Below are positions 1 to 64,000 of a DNA stretch of 64,000 nucleotides, piece after piece. A program made the position numbers and the translations under genes. The notes under the pieces were generated by a model. That model was not told the DNA's origin, did no database searches, and saw only the letters and a list, made by a program, of their open reading frames with translations. Each line of letters opens with the position of its first letter. Position 1 is the stretch's first letter. Source of the stretch: Alicyclobacillus sp. SO9 (lineage in GTDB: Bacteria > Bacillota > Bacilli > Alicyclobacillales > Alicyclobacillaceae); contig NZ_CP066339.1 in the NCBI RefSeq assembly GCF_016406125.1, forward strand, positions 3,100,001 to 3,164,000, in the 5' to 3' direction.

Positions 1-405
1 CAGATACTGTCTCATTTGTTCCTCCGCATCAGTCATAACCACTTTAATGGCACAGGGAGCGCATCTAATGTAATCTGGCATCTCTTCACCCTGCAACAAC
101 ACGCAATTTTGCCTGACTTCCTGACATTGAAAGATGGGCGTTGAACCTTCAATGGCCTCGACGACGTCCCAAAACGAAATATGCTCAGGACCCCTTGCAA
201 GCTGATAACCACCTTTAACACCTGGCATGGAGCGAATGATACCTGCTTTTGCCAATTTAGTGAAAGACTTCGATAGATACGTCTCCGAGACGCCCTGGTA
301 AGTTGCGAGATCCTTGATACTGATGCTTGACCCACTTGGGAGGTCGATGAGATATGTTAAGCAATGGAGTGCATATTCGACACCGACACTGTACTGCAAG
401 ACCAT
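1..405 (-). CDS. Rrf2-family transcriptional regulator, 3' end cut by window edge
   Basis: The first 135 residues of an Rrf2-type DNA-binding regulator can be read; the gene runs off the left edge. The start opens with VLQYSVGVEYALHCLTYL, the usual Rrf2 opening. A winged helix follows at about residues 28-70 (SIKDLATYQGVSETYLSK, then a GVKGGYQLAR wing). Cysteines at 94, 101, 115 and 118 resemble the cluster-binding Cys of IscR/NsrR-type members, so it may sense iron-sulfur status, NO or redox; this is inference. The ATG at 405 follows a GATGAGGTG ribosome site. A good promoter lies directly upstream, so the gene is transcribed leftward. Its target is unknown. Family assignment is secure. Confidence 0.85.
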   Translation of the reverse strand, partial: MVLQYSVGVEYALHCLTYLIDLPSGSSISIKDLATYQGVSETYLSKSFTKLAKAGIIRSMPGVKGGYQLARGPEHISFWDVVEAIEGSTPIFQCQEVRQNCVLLQGEEMPDYIRCAPCAIKVVMTDAEEQMRQYL

Positions 406-434
406 CACCTCATCATTACAGATAACATGTATCT

Positions 435-463
435 ATAATAGTTCTATTCAAAAAGGAAGTCAA
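435..463 (-). promoter_or_regulatory. sigma-A type promoter for the Rrf2 gene
   Basis: On the minus strand TTGACT (458-463) and TATTAT (435-440) are separated by exactly 17 bp, 30 bp before the Rrf2 start codon. Spacing and boxes fit a housekeeping promoter. Confidence 0.6.
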
Positions 464-592
464 TGAGTCAACGGTAACCGTCTTCTCTTCTCCTCAAAGG
501 GCACACCCTCAAGAGGCGCTGCATTGTTAAGCCGAAACCCGGTCCATTAGGTGGTTCCTACTGCGAGTAGCAGTCTGTACAGATATCGAAGT

Positions 593-847
593 TTACCTGG
601 TGCCTTCTACCGGACGGCGCAATGCGTAGACTTCTTCCTCGACCCGCTCCATCTGGTCCATCACGACACCCCGGGCATCGTCCAGCGCCCGATTGTAGAT
701 GAACGGTCCAAGGTGTTTTATCATAAAATCCAGCAAATTATCTGCAGCCAGTTCGCCGATTTCTTCTGATCTTTCTGTTTCAAAGTAGGACTGAATGCTT
801 TCAATTAAAGAACGCCTTTGTTCAGGAGACAATTTAAGCAGTACCAT
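593..847 (-). CDS. DUF2164 family protein
   Basis: This 84-residue protein begins at the ATG at 847 (MVLLKLSPEQRRSLIESI), preceded by a GAGGAGG ribosome site. Length and the opening K-L-S-x-E-Q-R-x-x-L-I-x-S-I-Q-x-Y-F pattern match DUF2164, a family of short soluble proteins of unknown function. The body is predicted helical and acidic (LLDFMIKHLGPFIYNRALDDA). It stands alone between the Rrf2 gene and the TauE/SafE gene. No function is assigned. Confidence 0.8.
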   Translation of the reverse strand: MVLLKLSPEQRRSLIESIQSYFETERSEEIGELAADNLLDFMIKHLGPFIYNRALDDARGVVMDQMERVEEEVYALRRPVEGTR

Positions 848-967
848 AAGTTTTTCCTCCTCGCAGGGTCCACATATCTCTGCTATGAAACACCAAGGGT
901 GGATACATGCATTCAACATACCACATATGTTCCAAAACTAGTGTTGGCAAAAAAGGGACAACAATAA

Positions 968-1010
968 AAAGCTGTCCACGCCAGGTACAGGCGACTTTGG
1001 ACAGCTTCTT
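968..1010 (-). terminator. rho-independent terminator of the TauE/SafE gene
   Basis: A perfect 10-bp stem (969-978 with 998-1007, AAGCTGTCCA) carries a 19-nt loop. Read on the minus strand it is followed by a T-rich run (TTTTTATTG). It would close the leftward sulfur operon. Confidence 0.75.
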
Positions 1011-1097
1011 TCCCATGGCATATTGTTTTGTTCCCCATGTTGCATTGTTGGCATGTTGCATTGTTGGCATCGCGGCGACACATGTCGCTTCAGGCTG

Positions 1098-1883
1098 TTA
1101 CAAATGCAGTACCTGGACCCACACTTTTATCGTGGCAGCTACAATCAACAGGCTTAGCACCCCTCGGAGGACGGAGACATTCATCATGCGGCTCAGTCTG
1201 ACCCCAATCGGAGCAGCCGCGATGCTGCCCACAATCACAAACAGGCTGGCCAGCAAAGAGATGTGCCCGGCGAGAAACTTGCCGGATGTTGAGCCAAGGG
1301 CTGCGAGAAACGTGATCATTAGAGATGATCCGATAGCAACACGGGTTGGAATCTTAAGCACCTGCAACATGATTGGGACCAGCAAAAACGCTCCCCCTAA
1401 ACCCGCAATCCCACCTGCTCCGCCCACCAGCAGGGCTGCTATGAAAGCAATCGGCTTGTTAAACTGAATTTCCTCCATTGGCAGACTTTCCACCGTGCCT
1501 CGCCTTGGCACAAACATTAGTATGGCTGCAAAAGTGGCCAATACTGCGTAGACAATGTTGACAACGTCGCCTGACATGTAGCGTGCTCCATAGCCTCCAG
1601 CAAAACTGGCAATCAGCATGGTAATCCCCATAATCATGGCCAGCTTGGGATGAACTACCTTGTGTTTTCGCTGGGCAATCACGCCTGACAGCGTTGAAAA
1701 CATGACTTGTAGTGCGACGATACCTGCAACAAGGTGCGGAGGATAGTTTCCGACCCCGAGAAGGCTAGGGAAAAACAGTAACATCGGATAACTTACAACA
1801 GCTCCGCCAATACCGAGTGTTCCGGACAACAATCCTGCGATTATGCCAATACCAATGAGGGTGGCGATTAATCCAGCGGTCAT
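1098..1883 (-). CDS. TauE/SafE family membrane protein, probable sulfite/organosulfonate exporter
   Basis: This 261-residue polytopic protein has about eight hydrophobic segments and the two internal repeats typical of TauE/SafE: GTLGIGGAVVSYPMLL near the N-terminus and GIAGLGGAFLLVPIM in the middle. The family moves small sulfur anions (sulfite, sulfoacetate, taurine) or other anions across the membrane. I chose the ATG at 1883 because GGGAGG stands 6 bp upstream. It lies 75 bp after the molybdoenzyme gene on the same strand and before a terminator, so it is probably the last gene of that operon. Sulfite export when oxidation cannot keep up is a reasonable role, by context only. Confidence 0.85.
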   Translation of the reverse strand: MTAGLIATLIGIGIIAGLLSGTLGIGGAVVSYPMLLFFPSLLGVGNYPPHLVAGIVALQVMFSTLSGVIAQRKHKVVHPKLAMIMGITMLIASFAGGYGARYMSGDVVNIVYAVLATFAAILMFVPRRGTVESLPMEEIQFNKPIAFIAALLVGGAGGIAGLGGAFLLVPIMLQVLKIPTRVAIGSSLMITFLAALGSTSGKFLAGHISLLASLFVIVGSIAAAPIGVRLSRMMNVSVLRGVLSLLIVAATIKVWVQVLHL

Positions 1884-1958
1884 TGTATCCTCCCTTTGCC
1901 GCGACGACGACCCCATGTGGTCGCCCGTCGCAGCTGATTGACAGTTTGCCTTTCACTG

Positions 1959-4949
1959 TTACTCAACCACATCCCGCATACCGACCGTGCCCTCCGGCAT
2001 CACATACGCATCCGGATGAGGCTTCAACGGGCGAAGCATCCATACCGGTCGATAGAGTCCCCCCGGTCCTGGGGCAGGCCGAGTCAATTGCAACCACTTC
2101 TCAAAAGCTTGATAGGCCTTCTTTGTATCCACTTGAATCTCTCCATAGTGCCTGCCGCCGCTGACCTTCTCGATGTGAATTCGCTGATGCCAGCACATCA
2201 TACCGCTGATAGGATCCGGTTGTACGGGAAAGATAATGTTCTGGTGCACACCGCCGTCTGTCCACCAGACGCGCTGTGTATCTGGATCGGTGCTCTTCCA
2301 TGGCTGAGGCCCATGAATCTGCTGAATTTGCCAATTTCCATTTGTACCTTCGTTCATCTTGACTAAAGCGGAGTTCCACCTGTCACTGCCCGTTGTTTCA
2401 TGAAGCCTCCAGCGACCGAGGTGGTGAGACATGGCGATGACGCCTGGTTTAATCCCTTCGGTCACCCATACTTTGTCAACCAAAGAACCGATTTCCGTTG
2501 TAATTCGTACCTCGTCACCCGTCGTAACGCCCAACTTCCTTGCGTCAATGGGATTGATCCACACCGGATTGGTATGAGCCGTTTCGTGGAGCCATTTCGC
2601 ACCATTCGTCCGACTGTGTATCAAAGTAGGCAAACGGAACGTTGGGAGCAGCATGTAGTCGCCCTTATCATTGTCAATGCTCTTGTGATGGACCTGGCTG
2701 ACAATGTGAATCATCTCATCCCGTTCCCGTTTGTCCCTCGGATAGATAGGAATGGCGTATTCCGGCCAGCCCCAATCGCGCAGAGTGGTTGAGAAAAACT
2801 CCAACCGCCCGGAAGGCGTAGGAAATCCTTTGACTGCATGCCCATCAACCATGACACCGGCACGAAACTGGCCTTGCTGATTTTTAAAGGGTCCTGGCAT
2901 GGGCGCATGATTCGCGTTATGCGGCGGCTTGTCGACCCAGACTCCCGGCTCGAGACCCGCCATGCTTTCGCCTTCCGGCGGCTCAGGCCTGACGTCGGCA
3001 TCCTGCAACACATCATCGTCTAACTTACGTCTGTGTACAGCCAGAACATCCTTGGTAATCTCGAACGCTGCATACCGTTGCATGTACTCCATTGGAGTCA
3101 TGTCTTCTGCCGCGGCAGCTTCCGGCAGACCAGGAACTGCATTTTCAAAAATCCACTGATAGTATTCATAAACCGTAATTTTCTCACCGGGACGGTAAGG
3201 TGATTCGAAGTGCTGGCGGATGCCGAGTTTTCCGTCGGGGTCGATGCGCCAGGACAATTCAATCCAAAACTCATTTTCCTCCCACACCTGACCTGGATTC
3301 GCGTCCCGAGTATCATGAATCTCCTCGCCGCGCCGTTGCTTTGCAACCCGCAGCACCGGCTGACGAAAGCCAATCCACTGGGCCGCATGGGTCTCATAAC
3401 TGTGCAGGTCATGGCGCTCCGTTGCCAGGCCCATGGGTAATACGTAGTCTGAGAACTGGGCTGTTTCCGACCAAACAGGAGAAAGTGTCACGTGACAGCC
3501 GACTTTGTCTTCATCCTGAAACATTTCAATCCAACTGAATCCATCAGGGAATGTCCAGACCGGATTCATAACGCGGGTGAAGTAGACTTCCATCCGCTTT
3601 TTGCGCTTCTTCAAAATATGGGGCAGCATAAAGCTCATTTCGAAATAGGACAGGGGATACTCACGCGGCCAATGGTTTTCATTCCACTCCCGGATTGGCG
3701 CCGGGGCAGTGTTCCGAGCCGGAACGAATTTGACCCAGGTATTGGGTATCGTGCTTCCCTCTTCCCCCACGGCACCCATCAATACGTTCAGAAACATGAG
3801 CGATCTCGATATCATCCAACCGCCTCGGTGCCCAGCCGCGGCATTGCGCCAAATGTTACTCGCGAACGCAGTTCCGGCTTTCGCAATTTCATCCGCGATG
3901 TCGCGCAGTTGCTGAGCAGGAACCCCAGATTCCTCAGCTGCCCACTCCGGTGTGTAATGGCTGTAGATCTGCTTTATGACATCCACGAAATCCTCGAAGG
4001 TCTGCGTCTGTGGAATCGCCTGAAGGAACTGGCGCCGTTTTAAGTCCTGTAAATACTGGCGATCCGCTAAGAATTCCCTCCAGTTGGTCCACTGCCGCAC
4101 AAACTCGTGGTTAAATCTATCTGTTCGAATCAACTCATTTGCAATCGCGAGCAACAAAGCAGCTTCCGTTCCCGGATATGGAGATACCCAGTAGTCTGCC
4201 TTTGACGCCGTGTTGGACAAACGCGTATCCACAGCCGCTATCTTCGTTCCCTTCTGCTGTGCCTCGATAATACGCTGCGCATTTGGGTTGAAATAATGGC
4301 CCGCTTCAAGATGAGAGCTCATCATAAGAATGAATTTTGCATTGGAGTAGTCCGGAGACGGACGGTCCATTCCCATCCAGAACGCATAGCCGGTGCGCCC
4401 GCCTGATGAACACACATTGGTGTGCGTTGAATTCGCGTCGAGTCCCCATGCTTTCAAAACTCGTTCCGTATATTCATCCTCTCCAGGCCGCCCCACGTGG
4501 TAGACGACTTCATCCTTTCTCCCGTCCAGAATGCTTTTGCGAATCCGGGCTGCAATATCGTCCAGGGCCGCTTCCCAAGATACCCGTTCCCAGTTGCCTT
4601 CTCCCCGTTTACCAACACGTTTCATCGGATGGAGAATTCGTTCCGGATTCGTCATTTGGCTGACAGTGGCAGGCCCTTTGGCACAATTGCGCCCGCGGCT
4701 GGCTGGGTGCAGCGGGTGCCCTTCCAGCCTTCTCACTTCTCCTGTTTCCTTATCGATATACGCCAACAACCCGCAGGCTGCTTCGCAATTAAAACAAACT
4801 GTCGGAATTAGCTCATAGTGATGCACTTTCCTGCGCGGCCACACCTTGGCGTCCAGTTCCTGCCAATCATCCCAATCCGCCGGCTCAGGGTGTGACCTGA
4901 GGTGACCAAAACCTTTTGTCAATTCACGATGCTTTTCCTGAATACTCAA
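1959..4949 (-). CDS. molybdopterin oxidoreductase catalytic subunit, SoeA-like (candidate sulfite dehydrogenase)
   Basis: This 996-residue Mo/W-bisPGD enzyme belongs to the DMSO reductase superfamily. Residues C52, C55, C59 and C89 form the N-terminal 4Fe-4S site (C-x2-C-x3-C-x29-C). The NVCSSGGR motif places C180 as the likely metal ligand. A C-terminal molydopterin-dinucleotide domain (GDEVRITTEIGSLVDKVW) is present. There is no twin-arginine signal, so the protein should stay in the cytoplasm; this separates SoeA from exported PsrA, PhsA and TtrA relatives. The partner gene upstream encodes the electron transfer and anchor subunits, and the divergent operon handles persulfide sulfur. Start is a TTG at 4949 with GGGGGTG upstream. 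Thiosulfate, polysulfide or tetrathionate reduction remains possible; superfamily is certain, substrate is not. Confidence 0.8.
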   Translation of the reverse strand: MSIQEKHRELTKGFGHLRSHPEPADWDDWQELDAKVWPRRKVHHYELIPTVCFNCEAACGLLAYIDKETGEVRRLEGHPLHPASRGRNCAKGPATVSQMTNPERILHPMKRVGKRGEGNWERVSWEAALDDIAARIRKSILDGRKDEVVYHVGRPGEDEYTERVLKAWGLDANSTHTNVCSSGGRTGYAFWMGMDRPSPDYSNAKFILMMSSHLEAGHYFNPNAQRIIEAQQKGTKIAAVDTRLSNTASKADYWVSPYPGTEAALLLAIANELIRTDRFNHEFVRQWTNWREFLADRQYLQDLKRRQFLQAIPQTQTFEDFVDVIKQIYSHYTPEWAAEESGVPAQQLRDIADEIAKAGTAFASNIWRNAAAGHRGGWMISRSLMFLNVLMGAVGEEGSTIPNTWVKFVPARNTAPAPIREWNENHWPREYPLSYFEMSFMLPHILKKRKKRMEVYFTRVMNPVWTFPDGFSWIEMFQDEDKVGCHVTLSPVWSETAQFSDYVLPMGLATERHDLHSYETHAAQWIGFRQPVLRVAKQRRGEEIHDTRDANPGQVWEENEFWIELSWRIDPDGKLGIRQHFESPYRPGEKITVYEYYQWIFENAVPGLPEAAAAEDMTPMEYMQRYAAFEITKDVLAVHRRKLDDDVLQDADVRPEPPEGESMAGLEPGVWVDKPPHNANHAPMPGPFKNQQGQFRAGVMVDGHAVKGFPTPSGRLEFFSTTLRDWGWPEYAIPIYPRDKRERDEMIHIVSQVHHKSIDNDKGDYMLLPTFRLPTLIHSRTNGAKWLHETAHTNPVWINPIDARKLGVTTGDEVRITTEIGSLVDKVWVTEGIKPGVIAMSHHLGRWRLHETTGSDRWNSALVKMNEGTNGNWQIQQIHGPQPWKSTDPDTQRVWWTDGGVHQNIIFPVQPDPISGMMCWHQRIHIEKVSGGRHYGEIQVDTKKAYQAFEKWLQLTRPAPGPGGLYRPVWMLRPLKPHPDAYVMPEGTVGMRDVVE

Positions 4950-5090
4950 ACGTACACCCCCGTTCTGACCAACTCCGCGGTAAGCCTATCGCTGCAAGTC
5001 GATCAATCATCCGTTTCTACGACCGTTTCTGCTATCCGCGCGATGCCTGCTCGCAATTCTGTTGCGCGCGTGTCCGATTTACCAAACCTG

Positions 5091-6659
5091 TTAACTGAGC
5101 GGTACAGATTGCCCTGCCTGCACGTACGCATGTTCGTAAGCCAGCAATCCAACTAAGGCCAAAATTGCTGCAACCGCCGGCAAAGCCATGGATGTCACAA
5201 ATATTCCGAACAGTGTGGGCAACGCCGCTCCAACAATAAATCCAGTCCAATAGAATCCCTTATACTTGCCTGCAAGCATCTGCTTGGCGGCCCGTCTCGC
5301 GTGCTCAGTCGTATGAGGTATCATCAGTTCACTGAGAACAAAGCCCAAGTGTACGACCACAGACGCAAGCAATGTGGCATGCACAATGGTGACACCAGCA
5401 GCAGACAGCGGGATAAACAGGGCGAGAATAGAGTATGCTGCGGAGCCGGCAAGGGCTGCCTGCGAAACGAAATGAATGGGGAGAGCGGGATTCTGCCAAA
5501 GGTCACGTCCCTTGGCCTGAGACAGCAAAAATGCAGTGTACATGGCTGTCAGTGCACCCAGTACAATCCCGAAAATAGAGACGCCAATGTTGGCTGAGGT
5601 GATACCGGCAATTCCCAGAATAAACTGGACCAATAAGACCAAGCTGTAGGCCATAATAATGAACGAGCCCTTGACCAACCAGGATTTCCACTGCGGTCTC
5701 GTGAAAATTCGGATAAATCTCATTGGATGCTGCAAGTCAGCAATTAGCAAAACGCCTGTAACAGCCAGGAAGAAGCCGCCTATGACAGATGACGCAAGTT
5801 CCCACATTGGCGAAAGCGCCTGCCCTGAAAACGCGAGAATGGCAAACATGATAAACACACCCGAGGAAATCGATTTCGTCCAGGTGTAGGTTGAGACTTC
5901 CCAATGCCAAGGGGAATTGTGCGGTACATCGTAGGCCAAGCGCGCTGCGGCCACGGTATGCTTCGGTTGTGCAGCTTTGGTGGAATGAACCGGATAGCCT
6001 TCCTTTTCTTCTGCAGAGTAGTGCATGCCTGTGTATTCCGATCTCGTCGGATTCAAAGTATAGTCACTAGCATCCACATAAAAGACCTTTGGATTTGTAC
6101 CTTTTTCCGGTTTGCGCACCTCTGCTTTATTACGACTGATAAGCTGCAGCACTTCGCTGTCCGGGTCATTTAGATTCCCGACAACAATGGCTTCAACCGG
6201 GCACACAATGACACAGGCTGGTTCCAAGCCCTGGTCGATGCGATGTGCACAAAAGTTACACTTTTCAGCACTGCCGACGTCAGGATTAATATAAATGGCG
6301 TCATAAGGACATGCAGCGATACATGCTTTGCAACCAATGCATACATCCCTGTCAAAATCAACAATCCCATCGTCTCGTTTAAACATTGCTGTCACGGGAC
6401 AAATGGGAACACACGGGGCATCGTCACACTGATTGCAACGAGTGATTTGGAATTGCCTGCTCACTTCAGGATAGGTTCCAACTTCAACCTGTTTGACATA
6501 AGTGCGGTTCACACTAAGCGGTACGTCATGCTCCATCTTGCAAGCAATGGAACAAGCGTGACAACCAATACACGTCTCTTGGTTAATCACTTTTCCCCAT
6601 CGAATTGGGGCCTCGTTGTCTGTGGTTGCAGCGGAGTTTACAACGTCCAGTTCTACCAC
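5091..6659 (-). CDS. fused 4Fe-4S ferredoxin / NrfD-type membrane anchor subunit (SoeB-SoeC-like fusion)
   Basis: One 522-residue protein joins the two accessory subunits of a molybdoenzyme complex. The N-terminal third carries four cysteine clusters for 4Fe-4S centres: CIGCHACSIAC, CNQCDDAPCVPIC, CIGCKACIAAC and CNFC...CVIVC. After a linker rich in charged residues come about eight transmembrane helices of the NrfD/DmsC type, starting near SISSGVFIMFAILAF. It would pass electrons between the Mo subunit and the quinone pool. The start is taken as the GTG at 6659 because AAGGAGGG lies 6 bp upstream; an upstream ATG extension lacks such a site. The Mo subunit gene follows 141 bp downstream. In most SoeABC and PsrABC operons the two parts are separate genes. 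Confidence 0.85.
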   Translation of the reverse strand: MVELDVVNSAATTDNEAPIRWGKVINQETCIGCHACSIACKMEHDVPLSVNRTYVKQVEVGTYPEVSRQFQITRCNQCDDAPCVPICPVTAMFKRDDGIVDFDRDVCIGCKACIAACPYDAIYINPDVGSAEKCNFCAHRIDQGLEPACVIVCPVEAIVVGNLNDPDSEVLQLISRNKAEVRKPEKGTNPKVFYVDASDYTLNPTRSEYTGMHYSAEEKEGYPVHSTKAAQPKHTVAAARLAYDVPHNSPWHWEVSTYTWTKSISSGVFIMFAILAFSGQALSPMWELASSVIGGFFLAVTGVLLIADLQHPMRFIRIFTRPQWKSWLVKGSFIIMAYSLVLLVQFILGIAGITSANIGVSIFGIVLGALTAMYTAFLLSQAKGRDLWQNPALPIHFVSQAALAGSAAYSILALFIPLSAAGVTIVHATLLASVVVHLGFVLSELMIPHTTEHARRAAKQMLAGKYKGFYWTGFIVGAALPTLFGIFVTSMALPAVAAILALVGLLAYEHAYVQAGQSVPLS

Positions 6660-6757
6660 AGCACTCCCTCCTTTTGGACTATCGTGGGATGGTTCAAGCG
6701 TACCACTGTCCGTTTGAAGGGAGGTAATGCAAAGGTTGCATAGCGGTATTCCACTGC

Positions 6758-6843
6758 AATGTGCGGTCAAATACGAGGGCTGTTCAAATACAAGTGCGGT
6801 TCACATACAAATGGCAGTTACATCCAAAGTACGGGTCAAACCT
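6758..6843 (+). repeat. five-copy 17-bp-period repeat array upstream of the fused FeS/NrfD gene
   Basis: Degenerate copies of an AAGTGCGGTTCAAATAC-like unit follow each other with a 17-bp step. The cores are TCAAATAC (6767), TCAAATAC (6784), TCACATAC (6801), TTACATCC (6818) and GTCAAACC (6835). The last copy overlaps the LysR stop codon. The array fills the gap between the LysR gene and the fused subunit gene, so an operator role is plausible. Strand is arbitrary; transcription here runs leftward. Confidence 0.6.
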
Positions 6844-7726
6844 GACGCTGATAAAGGAGTGTGAGCAAATCCTTCACAAGGTACTTTTCATACCGTTCCT
6901 GCCGTTCAACTACGTAAAGAAACCGAGAAATTCGAAAATCTTGAATGGAAACCTCCTTGAGACGTCCGGCTTGGAAATCCCGAGTGCTGGCCAACTTGGA
7001 TAGAAATGCAATTCCAAGGCCCTGTTCCACTGCTGATTTAATCGCTTCTGTGCTGCCGAGCTCCATGGCAATCGTGAGCGACGACAATATCCCGGCCTCT
7101 TCGAGAGCGGCTTCTGTCACCTGCCTTGTGCCTGATCCTTCTTCACGAAGGAGGATGGGTTGACCAACCAGGTCTTCCAGTTGAATGGACTCCCGCTGTG
7201 CAAACACATGTTCACGCCCGCACAAGAGTACGAGTTCGTCTTCTCGCCACGGATCCACCTTCAGGTCATTGACGGAATCAACCAGTCCCTCGATGAGGGC
7301 GACGTCGATGCGGTGGCGAACGAGATCGTCCAAGACATCAGCCGTATTGGCAATTCTCATTCGAATTTCGGCCTGGGGGTGCATCCGCAGTACGCCGCCC
7401 AGAATTTCCGGCAACAGATACTCTCCAATGGTCAGGGTGGCACCAACGGAAATTCCACCGCCTTCACTGCGCAGACGCGAAAGTGCGTCCTTCGCGTTAT
7501 CGTGACAGTTGAGCATGTCACAAACATAGGGATACAGAGTTCGCCCAAGGGTAGTTAGTGACAGACCGGTAGCACTGCGTTCGAGCAGTAATCCGCCGTA
7601 CTCATCTTCAAGTGCCTGCAGATGCCGACTTGCCGTGGACTGGGTCATATGCAGAAGTTGGGCTGCCTTTGTAATACTTCCGTACTCAATGGCGGTACGG
7701 AAGACTCTGTGACTCTCTAAGTGCAT
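6836..7726 (-). CDS. LysR-family transcriptional regulator of the sulfur locus
   Basis: A 296-residue LysR regulator has an N-terminal winged helix (residues about 5-60, GSITKAAQLLHMTQSTASRHLQALE) and a two-lobe ligand-binding domain from about residue 90 (GGISVGATLTIGEYLLPEIL). The pattern resembles CysB/CbbR/YeiE-type regulators that sense small anions or metabolites. ATG at 7726 follows GGGGGAG. It sits 15 bp after an unknown gene upstream and 176 bp before the fused FeS/NrfD gene, inside the presumed operon, so it probably controls this operon. Whether it senses sulfite or another sulfur species is inference. Confidence 0.85.
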   Translation of the reverse strand: MHLESHRVFRTAIEYGSITKAAQLLHMTQSTASRHLQALEDEYGGLLLERSATGLSLTTLGRTLYPYVCDMLNCHDNAKDALSRLRSEGGGISVGATLTIGEYLLPEILGGVLRMHPQAEIRMRIANTADVLDDLVRHRIDVALIEGLVDSVNDLKVDPWREDELVLLCGREHVFAQRESIQLEDLVGQPILLREEGSGTRQVTEAALEEAGILSSLTIAMELGSTEAIKSAVEQGLGIAFLSKLASTRDFQAGRLKEVSIQDFRISRFLYVVERQERYEKYLVKDLLTLLYQRQV

Positions 7727-7741
7727 TTCTGTCTCCCCCTG

Positions 7742-8248
7742 TCAATCGGCAGATTGAGCAGTCTCTTCTAGACACGACGCCACACGCAACAGCAATTCCT
7801 TTGGCATGGATGAATCGGCTTTGCCGCCCGCAGGCTCTGCTTGCGACGTTGCAGGCAGTGCCGCATCCTTGAACAGACGCAACTTATCCACAATATCCTC
7901 CCCCTCTGAAGCAGGCAGAAGAAAGGTCACTTGCTTATTTGTGTCAGCAGGAGATGAACCGTATCTCACCTTAATCAGTTCCGGTCTCCAAGCACAAAGG
8001 ACTTTCCACACTTCAACGGCCTCATCCGGTGAAGTCGGCAGTTGTTCCGGCAAATAGAGTTCTGCTACCTCCTGCTTAGAGAAGAGATATAAGACCAGAC
8101 AGTCTTCCTGCTCCAGAGAACCAACTCCCCAGCGAATCTCATCAACGACATTAGCGGATAAGGGCCACTTTGTACCGATTTCCGGTGTTTCCTCCCAGAA
8201 CACAAGAGCTCCGTCTGACTGACCAACTGCATCTGGAACAATTTTCAT
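7742..8248 (-). CDS. unknown soluble protein of the sulfur operon
   Basis: A 168-residue protein with no domain I recognise. It is acidic, has no membrane segment or signal peptide, and contains only three cysteines. The middle (YLPEQLPTSPDEAVEVWKVL) looks helical; the end is low-complexity (ATSQAEPAGGKADSS) followed by a short helix. The ATG at 8248 has an ACGGAGG site. It lies 15 bp upstream of the LysR gene and 15 bp downstream of another unknown gene, so all three are co-transcribed. An assembly or sensory role for the molybdoenzyme is possible from context only. Confidence 0.7.
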   Translation of the reverse strand: MKIVPDAVGQSDGALVFWEETPEIGTKWPLSANVVDEIRWGVGSLEQEDCLVLYLFSKQEVAELYLPEQLPTSPDEAVEVWKVLCAWRPELIKVRYGSSPADTNKQVTFLLPASEGEDIVDKLRLFKDAALPATSQAEPAGGKADSSMPKELLLRVASCLEETAQSAD

Positions 8249-8263
8249 CCCACTACCTCCGTT

Positions 8264-8851
8264 TCAGTTTCTCTCTTGCCCAAACAATTGCTCTGATTCA
8301 AAGCGACGAATGTCATACTCGTCCCTGTCGGTTTTAATGCGTGCTTCGTAAATCAACGTGTAGATTTTCTGCTCACTGCCAGACCCAAGGCTGTCCAAGT
8401 CATTGCCCTTTAGCAGGCTGCTTGCAGAAAACTCTCCTCCTCCCCCGGTTCCCCCAGTGACCCAGATATCCAACGCGTATAAATCATCGCGACTGGGTTT
8501 ATGTCCCTCGAGGGCTGCTTCATTCACATCCGGCGGAATGCGAAAATACGCCTTCGCCATTCGCACATTTTCTCTCACCAACTCAAAATAGTACTCCCGT
8601 CCCTCAAACGGAGGGGATAAATACATAGCATGTTGGAATAAGTGCAATTGGACCGGCGTTGTAGAAATCTGCGCATCCTGATTGTGTTGCTGCAGAATGT
8701 AACCGTTGAACAGCGTCGCCTTGACGCCGAGTTCAGCAAACATCCCGCGCCATTCTTGATAGCCAATATCCGACCCTAAATCGAATTCCATAAAACCAGC
8801 ATCCTTGTTGACAATGGCTTCCGTCCTGGACTCCATTGGTACAAATGACAT
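8264..8851 (-). CDS. unknown soluble protein, first gene of the leftward sulfur operon
   Basis: A 195-residue protein beginning MSFVPMESRTEAIV at the ATG at 8851, which has GGGAGG upstream; a longer upstream reading frame lacks a ribosome site and is hydrophobic noise. No cysteine pattern, no signal peptide. A glycine-rich loop (TGGTGGGGEFS) lies near residues 135-145 and the end is charged (DEYDIRRFESEQLFGQ). I recognise no family. Its position at the head of the operon, divergent from dsrE, ties it to sulfur metabolism. Confidence 0.7.
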   Translation of the reverse strand: MSFVPMESRTEAIVNKDAGFMEFDLGSDIGYQEWRGMFAELGVKATLFNGYILQQHNQDAQISTTPVQLHLFQHAMYLSPPFEGREYYFELVRENVRMAKAYFRIPPDVNEAALEGHKPSRDDLYALDIWVTGGTGGGGEFSASSLLKGNDLDSLGSGSEQKIYTLIYEARIKTDRDEYDIRRFESEQLFGQERN

Positions 8852-9478
8852 GACAGCAGTCCTCCCAACAACTAGTGAGTGCGCACATTCTGCTGTACAA
8901 TCACTTACAGAACGCGCCAGTCCTACATACGTGCTACACAAGCACTTCAAAAGCACCAAAAAAGCGCGAGTAAAGTACTGAAAAAGATGGAGATGGAAAA
9001 CGAGAGAGATAAGAGATTTACCAGTCACGACAGCATTGACATGTAGCTAGAACCTTACTGGAATTGTACATCAAACTCTTCTGACATCACAGCATTCCAC
9101 TCATCACTGACCTGATACAAATACCCAAGGTCGTTTATAACTTAACATTATAACTGGAATGTTTTCCTAATCAATTATGAAATACCACGTTCAGCATTTC
9201 GAATTTATGTAATAGTATATACCTAAATTTCCTTGACATCGCAGTTTCAACCCACCTCAAACTGTTACCTAAGTCTGAACTAGACTTCTGTGCGATTTTT
9301 CTCGCGGCATAAAATACCCTACCCAGCAAGGTATTTACAAACTAGAGCAAGGTATTCCCGCAAGATTCCTCGTGCGGAGCGAAAGGGGGATAGAGCAGAC
9401 CGGCCAAACTCTGTAAACGCTTACAGTTTGTCCAACTCGCTTACGCTTTGTCCAACTCATTGAAGGGGGCACTATGCC
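8852..9478. promoter_or_regulatory. divergent control region of the two sulfur operons
   Basis: This 627-bp gap has no credible gene. It holds several short repeats near the dsrE side. AGCAAGGTATT occurs twice, 21 bp apart (9325 and 9346), and an inverted partial copy AAATACC lies at 9312-9318. A palindrome CTGTAA-ACGC-TTACAG spans 9411-9426. A 20-bp unit containing TTTGTCCAACTC is repeated in tandem (9421-9440 and 9441-9460), ending just before the dsrE ribosome site GAAGGGGG. TTGACA occurs at 9233-9238 but no matching -10 box is convincing. Confidence 0.5.
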
Positions 9479-9883
9479 ATGTCACAAAAGAAAAGTCGAG
9501 TCGCGATGATTGCTTCTGGTGAAGGACTTGAAACTGCCTACAAAGTTCTGAATGTTGCTACTGCAGCAGCAGCTAGTGACGCCGAAGTGACAGTGTTTTG
9601 TACGTTTGACGGTTTGATGATCATTCACAAAAACGCTTCAGAGTTGCTGAAACTGAGTCCCAGTCATGAACACTTGGCTGAAGGCTTTAAAAAGGCCAAC
9701 ATCCCGCCTGTGTCTGACATGTTGGAAATGGCGAAAGAATCCGGTGTCACGTTTATTGCTTGTCAAATGACGATGGATGCAATGCAAATTACGAGGGATG
9801 ACCTGATTGACGGAATTGACGTGGGAGGCGCCGCTGCGTTTCTGGACTTTGCCTTTGACGCAGATATATCTGTCACTTTTTAA
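9479..9883 (+). CDS. DsrE/DsrF-like sulfur-carrier family protein
   Basis: A 134-residue protein of the DsrE superfamily. It has the usual beta-alpha opening (RVAMIASGEGLETAYKVLNVA), a TVFCTFDGLMII strand with C41, and the family-typical cysteine C95 in TFIACQMTMDAM. These cysteines are candidates for carrying persulfide sulfur to TusA. The start ATG at 9479 lies 11 bp after GAAGGGGGC. It is the first gene of the plus-strand operon and is followed by tusA and the rhodanese-MBL gene. Such dsrE-tusA-rhodanese groups occur with sulfur oxidation genes in many acidophiles. Confidence 0.85.
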   Translation: MSQKKSRVAMIASGEGLETAYKVLNVATAAAASDAEVTVFCTFDGLMIIHKNASELLKLSPSHEHLAEGFKKANIPPVSDMLEMAKESGVTFIACQMTMDAMQITRDDLIDGIDVGGAAAFLDFAFDADISVTF

Positions 9884-9918
9884 TCTATCTTATCTTTCGA
9901 AACTACGGAGGGATTACA

Positions 9919-10176
9919 TTGACACAGTCCAATTACACAGTCGCAAAGAGTGTCGATTGCAAAGGTTTAGCGTGCCCGATGCCGGTAGTTCGTGCGAAAA
10001 AAGAGATACGAGGACTGGGGAACGGTGACATTTTAGAGATATTAGCCACAGACCCCGGGTCTGTCAAGGATATTCCTGCATGGGCCAACCGGGTTGGTCA
10101 CGAGTTCCTGGAGACAGTAGATGAGGACGGTCTCTTCAGACATTATGTGAAAAAATCGCAGAAGGAGGAGGCGTAG
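9919..10176 (+). CDS. tusA: TusA-family sulfur carrier protein
   Basis: An 85-residue TusA/SirA protein. The CPxP motif is present as ACPMP with the active Cys at residue 19, followed by the family helix (VVRAKKEIRGLGNGD) and the GSVKDIPAWANRVGH segment. TusA proteins accept sulfane sulfur from rhodanese or DsrE and hand it on. The start is a TTG with GGAGGG 7 bp upstream. It ends 2 bp before the rhodanese-MBL gene, so translation is coupled. Confidence 0.92.
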   Translation: MTQSNYTVAKSVDCKGLACPMPVVRAKKEIRGLGNGDILEILATDPGSVKDIPAWANRVGHEFLETVDEDGLFRHYVKKSQKEEA

Positions 10177-10178
10177 TC

Positions 10179-11327
10179 ATGACAGAATCTACATCCACGC
10201 AGAAAATGCCGGTGCCAAAGGTTTTTGAAGAAATCATGGACCACAAACCGTTGTTTATCCTCGACGTTCGCAATGAGGAAGATTATGGCGATTGGAAGAT
10301 TGAAGGCGACGCTGTTACCTCCATCAATGTGCCCTACTTTGATTTGCTGGACGATCTCAAACCGTTGGACGAGAAGTTGCCGGAAGACCAGTCGGTGCTC
10401 GTCGTATGTGCGAAAGAAGGATCATCAGAATATGTGGCAGAACAGTTGCGCGAAGAAGGTCGAACAGATGTCTTCGTGATGGAAGGTGGAATGAAGGGCT
10501 GGAGTCAATACCTCCACCCCGTAAAAGCAGGAGATTTGCCCAACGGCGGCAGTCTATACCAGTTTGTCCGTGTCGGCAAAGGTTGTCTGTCTTATATGAT
10601 TGTGTCAGGAAAGCAGGCACTGGTGGTGGACGCAGCTCGAATGACAGATGTCTATGAGCACTTCGCCAAAGACCTCGGAGTTTCCATTGAGCATGTCGTC
10701 GATACGCATCTCCACGCCGATCACATTTCTGGCGGTCGAAAGCTAGCTGCCAGCACTGGCGCACGCTACTGGCTTCCGCCGGGGGATGCAGAGCGCGTCA
10801 CGTACGACTACACCCAGCTGGCAGACGGAACGACTCTCTCCGTTGGGTCTTCAGGCGTAAAGGTTCGTGCACTTGCAACCCCCGGACACACGTCAGGAAG
10901 TACCAGCATTGTCGTCGATGACAAATATCTGCTGTCAGGCGACACGCTCTTCGTACAGTCTATCGGTCGCCCCGATTTGGCCGGTAAAGCCGGAGAATGG
11001 GCGCTAGATTTGTACTCTTCCTTGCACGAAACCTACCACAATTTAAGTCCAGATTTACATGTACTTCCGGCACACTTTGCTACTACGGGCGAACTCGATG
11101 ACAGCGGCCGTGTGATGGCGAGACTAGGGACATTGTTTGAGCGCAACAGTTCACTCGGTGTCGACGACAAAGCTGAGTTTGAACGCATGGTGACTGAGAA
11201 TCTGCCGCCTCAACCGAATGCTTACAGAGAAATTCGCGAAGTGAACATGGGACAGCTTGAGGTAGACGACTCGGCCAAGTTGGAGGAAATGGAAATCGGG
11301 CCAAACCGTTGTGCCGTCAGTGATTAG
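10179..11327 (+). CDS. rhodanese / metallo-beta-lactamase fusion, candidate persulfide dioxygenase
   Basis: A 382-residue two-domain protein. Residues 12-115 are a rhodanese domain with catalytic C77 in VVCAKEGSSEY. Residues about 125-350 are a metallo-beta-lactamase fold of the ETHE1/BlhA type with H177-x-H179-x-D181-H182 (THLHADH), the ATPGHTSGS loop and a LSGDTLF strand. Persulfide dioxygenases oxidise glutathione or low-molecular-weight thiol persulfides to sulfite with O2. Here the rhodanese precedes the MBL, the reverse of PRF/CstB-type fusions. Sulfite made here would feed the SoeA-like enzyme. ATG at 10179 follows AAGGAGGAGG. Confidence 0.88.
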   Translation: MTESTSTQKMPVPKVFEEIMDHKPLFILDVRNEEDYGDWKIEGDAVTSINVPYFDLLDDLKPLDEKLPEDQSVLVVCAKEGSSEYVAEQLREEGRTDVFVMEGGMKGWSQYLHPVKAGDLPNGGSLYQFVRVGKGCLSYMIVSGKQALVVDAARMTDVYEHFAKDLGVSIEHVVDTHLHADHISGGRKLAASTGARYWLPPGDAERVTYDYTQLADGTTLSVGSSGVKVRALATPGHTSGSTSIVVDDKYLLSGDTLFVQSIGRPDLAGKAGEWALDLYSSLHETYHNLSPDLHVLPAHFATTGELDDSGRVMARLGTLFERNSSLGVDDKAEFERMVTENLPPQPNAYREIREVNMGQLEVDDSAKLEEMEIGPNRCAVSD

Positions 11328-11463
11328 CCGTCAGCGCTTAGTGCGTGTTTAAAACGAAAAATCATTTGAAAAATCATTTAAGGACATAGGCTTCTATACA
11401 GGCGCCTGCATACCAGGGGCATATGTTACTATGTGTAAAAATTCGCTGAGGAGTGCGTTTTAG

Positions 11464-11562
11464 ATGAACATGATGTACTCCAGGTTTTTCAAACTGATGG
11501 CCGTCGGCTTTTTTGCAGTAGCCTTTGCTCCAGTGATTTATTCGTACTACCGCAAGGCGTAG
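11464..11562 (+). CDS. 32-residue small membrane protein downstream of the rhodanese-MBL gene
   Basis: A short reading frame starts at ATG 11464, preceded by GAGGAG at the right distance, and encodes MNMMYSRFFKLMAV... with a single hydrophobic helix (GFFAVAFAPVIY) and a basic end (YYRKA). Composition is that of a genuine one-pass small membrane protein. It is the last plus-strand frame before a strong terminator, so it is probably in the dsrE-tusA operon. Function unknown. Confidence 0.5.
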   Translation: MNMMYSRFFKLMAVGFFAVAFAPVIYSYYRKA

Positions 11563-11630
11563 AAGGTTGTTAGGACGCAGTCACTCGGCATTGGGAGGCT
11601 GGGGCAACCGAGTCCCTCTAACGGCAAACG

Positions 11631-11670
11631 CAGAAAGCAGCGTGGTCTTTAGCACGCTGCTTTCTGTCCG
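11631..11670. terminator. strong hairpin terminator between convergent operons
   Basis: A perfect 14-bp stem (11631-11644 with 11653-11666) with an 8-nt loop, followed by TCCGTTTCC. It lies between the sulfur operon and the convergent aldehyde dehydrogenase gene and may serve both strands. Confidence 0.7.
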
Positions 11671-11716
11671 TTTCCCCTTCATTTCACAAAGAGCGGCTCT
11701 GTGATCTGCCCTACGC

Positions 11717-13207
11717 CTACACGCCAAACCAATTCATCGGCTTTGGTGCATGATTTTGAAAAACATGTTTCAGCTCCGTGTATTCGTCAAGTCCGGAATG
11801 TCCCAACTCACGACCAATCCCAGATTGCTTGTAACCTCCCCACGGTGCTTGTGCGAAGTAGGGGTGAAAATCATTAATCCAGACCGTTCCCATGCGCAGT
11901 GCGTGTGAGACACGCTGCGCTCTGTCGGCGTCAGTCGTCCACACTGCTCCTGCCAGTCCATAGATGGTATTATTCGCTTTTCGCACAGCGTCCTCCTCGT
12001 CGACAAACCGCTCGACTGTGAGAATCGGACCAAAGGTCTCCTCCTGCACGACCCGCATGGTTTCTTGGCAGTCTATAAACAGAGTCGGCTCAAAGAAGAA
12101 TCCGTCCTTCAGTTCCGGAGATTCGGGTCGCTTGCCGCCGAGTACCAGAGAAGCACCTTCTTTCTCAGCAATGTTGACGTAGTGCTCAACTTTGTCCAAA
12201 TGTTCCCGGGAAATAAGCGGACCCATTTGCACAGTATCGTCAAATCCGTCTCCTAGTCGAATCTTAGGAATTCTCCGTTTTAATTCTTCAACGAACCTGT
12301 CGTGAATTTCATTTTCTAATAACAGTCTTGCACCAGCAGAGCAGACTTGACCTGCATGAAAAAATACTGCGTTTAACGCGTAATCCACTGCCGTGTCAAA
12401 GTCCGCATCAGCAAACACAATATTGGGATTCTTTCCGCCGAGCTCCAAGGCAATTTTCTTAAAGTTTCCGGCCGCAGCCTTCATAATTTTCCGGCCCGTG
12501 GCTCCGCCGCCGGTGAAAGAGACCAAGTCGATATCGTCCGATTCAGACAACGCTGCACCAACGGAATGCCCAGGTCCCGTAAGCACGTTAAACACACCGC
12601 GAGGGATTCCTGCCCGCTCCGCTAACTTGGCCAGTTCGAGAGATGTCAGGGGTGTCAGTTCACTGGGCTTGAGAATCACGGTGCAGCCGGCAGCCAGGGC
12701 TGGAGCAATTTTCCACGCGGCCTGCAGCAATGGGTAGTTCCAAGGTGTGATTTGGGCACAGACACCAACCGGTTCACGTACAACCATACTACTGGAATGC
12801 TCAATTGGAGACGCAATCGCTTCTCCGCCCGATTTGTCAGCCAAACCGGCGAAGTAGCGAAACACGTTAGCAATATCCTCCATATCAGCGAGACTTTCCA
12901 TCAGGGTCTTCCCGGTATTGAGCGTCTCTATTTGCGCAAACCTTTCTCGCTCTTCTTGCAGCAATTGTGCAAGGCAAAACAGCTTACGACCCCGTTCTGC
13001 GGCCGGTAAATGGGGCCACTTTCCTTTGTCAAAGGCCTGTCTCGCTGCCTCCACTGCAATCTGGACATCTTCCAGGCCAGCTTCTTCTACCTGACCAATC
13101 ACTTTCTGGTTAAAAGGGTTAATGATGTCCCTCTTCTCACCCGTTTTTGCACAAATCCAGTCTCCGTCTACATACATTTTCGCTTCGATTTCATCAATTG
13201 TTACCAT
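11717..13207 (-). CDS. NAD(P)-dependent aldehyde dehydrogenase, betaine-aldehyde dehydrogenase type
   Basis: A 496-residue ALDH superfamily enzyme of full length. N157 (TPWNYP), E255 (ALELGGKNP) and catalytic C289 (HAGQVCSAG) are all in place. The C-terminal YFAQAPWGGYKQSGIGRELG stretch is typical of betaine and aminoaldehyde dehydrogenases (GbsA/BetB). It oxidises an aldehyde to the acid with NAD(P)+. The gene starts at ATG 13207 (GGAG site) and is the third gene of a GbsR-headed operon, 27 bp after the Rieske gene. The neighbours (amidohydrolase, Rieske ferredoxin) suggest breakdown of an aromatic or quaternary amine compound rather than osmoprotectant synthesis alone. Confidence 0.85.
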   Translation of the reverse strand: MVTIDEIEAKMYVDGDWICAKTGEKRDIINPFNQKVIGQVEEAGLEDVQIAVEAARQAFDKGKWPHLPAAERGRKLFCLAQLLQEERERFAQIETLNTGKTLMESLADMEDIANVFRYFAGLADKSGGEAIASPIEHSSSMVVREPVGVCAQITPWNYPLLQAAWKIAPALAAGCTVILKPSELTPLTSLELAKLAERAGIPRGVFNVLTGPGHSVGAALSESDDIDLVSFTGGGATGRKIMKAAAGNFKKIALELGGKNPNIVFADADFDTAVDYALNAVFFHAGQVCSAGARLLLENEIHDRFVEELKRRIPKIRLGDGFDDTVQMGPLISREHLDKVEHYVNIAEKEGASLVLGGKRPESPELKDGFFFEPTLFIDCQETMRVVQEETFGPILTVERFVDEEDAVRKANNTIYGLAGAVWTTDADRAQRVSHALRMGTVWINDFHPYFAQAPWGGYKQSGIGRELGHSGLDEYTELKHVFQNHAPKPMNWFGV

Positions 13208-13234
13208 ATCAGCACTCCAAACTATTAGACAGGT

Positions 13235-13591
13235 TTATCGAACTACAACGACACGGTCATCTTCAATTTCAATTTGGAAGCGCGGAAGGCAACGAGCGGG
13301 GTCGGCCAGCATTTGACCCCCATTTACAACATCAAACTCTCTTCCGTGCCAGGGGCAGCGGAGAATTTGTCCTTCACGTTCATACCTGTACTCTCCAGGT
13401 GTATCCGTTGGCACAGGCGCACCACAAAGCATTCCGTCAGCTAATGAAGCACCTTGATGCAGACACCGGTTGGAGAATGCATAGAATTTACCTTCGAGAG
13501 TACGGCACAAAACAATTGGCAGTTCACCAAATCTTGCCTCTTGCATCTCTCCAGGGTTCACGTCTGAAGTTTTGCAGACCACCTGCCTCAC
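13235..13591 (-). CDS. Rieske [2Fe-2S] ferredoxin
   Basis: A 118-residue Rieske protein. The cluster ligands are C43-x-H45 (NRCLHQG) and C79-x2-H82 (CPWHGREFD). It has no membrane anchor, so it should be a soluble electron carrier or the ferredoxin component of an oxygenase. The start is a GTG whose last bases overlap the TGA of the amidohydrolase gene (GTGA overlap), with GGGGGGTGGAAGG as ribosome site; a longer in-frame extension would lie inside that gene and is not used. No oxygenase large subunit is present in the operon, so its partner is not in this window. Confidence 0.88.
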   Translation of the reverse strand: MRQVVCKTSDVNPGEMQEARFGELPIVLCRTLEGKFYAFSNRCLHQGASLADGMLCGAPVPTDTPGEYRYEREGQILRCPWHGREFDVVNGGQMLADPARCLPRFQIEIEDDRVVVVR

Positions 13592-14679
13592 TGCCTTCCA
13601 CCCCCCGGTAATTTCTCGTACATCGCCTTCGCGTTGGTTGAATATATTTTTTCTTTCAATGGAAAGTCTAGAGACGGTAACGCGCGAATAGGAGAATCGT
13701 AATCCCAGTGTGGATAGTCGGTCGAAAAACAAATCATATCTTCCGACTCCAGTCCCTCAATGACCCGCATAAAATCCTTGCGGTTCATTTCATCCATTGG
13801 CTGAGTCGTAAATCGAATATGATTGCGAATAATTTCACTTGGCATCCGCTTAATCCAAGGCACTTCGTGCCGAAGGTGCCGATACTGCTCATCCATTTTC
13901 CTCATTAGAAAAGGGGCAAATGTAAATCCGCCTTCAATCATCAGCACTTTTAAAGCTGGAAATTTCTCAAACACACCGTTAAAAACCAAATTAGTGACCT
14001 GCATCATATGGGCAGTCGGAATCATAGTGTGCCATTCGATAAAGTACCGCGGAAATTTTCCATAGTACACCGGCGGTTCATTGTGATGCATCCCGACAGC
14101 GAGCCGGTGCTGTACCGCAGCTTCAAAAATTGGGTGATAATAGGGGTCTCCCCAAAGGGTGTCATCTAAAGGAAGCAAAACCTGCACCATTTTGGGATGT
14201 GACCCGACACGATGAATCTCGCGGACGGCGGTCTGTACATCCTTTGCGGCAATATGCACTGAACCGTACAACCTTTCATCCCGTTCCAGCCAGTGTTCAA
14301 TCTGCCAATCATTATAAGCAGAGGCAAGTGCGGCTCCCATCTCGTACCATCCGTTCATTGACGACGGAGATGGGTCCAACGCTCCGGTTAAAATTCCAAA
14401 CTCATGCCCGCCCGAATCCAACAGTTGCTGTTTCATGAAGTCCAAATCAGACCCCGCGGGCCGCCCGTCACTGAGTCTCGCGTCCGCCCGGTCCAACCCT
14501 GCAATGGCCGGCTGGGTATAAGGCAAATGCTTCTCCTGCTTCCACTCACAATCCAAAATGTAGCGACGCCATGGGTCTTCCAAATAGGGAAGCAAATCCG
14601 CGTATTGCACGCGCTCATGAATGTCAGTATCCACCAGGCGTATTCCTTTTGGTTTTTCCAACATTAGTGCTTTACTCAT
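13588..14679 (-). CDS. amidohydrolase family 2 (ACMSD-like) protein
   Basis: A 363-residue TIM-barrel metal-dependent hydrolase of the amidohydrolase-2 class. The N-terminal VDTDIHE (D-x-H), the GMHHNEPPVYYG middle region and FSTDYPHWDYDSP near the C-terminus are the metal-site landmarks. Family members decarboxylate or hydrolyse ring-cleavage products such as 2-amino-3-carboxymuconate semialdehyde. The ATG at 14679 follows GGGGAGG and overlaps the end of the gbsR-like gene by 8 bp; its 3' end overlaps the Rieske start. Tight overlaps show a single operon. The actual substrate is unknown. Confidence 0.85.
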   Translation of the reverse strand: MSKALMLEKPKGIRLVDTDIHERVQYADLLPYLEDPWRRYILDCEWKQEKHLPYTQPAIAGLDRADARLSDGRPAGSDLDFMKQQLLDSGGHEFGILTGALDPSPSSMNGWYEMGAALASAYNDWQIEHWLERDERLYGSVHIAAKDVQTAVREIHRVGSHPKMVQVLLPLDDTLWGDPYYHPIFEAAVQHRLAVGMHHNEPPVYYGKFPRYFIEWHTMIPTAHMMQVTNLVFNGVFEKFPALKVLMIEGGFTFAPFLMRKMDEQYRHLRHEVPWIKRMPSEIIRNHIRFTTQPMDEMNRKDFMRVIEGLESEDMICFSTDYPHWDYDSPIRALPSLDFPLKEKIYSTNAKAMYEKLPGGGRQ

Positions 14680-15229
14680 GGTTGCTCGCCTCCCCGTGTA
14701 CCGCTTGAGTTGGAATAGGTACATTGATATCCCCGCGTTCAAACGCATCAGTTAACTCTCTCAGCCAGAGATAGTATGTGGTTGATTCACTTAGTATTTT
14801 CAAATCTTCCTCTGCACGAGTCTGAAGTTCCTCATTATCTGTATCCTGCAGAATCTTCCTTATCTCAGCCTCACTTTGACGAATTGCCCTTAAGTTCAAT
14901 TCCGACGCTCTTCTCCAGAGTTTCGTGAAGTATTCAATGAAGGAAGTAAACTGACTCCTCTCCACTTCATACAGGTCTTTGCGCACTCCGGGCCGAAATG
15001 CCTTTCTCACAAGCTGTAAACGTGCTAGTTCTCGAACACCAGTGCTCATGCTGGTCTTACTCATTCCGGTCTCTTTACACATGTCTTCTAAGGTAAGAGG
15101 TGCCTCTCGAAAAATCATTGCGCCGTAAAGCAAGCCCACAGATTGATTCAACCCGTACATACCCATCGTTTCCGCCTGAGCTTGCGAATAGTGGCGCCTG
15201 GCGTGTTCAAGTTCGTCAAATCCCGCCAT
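14672..15229 (-). CDS. GbsR/MarR-type transcriptional repressor
   Basis: A 185-residue regulator of the GbsR branch of MarR proteins. The winged helix (about residues 42-75) reads LTLEDMCKETGMSKTSMSTGVRELARLQLV and is followed by a long helical region that would dimerise and bind ligand. In Bacillus subtilis GbsR represses choline uptake and conversion to glycine betaine and is relieved by choline. Here it heads the operon with the betaine-aldehyde-type dehydrogenase and faces a betaine-binding lipoprotein gene. Two overlapping palindromes lie 20-50 bp upstream of its start. Confidence 0.88.
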   Translation of the reverse strand: MAGFDELEHARRHYSQAQAETMGMYGLNQSVGLLYGAMIFREAPLTLEDMCKETGMSKTSMSTGVRELARLQLVRKAFRPGVRKDLYEVERSQFTSFIEYFTKLWRRASELNLRAIRQSEAEIRKILQDTDNEELQTRAEEDLKILSESTTYYLWLRELTDAFERGDINVPIPTQAVHGEASNHE

Positions 15230-15248
15230 CTACTATCACCGCCAATTT

Positions 15249-15278
15249 TACAAATCAATTTGTACAGTATAAACTGTA
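15249..15278. promoter_or_regulatory. two overlapping TACA-N8-TGTA palindromes, candidate GbsR operators
   Basis: TACAAAT-CA-ATTTGTA (15249-15264) and TACAGT-ATAA-ACTGTA (15263-15278) are both perfect inverted repeats and share the form TACA-N8-TGTA. They lie 20 bp upstream of the gbsR-like start in the gap to the divergent betaine-binding protein gene. Autoregulation and joint control are likely. Confidence 0.65.
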
Positions 15279-15547
15279 TGAACAGAATGTAACATGGTGT
15301 TTTAGGAGGTGCAAGAGCAAACGGAGTCATCTTTCGAAAATTAAGTGAATATAAAAATGTTGTGACTACAACCATCGTGAGGCTACAACCGCGACGATTT
15401 GCTATGTCGTTTGCCAAAGGTAACCTTACAAACGTAGGGTTTCCACAATCACCTATTATTACGCAGAAGCATGATTGACAAAGGATTCATCAACAGAAGA
15501 CAGGAAAATTGAATGGATAACACAACACAAAGGGGTATTTGTACAAT

Positions 15548-16462
15548 ATGAACAGAAAGTTAGGCTTAATTTTGTCCGGAACAGCGCTCTGTGCCGTTGC
15601 AGTCACAGGATGCGGTACACAGAACCAGACATCAAGTCAAAATTCTTCCGTTCAGCAAAATTCGGCGCAGGGCTCGTCAACGGGATCGGCTAGTAAATCC
15701 ATCACGATTGGTTACATCAACTGGTCTGAGGACGTCGCAACCACATATCTTTGGAAATACTTGCTTGAACAAAAGGGCTATCAGGTTCACCTTAAGACTG
15801 TATCTTTAGGTCCGATGTTTGTGGGCTTGTCTAAAGGCGGCATCGATCTCTTCTTCGACTCTTGGCTCCCCGAACAAAACCAATATATCAGCAAATACAA
15901 GTCTAACCTTGCAACCATTGGAAAATGGTACAAGGGCAAGACAAGAGAAGGTTTTGTGGTACCGACCTACATGAAGAATGTAAACTCCATTTCGGATTTG
16001 AACAAAGTCAAATCAAAGCTTAATGGGAGAATTGTAGGGATTGGTTCAGGTGCCGTAGAGATGAAATTGGCGAAGAAGGCCGTAACCACGTACGGGCTTA
16101 AGGAGAATCTGATTTCTAGTTCTGCCCCGGCTATGCTGAGTGCCTTGAAAAAAGCATACGGTCAGAAAAAAGACGTTGTTGTCACACTCTGGAGTCCGCA
16201 CTGGGCATTCGCAAAATATCATTTGAAATACTTGTCTGACCCGAAGCAAGTGTTTGGGAAACCCGGATGGATCCAGGGAGAAACAAATAAAAAGTGGCTC
16301 AACTCACACCCGCAAGCAGCGAAGTGGCTGAAGAACTTTAAGATTACGCAGAAGCAACTGGGAACTTTGGAGGAAGACATCAACAATTCGAAATCCAAAA
16401 ATGCGGCTGTGAAAAAGTGGGTTAGCAACAACCAGTCTCTGGTAAAAAGCTGGATGAGCTAA
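15548..16462 (+). CDS. glycine betaine/choline ABC transporter substrate-binding lipoprotein (OpuAC-like)
   Basis: A 304-residue lipoprotein. The signal peptide MNRKLGLILSGTALCAVAV ends in a lipobox TGC, followed by a Ser/Gln/Asn-rich linker. The mature part is an OpuAC-type periplasmic-binding fold (SITIGYINWSEDVATTYLWK, LFFDSWLPEQ, VVTLWSPHWAF); the tryptophans are those that build aromatic cages for quaternary amines. ATG 15548 is preferred, though TTG 15539 is closer to the AAAGGGG site. No ATP-binding or permease gene is adjacent, so it must work with a transporter encoded elsewhere or act as an orphan receptor. Confidence 0.85.
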   Translation: MNRKLGLILSGTALCAVAVTGCGTQNQTSSQNSSVQQNSAQGSSTGSASKSITIGYINWSEDVATTYLWKYLLEQKGYQVHLKTVSLGPMFVGLSKGGIDLFFDSWLPEQNQYISKYKSNLATIGKWYKGKTREGFVVPTYMKNVNSISDLNKVKSKLNGRIVGIGSGAVEMKLAKKAVTTYGLKENLISSSAPAMLSALKKAYGQKKDVVVTLWSPHWAFAKYHLKYLSDPKQVFGKPGWIQGETNKKWLNSHPQAAKWLKNFKITQKQLGTLEEDINNSKSKNAAVKKWVSNNQSLVKSWMS

Positions 16463-16502
16463 TCTGACAACCTTACTCATTTCCGAATCATCTTCGCGAC
16501 GC

Positions 16503-16545
16503 AAGATGTCGTTGGACCAGTACCGGCCCAACGACATCTTTTTCA
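16503..16545 (+). terminator. rho-independent terminator after the betaine-binding protein gene
   Basis: A perfect 13-bp stem (16503-16515 with 16528-16540, AAGATGTCGTTGG) with a 12-nt loop and a TTTTT run immediately after. It lies 41 bp beyond the stop codon. Confidence 0.9.
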
Positions 16546-16658
16546 CTAGGGCCATATTTGTCTTGCTCTCATGTCGAGAAAAGATAGTCCAATGTTGATG
16601 GGTTGCCTTTCCCCTCTTGATACACGCATGGTCGCTCATGCAAATATGTGAGATGGTA

Positions 16659-17555
16659 TTACATTGACACGGCGATTTGCTTTGCAACCACCATTCCTTG
16701 ACCACCGCAAGCAGCGATGCTGGAGAACTGCGAAGAAATCATGGCGTCTCCTATAGCAAACACCCCTCTGTATTTTGTCTCATAAACTTGGTTTGTCTCA
16801 ATTCGTCCTTCCGTGTCGAGCGGCAACTTGTCATGTAAAAAGGATGTGGTGGGCTGAAGACCAATCGTTATCACAATTGCATCCGCCTTCAGCAGTGTCT
16901 CTTTTCCGTCCATTTCCACTTTCAAACCTTCTACTTTCTGAGAGCCAACAATTCTTGTCGGTGTACAGTTAAATAAGTACTCACACCCAGGTACTGTTCG
17001 CAGCAAATCCGTCATGCCCCGTCTGGCAGTCAAATTGTCTCCCCTATGTACCAAAGTCACGTGTGCACCGCCTTTGAGGAACTGGTATGCGTTTTCGACA
17101 GCTCTGTCCCCACCACCAACGACAATCACCGGTTTACCTTTCATCTGAGAGGCATGGACTGAACTGCGGTAGGTTTCACCTCTTGCATACATTTCTTGCT
17201 CTCCAGGAATTCCAAGCTTACGCGGCCTGCCGCCTGTTGCAATCACAATGTTTCTCCCAGACACCTGGTGACCGTTCACGACAATCGTGCGTTGAACGGG
17301 ATCTAAATCGGAAACATGACTATTCAGTACGATCTCCACACCCATGCTGTCTAACCGATGGACAATTTTGTCACGCAACTCGGGACCTGAGCAATCTACG
17401 CCCGGATAATCCTCAATTTCTCCTTTGATGAGATTCAATTGACCCCCTGGAATCGCATCTTGTTCATACACCTGCACACTAAGTCCCAGACGACGGGCCC
17501 ATACGGCAGTTGCCATACCAGCTGGTCCTGAACCGATAACCAGGATGTCCTTCAA
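16659..17555 (-). CDS. FAD/NAD(P)-binding oxidoreductase, thioredoxin-reductase-like without CXXC
   Basis: A 298-residue two-dinucleotide-binding-domain flavoprotein. FAD motif VIGSGPAGMATAVWA and GGQL lie at the N-terminus, the NAD(P) motif VVVGGGDRAVENA in the middle, and the FAD C-terminal motif GVFAIGDA near the end. In thioredoxin reductase a CATC active site precedes the NAD motif; here the matching stretch is ETYRSSVHASQMKGKP with no cysteine. It therefore cannot be a classical thioredoxin reductase and is more like ferredoxin-NADP reductase or YpdA-type relatives. Start is the TTG at 17555, six bases after GGAGGAA. It stands alone; partner unknown. Confidence 0.82.
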   Translation of the reverse strand: MKDILVIGSGPAGMATAVWARRLGLSVQVYEQDAIPGGQLNLIKGEIEDYPGVDCSGPELRDKIVHRLDSMGVEIVLNSHVSDLDPVQRTIVVNGHQVSGRNIVIATGGRPRKLGIPGEQEMYARGETYRSSVHASQMKGKPVIVVGGGDRAVENAYQFLKGGAHVTLVHRGDNLTARRGMTDLLRTVPGCEYLFNCTPTRIVGSQKVEGLKVEMDGKETLLKADAIVITIGLQPTTSFLHDKLPLDTEGRIETNQVYETKYRGVFAIGDAMISSQFSSIAACGGQGMVVAKQIAVSM

Positions 17556-17834
17556 CAGAGTTCCTCCTTCACTTTTGCAAATCGCAACGCAAGATGACGC
17601 TGCGGGAATTTTATTCAATATTCATGTAAACTGCTATGGTTATTATACATGACTTGAACGCGGCTCCTTACCACGGCTTGTACCACCGACACGGCGCGGT
17701 GTTATCATCAAGCAAACACGACGGAAATGACGATTTGCAGAAACACAGGGCATATAAGTTTCCTGATATAATGTTCTGACACAAAAGACACCAAATTGAT
17801 ACATCTTAGCAGAATCCCCTTTTGGAGGTTGCGC

Positions 17835-18326
17835 ATGATATCAATTCTTCTGGCAAAATCACGAAACGGGGTCATTGGCAAGAATAACGGCATGCCCTGG
17901 CATATTCCAGAGGACCTTCGGTACTTTAAGAAGCTCACGACTGGAAAGAACATCGTAATGGGGAGACGCACGTATACAGCCATTGGCCGTGCTCTACCGC
18001 ATCGCATCAACTACGTCGTCACTCGTGACACATCATTTACAGCCCAAAATGTTCATGTCCTGCATCATATAGACGCTATCACCCGCATTCCGGGTGACGT
18101 TGTCATCATTGGAGGCGGCTCTATTATCGAGCAAACCATCCATCTGGCGCAGGTTCTGTATATAACCGAGATTGACGCCGTTATAGAAGGAAATACCACT
18201 GTCGAAATCGACCTGTCAGACTGGGTACTTACGTCAAGTACTCCTGGAAACCAAGACAAGAGAAGTCCGTTTGAATACAGTTTTAATGTCTACGTTCGCA
18301 AACCCACAAATGCTGTTTCGAACTGA
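17835..18326 (+). CDS. folA: dihydrofolate reductase
   Basis: A 163-residue DHFR. The opening MISILLAKSRNGVIGKNNGMPWHIPEDL contains the substrate loop and PW motif, KNIVMGRRTYTAIGRALPHR is the NADPH-binding helix and strand, and VVIIGGGSIIEQ is the second GG motif. It reduces dihydrofolate to tetrahydrofolate with NADPH. ATG 17835 follows TTTGGAGG; an upstream in-frame ATG lacks a ribosome site. No thymidylate synthase gene is adjacent. The folD gene lies 1 kb away on the other strand. Confidence 0.93.
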   Translation: MISILLAKSRNGVIGKNNGMPWHIPEDLRYFKKLTTGKNIVMGRRTYTAIGRALPHRINYVVTRDTSFTAQNVHVLHHIDAITRIPGDVVIIGGGSIIEQTIHLAQVLYITEIDAVIEGNTTVEIDLSDWVLTSSTPGNQDKRSPFEYSFNVYVRKPTNAVSN

Positions 18327-18347
18327 AACTATCACATGCAATGGGTC

Positions 18348-18378
18348 TTGACTTTAACGTTGCGTAAAGGTTTACAGT
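18348..18378 (+). promoter_or_regulatory. MerR-type promoter with 19-bp spacer and internal dyad
   Basis: TTGACT (18348-18353) and TACAGT (18373-18378) are separated by 19 bp. The spacer carries ACTTTA-N8-TAAAGGT, a partial dyad. An over-long spacer with a dyad is the hallmark of promoters activated by MerR proteins, so the next gene is probably autoregulated. Confidence 0.75.
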
Positions 18379-18399
18379 TACCCTGTGAGGAGGTGAACG

Positions 18400-19167
18400 A
18401 TGGAATACACAATCCAGAAGTTCGCAAATATAGCCGGAATCAGTACCCGTACGCTTCGGTACTACGATGAGATTGGACTCTTGAGCCCGGCGAGAACCAG
18501 TTCATCAGGGTACCGAATTTACGGCCAATGGGAAGTCGACCAACTTCAGCAAATTCTGTTTTACAGGGAACTGGGTGTAAATCTTGAAGTCATCCGCAAA
18601 ATCATAACAGACCCGACGTTTGACAGAATTCAAGCACTGCAGAAACATCTTAAGCGACTCCTTGACAGGCGAGAACAATTGGATTTATTGATAGCCAATG
18701 CGGAACAAACAATTGCATTGGCAGAAGGGAGACGAACCACCATGAGTGACAGAGAAAAGTTTGAGGGCTTCAAAGAGCGGATGATTGATGAAAACGAGAC
18801 AGCCTATGGGAAAGAAATCCGCAATAAATACGGCGATGACTCCGTTCATAAATCAAACAAGAGGCTTCAGAAAATGACTGAGAAAGAGTATGAGGATTGG
18901 ACCCACCTCGGGAATGAGGTGAAAGTCACTCTGGCAAAGGCATTCCAGACTGGGAATCCAGCCAGTGACATTGCACAGAAAGCGGCAGCACTTCATAAAC
19001 GATGGTTAGCATTTACCTGGGATAAGTACACGAGTGAGGCTCATGCGGAACTTGCTCAAATGTATGTCGATGATGAACGATTTAAGGCGTTTTACGATAC
19101 TGAGCACCCAGGGACAGCCGAGTTTCTCCGGGATGCCATTCACATTTATACAGGATTTAGGGTGTGA
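18400..19167 (+). CDS. MerR-family regulator with TipAS drug-recognition domain
   Basis: A 255-residue activator. Residues 1-70 are a MerR winged helix (TIQKFANIAGISTRTLRYYDEIGLLSP...GYRIYG). A long coiled helix (about 80-115) connects to a C-terminal TipAS domain (about 135-255, with WTHLGNEVKVTLAKAF and HPGTAEFLRDAIHIY). TipAL and Mta of this type bind thiopeptides or cationic drugs and activate their own and efflux promoters. ATG 18400 follows GAGGAGGTGAACG. A terminator follows, so it is monocistronic. Confidence 0.9.
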   Translation: MEYTIQKFANIAGISTRTLRYYDEIGLLSPARTSSSGYRIYGQWEVDQLQQILFYRELGVNLEVIRKIITDPTFDRIQALQKHLKRLLDRREQLDLLIANAEQTIALAEGRRTTMSDREKFEGFKERMIDENETAYGKEIRNKYGDDSVHKSNKRLQKMTEKEYEDWTHLGNEVKVTLAKAFQTGNPASDIAQKAAALHKRWLAFTWDKYTSEAHAELAQMYVDDERFKAFYDTEHPGTAEFLRDAIHIYTGFRV

Positions 19168-19194
19168 TTTTCGCTTACAGTCGCATCTGGCCTT

Positions 19195-19239
19195 AAGAGC
19201 AGAACTCCAATAAAGTGCTGGTTCTGCTCTTCTCTTTTT
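19195..19239 (+). terminator. rho-independent terminator of the MerR/TipAS gene
   Basis: Perfect 11-bp stem AAGAGCAGAAC (19195-19205) with GTTCTGCTCTT (19221-19231), followed by CTCTTTTTG. Confidence 0.88.
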
Positions 19240-19347
19240 GAACTTCGCTCGTTAGTTTCAGCCAATTAGTTATGGCTTGAAGAGACGCATGCTTGTTACC
19301 AAGGGTCATGCCCACGACTCAGCGTCGGACCGTTTTGTGGTGCTTAA

Positions 19348-20184
19348 TTAGCGCAAAGTCTGTTCAGCAGCTACAACTGTATTCCTGAGAAGATTTGCAA
19401 TTGTAACTGGACCGACACCACCTGGAACGGGTGTTATCGCGCTAACGACGTCTAGACATGCAGCATAATCAACGTCCCCTGTGTTTTCACTGTATCCCGC
19501 GTCAATGATGACAGCTCCAGGTTTGACCCACGAACCTTGCACAAACTTATTCTTTCCGACCGCCGCTACCAGAATGTCGGCTTGTCGCACTATTTCATCG
19601 ATGTGTTGAGTGTGTGAATGACAAGTAATGACGGTCGCATCTCTATTTAGCAACAACATGGATACCGGCTTTCCCAATATTGGACTTCGACCAAGCACCA
19701 CTGCCCGCTTTCGTTTAATGGGAATTTCGTAATAGTCTAAGATATTCATGACCGCTTCAGGGGTACAACTATGGTAGCTGCTTAGCCCGAAGGACATGCG
19801 TCCGAAACCCCAACTTGTCACACCGTCAACATCCTTCTCCGGCACAATGGCCTCAAATGCGGCTCGTTCTTCTATATGTCGAGGAACTGGATGCTGCAGT
19901 AAGATGCCATGAACTCCTGGGTCGATATTCAAGTTCTTAATAACGTCAATGAGCGCAGCTGTATCAGTGGTTTCAGGCAAGTGAATCTGTCTTGACTCTA
20001 ATTGATTTCGCTCACACGCCCGTGCCTTCATGCGGACGTAGGTCGTTGACGCCGGATCATTGCCAACCAGTATCGTGGCAAGACATGGCTTAGTACCCTT
20101 TAAAAAGAGTTTCTTGACTCTTTCAGACAAGGTGGCTTCCATCTCTTGAACGACAGGCTTCCCTCTCAATAAAGTTGGCTCCAT
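19348..20184 (-). CDS. folD: bifunctional methylenetetrahydrofolate dehydrogenase / methenyltetrahydrofolate cyclohydrolase
   Basis: A 278-residue FolD of normal length. Landmarks are LATILVGNDPASTTYVRMKARAC with the catalytic Lys, HGILLQHPVPRHI, EKDVDGVTSWGFGRM, the NADP loop VVLGRSPILGKPVSMLL and TPVPGGVGPVTIANLL. It interconverts 5,10-methylene- and 10-formyl-tetrahydrofolate in the cytoplasm. ATG 20184 follows TAGGAGGAAAAAG. The leader contains a ZTP-type riboswitch with terminator, so expression should rise when 10-formyl-THF is limiting. Confidence 0.95.
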   Translation of the reverse strand: MEPTLLRGKPVVQEMEATLSERVKKLFLKGTKPCLATILVGNDPASTTYVRMKARACERNQLESRQIHLPETTDTAALIDVIKNLNIDPGVHGILLQHPVPRHIEERAAFEAIVPEKDVDGVTSWGFGRMSFGLSSYHSCTPEAVMNILDYYEIPIKRKRAVVLGRSPILGKPVSMLLLNRDATVITCHSHTQHIDEIVRQADILVAAVGKNKFVQGSWVKPGAVIIDAGYSENTGDVDYAACLDVVSAITPVPGGVGPVTIANLLRNTVVAAEQTLR

Positions 20185-20227
20185 GAACTTTTTCCTCCTA
20201 TCACATAGGTTAGTACGACTGAATATT

Positions 20228-20335
20228 AAAGGGGTAAGAACTCTTGGTCCTTACCCCTGCCCAGGCGAGCGGCACTATTACTTGTGGCTCCCCCGTAGTT
20301 AATCTACGTTCGCCAGTAACCACAAATCCATTCTT
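20228..20335 (-). ncRNA. ZTP (pfl) riboswitch with intrinsic terminator, upstream of folD
   Basis: On the minus strand the leader shows GTTACTGGCG, a hairpin, GGGGGAGCCAC, and the conserved 3' block CCGCTCGCCTGGGCA, the layout of the pfl/ZTP aptamer that binds ZMP/ZTP. Directly after comes a terminator hairpin (GGGGTAAGGA pairing with TTCTTACCCC, 20231-20258) followed by TTTAA. folD is a known gene of this regulon. Strong match by eye; boundaries approximate. Confidence 0.85.
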
Positions 20336-20454
20336 TTCACATACAGAGTATCATCTTTCTACAGGTCTCCGTCAATATCGCAGGTCTTTATGACGTACAC
20401 TTCGTCAGCGTACCAGTATCTATTTCAAAAGACAATGACGCTGCTCTCCTCATA

Positions 20455-20892
20455 TTACATTGGTTTTGCAAGCTCTACCATAGGTAGGAGGCGTGAATCC
20501 TCTATTGCCGCAGTCCGATGCCCGATACCGGCTAAGTAGTCTTGATGGGTTGAAAAAGCAAGAAACGATTGCGCGCTGCTCTGGCGTATCAGCATGACAA
20601 GGTCCCATCTTTCGTCTTCCGGACCGATAAGAAACTCTCCACCCTTACCCAGAAACATGACGTCACCGCCGCTTTTTCGCAGAAATGGCAGTGTGTGCTC
20701 AATGTAGCGGTTGAACGCTTCGGCACCAGTGATTGGAACCTCCGATGCAAGTTCAGGATGGGCTGAGTAATCGGCAAATTCGCGAAAACGCAGCAGATTC
20801 AGCATGATGACGCTACCATCAATGCCACGTTGCATGAATCTCATGCCAGCGCGTTGAGATGGTTCGATGTAGCGACCATGTTCAAAGTCCAT
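20455..20892 (-). CDS. DUF1330-like family protein
   Basis: A 145-residue soluble protein with the ferredoxin-like DUF1330 pattern: GSVIMLNLLRFRE, AFNRYIEHTLPFLRKSGGDVMFLGKG, WDLVMLIRQSSAQSFLAFS and a C-terminal DSRLLPM. Proteins of this group belong to the dimeric alpha-beta barrel superfamily; their role is unknown. ATG 20892 follows AAAGGAG. The upstream promoter carries two copies of an ACCCGGATA box, indicating tight regulation. Confidence 0.75.
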   Translation of the reverse strand: MDFEHGRYIEPSQRAGMRFMQRGIDGSVIMLNLLRFREFADYSAHPELASEVPITGAEAFNRYIEHTLPFLRKSGGDVMFLGKGGEFLIGPEDERWDLVMLIRQSSAQSFLAFSTHQDYLAGIGHRTAAIEDSRLLPMVELAKPM

Positions 20893-20962
20893 CGTAGTGT
20901 CTCCTTTCAGAAAACATTCTCTATTTGGGTTGACAGAGAACTTATCAATAAGTCTCGGTAGT

Positions 20963-21007
20963 ATTATACCCGGATAAAATATAAAGTCAATATTACCCGG
21001 ATATAAT
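20963..21007 (-). promoter_or_regulatory. promoter with two CCGGGTA operator copies for the DUF1330 gene
   Basis: On the minus strand TTGACT (20985-20990) and a perfect TATAAT (20963-20968) are 16 bp apart. Two direct copies of the box ACCCGGATA (plus-strand 20968-20976 and 20995-21003), 27 bp apart, flank the -35 and touch the -10, so a repressor would block polymerase. I see no convincing gene in 21008-21308. Confidence 0.7.
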
Positions 21008-21308
21008 ACCTACATTATTGATTATGCAGAGATCAATAAAAAAACTGAATTGCGTAGAGACGAGGCTATTGACAGCCACTCAAGGATGTTCCTGGCCCCT
21101 GCAATCAAAGTGCCAACCTGTGTGTCAAGATTCTGAACAAGCCTACGTTCTTGATGCGGCCCAATTAAAAACAATCTACCTGGAGTGCTGCGGGAATCTG
21201 TCAAGGCAGCTTGTCCGCAATTACCGAGTCGCTGCCCTGTTTAGACATTTGAAGGTGAATTACTGTGTTCGAGCATTGGCGGACATGTGTCGCACGGCAC
21301 TTTGATAC

Positions 21309-22640
21309 CTACACGTCATCGTCGTGAGTCCTTTCATGACCGCTCGTGGGCCGCGTCCAAGATAAAACAAAAACTATAGTAGCGGAGAGCAATACACCGC
21401 ACGCCTGTAAATCCTGTCGTGGTGTAGAACTAGAACCAATTGCAGCAATCAAAGCGGTGGCACCTATTCCCGAGAATTGACCTACAATATCCAGCGTGGA
21501 AGACACCCTTCCAATTACTCCAGGGGACGAGTGCTGCATGGCCATTGTCGACAGCCCAATAGATGCCATGCCATCGCCGAACCCAGCTAATAGACATATC
21601 CACAATGCATACCAGAAATCGCCTATCACAGAGTAAGAAAAGAGCGCCATTGTGCGAACAAGTAAACCGCCAATGACCAAGTAAGCGGAGTTCAGCTTCC
21701 CAGCACGAGGAACAATCAACAGTCCTGCCAACAAGTCGCCTAGTCCGGAAGCAGCCCATAGATACCCCACCGCTTCGCCGGGTACACCGAGATAGGTCCC
21801 TACATAGAACACGTCGACCGTAAACCAAATGAACCCTACAAGTGTCAATATAGCGGTAACGACTGCTACAACTACAAGTCGACGACTCTCCAACAAGTAA
21901 TGAAATGCCACCATGACGTCTGCCTTTATGGAAGTCTCACTCGAAGGCAGAGTCAACTTTTTACAAACTGCCAATCCGTCCGTCCCCTGACGAATGTCGA
22001 GGAGAAGTAGCGTTGAAAGGATGAACGTTCCGGAGTCTGTAATCACCGTCGGAATGGGACCCATGCTAAGAATCAGCGTTCCACCTAAGGCAGGCCCTAG
22101 TGCCAGAGAAACGCTGGAGGCAACGTGTAGTACGCCTTGGGCTTTCTGGATGTCCTTGTCCCGGATTGTTTTCCGCACAAGAACGGATTGTGCAGGAATA
22201 AAGAGCCGGGTTCCAAAACTTAGCAGGAAACTAACAATGTACGCAAGATAAGCAGTGCCGGCCCCGTGAAATTCGAGGAGCAACAGAACTGCAAATGCTC
22301 TAAACAAGTCCGTCAGTACCATTATAATCTTCGGATTAAATCGCTCAGCAATCACGCCCGAAAGTGGACCAACTAAGATTGCAGGAAGTAACTCTGCCGC
22401 TGCAACACCCGCGACCTGACTGGATGATTTCGTTACTAACCCGACCCATACCGGCAGCGTAACCTCCAAAAGTGCATCTCCAAACTGTGAAACACCCTGA
22501 GCCAACCACAAATTCAAAAATTGGCGACTTAATCTATAATGCTTCGATATGCCATCCTTATCCCCCTTTGTTCTGAAAATTAGAGAAGGAAAAGGGGGAC
22601 TTCTGGACACACCAAAGCGCCGTCGAAAATATCTTTCCAC
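21309..22640 (-). CDS. MFS transporter, MFS_3/EntS-like
   Basis: A protein of up to 443 residues with about 12 transmembrane helices. Helix 1 reads FLNLWLAQGVSQFGDALLEVTLPVWV, followed by the GPLSGVIAERFNPKIIMV loop typical of the EntS/MFS_3 branch; the second half begins near LVVVAVVTAILTLVGFIWF. Exporters of this type move drugs, siderophores or antibiotics. The start is uncertain: the GTG at 22640 has no clear ribosome site and the first 30 residues are unlike other members, so translation may begin later. It is 90 bp downstream of an unknown gene on the same strand. Confidence 0.82.
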   Translation of the reverse strand: MERYFRRRFGVSRSPPFPSLIFRTKGDKDGISKHYRLSRQFLNLWLAQGVSQFGDALLEVTLPVWVGLVTKSSSQVAGVAAAELLPAILVGPLSGVIAERFNPKIIMVLTDLFRAFAVLLLLEFHGAGTAYLAYIVSFLLSFGTRLFIPAQSVLVRKTIRDKDIQKAQGVLHVASSVSLALGPALGGTLILSMGPIPTVITDSGTFILSTLLLLDIRQGTDGLAVCKKLTLPSSETSIKADVMVAFHYLLESRRLVVVAVVTAILTLVGFIWFTVDVFYVGTYLGVPGEAVGYLWAASGLGDLLAGLLIVPRAGKLNSAYLVIGGLLVRTMALFSYSVIGDFWYALWICLLAGFGDGMASIGLSTMAMQHSSPGVIGRVSSTLDIVGQFSGIGATALIAAIGSSSTPRQDLQACGVLLSATIVFVLSWTRPTSGHERTHDDDV

Positions 22641-22729
22641 GGAACCACTATGTTTAGCTAATGTGGAGGAACTGCGTTAGAAAAACGGTTGCATGCTTTG
22701 TCACTCCTTATAGTCACATCAGCACGTAT

Positions 22730-24097
22730 TTACATTGATTTCATTGGCTTCCACAACGACAAAATGGCTTTTCCTGCAGGACGCTCGGTTGCGGCGGTTT
22801 CTGCAATCACTCTTGCACCGCCAGACAGGTGTCTCCAGGATTGTTGTCCCAACTGAGAGTATTCTGTCTCTTGAAGCAATCCCCAAATCATTTTTACATT
22901 GTGAATCGCATCGAACGGCCCGGATGTTGTTAGCGCCACCTCCATCAGAGTTCGAGCTAATTCCCTAGGACTCCCGCCACTAAGCAGGTAGTTCCCAGCT
23001 GCCTGCGCGGACAGCTGACCGCCGTCATCGTTTGACACAATATTTTTGAGTTCGGTAAGTGTAACTCTAGTGCCACTGACGTGTAATGGTTCTCTCCAAT
23101 TCTGCCGACTTACCTTTTGTCTACGGCTGCGTTGACTTGACAATGCTAGGTGTCCTGCCAATGTCCGAAGATCAGAAGGTACGTCTTTCCCACGCATTAA
23201 ATCAAGTGTACAGTGAACGCCAGTTACGGCATGGGCATCGAACTGTGACCTCCTCAACATCTCCGATGATGAAAGGGCTATCGCCTCATACAGTGTACGA
23301 CCTTTGATTCCTTGACGTATCAACTCATCGATGAGATCGGGTTCCTCTCCATACGGAACCTCAATTAATCGTTGTACGACGTCCGTGACTTCGTGCTCTG
23401 ATACCATCCCTTCTTCCGGCCATGTCAACATTCTTTCTTTAATTCTGTTGAACAGCGTCGTATCCGGACGAGATGCAAGATACTGTACAGCCGGACGAAA
23501 TATAGGCTCTGCATATGCCCACCCGCTTAAATCATCTAAAAATTGAATGGCACGATGCACAATTAACAGCCGATGCTCATTTTCTGGGTATTGGCGGAGC
23601 GCAACTTGGGTCAGAAGCCATCTCAGGTCTGAGTTCTGGTGTCGCAATAAGCCAACCAGTCTGTGTTCGGACAACAATACTGTGTTTCCACTCTCAATGT
23701 CGTGTAAGAAAGCCTGTTGAGACTCTTCTTCTGTAGTCTCAGTGACAGGTTCCATTTCCATCAAAAGATAGGGGCCGTACCTCGGGTCCGCCAGAAGATC
23801 CGTTACGTATACGGCCGTCTGCAGTAGAGCTAAATCCTGAAAATCACTGCTCAACAGAGAAGACGCACGAAGCAAAGGTCCGCCGTTGAAGGTTCCGTGG
23901 CCAATGAGAGGCCCATGGTGGTCGACGTATCGTGCCGATGCTAAAGCGAGTAACAGATAGATGTCAGCGTTGGAAAGTCCTTCAGAACGAGACTTGTCTA
24001 TCCAATTCATAGTCTTGTCTCGTGTCAAGGATTCAATTTCACGTGTTCGTACCTCCATAGAAGGCTGCCACGAAAACTCATTGCGCACGTCCATCAC
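22730..24097 (-). CDS. unknown 455-residue helical protein with conserved-looking His motifs
   Basis: I do not recognise this protein. It is predicted almost wholly helical and soluble. Two histidine-rich motifs stand out: YVDHHGPLIGHGTFNGGPLL (about residues 57-76) and FDAHAVTGVHCTLDL (about 267-281); together they could bind a metal or haem. It lies directly upstream of the MFS gene on the same strand, so the two may form a biosynthesis/export or resistance unit. Start GTG 24097 or the following ATG has TAGGGG just upstream. Confidence 0.7.
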   Translation of the reverse strand: MMDVRNEFSWQPSMEVRTREIESLTRDKTMNWIDKSRSEGLSNADIYLLLALASARYVDHHGPLIGHGTFNGGPLLRASSLLSSDFQDLALLQTAVYVTDLLADPRYGPYLLMEMEPVTETTEEESQQAFLHDIESGNTVLLSEHRLVGLLRHQNSDLRWLLTQVALRQYPENEHRLLIVHRAIQFLDDLSGWAYAEPIFRPAVQYLASRPDTTLFNRIKERMLTWPEEGMVSEHEVTDVVQRLIEVPYGEEPDLIDELIRQGIKGRTLYEAIALSSSEMLRRSQFDAHAVTGVHCTLDLMRGKDVPSDLRTLAGHLALSSQRSRRQKVSRQNWREPLHVSGTRVTLTELKNIVSNDDGGQLSAQAAGNYLLSGGSPRELARTLMEVALTTSGPFDAIHNVKMIWGLLQETEYSQLGQQSWRHLSGGARVIAETAATERPAGKAILSLWKPMKSM

Positions 24098-24199
24098 CCC
24101 TAATGTAGACTTGTCTTGAGGATCGTAACACGCCGTCGTCTGGAATATCTATACAACGTTGGTCTTAAGACCATGGGATAGCAAGGCAAAACAAGAAGA

Positions 24200-24517
24200 T
24201 TAACTGAATAATGGAGTCATTCGTTTGATCCACAAATACCGATTTCGTCCAAACGTTATAAACCAGATTACAGCGAGCACCTTAAAACCGTTTAATCCTC
24301 CACACTTAAAATCCAAGACTTCATCATTTTTAACCTCAAATTCCAGTTCATTACTTCTGCACCAATCAATTTCCAGATGGATTTTGTGATACCCAGCATT
24401 GAGCGAATACTCAAAAGTATCTCCGGGTCCTACAGAGCCAATCTCCGTTCCATCTAAAACCACATGATAGTTTCTGAGATTATCCGAGAGGCTGACTGCT
24501 CGCTTGATCCTAATCAT
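24200..24517 (-). CDS. unknown small protein with beta domain and C-terminal membrane segment
   Basis: 105 residues from ATG 24517 (GGAAGGG site). The first 75 residues are a beta-rich repeat reminiscent of PEGA-like folds (LRNYHVVLDGTEIGSVGPGD...YHKIHLEIDW). Residues about 80-96 (FKVLAVIWFITFG) could insert in the membrane. The gene precedes no obvious partner. Function unknown. Confidence 0.6.
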   Translation of the reverse strand: MIRIKRAVSLSDNLRNYHVVLDGTEIGSVGPGDTFEYSLNAGYHKIHLEIDWCRSNELEFEVKNDEVLDFKCGGLNGFKVLAVIWFITFGRNRYLWIKRMTPLFS

Positions 24518-24597
24518 CCTATATCCCTTCCATTTATCAATATGCAACTACTACTCGTTGTTTCATTGGCTCTGTTGTGACAGAGTCCGCCAAAAGT

Positions 24598-25014
24598 CTA
24601 GCGAGGTTGGTGGAACGGTACTGAATGAATAGTCGACCACTGTATTAATTGAGTTCTCAATTCCCTGTGCTCCGTTCCCCAGAGCCTGATGCGTAGAGGC
24701 TTTAGTGGGAACTTAAAGTAAACTCCCAGGTTTATCCGTGTGCCTATTGGCATTGAAATGGACTCTATGGATTCGACTGCATAGGAAATTCTCCCAACCA
24801 AGATTGCAGTATCAGTGAGAGTTAGAAAACACGGAAAGAGCCGATTCCACAGCCACGAACCAACAACCCAGCCCATCACGGACCATAACAAGGCAACGAT
24901 AGCAGTCAGCCACCAAGGACGTCTATGAAATAGACTGCTAAATATAAACTCACCTACCACAATTCCTAAAAATGAAAACCAGTAGTTCTGTCGTGTAACT
25001 CGAAACTTCACCAC
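24598..25014 (-). CDS. unknown two-helix membrane protein, bacterial PH-like
   Basis: 138 residues with two N-terminal membrane helices (FSFLGIVVGEFIFSSLF and LTAIVALLWSVMGWVVGSW). The rest is a beta-rich domain (LTLTDTAILVGRISYAVESIESISM) that resembles membrane-attached PH-like domains. It starts GTG-GTG at 25014/25011 with GGGTGAT upstream. Function unknown. Confidence 0.55.
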   Translation of the reverse strand: MVKFRVTRQNYWFSFLGIVVGEFIFSSLFHRRPWWLTAIVALLWSVMGWVVGSWLWNRLFPCFLTLTDTAILVGRISYAVESIESISMPIGTRINLGVYFKFPLKPLRIRLWGTEHRELRTQLIQWSTIHSVPFHQPR

Positions 25015-25116
25015 ATCACCCGCTCACCGAATTCTCACATATCTAGTAAATTTCTATACTTATTCTAAGTTTATTTCCAGTTCAATGTAACCTCAATCGT
25101 ACTGAACATTGTAACG

Positions 25117-25914
25117 TTAAAAACAGCAACTTTGGCCACGACTTATACATTTGTCTGCCAAGCTGCGGATTTCCTCAGCTAATCTCTGGTTAACCGGATA
25201 TACACTGGCTACATAATCCAAAATATGAAGTGCTGACTCGGGTACACGGTTATACCCAAGCACCATCTTCCCTACTACTTGTGAAAAATTGGGGAACCTC
25301 ACTTCCAGCCTTCTCTCATTTACGAACGGATCCGGAAAGTATTTGTTCTCCTTCTCGAGCAAATGGAGAACGGAAATGATGCTGTCCACCGCATAACCCT
25401 GAATAAACCGAGTGGCAGACATTTTCTCTCCCCTTGCATATCGAGTAAGTCCGACATAAAGATTGGTCAAAGCTTCATTTAGAGGATGATCCAGAGAATC
25501 TATTCGTACCTTTTGCTCCTGTCTGAGGTTTGCACCGACGTCTGTATTCTTATACAAGGGGTCTTTCCAGACAACTCTGCCATGTACATGTGGAATGTTC
25601 CTGAGATCTCGTTCCTCAAACACAGCGTACTCTCCGTAAATTCCGTCGTTAAACATGATTTTGGACCCATCCGCCGTATTCTGAAACGAATAGACAAGAG
25701 GACGAACCTGTTCCAGCCAATCCAAATTCTCTATATATCTGCGCTTGTATCCTGGCGCCACAATGACGAAAAAATCCAGATCTGAATAGTCATCCAGACG
25801 GTCAGTCTCAACGCCCACAGAACCCAGTCCCAAAAGCAGGAGTGCTCCATTCATCTTCGCCAAGGATTCTCCTATTTCGTCCAGCCGTTTCAACAGTTGA
25901 TCTTTTTTATTCAT
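25117..25914 (-). CDS. nucleotidyltransferase-fold protein, aminoglycoside/lincosamide nucleotidyltransferase-like
   Basis: 265 residues from ATG 25914 (GGGAGGGG site). The N-terminal motif LLGLGSVGVETDRLDDYSDLDFFVIV is the pol-beta superfamily signature G-S-x-D-x-D with the metal-binding DLDFF. The C-terminal half is helical, as in LinB/AadA-like enzymes. It may adenylylate a small molecule, but the assignment to drug resistance is inference. It stands alone next to the IS110 element. Confidence 0.72.
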   Translation of the reverse strand: MNKKDQLLKRLDEIGESLAKMNGALLLLGLGSVGVETDRLDDYSDLDFFVIVAPGYKRRYIENLDWLEQVRPLVYSFQNTADGSKIMFNDGIYGEYAVFEERDLRNIPHVHGRVVWKDPLYKNTDVGANLRQEQKVRIDSLDHPLNEALTNLYVGLTRYARGEKMSATRFIQGYAVDSIISVLHLLEKENKYFPDPFVNERRLEVRFPNFSQVVGKMVLGYNRVPESALHILDYVASVYPVNQRLAEEIRSLADKCISRGQSCCF

Positions 25915-26333
25915 AGTAATAACCCCTCCCACTATAAATTAATGTTTTCTCCTATTTACTCTCTTATTCTCACGATTACGTACCTTGACAATTTGAGAGA
26001 GATTACCAGAATGCTAGATGTGCCAATTTTCAAACGGGTAGTCCGTAGCAGGAACAGAGATTGGTGCTATTTTACCAATACATGGAACATAATTATGTTC
26101 GCACATTTGGATGTCCACACGTTCCCTTGCGGTTTACCCTCCCATGTCACACTGGGTCTATGCCCTCACATTCCTTCGTACTACCTCTCAAGGGGTGGAT
26201 GCCGTTTCTTGCTCCTTTACTGGGTCGTTGCCCTTATGGTGTAGATACTACGGCTTATCCGTGCTTCTGTTTGTCTTGGCGATTCATCGTGTACAAGCGA
26301 GTAAATCGAACTGACGAGTTTGAATCAAATCGG
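25915..26333. other. 419-bp gap without a credible gene, flank of the IS110 element
   Basis: Frames up to 115 codons exist on the plus strand, but they are out of character with neighbours and have no ribosome sites. Part of this stretch is probably the 3' non-coding end of the IS110 element, whose exact boundary I cannot define because IS110 elements lack terminal inverted repeats. Confidence 0.5.
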
Positions 26334-27632
26334 TTAAGCTGCCACCTGTAGTTGGGACCTCCGAAGTGGCCCCAGTAAATCCTCAGCGTTGTACTGAACT
26401 TGCTTTGTCCCCAATGTGTGTAGAACACGAATGAGTTTTCCACACAGCGCAATCAGTGACTGTTTCTTCTTCAAGGGATTGCACGTTCGGGTCGTGTAAT
26501 AATCGTGCAACGCCTTGAACTCGGCGTTCTTGGCAACCATCGGCAATATGGCTCGAAAGAGTAGTGCCCTGAGCCGGGAGCGACCCCGCTTCGAGATTCC
26601 TGTTTTCCCTTTCCTCTTGCCAGAACTGTTCTCTTTCAGATTCAGTCCAGCGAGCCGGATAATCTGCTGTCCATGGTCGTATCCCCGTAGGTCGCCCACT
26701 TCAGCCAGGAATCCGGCAAGTGTGGTGACACCCATCCCTGGTACGCTCAGCATCTCTTCAGTGCCTGGAATCTGGTTCAGCAGTTGCTCCACCTGAGCCA
26801 TGATTTCATCACGCTGCCGAGTGAACATCTCATACTGTTCTAGCAAAGCCATTAGTTCCAACCGAGCTGCCGTAAGCCCCTCTTTCAGACCAATAGACTT
26901 TTTAGCGGTACTCACAAGCCGTGTTGCTCGCTTCATACCGACAGCCCGCTTCACACCGCCCCTTTTCCACTGACCCACAATCTCGCTGGCGCCGAGTGAG
27001 ACGAGGTCCTGTGGAAACGGAGACTTACGCAGTGTGATGAGTGACGTCTTACCTTCCCAGTCCTTAAACACCTGGGTGTATTCCGGAAAGAACCGGTCGA
27101 GCCAGTTCTGAATCCGCATTTGCACTTGCCCCAGATTCACCACGACCTTCTCTCTCAGGTTCATGAGGATTCGTAAATCCGCATAGATACCTGTTGGGAG
27201 TTTAGGCTCGGTGTACTTGCCGTCCTTGACGAGATTCGCAATAACCTTGGCATCCTTGTAGTCGTTCTTCGTTGGCGAGTTATCTTCCAACTCTTTGCTC
27301 TTGTTGACGTGGTGCGGATTCACTAGCACGAATCGAACGCTCAAGCCTTGCATGAAGGCACCTAACGGAAACCAGTAGTGTCCGGTCGGCTCAACACCAA
27401 AGACGACATCCGTCTTGCCGTGCAGCCGTTGCAACTCCTTCATCCACGTTACGAGTTTCGTCAGGCCCTCATCGTCATTGTTAAAAACACACTCTTTACC
27501 GAGCTCAATTCCACGGAAGTCAATGGCTCTCGCCACATGGGTTTGCTTCGCAATGTCGGCTCCCACAATGATGGTAGCGTCGGTAATTTGTTGAATTCGT
27601 TGATTTTGCTTCTGTTGGATCTTATACTTCAC
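26334..27632 (-). mobile_element. IS110-family transposase (DEDD recombinase) and element core
   Basis: A 432-residue IS110 transposase. The N-terminal RuvC-like DEDD domain has D in GADIAKQTHVA, E in FGVEPTGHYW and D-x2-D in DYKDAKVIANLV. The C-terminal Transposase_20 domain includes LLSVPGMGVTTLAGFLAEVGD and the region with the nucleophilic Ser (GKTGISKRGRSRLRALLF). The frame is intact. I take the GTG at 27632 as start because GAGGAGG lies 9 bp upstream; a TTG at 27650 would sit inside that site. IS110 elements recombine under guidance of a structured bridge RNA encoded in their non-coding end. Confidence 0.93.
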
Positions 27633-27635
27633 GTT

Positions 27636-27700
27636 GAGCGTCCTCCTCAATTAGGGAATGAATGTGTCTGCATTCGGAACCCAGCATACAGGAGGCGCTC
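27636..27700 (-). promoter_or_regulatory. hairpin that hides the IS110 transposase ribosome site; part of the non-coding left end
   Basis: On the minus strand GAGCGCCTCC (27691-27700) can pair with GGAGGACGCTC (27636-27646), which includes the transposase Shine-Dalgarno. Such sequestration limits transposase synthesis. The region upstream, up to about 27.9 kb, is where the bridge RNA would be encoded in this family. Confidence 0.5.
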
Positions 27701-27756
27701 TTTTTGTTACAAACCCGAAATTAATTCATTACAGGAATGGCTCCTTATGGTAAACC

Positions 27757-27793
27757 AAAAAAGGTTCAACCTCCGTTTGCACGAGGTTGAACC
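27757..27793 (-). terminator. rho-independent terminator facing the IS110 element
   Basis: A perfect 11-bp stem GGTTCAACCTC (27763-27773) with GAGGTTGAACC (27783-27793); on the minus strand it is followed by TTTTTTGG. It would end transcription of the small membrane protein gene upstream. Confidence 0.8.
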
Positions 27794-27940
27794 CTGCGGT
27801 TACATTGCCCTTATGTTGTCCTTAGAACTTAATCCATCATACCACGCGTGCCGTATCCAGCCAGTTTGTATTTGTGTATAAAATACGAACTACCAATAGA
27901 CGTCCTGTATGTCGACTTTTCGATTGAGAACTGGCATATT

Positions 27941-28186
27941 TCAAGACTCACCCTTGAAAAAACCGAGAATCCCAACAACAAGTCCAAGTAACACAAGAGC
28001 TACTCCCATTGATGAGACACGGATGATGCTGCTAATGTTAGGGTTCAGCGAAATCGCAGCCCCAGCCGTAATGCACAGTAATCCTAACATCATGTGCTCT
28101 ATCCGACTTCTGTGAAGTTTAGTTAATGAAAGACTAACTGCGATACCTAGAATCAAAGCGACCAATGACAGTACCCGCAACTGCAA
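27941..28186 (-). CDS. small three-helix membrane protein, unknown
   Basis: 81 residues from a TTG at 28186 with GAAAGGGG upstream; a longer frame to 28276 has no site. Three hydrophobic segments are visible (LRVLSLVALILGIAVSL, MLGLLCITAGAAISL, GVALVLLGLVVGILGFF). No family recognised. A terminator follows 150 bp downstream. Confidence 0.5.
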   Translation of the reverse strand: MQLRVLSLVALILGIAVSLSLTKLHRSRIEHMMLGLLCITAGAAISLNPNISSIIRVSSMGVALVLLGLVVGILGFFKGES

Positions 28187-28352
28187 TACCCGGTTCCCCT
28201 TTCTTACGTTGAAAAAATTTTCTCCAGTGTCTTCACCGTGTAGTGACAAGTCGACCTTTCTACCGACGCTAAACAACGAATCTTTATATGTACCTTAACA
28301 CACTCTTGTACCATGGTCTTATAGAGTCCCTCTTGTCGTTTGAGTACTCACC

Positions 28353-28892
28353 TTATTTCCCCTTGAACTTTTTGTCCATTTCCGCAAGAAATTCTTTTGA
28401 CTTCCCTCTCGGGATAGTCAGGGTTTTCCACTTCGAATTACGTATTTGCTTAGCGACGTACACAATTTGCCCGGTATGGTAAGAGAGGTGATAGATCTGG
28501 CGTTCTATTGCCTGAACAACACTGTGGGGTTCCATCCGGATGTAAACAATCTTGAGTAAATCTTCGGATTTCAACTTACTTATTGTCCCAAACAAGCGAT
28601 CCCAGCCAGCTTTCCAGTCTTCCATCATTTCATCCGTGGAAATGTAACTGTCTTCAAACTCCGCATCCCGGTCTCGAGTAGATTTTTCACCGTCAGATGT
28701 TAGAAAATCAGTCCATCTAGACGCCATATTTCCAGCCATGTGCTTCACTATGTGAGCAATGCTGTTGGATTCTTCTGTTGGGCAAAACTGTAGTTCATGA
28801 AACTCTAACTGTTTCATGGCCCGCTCCGCTGTCGCCTTCATGTTCCGAAAGTTATTCAGCACCGACTCTAAATAGACGTCTCCTAACGGCAT
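28353..28892 (-). CDS. DinB-like DUF1572 family protein
   Basis: 179 residues forming a four-helix DinB/YfiT-type bundle. The metal-ligand histidines are visible in SIAHIVKHMAGNMASRW and in QIYHLSYHTGQIVYVAKQ. The family includes metal-dependent thiol transferases (bacillithiol transferases) and many uncharacterised members. ATG 28892 follows GAGAGGAG. Monocistronic. Confidence 0.82.
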   Translation of the reverse strand: MPLGDVYLESVLNNFRNMKATAERAMKQLEFHELQFCPTEESNSIAHIVKHMAGNMASRWTDFLTSDGEKSTRDRDAEFEDSYISTDEMMEDWKAGWDRLFGTISKLKSEDLLKIVYIRMEPHSVVQAIERQIYHLSYHTGQIVYVAKQIRNSKWKTLTIPRGKSKEFLAEMDKKFKGK

Positions 28893-29070
28893 CAGACCCG
28901 CTCCTCTCCACGTGATTCTGAAATAAAGTCGTCATGCAGACAGAGGCATGCACACATACTCGACCCAATGACAATGAGACGAAACGCAATCCTTGTTACA
29001 ATTTATACCAGCTACTAAGTTGCATGGTACACCTTTTTGTCGTCTTCACTACGCCTCTTTGTTATCTTTG

Positions 29071-29847
29071 CTACGCCTCTTCCTCATCGAACGGAGTCTC
29101 ATCAATCCCGAAATATCGCTTTAGTAAAATCACACGCTCTGCCTCGGATTGAATAGCACTGCGTGTCTTGTCCGACCCAATAGTTTCTATTAGAACGTTG
29201 CCGGAGATAGTAAGCCGGCCAGTCAGTGTTGCGACAGAACAAATAAGATTCTGAGTGAAGTGGGAGTCCAGTGAGGTTTGTTGATAGACATTCATGACTT
29301 GGAACTCATCGAGTCGACGGGGTCTTAGCGTAAAAGCGTACTCTGACGTCCAGTCTGTTCCCGTTTGTTTTTGAAAGTAGAGGACACGACGATTCGTATC
29401 GTTTTCAATTCGGTAGGAACCGCTGATATCTGTCACGATTTCACCAGATAGAGGCAAAGGGCTCCGAACTGAATCGCCAAATCCAACATCCACCACGTAG
29501 TCCATGCCGTTTAAATTTACAAGTAAAAGCATGTGATCGAACTCTGGACCAAACTTTCCATCCTCCCGCATGACGCTCGCGGAGAGCATGGAAACGGAAA
29601 ATCCCAAAGTTCGAAGAAGCCAGTATAGCAGTCCATTGAGCTCATAGCAGTATCCCCCGCGTCCCTTTACAATAAGCTTCTCGTACATAGACTCATACTC
29701 CAGTTCGATAGGCACACCCGCTGCAATATCCAAATTTTCAAACGGCACATGGTACATATGCTCACTTTGAATCAGACATAGAGACTCGTAGTCTACGGAT
29801 ACTCCTTCAGTAATATTAATCCTCCGTAAATACTCGTTGTGGTCCAT
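29071..29847 (-). CDS. nat: arylamine N-acetyltransferase
   Basis: A 258-residue NAT. The catalytic triad is C67 (RGGYCYELN), H105 (FDHMLLLV) and D120 (VDVGFGD). The enzyme moves acetyl from acetyl-CoA to arylamines or hydrazines. The ATG at 29847 (GAGAGAGG site) is used; an upstream extension has no site. No operon partner. Confidence 0.92.
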   Translation of the reverse strand: MDHNEYLRRINITEGVSVDYESLCLIQSEHMYHVPFENLDIAAGVPIELEYESMYEKLIVKGRGGYCYELNGLLYWLLRTLGFSVSMLSASVMREDGKFGPEFDHMLLLVNLNGMDYVVDVGFGDSVRSPLPLSGEIVTDISGSYRIENDTNRRVLYFQKQTGTDWTSEYAFTLRPRRLDEFQVMNVYQQTSLDSHFTQNLICSVATLTGRLTISGNVLIETIGSDKTRSAIQSEAERVILLKRYFGIDETPFDEEEA

Positions 29848-29957
29848 CGCACAACCTCTCTCCTCACATTCTGAAATGGTACCGCTTTCAAACCAATCCA
29901 TGTTCACCTTGTCCACCTAGGTAGACTCCAACACCGTATCGTCCTCTCTTGGCACAT

Positions 29958-30500
29958 TCAATCGGCAAGCAAGGTTTCCAGCCGGTGGTGCAGTTCAATG
30001 GGCAGCGGCTCTCTACAGAGCAGGTCCACGATGTTTTTCGTGACACCCGTACGTTGTAAGTGTCTAAACAAGAGTTCGGATTTCTCGATTCTACCCATTA
30101 AATTGTACGCGACCGCCCAGACCTCCGGACTTGCTATAGGGATGTCGTGCCATAATCGTCCAAAAACACTTGGCAGTCTGCAGACGTCTCTTTCGCATCT
30201 GATAGCGTAGCCTCCTATAATCTCTATCTTTGCTTCCGGAATGGCAAGAACGTAATCACTGCAGAATACCAGTGATTGATGTGGTGTCTCAACGAGTTGG
30301 AATTCCTGTAAACACTCTGTCACCGCTTGCTTCGACGCATTTGTTGTCAAGTCCCAATCATTCACAACCGCACTCAGTCCAAAAGCATAGAGAAGTCCAC
30401 TGCCACCGAGGAATGCGTTTAAGTGACAAGTCTGCAATGTAGACAATACCGAGCGTAAAGCCCGTGTTTCAGGTATCATACTGCCATCCCAATTCCCCAC
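29958..30500 (-). CDS. nucleotidyltransferase-like protein, unknown role
   Basis: About 173-180 residues. FLGGSGLLYAFGLSAVVNDWDLTTNA looks like the nucleotidyltransferase opening G-G-S/G...D-W-D-L seen in AbiEii/UPF0157-like proteins. The later part (KIEIIGGYAIRCERDV) fits the third carboxylate strand. Start is GTG 30500 or ATG 30479; neither has a strong site. Function unknown. Confidence 0.6.
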   Translation of the reverse strand: MGNWDGSMIPETRALRSVLSTLQTCHLNAFLGGSGLLYAFGLSAVVNDWDLTTNASKQAVTECLQEFQLVETPHQSLVFCSDYVLAIPEAKIEIIGGYAIRCERDVCRLPSVFGRLWHDIPIASPEVWAVAYNLMGRIEKSELLFRHLQRTGVTKNIVDLLCREPLPIELHHRLETLLAD

Positions 30501-30797
30501 AACAAATTCAGATGCTTCAGAACTTTCCGCTATCTACAGTGTACCCGAATGAGACTTTATGCGGTAGTCACCACCAGCATTTTTTGGATTGTGCTGCCAA
30601 ACATCTACAAAATTTCCTCCTCAATACACCGCATAATATCTGCTGCACCAGTTCCATGCACAAAAGTCCTACTTTCAGCAATTCTATCATTATTCAGAAA
30701 GTAAGGGAATTTATGTTTGCTAACGGGAGTTGGTCCCTTGTGAGAATATCCGATGCTCCCAGGAGCAAACAAAATGGTTGCTAAAATTTAGTGAATA

Positions 30798-32211
30798 TCA
30801 CACTGCAGGCCTCCTTTTCCATTTTTCAGCGACGAAGAGAATCAATGGGATACCAATCATGTTAAGCGGCAGTACACAATTCACAAAAATCGTATCTCTA
30901 ATGATGCTAGTGAAGTGTGTAAGATGCAACGAGAACAGAATACAGGCAAACGCTGTGATGGTAACAAAAGTCGATATCGCAATCGTATTTGAGAAAGTCC
31001 AAACGAAGGCCGAAAAGGCATCAATGCTCTGGATGAAATCCAAAATACTGATGGATTTTATATACGTGATCCATGCATTTGTACACCGAGGGGCCAGATG
31101 AGCTCCGACAATACTGATAATTGGACCCATTTGTCCCGGTAACCGTATCCCAGCTTCCTGCAGCCCGTCGAAGATAAACTCCATCAGTGTGGTCTCAATA
31201 ACGGTTGGAAACGGAGAAAGCTCCCGAGCGGTTGCGATGCTTCTCATGAGCTGCGCTGGCAACATTGCCGAATTATACGTAGTCAATGCGACATACGCAG
31301 CTGGTAACGCGACAGACAGCAAGGCCATAGCGTAACGAACGGTTAAACACCGCATACTCAAATCGTTCGTAATGGTCATCTGCTGCTTGTAAACCCGCCC
31401 AAAACGTCATTGGAACAATCAGGGCAAAAGGGCTCCCGTCAACGATGATGACAACCTTGCCCTCAAGGATGCTGGAAGTCGCAACGTCCGGTCGTTCGGT
31501 ATTTTGAACCTGAGGCCATGGTGACCAATGCGAATCTTGAATGTACTCCTCGATGTAGCCAGAATCTACGAGGTCCTTGAAAGGGATATCACCCAGTCGA
31601 CGTCGGACTTCTATAAGTGCGGAATGAACGACCAAATCACCTAAATACGCGATAACCACATCAGTGCGTGTTCGCTCACCCACGACGAACAATTCCATCT
31701 TAAGATTCGGATTTTTCATCCTGCGTCTCAAGAGAGACGTATTCGTCCTGAGTGTTTCGGTAAAACAATCTCTGGGACCACGCAAGCTCGTCTCGTTATC
31801 TGGTTTATCAACGCTTCGTTTTTCTGCACCCTGAGCACGAACAATCAGCGCCTCATGCCAACCCTCAACCATGATGCTCGTATTGCCCTGCAAGATCCGT
31901 CGAATCACATCGCGAAGGGCTGTGGTTGTTTCAGTATCTGCGATGGCCACCAATTGTTGCGCCAGTGCTTGACGTATTTCACCGGTTCTTCCCTTATCTC
32001 GTGGTCCATTTACAGATAGCAGCGGCCGGAGAAGCGATTCATTAATGGTTTTCGTATCGACGAGTCCATCCACATATATCATGAGAAGAGCGGATTGACG
32101 ATTGAGCGGTATCTTACGAAACACAACATCCGAAGAATTCGTAAAGATTTTGCGCAACAGTTGCTCGTTTTTCGCAAGCCTGGTATCTAACGACCCATCA
32201 GCCGCAGCCAT
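30798..32211 (-). pseudogene. gerAA: gerA-type spore germination receptor: GerAA-GerAB deletion fusion with frameshift
   Basis: Residues encoded from about 32211 to 31340 read as GerAA (LLRKIFTNSSDVVFRKI, LMIYVDGLVD, VTFWAGLQAADDHYERF). Near 31320-31345 the frame must shift to continue RYAMALLSVALPAAYVALTTYN and EFIFDGLQEAGIRLPGQMG...SIVGA. After that, in the same frame, the sequence becomes the last part of a GerAB permease (SIDAFSAFVWTFSNTIAIS, then GIPLILFVAEKWKRR). So the GerAA C-terminus, the gerAB start and most of gerAB are deleted. GGAGG and a GTG follow at the place where gerAC should begin, but the frame stops at once. The receptor cannot work. Confidence 0.82.
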
Positions 32212-32506
32212 TGTTGTTAGATCAATCGAGAATTCACGTTTGTTCTTGTGAGAAAGTGCTGGAAGAATCCCACACACGCACCCCCCGCCAACATGTATTT
32301 GCTTATGTTGTGCAAAATTGGTAATCCCATGCCTTAGCAAGAGGGGTGTGAAATGCATTGACAGCGAAATTGCACGTCTGCAAATTTCCTTTAGGAATTG
32401 CTTTCTCTTCGCAGTCGGTTTGATTTTTTGTTAAAATTAGTAGAAAAGGACTATGGATATTCACCTAAAATGACTATGGACGTTCCTCATAAAGGAGATT
32501 GATGAA

Positions 32507-33637
32507 GTGCTGCGTGAAAGTTTGGCAAAGCTGGAATCCACCTTAGACCACTCTGGTGTTCCACAGGCAGATTGGGAAGACGCCTTACTCAAACTCAAAG
32601 AAATAAACTTTGCACTTGATGAAGCACTCATCGTTGCGATTACAGATGTAAAAGGAAACATTACCTTCGCAAATCGAAAATTCTGTGAGATATCTAAATA
32701 CAGTAAAGATGAGCTAATTGGTCAAAACCATCGAATCATCAACTCTGGTTACCATTCAGAGGCATTTTTTCGCGAAATGTGGAGAACAATTTCCAACGGA
32801 AAGATATGGAGGGGTGAAATTCGAAACAAAGCCAACGATGGAACACTCTACTGGATGGATACAACCATTGTGCCCTTGCTCAATGAAAGAGGTAAACCGT
32901 ATCAGTACATTTCCTTCCGCAACGACATTACGGACCGAAAGAACACCGAAGAAGCGTTACGACGAGCAGATAAGGTGTCGATTGCTGGACAGATGGCGGC
33001 TGGACTGGTTCATGAAATACGAAATCCGCTTGCAGCAGTCATGTGGTCTTTGCAACTTCTGCGCTCAGACATTCCTGAGCGACAGGGAGAATTTGATGCT
33101 ATCCTAGAAGAACTGGATAGGGCGGACGGTATTGTCGGTGACTTGCTGACACTGGCAAAACCCCATGACGTATGTTTCGAACTGGTTCACATATCTGACA
33201 TTCTTAAACCGCTGGTAAACATGGTCCGTAACGAGGCCCGCCGTCAACAAATAGACTTACAGTTACTCATTGCTGAAGATGTGCCGGTGACTCAATGTGA
33301 TCGGAATCAAATTAAACAAGTCGTCCTGAACCTCATAAAAAATGCTATCGAATCCATGGTGCAAAAAGCGGGGACGATTACAATTCGTGCGAGTCGCTCT
33401 ACTCTGGATGGGGTTGACATTGAAATTGCAGATGAAGGATGCGGAATTCCAGAAGAAGTGATTGCAAAGTTTGGCGAACCCTTCGTCAGCACGAAGAAGT
33501 TTGGAACAGGACTGGGAATGATGACGTGCTTACAGATTGTGCAAAGCCATCAGGGAAGCATTGACGTAAAGAGTGAACTAAATGTTGGTACCACAATGAC
33601 AGTCAGATTGCCAGGAGTTGTTTCAAAGGCTGTTTGA
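32507..33637 (+). CDS. PAS-domain sensor histidine kinase
   Basis: 376 residues, no membrane segment, so a cytoplasmic sensor. Residues about 35-145 are a PAS/PAC domain (ALIVAITDVKGNITFANRKF ... QYISFRNDITDRK). The dimerisation helix carries phospho-acceptor H169 (AAGLVHEIRNPLAAV). The ATPase has N box LNLIKNAIES, G1 DEGCGIPEE and G2 GTGLGM. It resembles KinE-like sporulation kinases. No response regulator is adjacent. Start GTG 32507 follows AAAGGAG. Confidence 0.9.
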   Translation: MLRESLAKLESTLDHSGVPQADWEDALLKLKEINFALDEALIVAITDVKGNITFANRKFCEISKYSKDELIGQNHRIINSGYHSEAFFREMWRTISNGKIWRGEIRNKANDGTLYWMDTTIVPLLNERGKPYQYISFRNDITDRKNTEEALRRADKVSIAGQMAAGLVHEIRNPLAAVMWSLQLLRSDIPERQGEFDAILEELDRADGIVGDLLTLAKPHDVCFELVHISDILKPLVNMVRNEARRQQIDLQLLIAEDVPVTQCDRNQIKQVVLNLIKNAIESMVQKAGTITIRASRSTLDGVDIEIADEGCGIPEEVIAKFGEPFVSTKKFGTGLGMMTCLQIVQSHQGSIDVKSELNVGTTMTVRLPGVVSKAV

Positions 33638-33724
33638 AGCGAAGCGGGGCTGTCGGGATGGGATGGATTTGGCGCCCCAGACGGCTCCCGTATCTTTCGA
33701 ACCAAATAATATTGCTACACACTG

Positions 33725-34816
33725 CTAGGTGGTTAGTTCGACCCTGTTTCTCCCCAGTTTTTTGGATTTATAGAGTGCATCATCCACCCTTTTTAACAGT
33801 AAATTGAGGTTGTCTCCCCATTGAAACTCTGCAACGCCAAAACTCGCGGTAACTTGGCCGACGCGAAAAGCATAGGTTTCCATGGACGCCCTAATCCGCT
33901 CAGCAAACCTATAGGCATCCATAGCGGCACAATCGGGTAAAATGACCACAAACTCTTCCCCGCCCCAACGGCCAAAATCATCGACGGACCTGCTATATCG
34001 TGATATTAAATTAGCAACTTCCACCAGCACTTCGTCGCCGGTATTATGCCCGTGTCTGTCATTTATTTCCTTGAAGTGGTCGATGTCAATCAAAACAATA
34101 CTAAATGGCCTCGCTGCTGCATTTTCTACTCTCTTTTCTAATTGAACCTGAATCGATCGGCGATTCGGCGTCCCTAATAAGACATCGGTGTGTGCGAGCA
34201 TTGCCATATGAGAAACAGATTTTTGTGAACGCAGATACAGCCGTCGCAATCTGACAAACAGAGCCATGAAAATGATGACAATACAGTGGATGCCATAAAC
34301 CTGCGAAAGCACAACAAGTGTCTCGCGCATGGGCACAGTCTGCCAATAAATTGTCATATACAAACCCGTGAGCACCATCCAAAGCCCGAGCATGACCAAT
34401 GCTAAAACACAGGCAACCTTCCTTCGAAAAACTACAAACGGAGCAATGTACGTTAGTAGCATCAATGCGCTTAACCATAAGAGTTGCAGGTCAAACTGAG
34501 GCTGAGGCACAAAGAGATCGTAAATAAGATTAGCGGTAATTCTGAGGATTAGGGAAAGAAAAATTATTATAACCGCTCGGCGCAGTAACTGAGGCTTTTG
34601 CCAAAGCAGGAGACTCATGGACGCCAAAAATGGAATTGCAATCAAAGTACCCCCATCAGGAAAGATGACTTCTCGATATGAGTGCAACGAAAGGGCTAGG
34701 CGAATACAATTAGCCAACAAGGCGACAAGAACGGTCGTTAAGACGAATTTATAAACCCACGGATCTAAAGATGCATCTTCAAAGACAAAGCGTTCCACGC
34801 TAAAAAGCCTTCTCAC
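33725..34816 (-). CDS. membrane-anchored diguanylate cyclase (GGDEF)
   Basis: 363 residues with about six N-terminal membrane helices (residues 20-200) followed by a GGDEF domain. The active-site motif reads GGEEF and is preceded by IDIDHFKEINDRHGHNTGDEVL, all residues needed for catalysis. It makes cyclic di-GMP from two GTP. The membrane part likely senses an unknown signal. Start is GTG 34816 after AAAGGAG. It is convergent with the PAS kinase. Confidence 0.9.
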   Translation of the reverse strand: MRRLFSVERFVFEDASLDPWVYKFVLTTVLVALLANCIRLALSLHSYREVIFPDGGTLIAIPFLASMSLLLWQKPQLLRRAVIIIFLSLILRITANLIYDLFVPQPQFDLQLLWLSALMLLTYIAPFVVFRRKVACVLALVMLGLWMVLTGLYMTIYWQTVPMRETLVVLSQVYGIHCIVIIFMALFVRLRRLYLRSQKSVSHMAMLAHTDVLLGTPNRRSIQVQLEKRVENAAARPFSIVLIDIDHFKEINDRHGHNTGDEVLVEVANLISRYSRSVDDFGRWGGEEFVVILPDCAAMDAYRFAERIRASMETYAFRVGQVTASFGVAEFQWGDNLNLLLKRVDDALYKSKKLGRNRVELTT

Positions 34817-35044
34817 AAAACAGGAGCTCCTTTTGCAACATGCTGAAGTCTACGGCTAATTATAGTCTTGGTAAAAATAGATTTACCACGGGTCCATTCA
34901 ATAATTTAAATTTTATCACTGCTTGGATAAAAGCGACTACCACAAAATGACTTGAACGGACTATGCCATTTGGTCAATGCGTGTCTGTTTTACCAAAGGG
35001 TCAATTCGTTATATTTGTTCCAATTACAAGGGGAGGCGTCAAAA

Positions 35045-35713
35045 ATGCTTGAGTTCTTTCGCGCATTGCCAATGTTTTCAGATGTCCCAGGTTCTGCACT
35101 AGAGACGCTATGCCGACTGAGCCAGATACGCCACTACAAGAAAAACGATGTTTTGGTCGAACAAGAAACAGATACAAGTACCGTCTTCTTCGTGAAATCC
35201 GGTCTGATAAAGCTGGTTCACATTGATGAAGAAGGAAGAGAATGTATTCATCGAATGGTTGGCGAGGGATTTGTGTTGCCTGGAACTAGTCTGTTCTACC
35301 ACGATCCGCTCCCTGAATTTGTATATTCCGTCACCGATACCACAATACTTGAAGTTTCCCAAACGGAATTCGAAAGATGGATTGAACCCTACTCAACCGC
35401 GCTAATTCAGCTGGCTGGAGAAATGAACCGCCGACTCTATCACATGTACGAATGGAGCCACCAATTGGCCGTGTCGGACGCAGAGCAACGAGTTCATTAC
35501 TTTCTTGAACAACTTGTCTCGAACTTTGGTCGCATGGAATCTGACGGAGTCCACATTAATCTCCCAGTTACTCAGACTGAAATTGCACAGATGGTTGGCG
35601 TGAGACGGGAATCCCTGAATCGTATTCTGAAAGAGTTGCAGCGAAAAAAAGTGCTCCATCTTCGACACCAGGCCTGGGTCGTCTCACTTGACTGGCAAAC
35701 ACAGATTTGCTAG
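35045..35713 (+). CDS. Crp/Fnr-family transcriptional regulator
   Basis: 222 residues. An N-terminal cyclic-nucleotide-binding-type beta barrel (about 10-125) leads through a long helix to a winged helix (about 165-215) with VTQTEIAQMVGVRRESLNRILKEL. There are no clustered N-terminal cysteines for an Fe-S centre. ATG 35045 follows GGGGAGGCG. It sits 71 bp before the FTR1 gene on the same strand and may control it. Confidence 0.88.
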   Translation: MLEFFRALPMFSDVPGSALETLCRLSQIRHYKKNDVLVEQETDTSTVFFVKSGLIKLVHIDEEGRECIHRMVGEGFVLPGTSLFYHDPLPEFVYSVTDTTILEVSQTEFERWIEPYSTALIQLAGEMNRRLYHMYEWSHQLAVSDAEQRVHYFLEQLVSNFGRMESDGVHINLPVTQTEIAQMVGVRRESLNRILKELQRKKVLHLRHQAWVVSLDWQTQIC

Positions 35714-35784
35714 ATAAGCGATGCAGTATGATGTAACGAGATGGATTGGATGCAAGCGCACATGTATGTATTGGAGGTCGTAAC

Positions 35785-36612
35785 ATGGTTCCTTCTTTCC
35801 TAATTTTCTTTAGAGAATCCCTTGAAGCATCTATGATTTGCTCCATCATGTTAGCGTACCTGAAACAAATTGACCGTCGCGATAGGTTTAAGGATGTCTG
35901 GTTTGGCATTGGAGCAGCGGTTGCCGTTGCAATCATTGGCGGCATCGTCGTTTTTACGACACTTCGCAGTTATGATGGTTCCCGTCTTCAAACGATGATT
36001 GAAGGCATTACCTACTTCATCGCCTGCGGGGTTCTAACGTATATGACTTTCTGGATGAAGAAACAGGGGAGAAATCTCAAGAAAGAATTACATGCGAAGA
36101 TAGAGACGGCTGTAGGGACGGGATCGGTCTTCGCCATTGCCCTCATTGCTTTCATCACAGTTGGACGTGAAGGTCTAGAAACGGTCGTATTTATGATCGC
36201 GATAGCCTTTCATACCAATCCGTTCATGCTTGGGGTGGGAGCCCTCGTGGGTGTCGCTGTCGGCTTGATTCTAAGTTATGCGATTTATGTCCTTGGCAAA
36301 CGAATCAATCTACAGCACTTCTTCAATATCATGGGTACTTTGCTCATGCTGTTTGCAGCGGGTCTTTTGGCAGATGGCATTGAGAATTTTCAACAACTTG
36401 GCTGGTTTCCGAACGGCCGCGTAATCTGGAACACGGCCTCAATCCTAAACGAAGACAGCACATTTGGAGACGTCCTGCATTCCTTCTTCGGATACGCGTC
36501 AAGCCCCACCGCGTTGCAAGTTGTTGTGTATGCTTTATTCCTGGTAGTAATGGTGGGGTTGTTTTGGAGAATTGGGAGACCACAGAGACAACAACAGGTT
36601 CCGACACATTGA
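35785..36612 (+). CDS. FTR1-family high-affinity iron permease
   Basis: 275 residues with about seven transmembrane helices. Both REXXE iron-binding motifs are present: RESLE in helix 1 (FLIFFRESLEASM) and REGLE in the middle (TVGREGLETVVFM). FTR1 proteins import iron, usually with a ferroxidase or EfeO/EfeB, none of which is adjacent. ATG 35785 follows TTGGAGG. Confidence 0.88.
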   Translation: MVPSFLIFFRESLEASMICSIMLAYLKQIDRRDRFKDVWFGIGAAVAVAIIGGIVVFTTLRSYDGSRLQTMIEGITYFIACGVLTYMTFWMKKQGRNLKKELHAKIETAVGTGSVFAIALIAFITVGREGLETVVFMIAIAFHTNPFMLGVGALVGVAVGLILSYAIYVLGKRINLQHFFNIMGTLLMLFAAGLLADGIENFQQLGWFPNGRVIWNTASILNEDSTFGDVLHSFFGYASSPTALQVVVYALFLVVMVGLFWRIGRPQRQQQVPTH

Positions 36613-36619
36613 ACCTCGA

Positions 36620-37207
36620 CTAAAAGGAAAGAAAAAGGTGTCTAAGACCTTCTCCCGTCATGGTGGTCAAGATTGTCGAAGCAAAGACGCCGAAGAGAAT
36701 GGAGAGAAGAATAAGTACCGTGTTGAAGCGCAGCGTCACGCCTACACCTACGCTAACTTCAATCCCTGCAGTGGCAGACAAGGGAATCAACAGCCAAACG
36801 CCATACTTCTTGTACTTCTCGCTAACCTTGTCGATGTGCGCAAGCTTTCGTTGAAACCACTTCCAGCGCTCTACCAAATCATTAAAACTAAACAGGAGGA
36901 ACGGTAAAAACGAGAGATGTGTCAAGCTGCTGATAATGGCTCCCACCCAAGGACCAAAGCCTGCCACAACGGCCGCCGTAGCACCAGCGACTGCATTTAC
37001 AATGCTTGTTGACATCACGGACAGAGTGAGGAGACTCCCCCGCAAAAAGAATCCAACCAAGAAAACAAAAATATTAACCGCGATAGCAATGCTGAGTGTT
37101 ATCATGGCAGTCTTATAGGGATTCCGTGTAGAGACTTCCCCATTGCCATCTAGCTGCAGTTTTTTTGAACCTTCTATATCCGACAACTTCAACCCTACCT
37201 TTTGCAA
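36620..37207 (-). CDS. multi-helix membrane protein, possible small multidrug export (DUF/PF06695-like)
   Basis: Up to 195 residues with about five hydrophobic segments. The stretch KYKKYGVWLLIPLSATAGIEVSVGVG resembles the loop of the small multidrug export family, but I am not sure of the match. Start is uncertain: TTG 37207 and several downstream codons are possible. It is convergent with the FTR1 gene, 7 bp apart. Confidence 0.55.
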   Translation of the reverse strand: MQKVGLKLSDIEGSKKLQLDGNGEVSTRNPYKTAMITLSIAIAVNIFVFLVGFFLRGSLLTLSVMSTSIVNAVAGATAAVVAGFGPWVGAIISSLTHLSFLPFLLFSFNDLVERWKWFQRKLAHIDKVSEKYKKYGVWLLIPLSATAGIEVSVGVGVTLRFNTVLILLSILFGVFASTILTTMTGEGLRHLFLSF

Positions 37208-37247
37208 TCAACTGTCACAGTTATAAAGGAACCATGTCAAACCTAGT

Positions 37248-38519
37248 TCAAAGCCCGATACTTCCGTATCGTGCATTATGGCGGGTCACCAGCCACCCTG
37301 CACATGCAAGCAAAACCGGGTACACCATGGCCCATCCGCTCAGTGGATACAATCCCACACAAACCAAGAGTGGAATCAGGGGAACCGCTCGCTGGCCAAG
37401 GCTTCTGTCCTTCATTAATCGCAGTGCAGCCATCATGGCAATTCCATACAGCACTAAAAACACTGTACTTGGCCACTTAATAAGAGTGCCAAGATTCACA
37501 TGAAACAGTGTATAGGTTCCGAGTACTACAGCGAAATCGACGGCCAGTGCTGCAAGTGATCCCGTTGGCGTCTGATTGCGTGGATGCAGTTTAGCAAGAA
37601 ACGATGGAAACACACCAGACCGCGCCTGTGAAAAGAGCATTCTGGAAAATCCAGCAACATTGCCGTGAATCGCTACCATCGTAATGAACAGGGCCATGGT
37701 GCCGGTTATCTTTAATCCAGCTGCGCCAAATCCAATTCCTACAAGTTGACTTAGGGGCGCAAGTCCATCTGCCGTGCCATAGGCATGTGTTCCCACCGTC
37801 ACAATCGAAAGCGCCACGTACAATCCACCAACCAAACTTGGTGCAAGAATAAAAGTTCGGCGCAAATCCCTTTGAGGTTCCTGAAACTCCTCTGTCAGAT
37901 GTCCTACCATCTCCCATCCGACAAAGCACCAAAAGATTTCGATGCTAGCGGTGCCGACTGACAACCAGCCATGGGAGACAAACGGCTGAAAATTCTCGGC
38001 GTGCATATGTGATGCTGCAGCAACAATGGAGGCAACCAACAAAACAGCGATGAGAACCAGAATAAGGACTTGAACCCAGGATGCAATTTGTACTCCTTGC
38101 CGATGGAGTATCAAGGATACCAGCAGCATGATTGCGGCCATTGAAGGTATAGTCCAGTGGGGTAGCCCAAAAGTGCTCTCGACGTAGCTCGCTCCAACCA
38201 GTGCAATGATGGGTACGCCAACTGGAATTGTTCCCACAAAGAGCCAAGCCGTAACGCGGCCTGCTGTCTCTCCAAACGCCAAACGTGTGTATTCAACAAT
38301 ACCCCCGGCATGCGGATACTTTGCTCCGAGCCGTCCCAGTGTTATTGCAAGGGGGAATGCCAGAAGAGACATCAGCAGCCATGAGAGAAGCGAGGCAGGT
38401 CCCGCCATCTGTGCCGAAATGGCCGGAAGAATGAGAATACCGGATCCCAAGACTGCACCAATGGCCACCGCCGTTCCCTCAACCCAGGTCAGTGTTCGTT
38501 TAAGACTTGATTCTGCCAT
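37248..38519 (-). CDS. APC-superfamily amino acid permease/exporter, YjeH-like
   Basis: 423 residues with 11-12 transmembrane helices. Helix 1 is VAIGAVLGSGILILPAI (the APC GSGI motif), and the GAKYPHAGGIVEYTRLAFG loop follows. The size and sequence style fit YjeH-type methionine/branched-chain exporters. ATG 38519 follows TGGGGTG. It is divergent from a LysR gene across a 108-bp gap with an inverted repeat, the usual layout for a LysR-controlled exporter. Confidence 0.83.
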   Translation of the reverse strand: MAESSLKRTLTWVEGTAVAIGAVLGSGILILPAISAQMAGPASLLSWLLMSLLAFPLAITLGRLGAKYPHAGGIVEYTRLAFGETAGRVTAWLFVGTIPVGVPIIALVGASYVESTFGLPHWTIPSMAAIMLLVSLILHRQGVQIASWVQVLILVLIAVLLVASIVAAASHMHAENFQPFVSHGWLSVGTASIEIFWCFVGWEMVGHLTEEFQEPQRDLRRTFILAPSLVGGLYVALSIVTVGTHAYGTADGLAPLSQLVGIGFGAAGLKITGTMALFITMVAIHGNVAGFSRMLFSQARSGVFPSFLAKLHPRNQTPTGSLAALAVDFAVVLGTYTLFHVNLGTLIKWPSTVFLVLYGIAMMAALRLMKDRSLGQRAVPLIPLLVCVGLYPLSGWAMVYPVLLACAGWLVTRHNARYGSIGL

Positions 38520-38585
38520 TGCTTGCACCCCAGTCGATAAAATAGCTTCTCCCTCAGGGTACACGCGTGGTACTATCTTGTCATA

Positions 38586-38609
38586 CGATTATTGTGATAG
38601 AGATAATCG
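38586..38609. promoter_or_regulatory. inverted repeat in the APC/LysR divergent promoter
   Basis: CGATTAT (38586-38592) and ATAATCG (38603-38609) form a perfect 7-bp inverted repeat with a 10-bp centre, 19 bp before the LysR start. Size fits a LysR recognition site. Confidence 0.55.
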
Positions 38610-38627
38610 ATTCAACCGATTGGATGG

Positions 38628-39536
38628 ATGACGATGGAACTCAAACAGTTGCAGACATTCAAAGTTTTGACGGAGGAACTCAATTTCACTCACACGGCAG
38701 CACGCTTGAACTACGCTCAGTCTAGTGTAACAGGACAGATACAGGCTCTGGAACAGGAATTGGGTGTGCAATTATTCGAGCGCCTGGGGAAACAAATTCG
38801 CCTCACGGAAGCGGGAGCGCGATTGCTGCCGTATGCGAAACAGATATTGAGCCTCGCCGAAGAAGCACACCTGTCTGTACCGGATGACCGTCGTCCGAGC
38901 GGAACACTCACCATCGGTGCAGTAGAGAGTTTGTGCACATACCGCCTCGCGCCTGTACTCATGGAGTTTCGAGCGCAATATCCAGATGTCGAGTTGGTTT
39001 TCAAAACAGGTATCTGTGCTGATTTACGCAGACAGGTTCTGCAGGGGGATTTAGACTTGGCCTTCACATTGGAAGAAGCCGGACATGATGAGAGATTAGT
39101 CTTCGAAGTGTTGATGCAGGAACCCATGTTGGTTCTAGCCCGCAAGGGCCATCCCCTGGAAAAACTGAGCCAAGTGATGCCTTCAGACCTGAAAGGCGAA
39201 ACCCTGCTTGTAACGGAGCCAGGGTGCAGCTATCGTATGATGTTTGAATCTTCACTGGCCGCCGATGCCCCACAAAACCCTAGAGTAGAGTTTGCCAGTG
39301 TAGAGGCCATTAAACAGTGGGTTATGGCAGGATTGGGCGTGGCACTGCTACCTCAAATGGCAGTAGAAAAGGAACTGCAAAACGGAGAACTGGTGTCCAT
39401 TTTGTGGGCCGGTCCCGATTTTCCCGTTGTGACGCAGATGTGTTGGCATAAAGACAAGTGGATGTCTCCTGCAATGCACAGTTTTGTTGGTATCGTCCAG
39501 AATGATATTGTATCGCAGGACCAAATCAGCCCTTAA
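38628..39536 (+). CDS. LysR-family regulator divergent from the APC exporter
   Basis: 302 residues. N-terminal winged helix (ELNFTHTAARLNYAQSSVTGQIQALEQELG) and a substrate-binding domain from about residue 88 (GTLTIGAVESLCTYRLAPVL). ATG 38628 or 38634 is the start, with GGATGG upstream. It probably activates the divergent amino acid exporter gene in response to the exported compound. Confidence 0.88.
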   Translation: MTMELKQLQTFKVLTEELNFTHTAARLNYAQSSVTGQIQALEQELGVQLFERLGKQIRLTEAGARLLPYAKQILSLAEEAHLSVPDDRRPSGTLTIGAVESLCTYRLAPVLMEFRAQYPDVELVFKTGICADLRRQVLQGDLDLAFTLEEAGHDERLVFEVLMQEPMLVLARKGHPLEKLSQVMPSDLKGETLLVTEPGCSYRMMFESSLAADAPQNPRVEFASVEAIKQWVMAGLGVALLPQMAVEKELQNGELVSILWAGPDFPVVTQMCWHKDKWMSPAMHSFVGIVQNDIVSQDQISP

Positions 39537-39853
39537 ACTGGCCCGTCACAACAGCGACCGTTGAAATCTGCCCTACATTTGCAATAAACAACTGGAATAA
39601 CTTTCAAAATGCGTAGGACGGAGCCCACTCATGTAAATGAGTCTGCAATGACAGCATTGCGTATATCTCCATCTGAGTATGCGTGATGAAAAGCTTAGGT
39701 TGCACTAGTGGAAACGATGCTTGAATGCACTTGAGCTCCCCACAAGTCTGACGATGCGGCAGCATTCACTTTATGTTGCAAACCACAACGACCACACACC
39801 AACGATTGGCACAAAGAGAAGCTCAAAATAGAGTACAGAACCGTTATACTCCA
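39537..39853. other. 317-bp gap, nothing recognised
   Basis: No reading frame with a ribosome site and no strong hairpin was seen between the LysR gene and the convergent small gene. Confidence 0.5.
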
Positions 39854-40087
39854 TCACATATAATTTAATGGATTAATGAATTGGAATAGGACATCAAGAA
39901 GGGGAGTATTTTTTGAGTCCAATAAGTTAAAGTTTTTTAATTCAAATTCCTCAACACGAACTTCGTACTCATTGGCTTGATAATGAACTTCTAATTCAGT
40001 TTTCTTTGCCTCACACTCTTCTTGCGTATCGTGGAGAAAAGCCTCGATTAGATTGTTATCTTTCCAAACCTGGACCCGCCACATCAC
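39854..40087 (-). CDS. small unknown protein
   Basis: 77 residues, starting GTG-ATG at 40087/40084 after AGAGGGG. The first 50 residues look like a compact alpha-beta fold (WRVQVWKDNNLIEAFLHDT, then a charged helix). The C-terminus is hydrophobic. No family recognised; frame and ribosome site support a real gene. Confidence 0.55.
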   Translation of the reverse strand: MMWRVQVWKDNNLIEAFLHDTQEECEAKKTELEVHYQANEYEVRVEEFELKNFNLLDSKNTPLLDVLFQFINPLNYM

Positions 40088-40267
40088 TGGTATCCCCTCT
40101 CAACAAAATAATTCTTGGTTCTTCTTTCATGGTAACTTCAGCACCTGTATAGAGCTAGATTCCAAATTGATACTCAGTATCCTGTATCGACTCTTGATAT
40201 TAATGCTATTTAATTGGGCCCTAAGTTTAATAAACGACGGCGACCCGTCGTTCCAGAATCGTCCCCG

Positions 40268-40723
40268 TTAGAGCCTCGCGAATGTGATGTAATCAACCTG
40301 GACCGGCTCTGCCGACTCGTTCCGAAGTGCCCGGTTGATCTGTCCCCGATGATATTGCCCATGTAAGAGGACCTGCGACAGAATGTCGCGGACGGACGTT
40401 CGGAACGGAACCCCACTCTGGTTCGCATAGTCAACCATCTCATCCAACTCCGACTCCTTGAGTCCTTCGATATAGACGCGATAATGTTCGGCGTTTTCTT
40501 CGAACATCATCCCAATGTCTTTCAGGTCTTCCGCTTCCTCCCACAACGAATACTGCGCACTACCTTTGTCCTGTAATCGCGACAGCCATACTCGTTCTGC
40601 AATCGCAACGTGCCTAACCAGCTTCAGAAGGTCCTTATACTTCGTCTCACTCTCCTGAACCGCGTCCAAAATGCGACCGTCCGCCCAGTACAGGTGCTCC
40701 ATCATGCGCTTGAGTGTCTTCAT
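40268..40723 (-). CDS. DinB family protein
   Basis: 151 residues, four-helix bundle of the DinB type. Histidines that bind metal are in LLKLVRHVAIAERVWL and LLHGQYHRGQI. ATG 40723 follows AGGAGG. Family members transfer bacillithiol or have unknown stress roles. It is the second DinB-fold protein in the window. Confidence 0.85.
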   Translation of the reverse strand: MKTLKRMMEHLYWADGRILDAVQESETKYKDLLKLVRHVAIAERVWLSRLQDKGSAQYSLWEEAEDLKDIGMMFEENAEHYRVYIEGLKESELDEMVDYANQSGVPFRTSVRDILSQVLLHGQYHRGQINRALRNESAEPVQVDYITFARL

Positions 40724-40854
40724 TTCCGGTTCCTCCTCTTCATTTCATTTATTTATATGGAACATTATTTTGCTGTTTGATCCTGTACTGCTAAGACTGA
40801 GTATAAAGAATTTCCAATGGCTTCTTCAGTACTTTGAATAGCCAGGTCAATACT

Positions 40855-41415
40855 TTACGTTTCCATGGATTTTGCTAGAACGTTGAGTTTATTCATGGTT
40901 TTCCAATTCCGTACGGTAGAAGGGGTTTTTAGGCGAATTAGACTGTTCGCAAGCTTCGAATTCCTAATACCTTGGCGAAGTAATAGATATACCTCGCGGC
41001 CTCGCACCCGAAAGTCGTCTATTTCAGAGCGCAATCCATTCAATTGGTCAATGTCTTCAGGAGCGGGAGAGTCAAGTAATAACGAAACATAAAAGGTCAC
41101 TGCGTCCGTAGATGCTTCTGCTTCTCCTCGCTCTTCTTCCGAAAATGGGCAGTCTGTGATAATCTGTTCCAATTCAACAGAAGTCCTTAATTGAATCGTA
41201 GTTGACACGGAGAAGGTCTTCTCCAGTTCCTGTTCGATCCGCTGCCTCAGAGACGTCACATTCTCATCAGAGTCAAATAGCACATTGCCGCTTTGAATAT
41301 ATGTCTGAACTCGATTGATCCCGACTGACTCAAACATTCGCCTCAAATCAGCCATCTTAATTTGATTGTGACCCCCAACGTTTATACCCCTTAACAGTGC
41401 AACGTAAATTGTCAT
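40855..41415 (-). CDS. DUF1697 family protein
   Basis: 186 residues from ATG 41415 (MTIYVALLRGINVGGHNQIK), the invariant DUF1697 opening. TYIQSGNVLFDS and the C-terminal VRNWKTMNKL motif complete the match. Soluble, function unknown; members are common in soil bacteria. An ATG 12 bp upstream is closer to AAAGGG, so the start is not certain. Confidence 0.88.
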   Translation of the reverse strand: MTIYVALLRGINVGGHNQIKMADLRRMFESVGINRVQTYIQSGNVLFDSDENVTSLRQRIEQELEKTFSVSTTIQLRTSVELEQIITDCPFSEEERGEAEASTDAVTFYVSLLLDSPAPEDIDQLNGLRSEIDDFRVRGREVYLLLRQGIRNSKLANSLIRLKTPSTVRNWKTMNKLNVLAKSMET

Positions 41416-41474
41416 GAAATCAATCATTCCCTTTAAAGGATTTTACCTACCACGGTGGTCACTCGTATAGCCGC

Positions 41475-42113
41475 CTAGTTCGTTCGCATCTGACCCGTAC
41501 TTACCATAAATTTCTTAAAGTCCTTACTGAACACCCCAACATCGAGTCCTGATAAGTGGCTGAATTGGTCATTAATTTCCTGAACAGTTGTTACAGACCT
41601 AGGCATTCCTGTCAAGATGTTGTCTGTCACTTGAGCATGCATAAAATTCCGGTCAGCCACCAGTGTCTTCATAGATGTGGTCACTTGGTAGCTCCCTTTT
41701 GCATAGGTCCCAGGGTCATACATTCCCTCGATTTCCTGACTCAATTGGGACGCAACGCCGCCTAAACGACTAAAGGTTCGTGACTGTTCTCCGTTTGACA
41801 AACCGGATACGCCGTTCGCAAGTTCAGCGGCCATATTCATGTATTTATCAGCCATAAACAGCGCAGTGTTGGGAGGTTCTAGGAACGCACCTTTCCTAGG
41901 CTTCTCACCCCTGCCTTCAGAATTAAGATAGGAATTACCGATTAACATTAATTGCATCCACTGATTGTAATCTTGAATTTCCATTTTTCTATTGGCTTTC
42001 GTGGCATGATACGCGCTGTAAGCGAACCAAATCGCTGTAGCGCTTGCGACAATACTAATGACCGTCAAAACCTTTGTTACAGTAATGCTCTTCATCACAC
42101 TCATACTCTTCAT
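41475..42113 (-). CDS. unknown protein with N-terminal membrane anchor
   Basis: 212 residues from ATG 42113 (GGTAGGTG site). A single membrane helix (VLTVISIVASATAIWFAYSAY) near residues 14-34 is followed by a helical extracellular or cytoplasmic part. No catalytic motif or family seen. Confidence 0.6.
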   Translation of the reverse strand: MKSMSVMKSITVTKVLTVISIVASATAIWFAYSAYHATKANRKMEIQDYNQWMQLMLIGNSYLNSEGRGEKPRKGAFLEPPNTALFMADKYMNMAAELANGVSGLSNGEQSRTFSRLGGVASQLSQEIEGMYDPGTYAKGSYQVTTSMKTLVADRNFMHAQVTDNILTGMPRSVTTVQEINDQFSHLSGLDVGVFSKDFKKFMVSTGQMRTN

Positions 42114-42403
42114 CGAATCACCTACCATCATCAGAAACAGAGTCTCGTGCATCGTCTACATTATACTAAACAACCATTGGGTTCCTTGGTATCGACGCGG
42201 TCTAAGTCTGTCCTTCTCAACCGCTGTAACGCTCAGAGCAGGAGATTGCCTTCTAAACAACGAAAGTGTGGAAGGTGTGTCAGATACTGAGAGGGTGTAA
42301 GGTGGGGCTCATAAGTGTCTCTCTCGGGGTGATAGGAGTCATCCTTATGATTTTTGCGTGGTTAACGCACGTGCTTACTCACTAGTGTAAACCAATGCAC
42401 ATG

Positions 42404-43039
42404 TCACAGATGTTTACAGAAGCCGCCGCACAGCATAGCGGTGGTTTTAAGAAGATCAATGGACTCTCTGTAATTGTCGGTTTCGAGCTGGTGATTCGCT
42501 CCCGACAGGACATGTAATTGGACATTTGGCAAGTTCGCCACTTCACTAATATCAGAGCTATTAAATAAACTATCATTGTCTCCCACAACGACGAGAGCAT
42601 TTTCTGCGTCGCGAATCGAAGGGATGACTTTGCGCAAAGGCGTTAGAAACACGTGGTTTTCAACCGAGAAGCCTATGTTCCGCGCGACTTCAGTTTGGAT
42701 AATCGTACCTAGACTCTTGCCGATGAATACGACATTAGAATACTGCTGGCCGATATTGTTCTTTAACGCAACGACGATTTCATCGACCAAATAGCTCTGG
42801 TCCTCTTCCTGAAGGTCCGCCCTGTTAGCTTGATAGCCATACTCAACTCCGAGCACGTCGCAGCCTGAGTCATAAGCGGCGGATGCGGCATACCTCATAA
42901 GGGGAGCATCTAAAGGATAAGCAAAACCTGGAAACAAGACCGCAAGTTTGGACGAACTCGGCGTCTGCTGTACGAAGGAATAGCTGGCAGGTATGGCACC
43001 CCACCTTGTAGGTACATGAATCGTCGACAACTCCCTCAC
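42404..43039 (-). CDS. alpha/beta hydrolase-fold protein
   Basis: 211 residues. Strand LAVLFPGFAYPLDAP with the oxyanion region, nucleophile elbow VFIGKSLGTII (Ser in G-K-S-L-G), acid in VVVGDNDSLF and catalytic His in GANHQLE. Likely a small esterase or dienelactone-hydrolase-like enzyme of unknown substrate. Start GTG 43039 has only a weak site. Confidence 0.75.
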   Translation of the reverse strand: MRELSTIHVPTRWGAIPASYSFVQQTPSSSKLAVLFPGFAYPLDAPLMRYAASAAYDSGCDVLGVEYGYQANRADLQEEDQSYLVDEIVVALKNNIGQQYSNVVFIGKSLGTIIQTEVARNIGFSVENHVFLTPLRKVIPSIRDAENALVVVGDNDSLFNSSDISEVANLPNVQLHVLSGANHQLETDNYRESIDLLKTTAMLCGGFCKHL

Positions 43040-43217
43040 CCCACTCGATAGATTTCATCACATCAACATGCCGATGCTGAATTACGTGAAGTATACCAGC
43101 AAAACTGATGGAATAGCTAGCACACCGTGTTGTCGCTGCGGATGTTGTTGCTGACACCAAATTATGCCCTTAAGCCACAACTTGTATTTTCAAAACATCA
43201 TTTGCCCTTCATTCATT

Positions 43218-44056
43218 TCATTTGCTCGTTGGCTTCCACAACAGTGCACAGCCAATGAATAACAAGTATAGAACAGCTATCGTCCAAAACAACCCGCCAG
43301 GACCCAACCAGGTCATCGTCAAACCGCCAACCACGGGTCCTGTCATGAGGCCAAGACCGAGGTTGGTGACGGCCAACTGATTGGCGGTGGGAAAATTGGT
43401 TGAGCCAACGAGATCGCTGAGATAACCCAGACTCAAACTGAACAGTGTATCCAGAAACGCCCCGACGACAAAACACAGGCTGACAAATAACATGGTCCAT
43501 CCGGTTGCCGCCGGAAGCAAGCTAAACAACACCACACCAACTGCTGAACATGCTATCAGGACGGCTTTACGCCCAAGGCCATCACTTAGATGTCCAAGTG
43601 GAAACTGGAACACAAGACTCCCAATGACGAACGCTGCGAGTGACGCAGAAACAGCCCCCAGAGACAATCCACCCCGTTGTGCGAAGAGCGGCAAATCGCC
43701 AGTCAGGGCGGATTCCATAAAGCCGAAAACTAATGGAAAAGCCACCACTGTACGTTATCAACCACTACAAACAGACAGATAGTAAAGATACCGATGACCA
43801 GCGCCCATGTAAGCAAACTACGATACCTACCCGCCGAGAAATCCGTCCCACAAACACCATAGCAACCACTAGACCGGCGTAGGTATCACTGGTGCTGAGA
43901 CTGTTCATGAGAGGAGAAATGTGTCCTGTCTGAACCGATGCCATCCACGGAATCATGAGACCCTGACTATAGGTTACCGCCATTGCGGCACAGATAAGGG
44001 CGATGAAAGTGCGAGTCTGTCCCGGAGGGATAATTCCGCTATCGATCCGCTTCGAT
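43218..44056 (-). pseudogene. MFS transporter, 5'-truncated with two frameshifts
   Basis: Three reading frames must be joined to recover one MFS protein: TRTFIALICAAMAVTYSQGLM...DTYAGLVVAMVFVGRIS; then GRYRSLLTWALVIGIFTICLFVVVDN; then VVAFPLVFGFMESALTGDLPLF to the end. The shifts lie near 43840 and 43745. The first helix has no start codon because a stop precedes it at about 44057, 15 bp from the trpS stop. The gene is dead. Confidence 0.85.
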
Positions 44057-44070
44057 TACCACCACCCCCA

Positions 44071-45096
44071 TCAACCGCGTATCCCGTCGTTGTCGAAATT
44101 GTAATTCAACCCCATTGCCTCACGCACTTCACGCATCGTTTCCTTCCCAATGTTCCTCGCTCTCTCCGTGCCGGCAATCAGTATTTCATCAACCTTGTGT
44201 GGGGCCGATTCGTACATTCGCCGAGTCTCACGCATTGGCTCTAACAGATTGTTAATTCGCTTGCCAACTCGCTCCTTGCACTCGACGCAGCCAAGAGTGC
44301 CGGAGCGGCATCCAGCGGCAATTTCCTCGGCGCCCTCTGATGCAAACGCCTGATGATAAGTGAAGACAGGACAGACCTCTGGATTTCCTGGGTCAGACTT
44401 ATGGATACGATTGGTGTCCGTAACGGCAATCCGAATCTTCTCTCGGACGTCCTGCGCAGAAGCATCCAGCGTGATTGCATTTCCTAAACTCTTGCTCATT
44501 TTGCTCCTGCCATCCAGCCCAATCAGCCGCGGAACTTCGCCCACAACAGCTTTCGGTTCCAGCAATACCGGTGCATACAACTCGTTAAAGCGGCGGACAA
44601 TTTTTCGCGTTTGCTCAATGTGCGGCAACTGGTCGTCCCCTACCGGTACCAATGTTGCTTTACAGAAGGTGATATCTGCTGCCTGACTAACCGGATACCC
44701 GAGGAACCCGTAATACAGCTGGTCGTAGCCGCGATCGGCAGCCTCTGATTTGACAGTCGGGTTGTGGCGAAGAGCGTTGACCGTCACAAACATGGAGTAA
44801 AAGAGTGTAAGTTCGGCAATTTCGGGAACAAGGGATTGGACAAAAATGGTGACCTTTTCGGGATTGATTCCCGCCGCCAAATAGTCGAGTGTTATCTGAC
44901 GCAGATGTCGTCCCATTTCCTTCGGAGCTTCAAAGTGCGTGGTCAGTGCTTGCACATCTGCAAGCAGGATGAAAGTGTCGTACTGGTATTGCATGTCAAT
45001 ACGGTTCTTAAGGCTTCCGACATAATGGCCCAGGTGAAGCTTCCCGGTGGTACGGTCTCCGGTCAGCACCCTGTCCACCTGCTGATTGCTCTGCAT
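44071..45096 (-). CDS. trpS: tryptophanyl-tRNA synthetase
   Basis: 341 residues, class I synthetase. HIGH motif as HLGHY in TTGKLHLGHYVGSL and KMSKS in LIGLDGRSKMSKSLGN. It charges tRNA-Trp in the cytoplasm. ATG 45096 follows GGGAGTG. A tryptophan-specific T-box leader lies upstream. The sequence is the TrpS II-like form with CRSGTLGCVECKERVGK near residue 280. Confidence 0.95.
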   Translation of the reverse strand: MQSNQQVDRVLTGDRTTGKLHLGHYVGSLKNRIDMQYQYDTFILLADVQALTTHFEAPKEMGRHLRQITLDYLAAGINPEKVTIFVQSLVPEIAELTLFYSMFVTVNALRHNPTVKSEAADRGYDQLYYGFLGYPVSQAADITFCKATLVPVGDDQLPHIEQTRKIVRRFNELYAPVLLEPKAVVGEVPRLIGLDGRSKMSKSLGNAITLDASAQDVREKIRIAVTDTNRIHKSDPGNPEVCPVFTYHQAFASEGAEEIAAGCRSGTLGCVECKERVGKRINNLLEPMRETRRMYESAPHKVDEILIAGTERARNIGKETMREVREAMGLNYNFDNDGIRG

Positions 45097-45233
45097 TCAA
45101 ATCACTCCCGTTTTGTAAATTAGAATCCCTTTTGCACCACCAACCATCACTCATACCACCACCTCCTTGTTTCACGGGACCAGCTAATGCCTATCATCAT
45201 CGGGCCTCTTTCCCCTTCTGAGTCAAAATTGTA

Positions 45234-45520
45234 TATAAAAAGGCCCCACATCCCCCAAGGGACGTGAGACCGCGGTGCCACCCTCATTCGTCGGGGGTAT
45301 CCCCGACACACTTTCCGGTACAGAGACGAGTCATTCATCTCGATACCTGCCTCTTGGTAACGGAGAGGCCCTCCCGACAATGCATACTACCGACGAAACG
45401 GTTTCAGCAAGCGACTCAGAAGTCCATTCAGCACCCTGTGCATATCGGCTCTCACCAACCGCCGATTCTCTGCAATGCACGTGGCATGCGTACTCGTCTT
45501 CGTCAACGTCTTTCCGATAG
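45234..45520 (-). ncRNA. T-box leader (tryptophan) of trpS with terminator
   Basis: The minus strand carries the invariant T-box AGGGTGGCACCGCG (45271-45284), followed by a terminator hairpin and TTTTT near 45236-45240. Upstream, the specifier region reads GCTGAATGGACTTCTGAG with TGG (45424-45426) as the Trp codon, and AGAGAATCGGCGGTTGGTG resembles the stem I loop. Uncharged tRNA-Trp should relieve termination. Confidence 0.9.
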
Positions 45521-45601
45521 AATTTGTCTTATAATACACAGAACGGAACGAATCCGTCAATCAAGTACTGAATTATTAGGGAAGCCACTAAAGAAATGGT
45601 T

Positions 45602-45760
45602 CTATTTTTGATATTTCCCTTTACTTGCAACAGTGCTGACCTCTTGACTGGCTGTCTTTAGTTCATCGGCAGCTATCGCCAGCGTTTGAGTGAACTCGCT
45701 CAAGTATTGCTCATCGTTGGTCTTGAGATACTGTGTCCCATATTTAAGAGCTTGTAACAT
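45602..45760 (-). CDS. 52-residue unknown protein
   Basis: ATG 45760 lies 8 bp after TTGGAGG and encodes MLQALKYGTQYLKTNDEQYL..., a helical, charged small protein. A longer frame to 45952 would overlap the divergent gene and is not used. Function unknown. Confidence 0.5.
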   Translation of the reverse strand: MLQALKYGTQYLKTNDEQYLSEFTQTLAIAADELKTASQEVSTVASKGKYQK

Positions 45761-45893
45761 ATCAGTGTAACCTCCAACCAAGTCCGTGTTCACACCGCTG
45801 ACATCACGTCTATGTGGAAATGTTATTGCATTTGCATGCCTTTCCCATATACTACACTTATTGGCGTTGCGAACGACACTAAGGATGGATGTT

Positions 45894-46737
45894 ATGAGAT
45901 ACAGCCAGGAACTCGTACAAACTATCAATTTTTCGGGGATATTAAAGAGCAAGTTTCTCTATGTGTACGCGGTGTTATTTACGCCCATGTTAGTCTTGAA
46001 TGTTATCCCACTACCCACGTCCAATGTCTTTACTGGCATTATGGAAGTCTACGCTGTGACACTGTTAGTTCTCTCTATCATTGCCATGTTCAAACTCGCA
46101 CCCCGGTTTACCCGTGTTCTTCAAGGACCAGGGGCTCTCATGTTGCCGGGGAAGAAGCTGGGACGCCTCCTATCCAAGACGCTTCTTCTGCTATTTTTCA
46201 TATGGATTTCTGGTTGTTTTGATGTGATGGTTTTCTGGATTGATCCCCGTCTCCTTCAGTCCGAAACCATAAAGCCTGGTGTCGGAGTTGCCATTGTCTC
46301 TCTTTTTGCCGGACCCATGGAAGAAACCTGGCGTTGGTCGTTCATCATCATCCTTGCTTTTCCTTGGAACGAAATACCTCCATCGAATACACCCGTCTAC
46401 TCTCTTTTGGGCCATTGTAGTCATCAGTTGCGTTCTGTTCGGCGTGGGACACATCGGGCAGCTCAAAGGCCACGATGTCGCCACATGGTTTATTTTGAGT
46501 CTCATGGGATTTTCTCTTGCCATGTATGCCTACTTTTCGCGTTCATTTTGGATCGCGTTGTTAAATCACTCTCTATATGATTTCGCCGTGTCCATCCACG
46601 CGATCTCCACATCCTCCTATGCCTGGTGGCCGTACTTAGTGGTCTTCTGGATAATCCTTGTATTCCTTTACTACAGATGGCGCAGGTCACGAGTGATTAC
46701 AAATTTCAGGAACAATGCAGCGGAGGTATCGCAGTGA
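45894..46737 (+). pseudogene. CPBP intramembrane metalloprotease, frameshifted
   Basis: From ATG 45894 (AAGGATGG site) the frame gives six to seven membrane helices and the CPBP glutamate motif GPMEETWRW. Near 46355-46375 it must shift by one base to continue GTKYLHRIHPSTLFWAIVV, LFGVGHIGQ and the ALLNHSLYD histidine motif. All catalytic motifs survive if the frames are joined, so the change is recent or a sequencing error. A short T run (CTTTTCC) marks the likely spot. Confidence 0.75.
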
Positions 46738-46816
46738 ATGGCGCACAGCCTTCTCCGGAAAAGGAATTCCTGCATGTCCGTAACATCCCTCATCACATGC
46801 ATAGAAGAACGAACCG

Positions 46817-47254
46817 ATGAATCAATTTGAAGTACTGTTAAAAGTGAGGTTGGAGACCATGCTGAAAGCCGAACTCTGGTCCATAGCGGCGTTACTAGGT
46901 GGATTTATATACTTGAACCTTCCGTTTATCGGACGGTCCTTCGTAGAAGGAGACAATTTTACCGTGAAGATAACCAACTGGGCTCCAGTAATTATCCTCA
47001 TCGTCGCCTTCATCTTGTATTTTACCCGACTATCCATGTTATCGAAGAATCGTAAAAATGTACTTTTCTATCCGCTTGTCTACCTAGCCAACTTGTTTGG
47101 CCTTTGGATTGTACTCGTCCTCCTGTCTCAAAACCACTTGGCCTTTTACAGTCATTACTATGATTGGTTCTTATTTGATGTACTTGCCATATTGTTGCTA
47201 CAAGTCGTCAGTGTGTTTGTAGGCAGTCTTCTCGGAGTGCTGTTCCCAGACTAG
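46817..47254 (+). CDS. four-helix membrane protein, unknown
   Basis: 145 residues with four hydrophobic segments (ELWSIAALLGGFIYLNLPF, APVIILIVAFILYFT, PLVYLANLFGLWIVLVLL, VLAILLLQVVSVFVGSLLG). No family recognised. ATG 46817 has no strong ribosome site. It follows the CPBP gene by 79 bp. Confidence 0.6.
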   Translation: MNQFEVLLKVRLETMLKAELWSIAALLGGFIYLNLPFIGRSFVEGDNFTVKITNWAPVIILIVAFILYFTRLSMLSKNRKNVLFYPLVYLANLFGLWIVLVLLSQNHLAFYSHYYDWFLFDVLAILLLQVVSVFVGSLLGVLFPD

Positions 47255-47414
47255 ACAAATTAACAAATCCACGTTACCACTGTACCTACCCCAATTTAAT
47301 CAGCTTACTACCTTGCGTGTTGACCACTGCACGTTGGTGAAGGAATTAGTGGGCAAAGGTCCACCACTATTGGCAGGTTAGCGGAATAACAAAATCTAGA
47401 AATAGGAGGTTGAA

Positions 47415-48020
47415 ATGAAAAAAAGAGAGTTAGTTCTTCGATTGTCTGCGATTTTGATATTGGCTGGAGGAAGTGCTTTCCTAGTTAGCAGAGGTCGGTC
47501 CAGGACTGAGGACCACGTTCCTTACAACGGTAATTTTAACACTCCAACGCTTAATCATATCTGGAAAGACATCTCTCAGTGGAACGTACGGACCCGGGTA
47601 CAAAATCACAAAGTTTACGTTATAACGGGCGGATTGGGTGTTTCAAACCCAAAAATCATGCAAGCAGATTCCAATGGGAATTTTACATTCTCAGTAGGGG
47701 GCTCTCCTGGCGTTCAGTACAGGTTTTATGAATTAGGGCATTCACCAAATAACTGGATCCACACTGGCAGCGAAATCATCACCGCTCCCGGCAACATTCC
47801 CCCACAGAGTCAAAAAGTCCCCTGGGTGAAAAGAGCAACAGAGTCTGGGCAAACATACTTTGAGTGGGATATGTCCAAGTCATCGAAATACTACTACTTC
47901 AGACGAGGAAATACCTACATAACCCTCTATGAATGGACAACCGATTCCAGTACGTCCGTCCCGTCTTTTCCTGCCGATGTATTTACTCATTTAACTACCT
48001 TGAATAATCCTGTGAGTTAA
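47415..48020 (+). CDS. secreted or membrane-anchored unknown protein
   Basis: 201 residues. An N-terminal hydrophobic helix (RLSAILILAGGSAFLVS) follows basic MKKRE, so it is exported or anchored. The rest is Ser/Thr/aromatic rich and beta-like (NHKVYVITGGLGVSNPKIM, KYYYFRRGNTYITLYEW). No cysteine. ATG 47415 follows ATAGGAGG. Confidence 0.6.
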   Translation: MKKRELVLRLSAILILAGGSAFLVSRGRSRTEDHVPYNGNFNTPTLNHIWKDISQWNVRTRVQNHKVYVITGGLGVSNPKIMQADSNGNFTFSVGGSPGVQYRFYELGHSPNNWIHTGSEIITAPGNIPPQSQKVPWVKRATESGQTYFEWDMSKSSKYYYFRRGNTYITLYEWTTDSSTSVPSFPADVFTHLTTLNNPVS

Positions 48021-48250
48021 CTAAACTGTAAGTCAACACTATGATAAGACTCGCTTTTGAATGAATAAGCATTGACCCTTTGCAAGCATTAAGTCATCAA
48101 AGGGAAGCTATGTTCAATTAGACAGTGATAACAGATTTCGCCTCTCCAACGTCTATTTAGCAAAGGAGGGTGTCCTGAATGCATGAACACATAAAGCAAA
48201 CCTCTGATCTTCTGCATGAGTGACAGGTACAAGCGACAGGTGGTGAATCG

Positions 48251-48931
48251 GTGAAACGTATACTCATACTACTAATTGTCACTGTGCTGACGTTGTCTAT
48301 ATTCGAGGTTGTCTTTGGTGGGCTTTGGCACATCGTAGGTTTCAACGATTCGGTCTCCCATTTAGCAGTGAGCTTTCCTGAATTCCTGATTAGGAACGTT
48401 GCGCTTCCGGTTCTGCTTACCATGCTCGTGGCACGCATGAAACCCCCTGTCTCCAATAAGTATTGGTCATTAGGTGCATTCCTAATTTGCCTGATACCAT
48501 TACTGATGAGTACATCCGTTGGTTTGTATGTTGCTGAGTTTGCCTCTGGGCGTTATGAAGACTATCAAAGACAGAATATCCTTGGATTGATCCTTTCTAC
48601 GTACTTCGGCTATATAGTGACTGGCACTGTACTTATAGCTTCCTTCAAATGGAAAAGTATGTTACCTAAGTTTGTTGTAGACCGTTTCTGGTACGGAGTT
48701 GTTGGTTTTGTCTTGGGTACGTTGGTACAGATCTACGTAGGAGCAGGTAGGCACGAGTTGATGAGGGTCGTTGTTTTCCAAATTGTCATGGGAGTCATTA
48801 TTAGTATCGTTAGACGAAGGAAAAACTTGTTGATGTTGGTGGCAACAGGCACCATTGGTCCTCTGTTCCTTTGGTTTGGACAGGTTATGTGGTTAGTAGA
48901 GATGGCTGCATACCATCCTCCGAAGTTCTAA
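48251..48931 (+). CDS. polytopic membrane protein, unknown
   Basis: 226 residues with six to seven hydrophobic segments beginning RILILLIVTVLTLSIFEVVFG. No signature motif. Start GTG 48251 after AGGTGGTG. Confidence 0.6.
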   Translation: MKRILILLIVTVLTLSIFEVVFGGLWHIVGFNDSVSHLAVSFPEFLIRNVALPVLLTMLVARMKPPVSNKYWSLGAFLICLIPLLMSTSVGLYVAEFASGRYEDYQRQNILGLILSTYFGYIVTGTVLIASFKWKSMLPKFVVDRFWYGVVGFVLGTLVQIYVGAGRHELMRVVVFQIVMGVIISIVRRRKNLLMLVATGTIGPLFLWFGQVMWLVEMAAYHPPKF

Positions 48932-49123
48932 GAGAGTATAAGGTGTCCCTTTTTGCGCAAGGACACGTGCCTGAAGGGAATTCAAAAGTCTTCTTCAGGT
49001 CACAGGGGCGAATGCGACAGAAGCCTAGTCTCGGAAAATCGTATAAAAACACCGAATGCGGTATATTCACAACTGCGTTTCTTAATGTTAGCGTAGGAAA
49101 AAACGAAGATTCGAATCCATAAA

Positions 49124-49714
49124 TTATTGTCTTAGCGTGGGCTTTGCATCATTTTGTTGGCGGTACCCCCATTTATGGCTTCGATCCAGAAGCATATAAA
49201 GTTGGTTTGCATCATCCTCGGCTGGGTAAGGCATCGAATGAGCAAGCCACCATTCCATTGTGCCAACAACAGCCGAAGCCAGAAAATGCACCGTCACTTC
49301 CCTGTTTATGTCTCCGTTTACCTCGCTTTTATCAACTTTCTTGGCAAGCCCCTGTCGGATCATAGTCAGCAGACAGTTTCTAAAAGCAGGGGCACTTTTT
49401 TTGACCAGCATGGCAGAATAGAAAGATTTATGTTGTTCCAAATATTTAAATATACGAAGCAACCCTCCTTCGCAAGGAAAATTACCTACGTCTCCGCTAG
49501 GTAGACAATTTGCAAATAACTGGTTTAAATGATTCTCTACGCACTGATTTAGCAGATCATACTTGTCTGTATAATGCAAATAAACGGTTCCCCGGTTGAC
49601 ATTTGCTTCCTCCGCAATTTCATTAATCGTAATCATTTCAAAATCCTTTTCCGACATGAGCTTGATTAAAGCATCCATAATCGCTCTCTTTGACTTGTAA
49701 ACACGTCGATCCAT
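49124..49714 (-). CDS. TetR/AcrR-family regulator
   Basis: 196 residues. The helix-turn-helix is at about residues 10-50 (AIMDALIKLMSEKDFEMITINEIAEEANVNRGTVYLHYTDKYDLL). The C-terminal ligand domain is of the DhaS-like type. ATG 49714 follows AAAGGAG. It is divergent from the MFS gene, with a near-perfect palindrome between, so it was probably its repressor. Confidence 0.88.
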   Translation of the reverse strand: MDRRVYKSKRAIMDALIKLMSEKDFEMITINEIAEEANVNRGTVYLHYTDKYDLLNQCVENHLNQLFANCLPSGDVGNFPCEGGLLRIFKYLEQHKSFYSAMLVKKSAPAFRNCLLTMIRQGLAKKVDKSEVNGDINREVTVHFLASAVVGTMEWWLAHSMPYPAEDDANQLYMLLDRSHKWGYRQQNDAKPTLRQ

Positions 49715-49763
49715 ACATGAAATTCTCCTTTAGCGCGCAGAGTTTTGAACACTAGGATAAAGG

Positions 49764-49781
49764 TTGTTGATTAATGAACAA
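49764..49781. promoter_or_regulatory. 18-bp near-palindrome, candidate TetR operator
   Basis: TTGTTGATTAATGAACAA is palindromic at 16 of 18 positions and lies 50 bp before the TetR start, in the gap to the MFS gene. Confidence 0.55.
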
Positions 49782-49891
49782 ATCCCTTTCAATTAACCAT
49801 TGAGGCAGACTTATGATGTTGATATGTTAACTTTAGTAAACACATGTTTGATTTTCAACACGTGTCTTATTGGCAGAAGGGAGAAGGTGTT

Positions 49892-51098
49892 TTGAGAAAC
49901 AACAAAGGGACTGACTCAAAAACGAATCTGGTCATTTTTATACTTGCCATAGGGTTGTTTGTTGTCGGGACAGTTGAATTGGGTTTTGCCGGTATTTTAA
50001 AGGTGGTATCTTCTGACCTCGGAATATCGATCGCTGCGACCGGACAGCTTGTGACCATTTACGCTATTATTTACGCTATTATTTACGCAATAGGCACGCC
50101 CGTCTTCACGTTGATAACATCCCGGATAGAAAGAAAGAAACTGTTACTGCTCTCATTAATTGTTTTTATCCTTAGTAATGTCATTGCGACCGTTAGCCCT
50201 AATTATTTGATTCTGATGAGCTCCAGAATTATTGGAGCAATCAGTTCCGGAATATTTAGCGTGTCTTCGGTTGCATTGGCGGCCAAAATTGTCCCTTCCT
50301 CCCAGGTGGGCAAAGCTATAGGAAGAACAATGATGGGATATACTGCTTCATTGGTATTAGGAGTGCCTTTTGGAACATTCGTTGGAGAAACATTCGGATG
50401 GAGAATAATATTCGCTTTAGTAGCACTGGTCTCCCTCCTGCCTCTGGCAGGAGTTTGGCTTTTTGTACAAAAAGTTGAAGGGGAGGAACCAGTCCCTTTA
50501 AAAACACAGTTCTCAATTATGCGGAACCCCGCAATGGTCATGGGTATGTTGGTGACTGTATTTATTCTCATTGGCCAATTTTGTTTATACACCTATTTAA
50601 CGCCATTTTTGCATGCCCTGGCTGATTTTCATACGAAAGGAATAACGGCATCATTTTTTGTTTTGGGGATATTTGGGGTTTTGGGTAGTTTTATAGCGGA
50701 AATATCGTTGATAAATTGGGTGCCAGAAAGACGGCGTATGGAATGATAGGAGGCAGAATACTTGCATTTTTTTACTTCCATTGGTTGTAAAACATCATTT
50801 TCTTTTATTCCTGATCATGATGGTATGGAGTACAGCGGGCTGGGCGACAACTCCTGCTGTTCTAGCCTATCTTAGAACATTGGCTCCAAAAATGGCACAG
50901 GTAATTATTTCTGTTAATGCTTCCTTTATGCAATTGGGTATTGCTTTAGGATCGACAATAGGTGGGTTAATCATTAGCAGTCACTATTCTTACGCCTCGC
51001 TGAGTTGGTCTGCAGGCTTGATTTCCATAGTTGGCTTAATTTCCCTTATTTTTTCCATCACCATTTCTCACAGACAGAGCAATGCTCCGGGAAAATAA
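49892..51098 (+). pseudogene. MFS (DHA1) transporter with two frameshifts
   Basis: TTG 49892 after AAGGGAGAAGG opens an MFS drug:H+ antiporter-1 type protein (FAGILKVVSSDLGISIAATGQLVTIYAI). The frame breaks near 50695; the next frame gives GNIVDKLGARKTAYGMIGG, the conserved MFS loop. It breaks again at a seven-T run (about 50766-50772) and resumes as LPLVVKHHFLLFLIMMVWS to the stop at 51098. Helix 2 also contains a 12-bp tandem repeat (IIYAIIYA). As written no full protein is made. Confidence 0.85.
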
Positions 51099-51360
51099 AC
51101 ATTTCTAATCGAAACCCGAATTGCCAGTTCATTTCAATACACGACAAGAATTCTGAGATTCATTGTAGCGGAGTCTCGACAAGGCGATATATTTCCCGAG
51201 TCCCTTTGTTTTGATGCTGCTAGAATTCGAGACACATTTGCGTTGGTTCATGTTTTGAAACGATATTTCAGCCAATAACCACCAGAGTGTGATGTGAGCA
51301 GCTCCCGTTATAAAACTTGGGTATACTAACGCGCACTTATTGGGCCATGGAATTAAGAAA

Positions 51361-51916
51361 TGACGGTTGAAGCGCTGGATACTCAGATTTACGATCTGGT
51401 TTATCCTCCTGCTGGTGATTAGGCATCGTCGGATTTGTATTTACGCATAAATGGTCCAAGTTCTTCTTCCCGTTGGGGATGTTTTGTATTGCCGTACTGG
51501 TCACTCTATTTGGATAGTACTTATGTATTAGCGTATATTTTCTTTAAAATGTCTGCGGTACCCCTTATTGCGTCTACACAGGTATCTAACGCGGGGGCTG
51601 TGTTTGACAGCGTTTTGGAACTGACTGAACGCAATTTTGACGCCACTCAAGGCAAACCATTTATCGTGTCCTTCGTCTGGCGTCGGATAAGTACAACGTT
51701 ATACCGATGAACGACGAACGTGCTGAAAGACGTATTGCCGGTAGGCGTTGGGACTGGTTTACACGTAATCCACTTTACGTACACCGTAATTACGATGAGT
51801 TCCTGGCAATCGCTGAGAAGATGAGCGCTGAACTGTGCCCACTGATTGAAGCGTTGAACTACAATGTACCGTTAGACGACGCTATGGAAGGTGCTGGTCT
51901 AACGTCGAAGATTTAA
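51361..51916 (+). pseudogene. decayed coding stretch of unknown origin
   Basis: Pieces of coding-like sequence occur in several frames: MTVEALDTQIYDLVYPPAGD (from 51361) then a stop, SDLYLRINGPSSSSRWG..., VFDSVLELTERNFDATQGKPF, and finally ASDKYNVIPMNDERAERRIAGRRWDWF...LDDAMEGAGLTSKI ending at 51916. The last piece reads well and alone is 69 residues from ATG 51707. I do not recognise the protein; a phage or other mobile origin is likely. Remaining bases of 51099-51360 show nothing. Confidence 0.45.
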
Positions 51917-51994
51917 GAAGAACACGCTTCCCGTTAATTCGGTGAGGGCGTTTCTACATCAGACGTGAGTTTCATTGAAAAGTGTTGACAGTCA

Positions 51995-52363
51995 CTAAAG
52001 AAATTGACACAGTCGATTTATTTGAGTAAAAAGGACAGAAGAAGGAACGACATAACTCGTCTCAAAGCCCGGCTGTAACGGAAGTTCTGTCTCAAGAGCT
52101 TTACGAAAGACGCTAATTTCGTTGATGTAGCGCGGAAAATGAGCCCAAAATATAGTTTTAACAGAAAACGGAATTGTAGACAAATCGATACTACCCTTAA
52201 AAACATTCGAGTCATCATATCCCCTAGTGGTATCACGACGATTGACGTTAAAAACCGCACCGCCACGGGGTTTATCCCAGCGTGACGGTACGGTAGGTAA
52301 AGGGGTATGTAACTGCAGAAGAAGCAAGCCTGTAAGCCGAGGTATACGTTCACCAAGAGTCAA
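51995..52363 (-). CDS. possible unknown protein in the decayed stretch
   Basis: 122 codons from TTG 52363 (GAGAGG upstream). The middle reads like protein (VNRRDTTRGYDDSNVFKGSIDLSTIPF, AHFPRYINEISVFRKALETELPLQPGF). An overlapping frame of similar length is hydrophobic and less likely. No family recognised, and it may be a gene fragment. Bases 52364-52498 are otherwise empty. Confidence 0.3.
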   Translation of the reverse strand: MTLGERIPRLTGLLLLQLHTPLPTVPSRWDKPRGGAVFNVNRRDTTRGYDDSNVFKGSIDLSTIPFSVKTIFWAHFPRYINEISVFRKALETELPLQPGFETSYVVPSSVLFTQINRLCQFL

Positions 52364-52498
52364 AACCTCTCAATGCCTTGTGCTGCAAGGTTTCCCGGGA
52401 ACACAAGTCAGATAGGCCTGGGTGAAATGTGCGATATCCCACTTATGCGTCCTTCAATTGATGCCTGAGTTACAGGCTACAAACGGAGGATGAGTTAT

Positions 52499-53428
52499 AT
52501 GCTGTTAGTCGATTGTCACAAAAAGTTTCTTTCGTATCTACGGCTTGAAAAAGATTACTCAAAAGAAACGGTGAAGAGTTATAGGATTGATTTTAACCAC
52601 TTCTTAAAGTTCCTCGACAAGGAAAATGCTGAGCCAGAGCTTGAGAAAGTGACTACACCCATGATTCGAGATTTCATTACTTACATGGCACACGATCTAG
52701 GATTTCACCCAAACACGATTCGCCGGCGAATCCACAGTCTAAAGAGCTTCTTCAAATTCTGCATGACCCAGGAATACATCGAAAAAAACCCTACCCTCGC
52801 TGTATCAGTTCCAAAGAAACGACAAGCTCTACCCATCTATATTTCCCAGGACGATTTGATGCAGCTGATACAGGCACCGCTTGAGTATGGCGGTCAACGT
52901 ACCCGAATCAGAGATTGGCTTATGTTACGGACCCTCGCACTAACAGGGCTGCGCCGCCAGGAGTTGCTCAATCTTCAGTGGAGGGATGTATGCTTGCGGG
53001 ACAGTAATATCCTTGTGCGTAATGGAAAAGGGGACAAGGACCGACTCATTCCGATTCCGTCAGCCCTTGTTGATGATTTACGAATGTATAAAGATATGCG
53101 TGTTACAACTGACTATGCACCAGTATTTCCAAGTGTTAGTGGCAAGAGATTGGGTCCCAGACCTCTCAGTTCGATGTTCACTAAGTACGTCCACCTTGCC
53201 GGCCTCGATGGCAAACATTATAGCCCTCACAAGATACGGCATTCGTTTGCGACCTTTTTACTTCAGAAGAATGTCAGCTTGATCGAAATACAGGAGTTGT
53301 TAGGACACGCCGACATTACTTCGACTCGTATTTATCTGCACACCAACTCTAATCGCTTGAAAGACGCTGTGATGAGTAATCCTATTCTGGAACTTAACAT
53401 GGAAAGCGGGTTTACTGCAGCTTTCTAA
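52499..53428 (+). CDS. tyrosine recombinase / integrase, XerC-D-like
   Basis: 309 residues from ATG 52499, 9 bp after CGGAGG. N-terminal SAM-like core-binding domain (about 1-100) and C-terminal catalytic domain. Catalytic set is present: R in TGLRRQELL, K in NGKGDKDRL, H-x2-R in SPHKIRHSFAT, H in LLGHADI and Y in TRIYLHT. It is intact and marks the left border of the defence genes. Chromosome dimer resolution is unlikely from its position; a mobile-element role fits better. Confidence 0.88.
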   Translation: MLLVDCHKKFLSYLRLEKDYSKETVKSYRIDFNHFLKFLDKENAEPELEKVTTPMIRDFITYMAHDLGFHPNTIRRRIHSLKSFFKFCMTQEYIEKNPTLAVSVPKKRQALPIYISQDDLMQLIQAPLEYGGQRTRIRDWLMLRTLALTGLRRQELLNLQWRDVCLRDSNILVRNGKGDKDRLIPIPSALVDDLRMYKDMRVTTDYAPVFPSVSGKRLGPRPLSSMFTKYVHLAGLDGKHYSPHKIRHSFATFLLQKNVSLIEIQELLGHADITSTRIYLHTNSNRLKDAVMSNPILELNMESGFTAAF

Positions 53429-53487
53429 ACGCAATCCTGTTCGATGCATGAAAGCGTAACGTTTTAACTCCACGGAATATCAAGTTC

Positions 53488-53523
53488 AAGGGCTGCATCG
53501 ATTGCGTAGATACAGCCCTTTTG
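53488..53523 (+). terminator. hairpin terminator after the integrase
   Basis: AAGGGCTG (53488-53495) pairs with CAGCCCTT (53513-53520), followed by TTGTT. The rest of 53429-53899 holds no gene I can support. Confidence 0.65.
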
Positions 53524-53899
53524 TTCTATCGTCTTGTAACAGTTCAAGGCGACAGAGGTTCTTAGTCATGATACAGCAAAGTGCAATCGTCTTCGAGTCT
53601 AGCCACAGTATCCCATAGCAAGCAATGCGATACGGGGCCAACCCTCGTGGAACCCTATTGACTACTTGCTACTCAGCGATTCTTCACTCCTTATCTTTCC
53701 GGAGTTCAATAAAATTCTGAACAGCTTCATCCGGTTTTTCGGAGATTAACCGGATGCATCCAGCTTCTATGGAGGTATCTTTTGTATACGTGGGGCAGAG
53801 GTACAAAATCATCCTCTGTATTCGTCATCTATGGACAGACTACTGGAAAACAACTCACTTAAAAGCTGAGGCTGTACAAACCTATAAACATCGACAAAA

Positions 53900-56800
53900 T
53901 TAGAACTGTAATGGCCAATTGTCTTCGTCATATTTCCAAATCACGTCTACTCCTTCATCTTGTAGCCTTGCAACAGTTCTCCATTGATGAAGTTCCCTAT
54001 TTGCAACCTTCTCCACGAAAATATCCCAGATGAGCGCCAGTCCTGTCTGGTGCAACATCTCTTCAAGAGATGTCCTTTCAATAAAAAGGCCCGTGTTATA
54101 TCCTTCTAAAGCATTATCGAAGCAGATAACCTCCCCATCTGAGTTTACCCAATAACCCTCTCTTGTTTGTCTCAAGCTAAGCTGGTTAACAACAAACTCT
54201 GAGGGTATCAAGTAACGTATAGAGCCATCAATGGACTTATCATACCCCGTTCCCCAAAGATACTCCATTGTTGTCTCTTTCAATTCTCGTTCGGTTTCTT
54301 CATCGAGCTCAACGTCCAATTTTCTATCTACAAATACAGGATGCCAAAAATACTCTCTCGAAAACGCATTGTACTCTTCAGCCCAGTAATTACGATAGGA
54401 ATAGTTATGCACTGCCTTACTCCTCGCATAATAATCTACTTTACCTTCTGGAACTAGTAATCCAGTTGCTTTCACAAATAGTTCCTTTTTGTCCTTGTAA
54501 TCATCCTCATCCCTTCTTTCTTGCCACGAAATATAGGAACTCAACAACACAAACTCCTTCTCTGATTTCCTTATCAGTGTGATATCCTCAAGTGGTGGTA
54601 TGCTTCTGTAATCATGAACCCACAGGTCCAAATTCTCTTCTGGAAGCCTGTACATCCCATTGTAGAAGTTGCGGGAGTTACCATTCTTCCTAATCAACAT
54701 TGTCGGATCTATGTCTCGTACAAATGGATTCCAGGGCCCATTGAATGCAATTTCTTTATATGTCCTCTTTCCTGTTCCTGCCCGACGTGAATCATAGTCG
54801 ATTTCACCCATTGTGTAATTATCAGATAATCTAGCTAGCAACTCATGAAAAGCTATCCACTGATATTTCTTTCCAATTCTCTCATTTGTATGTTCATGTC
54901 TATTGTCATTTTGTGTATATTCGGTATCGTATTCCCCGTGAAGTTCCACATTGTAACCAAGTTCAAATACTCTCTTCGTTGCAATATTGCTCAATGCTTG
55001 GGGGTCAAAATGGTTTTCCCATGACGAAACGACACTTTGAAAGACGTATCTTCCAAAATCCCCATACATTCCCGTTCCATACTCAGTCATCATCGACCTA
55101 AGAACGTTATTTTGACCCCAATATTTTTTCTTAAACCCTTCGGAATTGTAATCAAATTTATAGTGGTCAATATCCGCCAGTGTCGGAACGTATTCATACC
55201 ACTCGCTCCTATAGGGCGGTCTCGCCTTCGCAATATCAACAGCACCATCCTCCATCCCTAAATGGAAGGAAAATTCCACGATCCCTCTTGCATAGTCTCT
55301 CAATAAGATATGGGGATAGGTCTGTTCCTTAGCAAAAATGGTTTTATAAACATACTTGCAAAGAATGTAAATATCTTCTTTGGATGTAGCTCTTAAAGCA
55401 CACCCATACGCTGCACCATACAGCCTCTCGTATACATAAGGGTCATTCACTGCTTCAAAAGCTACCAATACGTCTATCAAAACCCCAATTCTGTCTTGAA
55501 GCAGACAAACTAAGGCCTTGGTTGCTGCATCTCTTAGTGGTCTGTTTGGACTCGTCAAAAACCACGAAATAATTATGGCTGATAGCCTTACCGATTCATC
55601 AGAAATATAAGTGCGATCTTCAGTTGTCCATGACCAATCAATGACCCTTTTGACACCTGTACTTTCTGAAAAGTGCGTACTGATGTATGGTGTCCACCAC
55701 GCATCTCGTTCCGAAAGAGATTGTTTCATCAACATGCTATGTACTCGATCTGCATTGAAGAAATTTCTGGGGCTAGTTGCAGTAAGTATTATTGAATCCC
55801 AAAATTTATCGAAGGTGCCTTTTCTCCTCAATACTTCTTTGTTCACGTACGGCAGTACCTTCTCGCTGATGGTGTCCACCTTTCTCCAAATCAGACTACC
55901 AACAAAAGCTTCCACCACTGGATAAAAGGATTTACAATAAGGTGCTACCTCATATAGTTCCATCCCAATGGCCTCTGGCAGTTGAATAGTAAGTGCTTCG
56001 ATAAGCCCCTTATTGATTTCACACGATCTTTCATCTTTCACATAACCATGTAACTCTTGCCCTTCTTGGAAGGATAGACCCGGGTTATCCTTAATTAAGT
56101 AGTGCTGCAGCAAATACGATACAGAAATGTGATCATCAAATCTTTCATAAGCAAAATAAACCCCAGTTACGTACTCTTGGCCATTGTAAAATAGGTTTTC
56201 AGTGATAACACCTTCATTGATAAGTTCATCAAGGAACCGTCGCCAATCACTTGTGTAGTCTCTAGTTTCATCACATACAAGTTTGTTTGCATCCTTATAA
56301 GGAACATAACCTAGTTTGCTTTCCATTTTCCTAGCAATCAGTGACATCACGGCGCTTCTCACTAAATTGATATTAGACGGATAGTCGAGCTTAGAGGCGG
56401 TACTTAACCTTTCATTGATGCTATTTACATAAAAATCCAAGATTTGAGATATCCCCTCCAACCCCTCGGGAATCACCGTAAGTCCTGAATTATACAGTCC
56501 TTCACAAAATATCTTTAGAAACAACGGGTTTTGAAATTCTGGATGGAGTAGTGGGACACTCGGTTGTTGAATGTTATAACTATCAAAAAACAGTTTTGAA
56601 GCTTCATACTCTACTTCCGCAAAGCCATAATGTGTGACCCTTATGGCAACGTCATTGGTAATAATATCAGAAGGTAAAAGCAGTGTTTCATAGGACGTTC
56701 TGACACTAATCACCAATCCTATCCATTTATATTTCCTGACAGTTCTTATAAACCCTCTGATATGCTCCGTCCAGAAAAACCTTCCTCGACCTTCATTTAT

Positions 56801-58111
56801 GGCGTCGATCATAATCAATGCCCTTGAACCAATAGACTGAGCCTTCGCATTTATTGCTCCTAAAAACTCCTCTTCGTTCATATCTACTCTAAGTTGGTTG
56901 TTCAGAATTTGTGTCCATGGGTTGTCATCGTTGGTGAAATGCTGTCCCAAGAGTAGAATGGTTGGTATTCCCAACTCAGCCTTATGTTTTGCCACGTCTG
57001 CGAGCATATGCGACTTTCCAATCCCCGCTTCACCTTTCAATATCATTATCGGTGTGTTGGCAAGTAAGGAACTTGGTCCGGTCAGAAAATCGTAAAGCTC
57101 CGTTAAAGCAACTTCCAACTGCCTTAACGAATATAGCTCCGAGTTGAATTGATTACTTTCCAACGAATGCATATTCCCTTTGTTATCTTGGTTCGCCTTG
57201 CCTTCTTTGCCTCTATTTTTGTAGTAATATTCAACACAAATTCCGACTGAATCACTCATCTTAAGACAAATATTCGCCATTTTCGTTAATGGAACATCAT
57301 TCATTTCGCTTAAGACAATGCCATCAAAGGCTTCCCTAAGAGTTTTTGAAGCGTCAGAAATGGCCTCAGCCGCCGACCTTAGGGTGTCTTCCCTCACTCC
57401 ATTCACTATACTCTTAATATCCTTTTGAACTTGACGATACAGATGTTCAAATTGCTCACAGAAGGTCTGCTCTCTGGTAATCCCGTCAAAAGTCCTTGAT
57501 AGATCCAACTCGAAGTTCAGCTTAGGGGTGTACCTTTTGCCTAGTGAATCAATGCTCACATCTAATCTGTCTCTAAACCATCCCTCGGAAAAGTCCTCAG
57601 CAGCAAACCAGAAAAACCTTGTACCAACATGCTTTTCTTGAGAGAGTCTTGAAAGCAATTCAGAGCTGCCCCAAAACTCGAATTCAATGTGTCTACCCTG
57701 AGCAGCAGCATGTTCTGTCCACGTTTGGACGTGTTTATTCCACTTATCCATAAACCACTTTTCGTTATCAATTCTTGGGTCCTGCCTGTCCAACGGAATA
57801 CAAATGTAGTATTTCACCAAGCTCGAGTGCGTCCGAAATGCAGTCTTGAAAGACTTGTCCAATTGTTTCCACTGAGAATCTCCCATTGAATCAAAGTATT
57901 TAGCTTGCCAACCATATTCTTTACCATTCTTTAATCGACAGTATGCTTCTACACCCCCATCCGGTGCTCCCACTCTTATAAACGAGATTTTTCCCCTGAT
58001 TTCCTCTCCACGAGCGATTTGACATACCAGCTCTTCAAACGCATTATTTTGTGAATTATTATAACTTCTTATGTTTCTCCAACTAAATTGCGTAATTGGT
58101 ATCACCCTCAT
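53900..58111 (-). CDS. AVAST-like (Avs) STAND NTPase with N-terminal Mrr-like nuclease domain
   Basis: A 1,403-residue protein. Residues about 20-75 hold a PD-(D/E)xK Mrr-like site: E26, D51 in GAPDGGVEAY with E55, and Q69-A-K71. The P-loop NTPase follows with Walker A GEAGIGKSH (about 360-368) and Walker B LIMIDAINEG (about 432-441); D-A-I-N-E is typical of Avs proteins. The remaining 900 residues are a large helical sensor region without recognised repeats. Avs proteins recognise phage terminase or portal and then activate the effector; the Mrr-type effector points to the Avs4 group. Start ATG 58111 has no clear ribosome site. The gene is AT-richer than its neighbours and stands alone. Confidence 0.78.
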   Translation of the reverse strand: MRVIPITQFSWRNIRSYNNSQNNAFEELVCQIARGEEIRGKISFIRVGAPDGGVEAYCRLKNGKEYGWQAKYFDSMGDSQWKQLDKSFKTAFRTHSSLVKYYICIPLDRQDPRIDNEKWFMDKWNKHVQTWTEHAAAQGRHIEFEFWGSSELLSRLSQEKHVGTRFFWFAAEDFSEGWFRDRLDVSIDSLGKRYTPKLNFELDLSRTFDGITREQTFCEQFEHLYRQVQKDIKSIVNGVREDTLRSAAEAISDASKTLREAFDGIVLSEMNDVPLTKMANICLKMSDSVGICVEYYYKNRGKEGKANQDNKGNMHSLESNQFNSELYSLRQLEVALTELYDFLTGPSSLLANTPIMILKGEAGIGKSHMLADVAKHKAELGIPTILLLGQHFTNDDNPWTQILNNQLRVDMNEEEFLGAINAKAQSIGSRALIMIDAINEGRGRFFWTEHIRGFIRTVRKYKWIGLVISVRTSYETLLLPSDIITNDVAIRVTHYGFAEVEYEASKLFFDSYNIQQPSVPLLHPEFQNPLFLKIFCEGLYNSGLTVIPEGLEGISQILDFYVNSINERLSTASKLDYPSNINLVRSAVMSLIARKMESKLGYVPYKDANKLVCDETRDYTSDWRRFLDELINEGVITENLFYNGQEYVTGVYFAYERFDDHISVSYLLQHYLIKDNPGLSFQEGQELHGYVKDERSCEINKGLIEALTIQLPEAIGMELYEVAPYCKSFYPVVEAFVGSLIWRKVDTISEKVLPYVNKEVLRRKGTFDKFWDSIILTATSPRNFFNADRVHSMLMKQSLSERDAWWTPYISTHFSESTGVKRVIDWSWTTEDRTYISDESVRLSAIIISWFLTSPNRPLRDAATKALVCLLQDRIGVLIDVLVAFEAVNDPYVYERLYGAAYGCALRATSKEDIYILCKYVYKTIFAKEQTYPHILLRDYARGIVEFSFHLGMEDGAVDIAKARPPYRSEWYEYVPTLADIDHYKFDYNSEGFKKKYWGQNNVLRSMMTEYGTGMYGDFGRYVFQSVVSSWENHFDPQALSNIATKRVFELGYNVELHGEYDTEYTQNDNRHEHTNERIGKKYQWIAFHELLARLSDNYTMGEIDYDSRRAGTGKRTYKEIAFNGPWNPFVRDIDPTMLIRKNGNSRNFYNGMYRLPEENLDLWVHDYRSIPPLEDITLIRKSEKEFVLLSSYISWQERRDEDDYKDKKELFVKATGLLVPEGKVDYYARSKAVHNYSYRNYWAEEYNAFSREYFWHPVFVDRKLDVELDEETERELKETTMEYLWGTGYDKSIDGSIRYLIPSEFVVNQLSLRQTREGYWVNSDGEVICFDNALEGYNTGLFIERTSLEEMLHQTGLALIWDIFVEKVANRELHQWRTVARLQDEGVDVIWKYDEDNWPLQF

Positions 58112-58773
58112 TTCGAACAAGGAGTACGGGCTATGAATCCCAAAAGGTCCAGACAACGTCTGCTGTACCCTCACGTTCCAGATACAGTCAATTGCACACC
58201 GACTAGCCGGACCCTGGCTAACCACTTATCTAGGTCTTCGTCAAGGAAGAGATCGCATGACTATAATTTATCAGAAGTGCTATTAGTAAAAAAGTTCCTA
58301 TAAATATCACGAGCATTGGTGTAAGAGTCTTAGCAGTGTTTCTCCGAACCGACTACAACAAGACGAAGCGTTCACAACCTTGACAAACCCTAGAATATTC
58401 TGGGCAACTAGTCCTCCAGCATACAAATACTTCTGCATCTTCCACATCTCAAAGATACAAAAAATGCAGCGTTCGGATATGCTTGCGCTTCGATTATTTC
58501 TTGCAGATCCTAATCGAAGTATGTGTCATTAACGCCTCCTTATTCGCCAAATAGATTGGATACGCTTCCCAGTAACGGGTCAAACGGAAAATTATCCAAG
58601 CGACCAATCGACCTCATTCATCCTGATGTATAATGAAACCACGAAAGATTTCGGACGATTGTGTTCGTCAAGCAAAAAGTTGACCCACCTCGGCGTGGTC
58701 AACTATTAGATTAGCGAACACAGACGATCCCTATATACCACGTGAATCTTTATAATCTAAGGTGGTTTTGCAA
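58112..58773. promoter_or_regulatory. 660-bp divergent gap between the Avs and SEC-C genes
   Basis: No credible gene. A stem GTTGACC (58679-58685) with GGTCAAC (58697-58703) is followed on the minus strand by TTTTT, which fits an intrinsic terminator pointing at the Avs gene; it may insulate the two genes or be the leftover of a lost gene. Confidence 0.4.
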
Positions 58774-59904
58774 ATGTTTGTACCGATGAATGAAGCAAAA
58801 AAATATCAGTTCAAACCCTATGAAGAGTGCCCTTGTGAGAGTGGACAGAAATACAAGTTCTGTTGCTACGCTAAAAGCAGAAATTCTAAAGTTGATTTCA
58901 GAGACTATAGCGCTACTCGGATTACTGCGGAAGGGCGCAGATTATTAAAAGATACTGAGTTTAAAATGTGCTTTGCGTTTGACACATCTGAGTGCAGCAA
59001 GGACTTAATTGGCGCCCACTCAATCCAAAACAATGGGGTATTAGACAAGATCTCCGTAGAAAATCATGTTTACGCCTTGAGTTCGGAAATTGATCAAAAC
59101 ACAATGTATCCTCAATTGGAATTTACGCCTATCGGTAAAAACCAGGCTAGTATATTTTCGGGGTTTTGTAAAAAGCATGATGAAGATTACTTTAAATGCA
59201 TTGAAGACAAGGATTACGAAGGAACACTTGAACAAAATTATTGGTTTGGGTTTAGAGCCTTATGTTTTGAACTGCACAGAAAATTAAGGCTGAAGAAGAG
59301 CTTTGCTAATTTTTTCAAAAAATACCCCGGAGCCACTAGGACACCTTCCATTTATACAGAGTATTACAACACTAAACTTAGCATTAGGGACTCATGGACA
59401 GAGTATGAAAGATTCAAGAGTGCGTATGCTAAGAAATCCTTCAATAACTTGGAATCCATTGTTAAAGTGGTGCCATTTACAGTTGGATTTACAGCTACAA
59501 CTTCTGTGGGTGTAGGTATGGACATGGAAGGCAACCTAGCAGCAGACATTTATAATTACAATGACAAGCATTTCATCCCTAACTTATACGTTTCTGTTAT
59601 TCCTAAAGAAAACATGACGCTTATCATTATTTCAAGGTTTCACGAAGATAACTGCTATAAAAATATCCTATCGCAATTAAATGGTAACGAAAATGATGAG
59701 AAACTATTTCGTTATATTAGCTTTTGCTTAGCCGAATACAGTGAGAATGTCTACTTCTCTCCTGCTGTAATTGATTCTTTGAGTGAGGCCAACAAGAGGA
59801 AAATAAAGACTGCCTTCATGGGAGTATTAAGTCCAACACCTGAACTAAGACTTCGTAATCTTTATGCGACGACATCGTTGAATCTGTTCGACTTAAAACT
59901 GTAA
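58774..59904 (+). CDS. SEC-C domain protein with HNH-like Cys/His set, probable defence nuclease
   Basis: 376 residues from ATG 58774, 8 bp after AAGGTGG. Residues 17-32 are a SEC-C zinc motif (CPCESGQKYKFCC; C19, C21, C30, C31). A second set C66-x7-C74-x7-H82 (GAHSIQ) with C132-x2-H135 (GFCKKHDEDYF) looks like a treble-clef/HNH arrangement. The C-terminal 200 residues are unassigned. Similar domain pairs occur in phage-defence neighbourhoods; nuclease activity is inference. It stands between the Avs gene and a recombinase fragment. Confidence 0.65.
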   Translation: MFVPMNEAKKYQFKPYEECPCESGQKYKFCCYAKSRNSKVDFRDYSATRITAEGRRLLKDTEFKMCFAFDTSECSKDLIGAHSIQNNGVLDKISVENHVYALSSEIDQNTMYPQLEFTPIGKNQASIFSGFCKKHDEDYFKCIEDKDYEGTLEQNYWFGFRALCFELHRKLRLKKSFANFFKKYPGATRTPSIYTEYYNTKLSIRDSWTEYERFKSAYAKKSFNNLESIVKVVPFTVGFTATTSVGVGMDMEGNLAADIYNYNDKHFIPNLYVSVIPKENMTLIIISRFHEDNCYKNILSQLNGNENDEKLFRYISFCLAEYSENVYFSPAVIDSLSEANKRKIKTAFMGVLSPTPELRLRNLYATTSLNLFDLKL

Positions 59905-59951
59905 TACTCCCGCTTAAGCCGGTAAACAAGTGATTTTTTGGAAGTTTCATC

Positions 59952-60227
59952 TTACCGGGACATGATCCAACCCCGTGATAGAATCTCCCACACTGTCTTA
60001 CCACCTAATTCACGTGGCATCTTGACTGTCCTCACGAAAATGTGCCCACGTCCTCTAATTGTCCTTGACACTATTCCTCCCAGATCAACGTTTAAGAGCT
60101 CGCTCACTGCAAGTCCCGAATTGATTCCGAGAACAAACAGTACATAAGACCGCAAACTACTAGCTCGCAAAATTTTCCTTATGGGTTCACTCTGTGTGCG
60201 GTCACGAATGAGTTGGACTAATTCCAT
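59952..60227 (-). pseudogene. truncated tyrosine recombinase fragment lacking the catalytic Arg
   Basis: 91 codons from ATG 60227 (AAGGGAGG site). SYVLFVLGINSGLAVSELLNVDL matches the start of a phage-type integrase catalytic domain (usual GLRVSDLL), but the first catalytic Arg is Ala. The frame ends soon after, so the HxxR and Tyr residues are missing. A relic of an integration event. Confidence 0.7.
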
Positions 60228-60368
60228 CAGAAAGCCTCCCTTATACGAAAGATATATAACATCATCTCAAAGACTAGTTTTGTTTCATTGAATAATAGCA
60301 GCAGTAAACCCTAGACATGAACATCGCCTGAAATCCCAAGAGAGGCACAGGAACACAGTGATTTGGCA

Positions 60369-60397
60369 AATGATACACAATTCTATTGTGTATCATT
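60369..60397. repeat. 29-bp inverted repeat with 12-bp perfect arms
   Basis: AATGATACACAA (60369-60380) and TTGTGTATCATT (60386-60397) enclose a 5-nt centre. It lies between the recombinase fragment and the DGQHR gene and could be an operator, a terminator-like hairpin or a recombination site. Otherwise 60228-60594 shows no gene. Confidence 0.7.
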
Positions 60398-60594
60398 GAA
60401 CTCCACTGTTTCTCTATCACCGAAATACGAACTTGCTATCTGCCTCTAATCTTGTTTAGAATTTGACAAAATGGCATCGTCGTAGTAATCTATAAATGTA
60501 AAGTTCGATAGTAGTATAATGGTTATATTTGTGCGTTGAAGTACAGTGATTATCTTGTTAAACTGGCCTCATTCTATCGGATGGAGGTCTATTT

Positions 60595-61560
60595 GTGATT
60601 ATACATCAGGTTGTCCGTATGAAGGAAACTGGAAGAGTCGTCTATTCAACTCACACCCCCTGCTCCATGATCTTTCCCCTGGTCGTAGTTCGTACCGTCG
60701 AAGTAGCTCTGGGATTTCAACGAATACGAGACAAAAAAAAGATATCCTCTATTTCCCGGTATTTACGTCAGCCCTTCACGCCCCTACCCGAGCTTACGAT
60801 GGTTTGTGACGGTGAAGTTGAATTTATTCCCTACGATTCGAGATATCCCGACTATGGAGCGCTTCATGTATCGGCACTGGAGTTGCTTGATGGGCAGCAC
60901 CGTCTGTTTGGTGCAGAGCTCTTGTACCGAAGGTCAAAACATAGCTACGATACAATGCTAAGAATGAAAGTCTACCACAATCTCACTCACGATGAAAGGA
61001 TACAGGTGTTTTGTGACCTCAACGAGTATGCGACTAAACTACCACAGAGCCACATTCGACTTCTGAGGGACAAATCGTTCGCAACACTTGAATCCATAAG
61101 ACTGGAACAAAGTGAAAATTCACCTCTCAATGGTCTTATTGCTCTAGATGGAAAACGGGGCAAGGCGTTTGGAAAATTTATTACCCTTGAATCCTTTGCT
61201 CGGGCTATTGAGGAGATTTGTAAATCACCTAAACTTGGTGCATTACAATCCGAAAAGCGTTCAGAACTCATAGAGATGTTTTTCACATATGTGTTTTCAG
61301 AGCTAAGCGACTTTTTAACACCTGAGTATCGACTTCTCAATTCTTACGGGGTTGCATTCCTTGGTGCTGTAGGCAGGGAATACATGCAAGAGTGTCTTAG
61401 AAACGGGGAACTGGACTCTGACCGTTTTCAGGGTCTTATCACTCTCCTGCGTCGGCATGAGTGGAGCAAGGAAAAAGGAGTGACAGGTATGGTTTCTGGT
61501 CATCAGCATGCACAAAAGTTTCTTCGTGACGTGGTGTTCCGGGTAAATGCGGCCGGCTAA
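60595..61560 (+). CDS. DGQHR-domain (DndB-like) protein
   Basis: 321 residues from GTG 60595, 7 bp after TGGAGGTC. The DGQHR motif is at residues 99-103 (ELLDGQHRLFGAEL), in the ParB-like fold of the DndB family. DndB controls phosphorothioate DNA modification genes; related proteins occur in other DNA modification systems. No dndCDE, dpd or similar genes are visible within the window, so it is an orphan here. It is convergent with the GHKL-peptidase gene. Confidence 0.8.
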   Translation: MIIHQVVRMKETGRVVYSTHTPCSMIFPLVVVRTVEVALGFQRIRDKKKISSISRYLRQPFTPLPELTMVCDGEVEFIPYDSRYPDYGALHVSALELLDGQHRLFGAELLYRRSKHSYDTMLRMKVYHNLTHDERIQVFCDLNEYATKLPQSHIRLLRDKSFATLESIRLEQSENSPLNGLIALDGKRGKAFGKFITLESFARAIEEICKSPKLGALQSEKRSELIEMFFTYVFSELSDFLTPEYRLLNSYGVAFLGAVGREYMQECLRNGELDSDRFQGLITLLRRHEWSKEKGVTGMVSGHQHAQKFLRDVVFRVNAAG

Positions 61561-61638
61561 GCCACTAACAGGCGCAAAATATGGGTTCTGTGTTGGGAAC
61601 TTAGAGACCTTTCCTACGGGTTGCTGAGACAGTCATTT

Positions 61639-61680
61639 AAAAAGGCAATCAAGCCCCTGTAGAGAACAGTGGCTTGATTG
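61639..61680 (-). terminator. rho-independent terminator downstream of the GHKL-peptidase gene
   Basis: CAATCAAGCC (61646-61655) pairs perfectly with GGCTTGATTG (61671-61680); on the minus strand CCTTTTTAAA follows. The 61.68-61.97 kb stretch before it has only an unconvincing 66-codon frame. Confidence 0.8.
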
Positions 61681-61974
61681 ATCGAAAGGGATACTTGTGT
61701 GTTGCCTCTTGGTAAACGTCATAGATCAACATCCTTGTGCCTTCCCACCAGTTTAGCTTCTTCTCTCTCAAGACAAGAGAGGTAAGCAGTACCACTAATC
61801 TCGATCATCGGGGTACCATGAAATAGTTTAGAAAGGGTATCGAATCGCAATGATGTTCGAACTCCAGGACATCGGCCGGCGGCCACGTCTACTAGAATAA
61901 AGAGTGCTAGTACGACCAAGATCTATTGCCATCATTATCGAGATCACGTCCTTTAAGCCCACATTGCCAATACA

Positions 61975-63390
61975 CTACTTACCAGAGACGGACAGCATCT
62001 CTCCAGCCACTTTTCCTAGCAAAACGGTCAATCCGTGTTCAAACTCCAGCGATTCATCATCTGTCCCGGTAGTAGCGTGACACAATTCATGCAGCAAGGT
62101 TCCCGCAAAGTCATGTAACGTGGCCAACTGGTCTCTTCGAATAACGATCATCTCTCTTGCGGGGTCCCACAGACCCAGAGCCTGATTGTGGTCATAGCTG
62201 TTCATTCGCATCGTCTCAGAGATTTTGATAGCTTTAACTCTCTTTGCGTTACGTCCAACAACTTTGACGAGTCTATCTCTGTATGCAAATACAGCCTGCT
62301 CCTTCTTGGATAAAGCTTCTGGTTCAATGAAATTGAACTGGAAACTATCGTTCCACTGATTACGATATTCCCCTAAATCAATAATGGGGTTACCTTCAAA
62401 GTCACGAATCCTTCCAAACTTCGCTGCAATATCCTCCGGTACAATGATGATACGTTTTCCGTCGTCTTCTGCGTGTGATACCAGGGAACCACCGGTTCGA
62501 AGGTCTTCAGAAGTAAGAAATATCACATTGTCTGTGGAGTTAAGAATTTTACAGGCATGCAAAGCAACATCGGTCCAGTCTAACTCGTCGTGCATAGTTC
62601 CTCGCTGAAAGTTTTGCAAGTCGTTTGCGAGGTCATCGGCAACTGACGATGAACTACAGGCTAACAGAATCGACTTTACCCGATCCGTGTAGGCGGAACG
62701 TCCGACATTCGTTCTCTCTCGATTCAACGCCTTTCGCAGCTTGGCGGACGGTGAGGTAACATTGTACGAAAATAAGAAATTATCCTCTTCAGCGATACAC
62801 AAGCCATTTACGTATATCCTCCCCTTCAGCCTTGGCTGTCTACGAATCACGCTACCTTTGGAAGTTGTCTCCAGAACTTCTTCTTCGCTAAACTGGAGAA
62901 AATATGACTTGGCAGTCTCGATGTCAGTGTCTTTTACTCCATCCATAACAAAGTCCGTTCCTATAAATGCTTTGTCAGACGGTGCTGAAATGTATGCGTG
63001 CAGCGTGGCGACGTCGGAAAACCCATGCTTGCCTGCTTTAGCAACTGTGATATCCCCATGCTTTGAGAAAATTGAAATTTTGACCTTGTGACGGTCAAAG
63101 GTAGCGAAAGCATCCTTCAGTCCAAATCCAAATTTACCAATCACAATATCTTTATTCTTCAACTTTTCCTTGTTCTCGTTCTGTGTTAAATGCTCATATT
63201 TGAGTCCTCGTCCAAAGTCACGAAGGTGCCATTTTCCTTGGTCGTCTTTGAAAATCTCTGGTGGTTGTGTCTTGGTTAAAACTTGCTCGTCCAATGCATT
63301 CGCAAGTATCTCACGAACAGCGTACGCAACCGACCAATGTTCAAGAACCTTCTCAATATTCAGGTCAAATAACCGTGCTTCCCCTGACAT
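61975..63390 (-). CDS. GHKL ATPase fused to a C-terminal HExxH metallopeptidase-like domain
   Basis: 471 residues. The N-terminal GHKL (Hsp90/MutL/histidine-kinase-type) ATP site has E27-x3-N31 (REILANALDEQ), D58-F-G-R-G62 and G85-K-F-G-F-G90 (GKFGFGLKDA). There is no phospho-acceptor domain, so it is not a kinase. Residues 434-438 are HELCH in LLHELCHATTG, followed by LEFEHGL with E449/E451 as a possible third ligand; this is a zinc-peptidase signature. Start ATG 63390 after GGGGGTGGGG. It follows an unknown gene on the same strand by 137 bp. A defence role rests on the neighbourhood; the architecture itself is visible in the sequence. Confidence 0.78.
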   Translation of the reverse strand: MSGEARLFDLNIEKVLEHWSVAYAVREILANALDEQVLTKTQPPEIFKDDQGKWHLRDFGRGLKYEHLTQNENKEKLKNKDIVIGKFGFGLKDAFATFDRHKVKISIFSKHGDITVAKAGKHGFSDVATLHAYISAPSDKAFIGTDFVMDGVKDTDIETAKSYFLQFSEEEVLETTSKGSVIRRQPRLKGRIYVNGLCIAEEDNFLFSYNVTSPSAKLRKALNRERTNVGRSAYTDRVKSILLACSSSSVADDLANDLQNFQRGTMHDELDWTDVALHACKILNSTDNVIFLTSEDLRTGGSLVSHAEDDGKRIIIVPEDIAAKFGRIRDFEGNPIIDLGEYRNQWNDSFQFNFIEPEALSKKEQAVFAYRDRLVKVVGRNAKRVKAIKISETMRMNSYDHNQALGLWDPAREMIVIRRDQLATLHDFAGTLLHELCHATTGTDDESLEFEHGLTVLLGKVAGEMLSVSGK

Positions 63391-63527
63391 AGCCCCACCC
63401 CCATGTGGTTAATTCTACCACGAGATGGAAATTCAAATCTATTCCAGTAGGGAAATAGTCGACCTAACGTGCACTTTAACCACCACCGGATTATGTAGCG
63501 GGGACTGCCAGTGCGGTCCCCAAATTA

Positions 63528-64000
63528 TCATTGCACCTTCCAAGTCAATGCTCGTACATGACTGTCAATCTGCGGTCGCACCAGGTCAATTACGTTTTGT
63601 CTTGTCGACCGATATGTTCTCACGACCTCATCCCAGGCAGCGTCGATGTTAAACCGATTGCCATCAACTACGATTGTCCATGCGAGTTCCGCATTTAACG
63701 GTATCTCGATCTTGTTCTCTCTGCAGTACAAATACCCAATGTCTGAAGGATATCCATCTCTCAGACCCTGTACGTAGGCCGTCAACTCCCTGGATGACCA
63801 ATACTTAATAGTGCCTAACTCGGCCGCTACTAGCGTCATTTCCCAATCCTTCAGCCCTTCCTCACGGCTGCCAACATAATACACCACTACGCCATCGGAG
63901 AGAACAGCACTCTCCAGGTGATCAAATGAGCAACCATCTTTCAGTAGCGAGTCTCTCAAAAACTGACTATTTGTTAAACCCCGAATGGGAACAAAACCGG
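63528..64000 (-). CDS. unknown protein, 5' part cut by right window edge
   Basis: At least 156 codons, open to the right edge (GFVPIRGLTNSQFLRDSLLK...). A TTG at 63959 could start a shorter product, but coding character continues upstream of it. No motif recognised; the C-terminus is mixed alpha-beta with one Cys in YLYCRENK. It lies just upstream of the GHKL-peptidase gene and may form an operon with it. Confidence 0.6.
   Translation of the reverse strand, partial: GFVPIRGLTNSQFLRDSLLKDGCSFDHLESAVLSDGVVVYYVGSREEGLKDWEMTLVAAELGTIKYWSSRELTAYVQGLRDGYPSDIGYLYCRENKIEIPLNAELAWTIVVDGNRFNIDAAWDEVVRTYRSTRQNVIDLVRPQIDSHVRALTWKVQ

What the first reader, a model, noticed from the sequence alone, without database searches (positions are those of the whole stretch)
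61975..64000. GHKL ATPase-metallopeptidase fusion with an unknown partner gene
An Hsp90/MutL-type ATP site at the N-terminus and a terminal HELCH zinc motif share one 471-residue chain. ATP binding could gate proteolysis, in the way of an alarm that cuts a target on infection. The gene upstream has no known domain and the two are on one strand in a defence island. I know of no described system with this pair, so it is the best novel candidate here.
Basis: partly seen in the sequence, partly recalled or inferred. Interest (0 to 1): 0.75.

Follow-up and report, generated by a model that had tools for sequence, protein, structure and literature searches.

The report
Solo ATP-gated protease, candidate phage defence
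A single bacterial gene joins an Hsp90/gyrase-like ATP switch to a zinc-protease-like domain; rare relatives sit in phages, plasmids and immune islands of bacteria and archaea, so it is probably an undescribed one-gene anti-phage system, which remains to be tested.

Summary
The 471-aa protein at 61975-63390 (-) has all four GHKL ATP-site motifs and ends in a zincin-type domain with HELCH (434-438). Of 16 full-length close relatives, 16 keep every GHKL residue checked and 15 keep H434/E435/H438/D445/E451. E451, not E449, is the likely third zinc ligand. Models agree: Hsp90 N-domain, and a Wss1/minigluzincin-like fold. The upstream gene is not a partner: it is absent from 17 other fusion loci, and relatives carry it without the fusion. 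The fusion is rare and patchy, not core. In one genus it is cargo of a chromosomal hotspot; in 8 of 10 other genomes scanned, that slot's largest ORF matches a known or candidate defence family (Lamassu, Tiamat, Avs2, type I restriction, CBASS and others). Near-identical DNA (99%) carrying the gene stands beside Lamassu in one genome and a helicase-nuclease in another. One member lies inside a type I restriction operon; others are near Wadjet or ShosA genes or in phage contigs. Best reading: a one-gene immune protein whose GHKL clamp licenses a zinc protease, by analogy with VcSduA (GHKL plus nuclease). Defence is inferred, not shown. A distant branch in phages keeps a phage-side role open.

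The parts
61975..63390 (-). GHKL-zincin fusion gene, 471 aa, ATG start, stop included
62746..63390 (-). GHKL (Bergerat) ATPase module, about residues 1-215; modelled fold of Hsp90 N-domain
   Evidence: motif conservation 16 of 16; VIA-align Z 10.9, rmsd 2.8, 134 aligned to Hsp90 N-domain 8agi_B, model residues 4-167
63298..63312 (-). N box E27-x3-N31 (presumed catalytic Glu and Mg-ligand Asn; roles by recall from the superfamily)
   Evidence: 16 of 16 conserved
62251..62745 (-). middle/transducer-like region, about residues 216-380, with the invariant N223-R-E-R...V229-G-R231 stretch; boundaries approximate
   Evidence: model elements
61978..62250 (-). C-terminal zincin (minigluzincin/Wss1-like) domain, about residues 381-471
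   Evidence: model of residues 262-471, mean pLDDT 85.0; Z 10.3 to Wss1 5xbv, rmsd 3.0, 107 aligned
62077..62091 (-). HELCH zinc motif, residues 434-438
   Evidence: 15 of 16 keep HExxH
62056..62058 (-). D445, conserved acidic residue 7 after H438
   Evidence: 15 of 16; also in distant members L013, L014, L045, L046
62038..62040 (-). E451, likely third zinc ligand, near the start of the helix after HExxH
   Evidence: 15 of 16; helix 448-469 in the model

Best explanation
It is a stand-alone, one-gene immune protein. A GHKL ATPase module with a transducer-like middle region binds ATP and dimerises as a clamp on an infection-related trigger (DNA or a protein-DNA complex). The closed state licenses the C-terminal zinc protease to cut a phage or host protein and stop the infection. 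Shown here: the two-domain architecture, conservation of both sites, purifying selection, accessory distribution, single-gene behaviour, and repeated residence near defence genes, including one hotspot where other genomes carry known systems in the same slot. Inferred: ATP turnover, dimer clamp, proteolysis, trigger, target, and protection itself.
For: ATP-site residues 16 of 16 and zinc-site residues 15 of 16 conserved. Purifying selection: whole-protein dN/dS about 0.08 for L008/L009; dN 0.21 and 0.15 with dS not computable (saturated) for L005/L015 and L041/L042. Fold: Hsp90 N-domain, Z 10.9, rmsd 2.8, 134 aligned; Wss1, Z 10.3, rmsd 3.0, 107 aligned. Hotspot: the gene lies between conserved genes in G483, G873 and G927. 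L058 and L059 share the gene plus about 500 bp at 99.0% identity, but the neighbour is a PDC-S37/Hhe helicase-nuclease in one and LmuA+LmuB in the other. The same slot was fetched from 18 more genomes. In 10 of them I scanned the largest cargo ORF: 8 of 10 matched PADLOC at E<=1e-20 (Lamassu, Tiamat, Ppl over a short C-terminal stretch only, Avs2, PDC-S73, type I REase, PDC-S28, CBASS). Other contexts: window 3.7 kb from Avs2, L004 2 kb from JetD and JetC, L007 66 bp after a ShosA-like gene, L008 SIR2/HerA/Piwi, L010 between hsdS and hsdR, L011 4.5 kb from type I RM genes. PADLOC on 69 neighbours of 11 loci: 115 models matched; on 64 proteins of 9 random stretches: 4 models. Phage-like contigs: L015, L016, L017. 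Precedent: VcSduA, GHKL plus nuclease, both sites needed for defence (PMC12137116, passages read).
Against: No experiment. Five of 12 distinct non-viral locations (L005, L006, L009, L042, L043) have no strong known defence gene near by in what I scanned; L005 and L042 have only DNA methyltransferases 6-7 kb away and L043 a caspase-like gene 4.5 kb away. The random control is chromosomal and from one phylum, the neighbour set was picked by hand, and one protein can match many models. Distant homologues are in many phages (69 of 50,697 records with the Moorella phage protein as query, itself included), which points to a phage-side job for that branch. One haloarchaeal member (L011) has lost the zinc site, and partial or broken copies exist (L012, L044, L060, L061). 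Two of the ten hotspot ORFs had no PADLOC match and 8 of 18 slots were not scanned. YbeY, a metal-dependent endoribonuclease, is also among the top C-domain fold matches (7y7o, Z 8.0, rmsd 4.0, 112 aligned). Trigger and target are unknown.
Confidence: 0.56

Rival explanations
1. It is a mobile-element or phage-side protein (rIIA-like): GHKL-zincins help a phage, prophage or plasmid to evade or disarm host defences or to take over the host, and the copies in islands are remnants of such elements.
For: Distant GHKL-zincins are encoded by phages, e.g. Moorella phage MTATph1 (L013) and a match over 96% of that protein in Exiguobacterium phage vB_EalM-132. The window protein hits phrog_6077 at 7.8e-19. 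Foldseek against viral models gives unnamed phage proteins first (best E 1.5e-20) and then many RIIA proteins (best 2.5e-08, TMq 0.32); L013 weakly matches the RIIA phrog (E 0.032). Close members lie in phage-like contigs and on a conjugative plasmid.
Against: The distant branch is only about 22-31% identical to the window protein in the matched parts, and several members lack HExxH (L023-L026 and L052 of 11 examined; L027 is cut by its contig end). Close members sit in a chromosomal defence hotspot and a restriction operon. RIIA profiles did not match the window protein (E up to 1).
Confidence: 0.22
2. It is a DNA-maintenance protease, like Wss1/SPRTN: a GHKL clamp on DNA positions the protease to clear DNA-protein crosslinks or stalled proteins.
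For: Among the closest solved folds of the C-terminal domain are Wss1 and 6mdx, titled 'Mechanism of protease dependent DPC repair'. GHKL relatives GyrB and MutL act on DNA (recalled). L006 has SbcCD-type genes near by by annotation and L016 an S24 peptidase gene.
Against: Very patchy distribution (1 of 41 genomes in its family) is odd for repair. The third-ligand position is Glu, not the His recalled for Wss1/SprT. The fold similarity is a common zincin arrangement.
Confidence: 0.12
3. The C-terminal domain is not a protease: it is a binding domain, or a metal enzyme of another kind such as a YbeY-like RNase, on a GHKL switch.
For: No activity has been shown; L011 lacks the zinc residues; YbeY (7y7o, Z 8.0, rmsd 4.0, 112 aligned) and the Aquifex protein 1oz9 (Z 8.8, rmsd 3.1, 102 aligned) are among the top fold matches.
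Against: The glutamate of HExxH, the general base of zincin peptidases, is kept in 15 of 16 close members and in distant members L013, L014, L045, L046. Wss1 scores higher (Z 10.3).
Confidence: 0.06
4. It is a two-gene system with the upstream 275-aa gene.
For: Same strand, 137 bp apart; a second, partial copy of the upstream family lies 2 kb from the fusion's start.
Against: The upstream gene is absent from 17 other fusion loci and from the plasmid collection, and occurs without the fusion in two relatives.
Confidence: 0.04

Closest known systems
VcSduA, GHKL-containing Shedu of Vibrio cholerae (PMC12137116, passages read); paraMORC3 in earlier terms (PMC2292703, passages read)
   Same: One chain, N-terminal GHKL ATPase, C-terminal effector enzyme, works as a single gene; both the ATPase and the nuclease residue were needed for defence.
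   Different: The effector there is a PD-(D/E)xK nuclease (DUF4263); here a zinc metallopeptidase-like fold. No Pfam or PADLOC match to it.
MORC/paraMORC GHKL+S5 families in restriction loci (PMC2292703, passages)
   Same: GHKL ATPases, patchy, in restriction-modification contexts; some with C-terminal nuclease or TIR domains.
   Different: 'peptidase', 'metallo' and 'HEXXH' occur 0 times in the text. No direct sequence comparison was made.
Phage rIIA and rIIA-like proteins (PMC7824862, passages read)
   Same: N-terminal GHKL with a variable C-terminal domain; RIIA models among the viral fold matches.
   Different: No match of the window protein to RIIA profiles.
Wss1 and minigluzincin zymogens (abylysin 4jiu, jannalysin 4jix)
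   Same: Compact zincin fold, HExxH helix followed by another helix; Wss1 Z 10.3 (rmsd 3.0, 107 aligned), 4jiu Z 8.0 (2.2, 83), 4jix Z 7.9 (2.8, 86).
   Different: Not fused to an Hsp90-like ATPase (recalled); sequence similarity negligible (Wss1p E 1.2); the third ligand of Wss1 is His by recall.
Zincin-like MPTases of phage and plasmid polyvalent proteins (PMC5512222, passages read)
   Same: Three-stranded sheet, HEXXH helix, then a helix with the Glu ligand; mobile-element context.
   Different: 'GHKL' and 'Hsp90' occur 0 times in that text.

Membership tests
GHKL (Bergerat-fold) ATPases | Motifs I-IV (ExxxN, DxGxG, GxxGxG, G-T) | tested here: met
   16 of 16 members keep each residue checked
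GHKL (Bergerat-fold) ATPases | Bergerat fold | tested here: met
   Hsp90 N-domain 8agi_B Z 10.9, rmsd 2.8, 134 aligned; full-length Hsc82 Foldseek E 2.2e-09
GHKL (Bergerat-fold) ATPases | ATP binding, hydrolysis and ATP-driven dimerisation | not testable with these tools
   needs biochemistry
Zincin metallopeptidases (gluzincin type) | HExxH on a helix after a small sheet, Glu on the following helix | tested here: met
   model elements; H434/E435/H438/E451 kept in 15 of 16
Zincin metallopeptidases (gluzincin type) | H434, H438 and E451 close enough in space to bind one zinc | not tested
Zincin metallopeptidases (gluzincin type) | Proteolytic activity | not testable with these tools
   needs biochemistry
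SprT / WLM (SPRTN, Wss1) families | Pfam gathering score | tested here: not met
   SprT-like 17.1 against 25.6 bits; WLM 14.3 against 26
SprT / WLM (SPRTN, Wss1) families | Fold similarity | tested here: met
   Wss1 5xbv Z 10.3, rmsd 3.0, 107 aligned; 6mdx (SPRTN by recall) Z 8.1, rmsd 2.8, 93 aligned; a shared fold only
Shedu (VcSduA / paraMORC3) | C-terminal DUF4263 PD-(D/E)xK nuclease | tested here: not met
   no such match in Pfam or PADLOC at E up to 1; the C-terminal domain models as a zincin
MORC/paraMORC | GHKL followed by an S5 domain | tested here: inconclusive
   the middle region is modelled, but no S5 assignment was made
rIIA | Sequence match to RIIA profiles | tested here: not met
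   window protein: no RIIA phrog at E up to 1
rIIA | Overall fold | tested here: inconclusive
   RIIA models among Foldseek viral hits, TMq about 0.3
Anti-phage defence system | Recurrent residence near defence genes | tested here: met
   7 of 12 distinct non-viral locations; hotspot; control with the limits stated
Anti-phage defence system | Protection against phage | not testable with these tools
   needs phage challenge
Named PADLOC systems | Match to a PADLOC-DB 2.0.0 model | tested here: not met
   0 families at E up to 1

The most novel reading that the evidence does not exclude
A new class of one-gene immunity in bacteria and archaea: an ATP-driven GHKL clamp that encircles invading DNA or a DNA-bound complex and, on closing, switches on a built-in Wss1-like zinc protease that cuts the bound phage replication or packaging protein. 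The same two-domain module also exists in a distant branch carried by phages, which would make it a tool used on both sides of the conflict.
Probability: 0.2. Interest if true: 0.87.

Novelty: new variant of a known kind. Interest (0 to 1): 0.66.

Why it matters
GHKL switches are known to gate nucleases and DNA gates. If this protein defends, it would extend the principle to a protease and add a one-gene family shared by bacteria, haloarchaea, plasmids and phages. It makes a sharp test possible: two point mutants (ATP site, zinc site) in one small gene, against phage panels. A GHKL-zincin branch in phages also offers a handle on the old question of what rIIA-like GHKL proteins do.

Tried and rejected
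Partner gene: rejected. Known-system labels (PADLOC, which includes Tiamat models, and Shedu models by recall): no match. A core or housekeeping role: rejected by distribution. E. coli genomes: the Citrobacter remnant's 348-bp DNA found nothing in the collection (5,426 genomes); that tests only similar DNA, not the protein. Zinc-site geometry: not measured, because model coordinates are not in the Python box. Foldseek on the C-terminal model gave no match at E<=0.001; the zincin neighbours came from the VIA-align second look, where YbeY also appears. Sequence profiles against the PDB gave mainly gyrase/Hsp90-type hits for the whole-protein profile (best E 0.0066) and chance-level hits for the C-part (Wss1p E 1.2). 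Promoter/terminator scan around the gene: no more sites than in shuffles. An empty-site analysis of the window's own island was not done. Literature: ten searches of open PMC texts; no listing or passage that I saw describes a GHKL-metallopeptidase protein. I saw passages of five papers and only listings of the rest. One of the five, DefensePredictor (PMC13092281), shows predicted systems with an HATPase domain in a figure whose details and supplements I did not see, so an overlap there is not excluded.

Rows dropped: L009 was left out of the neighbour scan as a near duplicate of L008 (98.9% protein identity over the part compared). Truncated L019, L044 and L051 were left out of the conservation count; L058 and L059 came later and were checked by motif only. 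Four of 68 control ORFs that were cut by the stretch ends were not scanned.
Full report
WHAT IS THERE. The ORF at 61975-63390 (minus strand) codes for 471 residues from an ATG. The N-terminal part carries the four GHKL motifs and the C-terminus carries HELCH. Curated profiles are nearly silent: the best Pfam match is SprT-like at 17.1 bits, below its cutoff of 25.6; NCBIfam gives only sub-threshold hits, the best to a sacsin ATP-binding-like domain; PADLOC gives nothing at E up to 1; PHROGs gives phrog_6077 (function unknown) at 7.8e-19 over residues 16-257.

FAMILY. A protein search of plasmids found 9 of 72,556 records: seven full-length relatives at 41-54% identity (Priestia, Croceicoccus, Euzebya, Natrinema, archaeon DL31, Salinibacter, Halorussus), one distant homologue, and one C-terminal remnant in Citrobacter. 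The species-representative collection gave one, a Ktedonobacteraceae MAG at 60% (that scan used patterns from a single sequence, so it finds close relatives only). Viral contigs gave 13 loci: four full-length close relatives, one cut by its contig end, and eight distant. A second scan added one partial locus. In the window's own phylum the match rate at E<=1e-10 was 2 of 398 genomes, one of them the window's own and the other distant; in the class 6 of 398, namely the own genome, three full-length, one truncated and one distant. In families, at E<=1e-20: 5 of 394 (three full-length, two partial or broken), 1 of 104, 2 of 38, and 1 of 41 in the window's own family. The gene is rare and scattered, not core.

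ACTIVE SITES. In an alignment of 16 full-length members E27, N31, D34, D58, G60, G62, G85, G88, G90, G144, T145 and N223, R224, E225, R226, V229, G230, R231 are invariant (16 of 16). H434, E435, H438, D445 and E451 are kept in 15 of 16; the exception is the Halorussus copy (L011), which lost all five but kept the ATP site. The two further hotspot copies L058 and L059 keep the HExxH signature. Selection is purifying in the pairs compared: L008/L009 dN 0.0048 and dS 0.063; L005/L015 and L041/L042 dN 0.21 and 0.15 with dS not computable; L043/L044, where one copy is truncated, dN 0.020 and dS 0.070 over the 296 codons left.

FOLD. AlphaFold2 with six sequences gave mean pLDDT 80.3 for the whole protein and 85.0 for residues 262-471. 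Foldseek against the PDB puts full-length Hsp90/HtpG first (6xlg, E 2.2e-09). VIA-align gives the Hsp90 N-domain Z 10.9, rmsd 2.8, 134 aligned (8agi_B). For the C-terminal model Foldseek alone finds nothing at E<=0.001. The second look by VIA-align ranks yeast Wss1 first (5xbv, Z 10.3, rmsd 3.0, 107 aligned), with the Aquifex protein 1oz9 (Z 8.8, rmsd 3.1, 102), 6mdx (SPRTN by recall; Z 8.1, rmsd 2.8, 93), minigluzincin zymogens (4jiu, Z 8.0, rmsd 2.2, 83; 4jix, Z 7.9, rmsd 2.8, 86) and the endoribonuclease YbeY (7y7o, Z 8.0, rmsd 4.0, 112) below it. So the fold alone does not prove a protease; HExxH with its glutamate argues for one. The topology, small sheet, HExxH helix 425-441, then helix 448-469 with E451 near its start, is that described for zincin-like peptidases with a Glu ligand (PMC5512222, passages). 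Metal geometry could not be measured.

THE UPSTREAM GENE IS NOT A PARTNER. The complete upstream ORF is 275 aa (63528-64355). It has no Pfam or PHROG match and no plasmid match. In 101 genomes searched it has four places in the window's own genome (this one; a partial copy 2 kb from the fusion's start; one about 46 kb away with a stop inside; one about 1.3 Mb away) and one in each of two relatives. The fusion has only one place in the own genome and none in those two relatives. A tblastn of the upstream protein against all 128 loci held found it in none of the 17 other fusion loci (L004-L011, L015-L018, L041-L043, L058, L059).

CONTEXT. Of 12 distinct non-viral locations, seven have a known defence gene within about 8 kb: the window (Avs2 at 3.7 kb), L004 (JetD and JetC of Wadjet, 2 kb and more away), L007 (a ShosA-like DprA protein 66 bp upstream), L008 (HerA by profile, SIR2 and Piwi by annotation), L010 (between hsdS and hsdR of a type I restriction operon, 51-bp gaps on both sides), L011 (type I restriction genes from 4.5 kb, by annotation) and the L041/L058/L059 hotspot. 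The other five are L005 and L042 (methyltransferases 6-7 kb away), L043 (a caspase-like gene 4.5 kb away), L006 and L009 (none found, but only one and two neighbours were scanned singly). As a control, 64 proteins from 9 random stretches of six of the host genomes matched 4 PADLOC models at E<=1e-20: mad3 (3 proteins) and three RtcR-type regulator models (1 protein each). A hand-picked set of 69 neighbours from 11 fusion loci matched 115 models, among them Avs2, pAgo, type I MTase and REase, JetC, PDC-S37, Hhe and PDC-S18 (the first 25 are listed). One protein can match many models, and the control is chromosomal and from one phylum, so the contrast is indicative only.

HOTSPOT. In one genus, three genomes (G483, G873, G927) carry the gene between the same conserved genes. 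G873 and G927 share the gene and about 500 bp upstream at 99.0% identity over 1,951 bp. Behind it G873 (and G483) has a DUF4011-helicase-REase protein matching PDC-S37/Hhe, and G927 has LmuA and LmuB of Lamassu. The left boundary gene is in 70 of 75 genomes of the genus, the right one in 48 of 75 (E<=1e-50). I fetched the slot from 18 further genomes; none has the fusion. From 10 of these 18 I scanned the largest ORF: 8 of 10 matched PADLOC at E<=1e-20, namely LmuB, TmtA (Tiamat), Ppl (short C-terminal stretch only), Avs2, PDC-S73, type I REase, PDC-S28 and CBASS E1-E2; the ORFs of L116 and L118 did not. The other eight slots were not scanned. So in this genus the gene is one cargo of a defence hotspot and travels without a fixed partner. 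This is the strongest evidence for a defence role.

PHAGE CONTIGS AND THE DISTANT BRANCH. L015 has the gene 1.3 kb from one end of a viral contig with an amidase gene 1.4 kb further on; L016 has it directly after an Arc-type gene, with a P22-type antirepressor and an S24 peptidase near by; L017 has it after a Mor-type activator gene. That these are temperate phages is inferred from those genes. L018 could not be assigned. A distant branch (about 22-31% identical to the window protein in the matched parts) occurs in phages and on a plasmid: with the Moorella phage protein as query, 69 of 50,697 phage records match at E<=1e-5, two of them over at least 80% of the query, one being the query itself. 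Whether those phages are lytic was not checked. Of 11 distant members examined, HExxH is present in five (L013, L014, L020, L021, L022) and absent in six, one of which (L027) is cut by its contig end. L014 carries three GHKL modules in one chain with one zincin. The signature HExxH-x6-D-x4-FE is shared by L013, L014, L045, L046 and the close clade.

MECHANISM. Best reading: ATP-driven closure of a GHKL dimer clamp licenses the protease. The nearest tested precedent is VcSduA, where a GHKL domain is fused to a DUF4263 nuclease and both E27A (ATP site) and K557A (nuclease) abolish protection (PMC12137116, passages). What the protease cuts and what triggers it are unknown. The slot between hsdS and hsdR in Salinibacter recalls the place of the PrrC anticodon nuclease (recalled, not from a call), which would fit a guard of restriction; one locus is too little to lean on.

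NOVELTY. Nothing I saw in ten literature searches describes a GHKL-metallopeptidase protein, and PADLOC-DB 2.0.0 has no model that matches it. Domain-wise it is a new variant of the GHKL-gated single-protein effector; if the protease is the effector, that is a new effector for this class.

Noticed in passing
C-termini of L006, L015, L016, L017, L041, L042, L043, L058, L059; L012 remnant: Nine of 18 full-length members and the Citrobacter remnant end, by eye, in a short basic and mostly aromatic tail after a variable linker, which resembles (recalled) MinD-type membrane anchors; the window, archaeal and Salinibacter members lack it. Hydrophobic moments were computed but not tested against a control.
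   Followed up: partly
53900-58225 (-): Avs2 (AVAST type 2) gene: PADLOC E 0, NCBIfam Avs2 1197.8 bits against a cutoff of 1000.
   Followed up: no
60595-61560 (+): A DGQHR/DndB-like protein (DGQHR 100.6 bits, above its cutoff of 58.85); whether other dnd genes lie in the window was not searched.
   Followed up: no
58762-59904 (+): 380-aa protein with a SEC-C-like cysteine motif near its start; the weak PADLOC E2 matches cover only that part.
   Followed up: no
59952-60227 (-): Short ORF that looks by eye like a fragment of a tyrosine recombinase; not tested with a profile.
   Followed up: no
L003:7514-8677, 8677-10386, 10461-12521 (+), beyond the window end: SIR2-like gene followed by a HerA gene, then an AAA_15/OLD-TOPRIM protein.
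   Followed up: no
L014 and L046: Large proteins (1104 and 1021 aa) of the distant branch with a single C-terminal HExxH domain; L014 has three GHKL modules.
   Followed up: partly
L044 (G638:C6) against L043 (G656:C2): Two species of one genus share the 5' part of the gene and its upstream DNA at 97.5% over 1,051 bp; in one the peptidase half is gone.
   Followed up: partly
Hotspot between homologues of L041:2074-3453 and L041:11024-12355: A chromosomal defence hotspot of one genus, 1.4-16 kb between the boundary genes in the 18 slots fetched; two slots (L116, L118) hold large proteins without PADLOC matches that may be new systems.
   Followed up: partly
G000 contig C1: 3163528-3164355, 3165420-3165833, 1876683-1877336, 3209420-3209698: A small family without Pfam or PHROG match (tested for the first two) has four places in this genome, two of them close together by the fusion.
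   Followed up: partly
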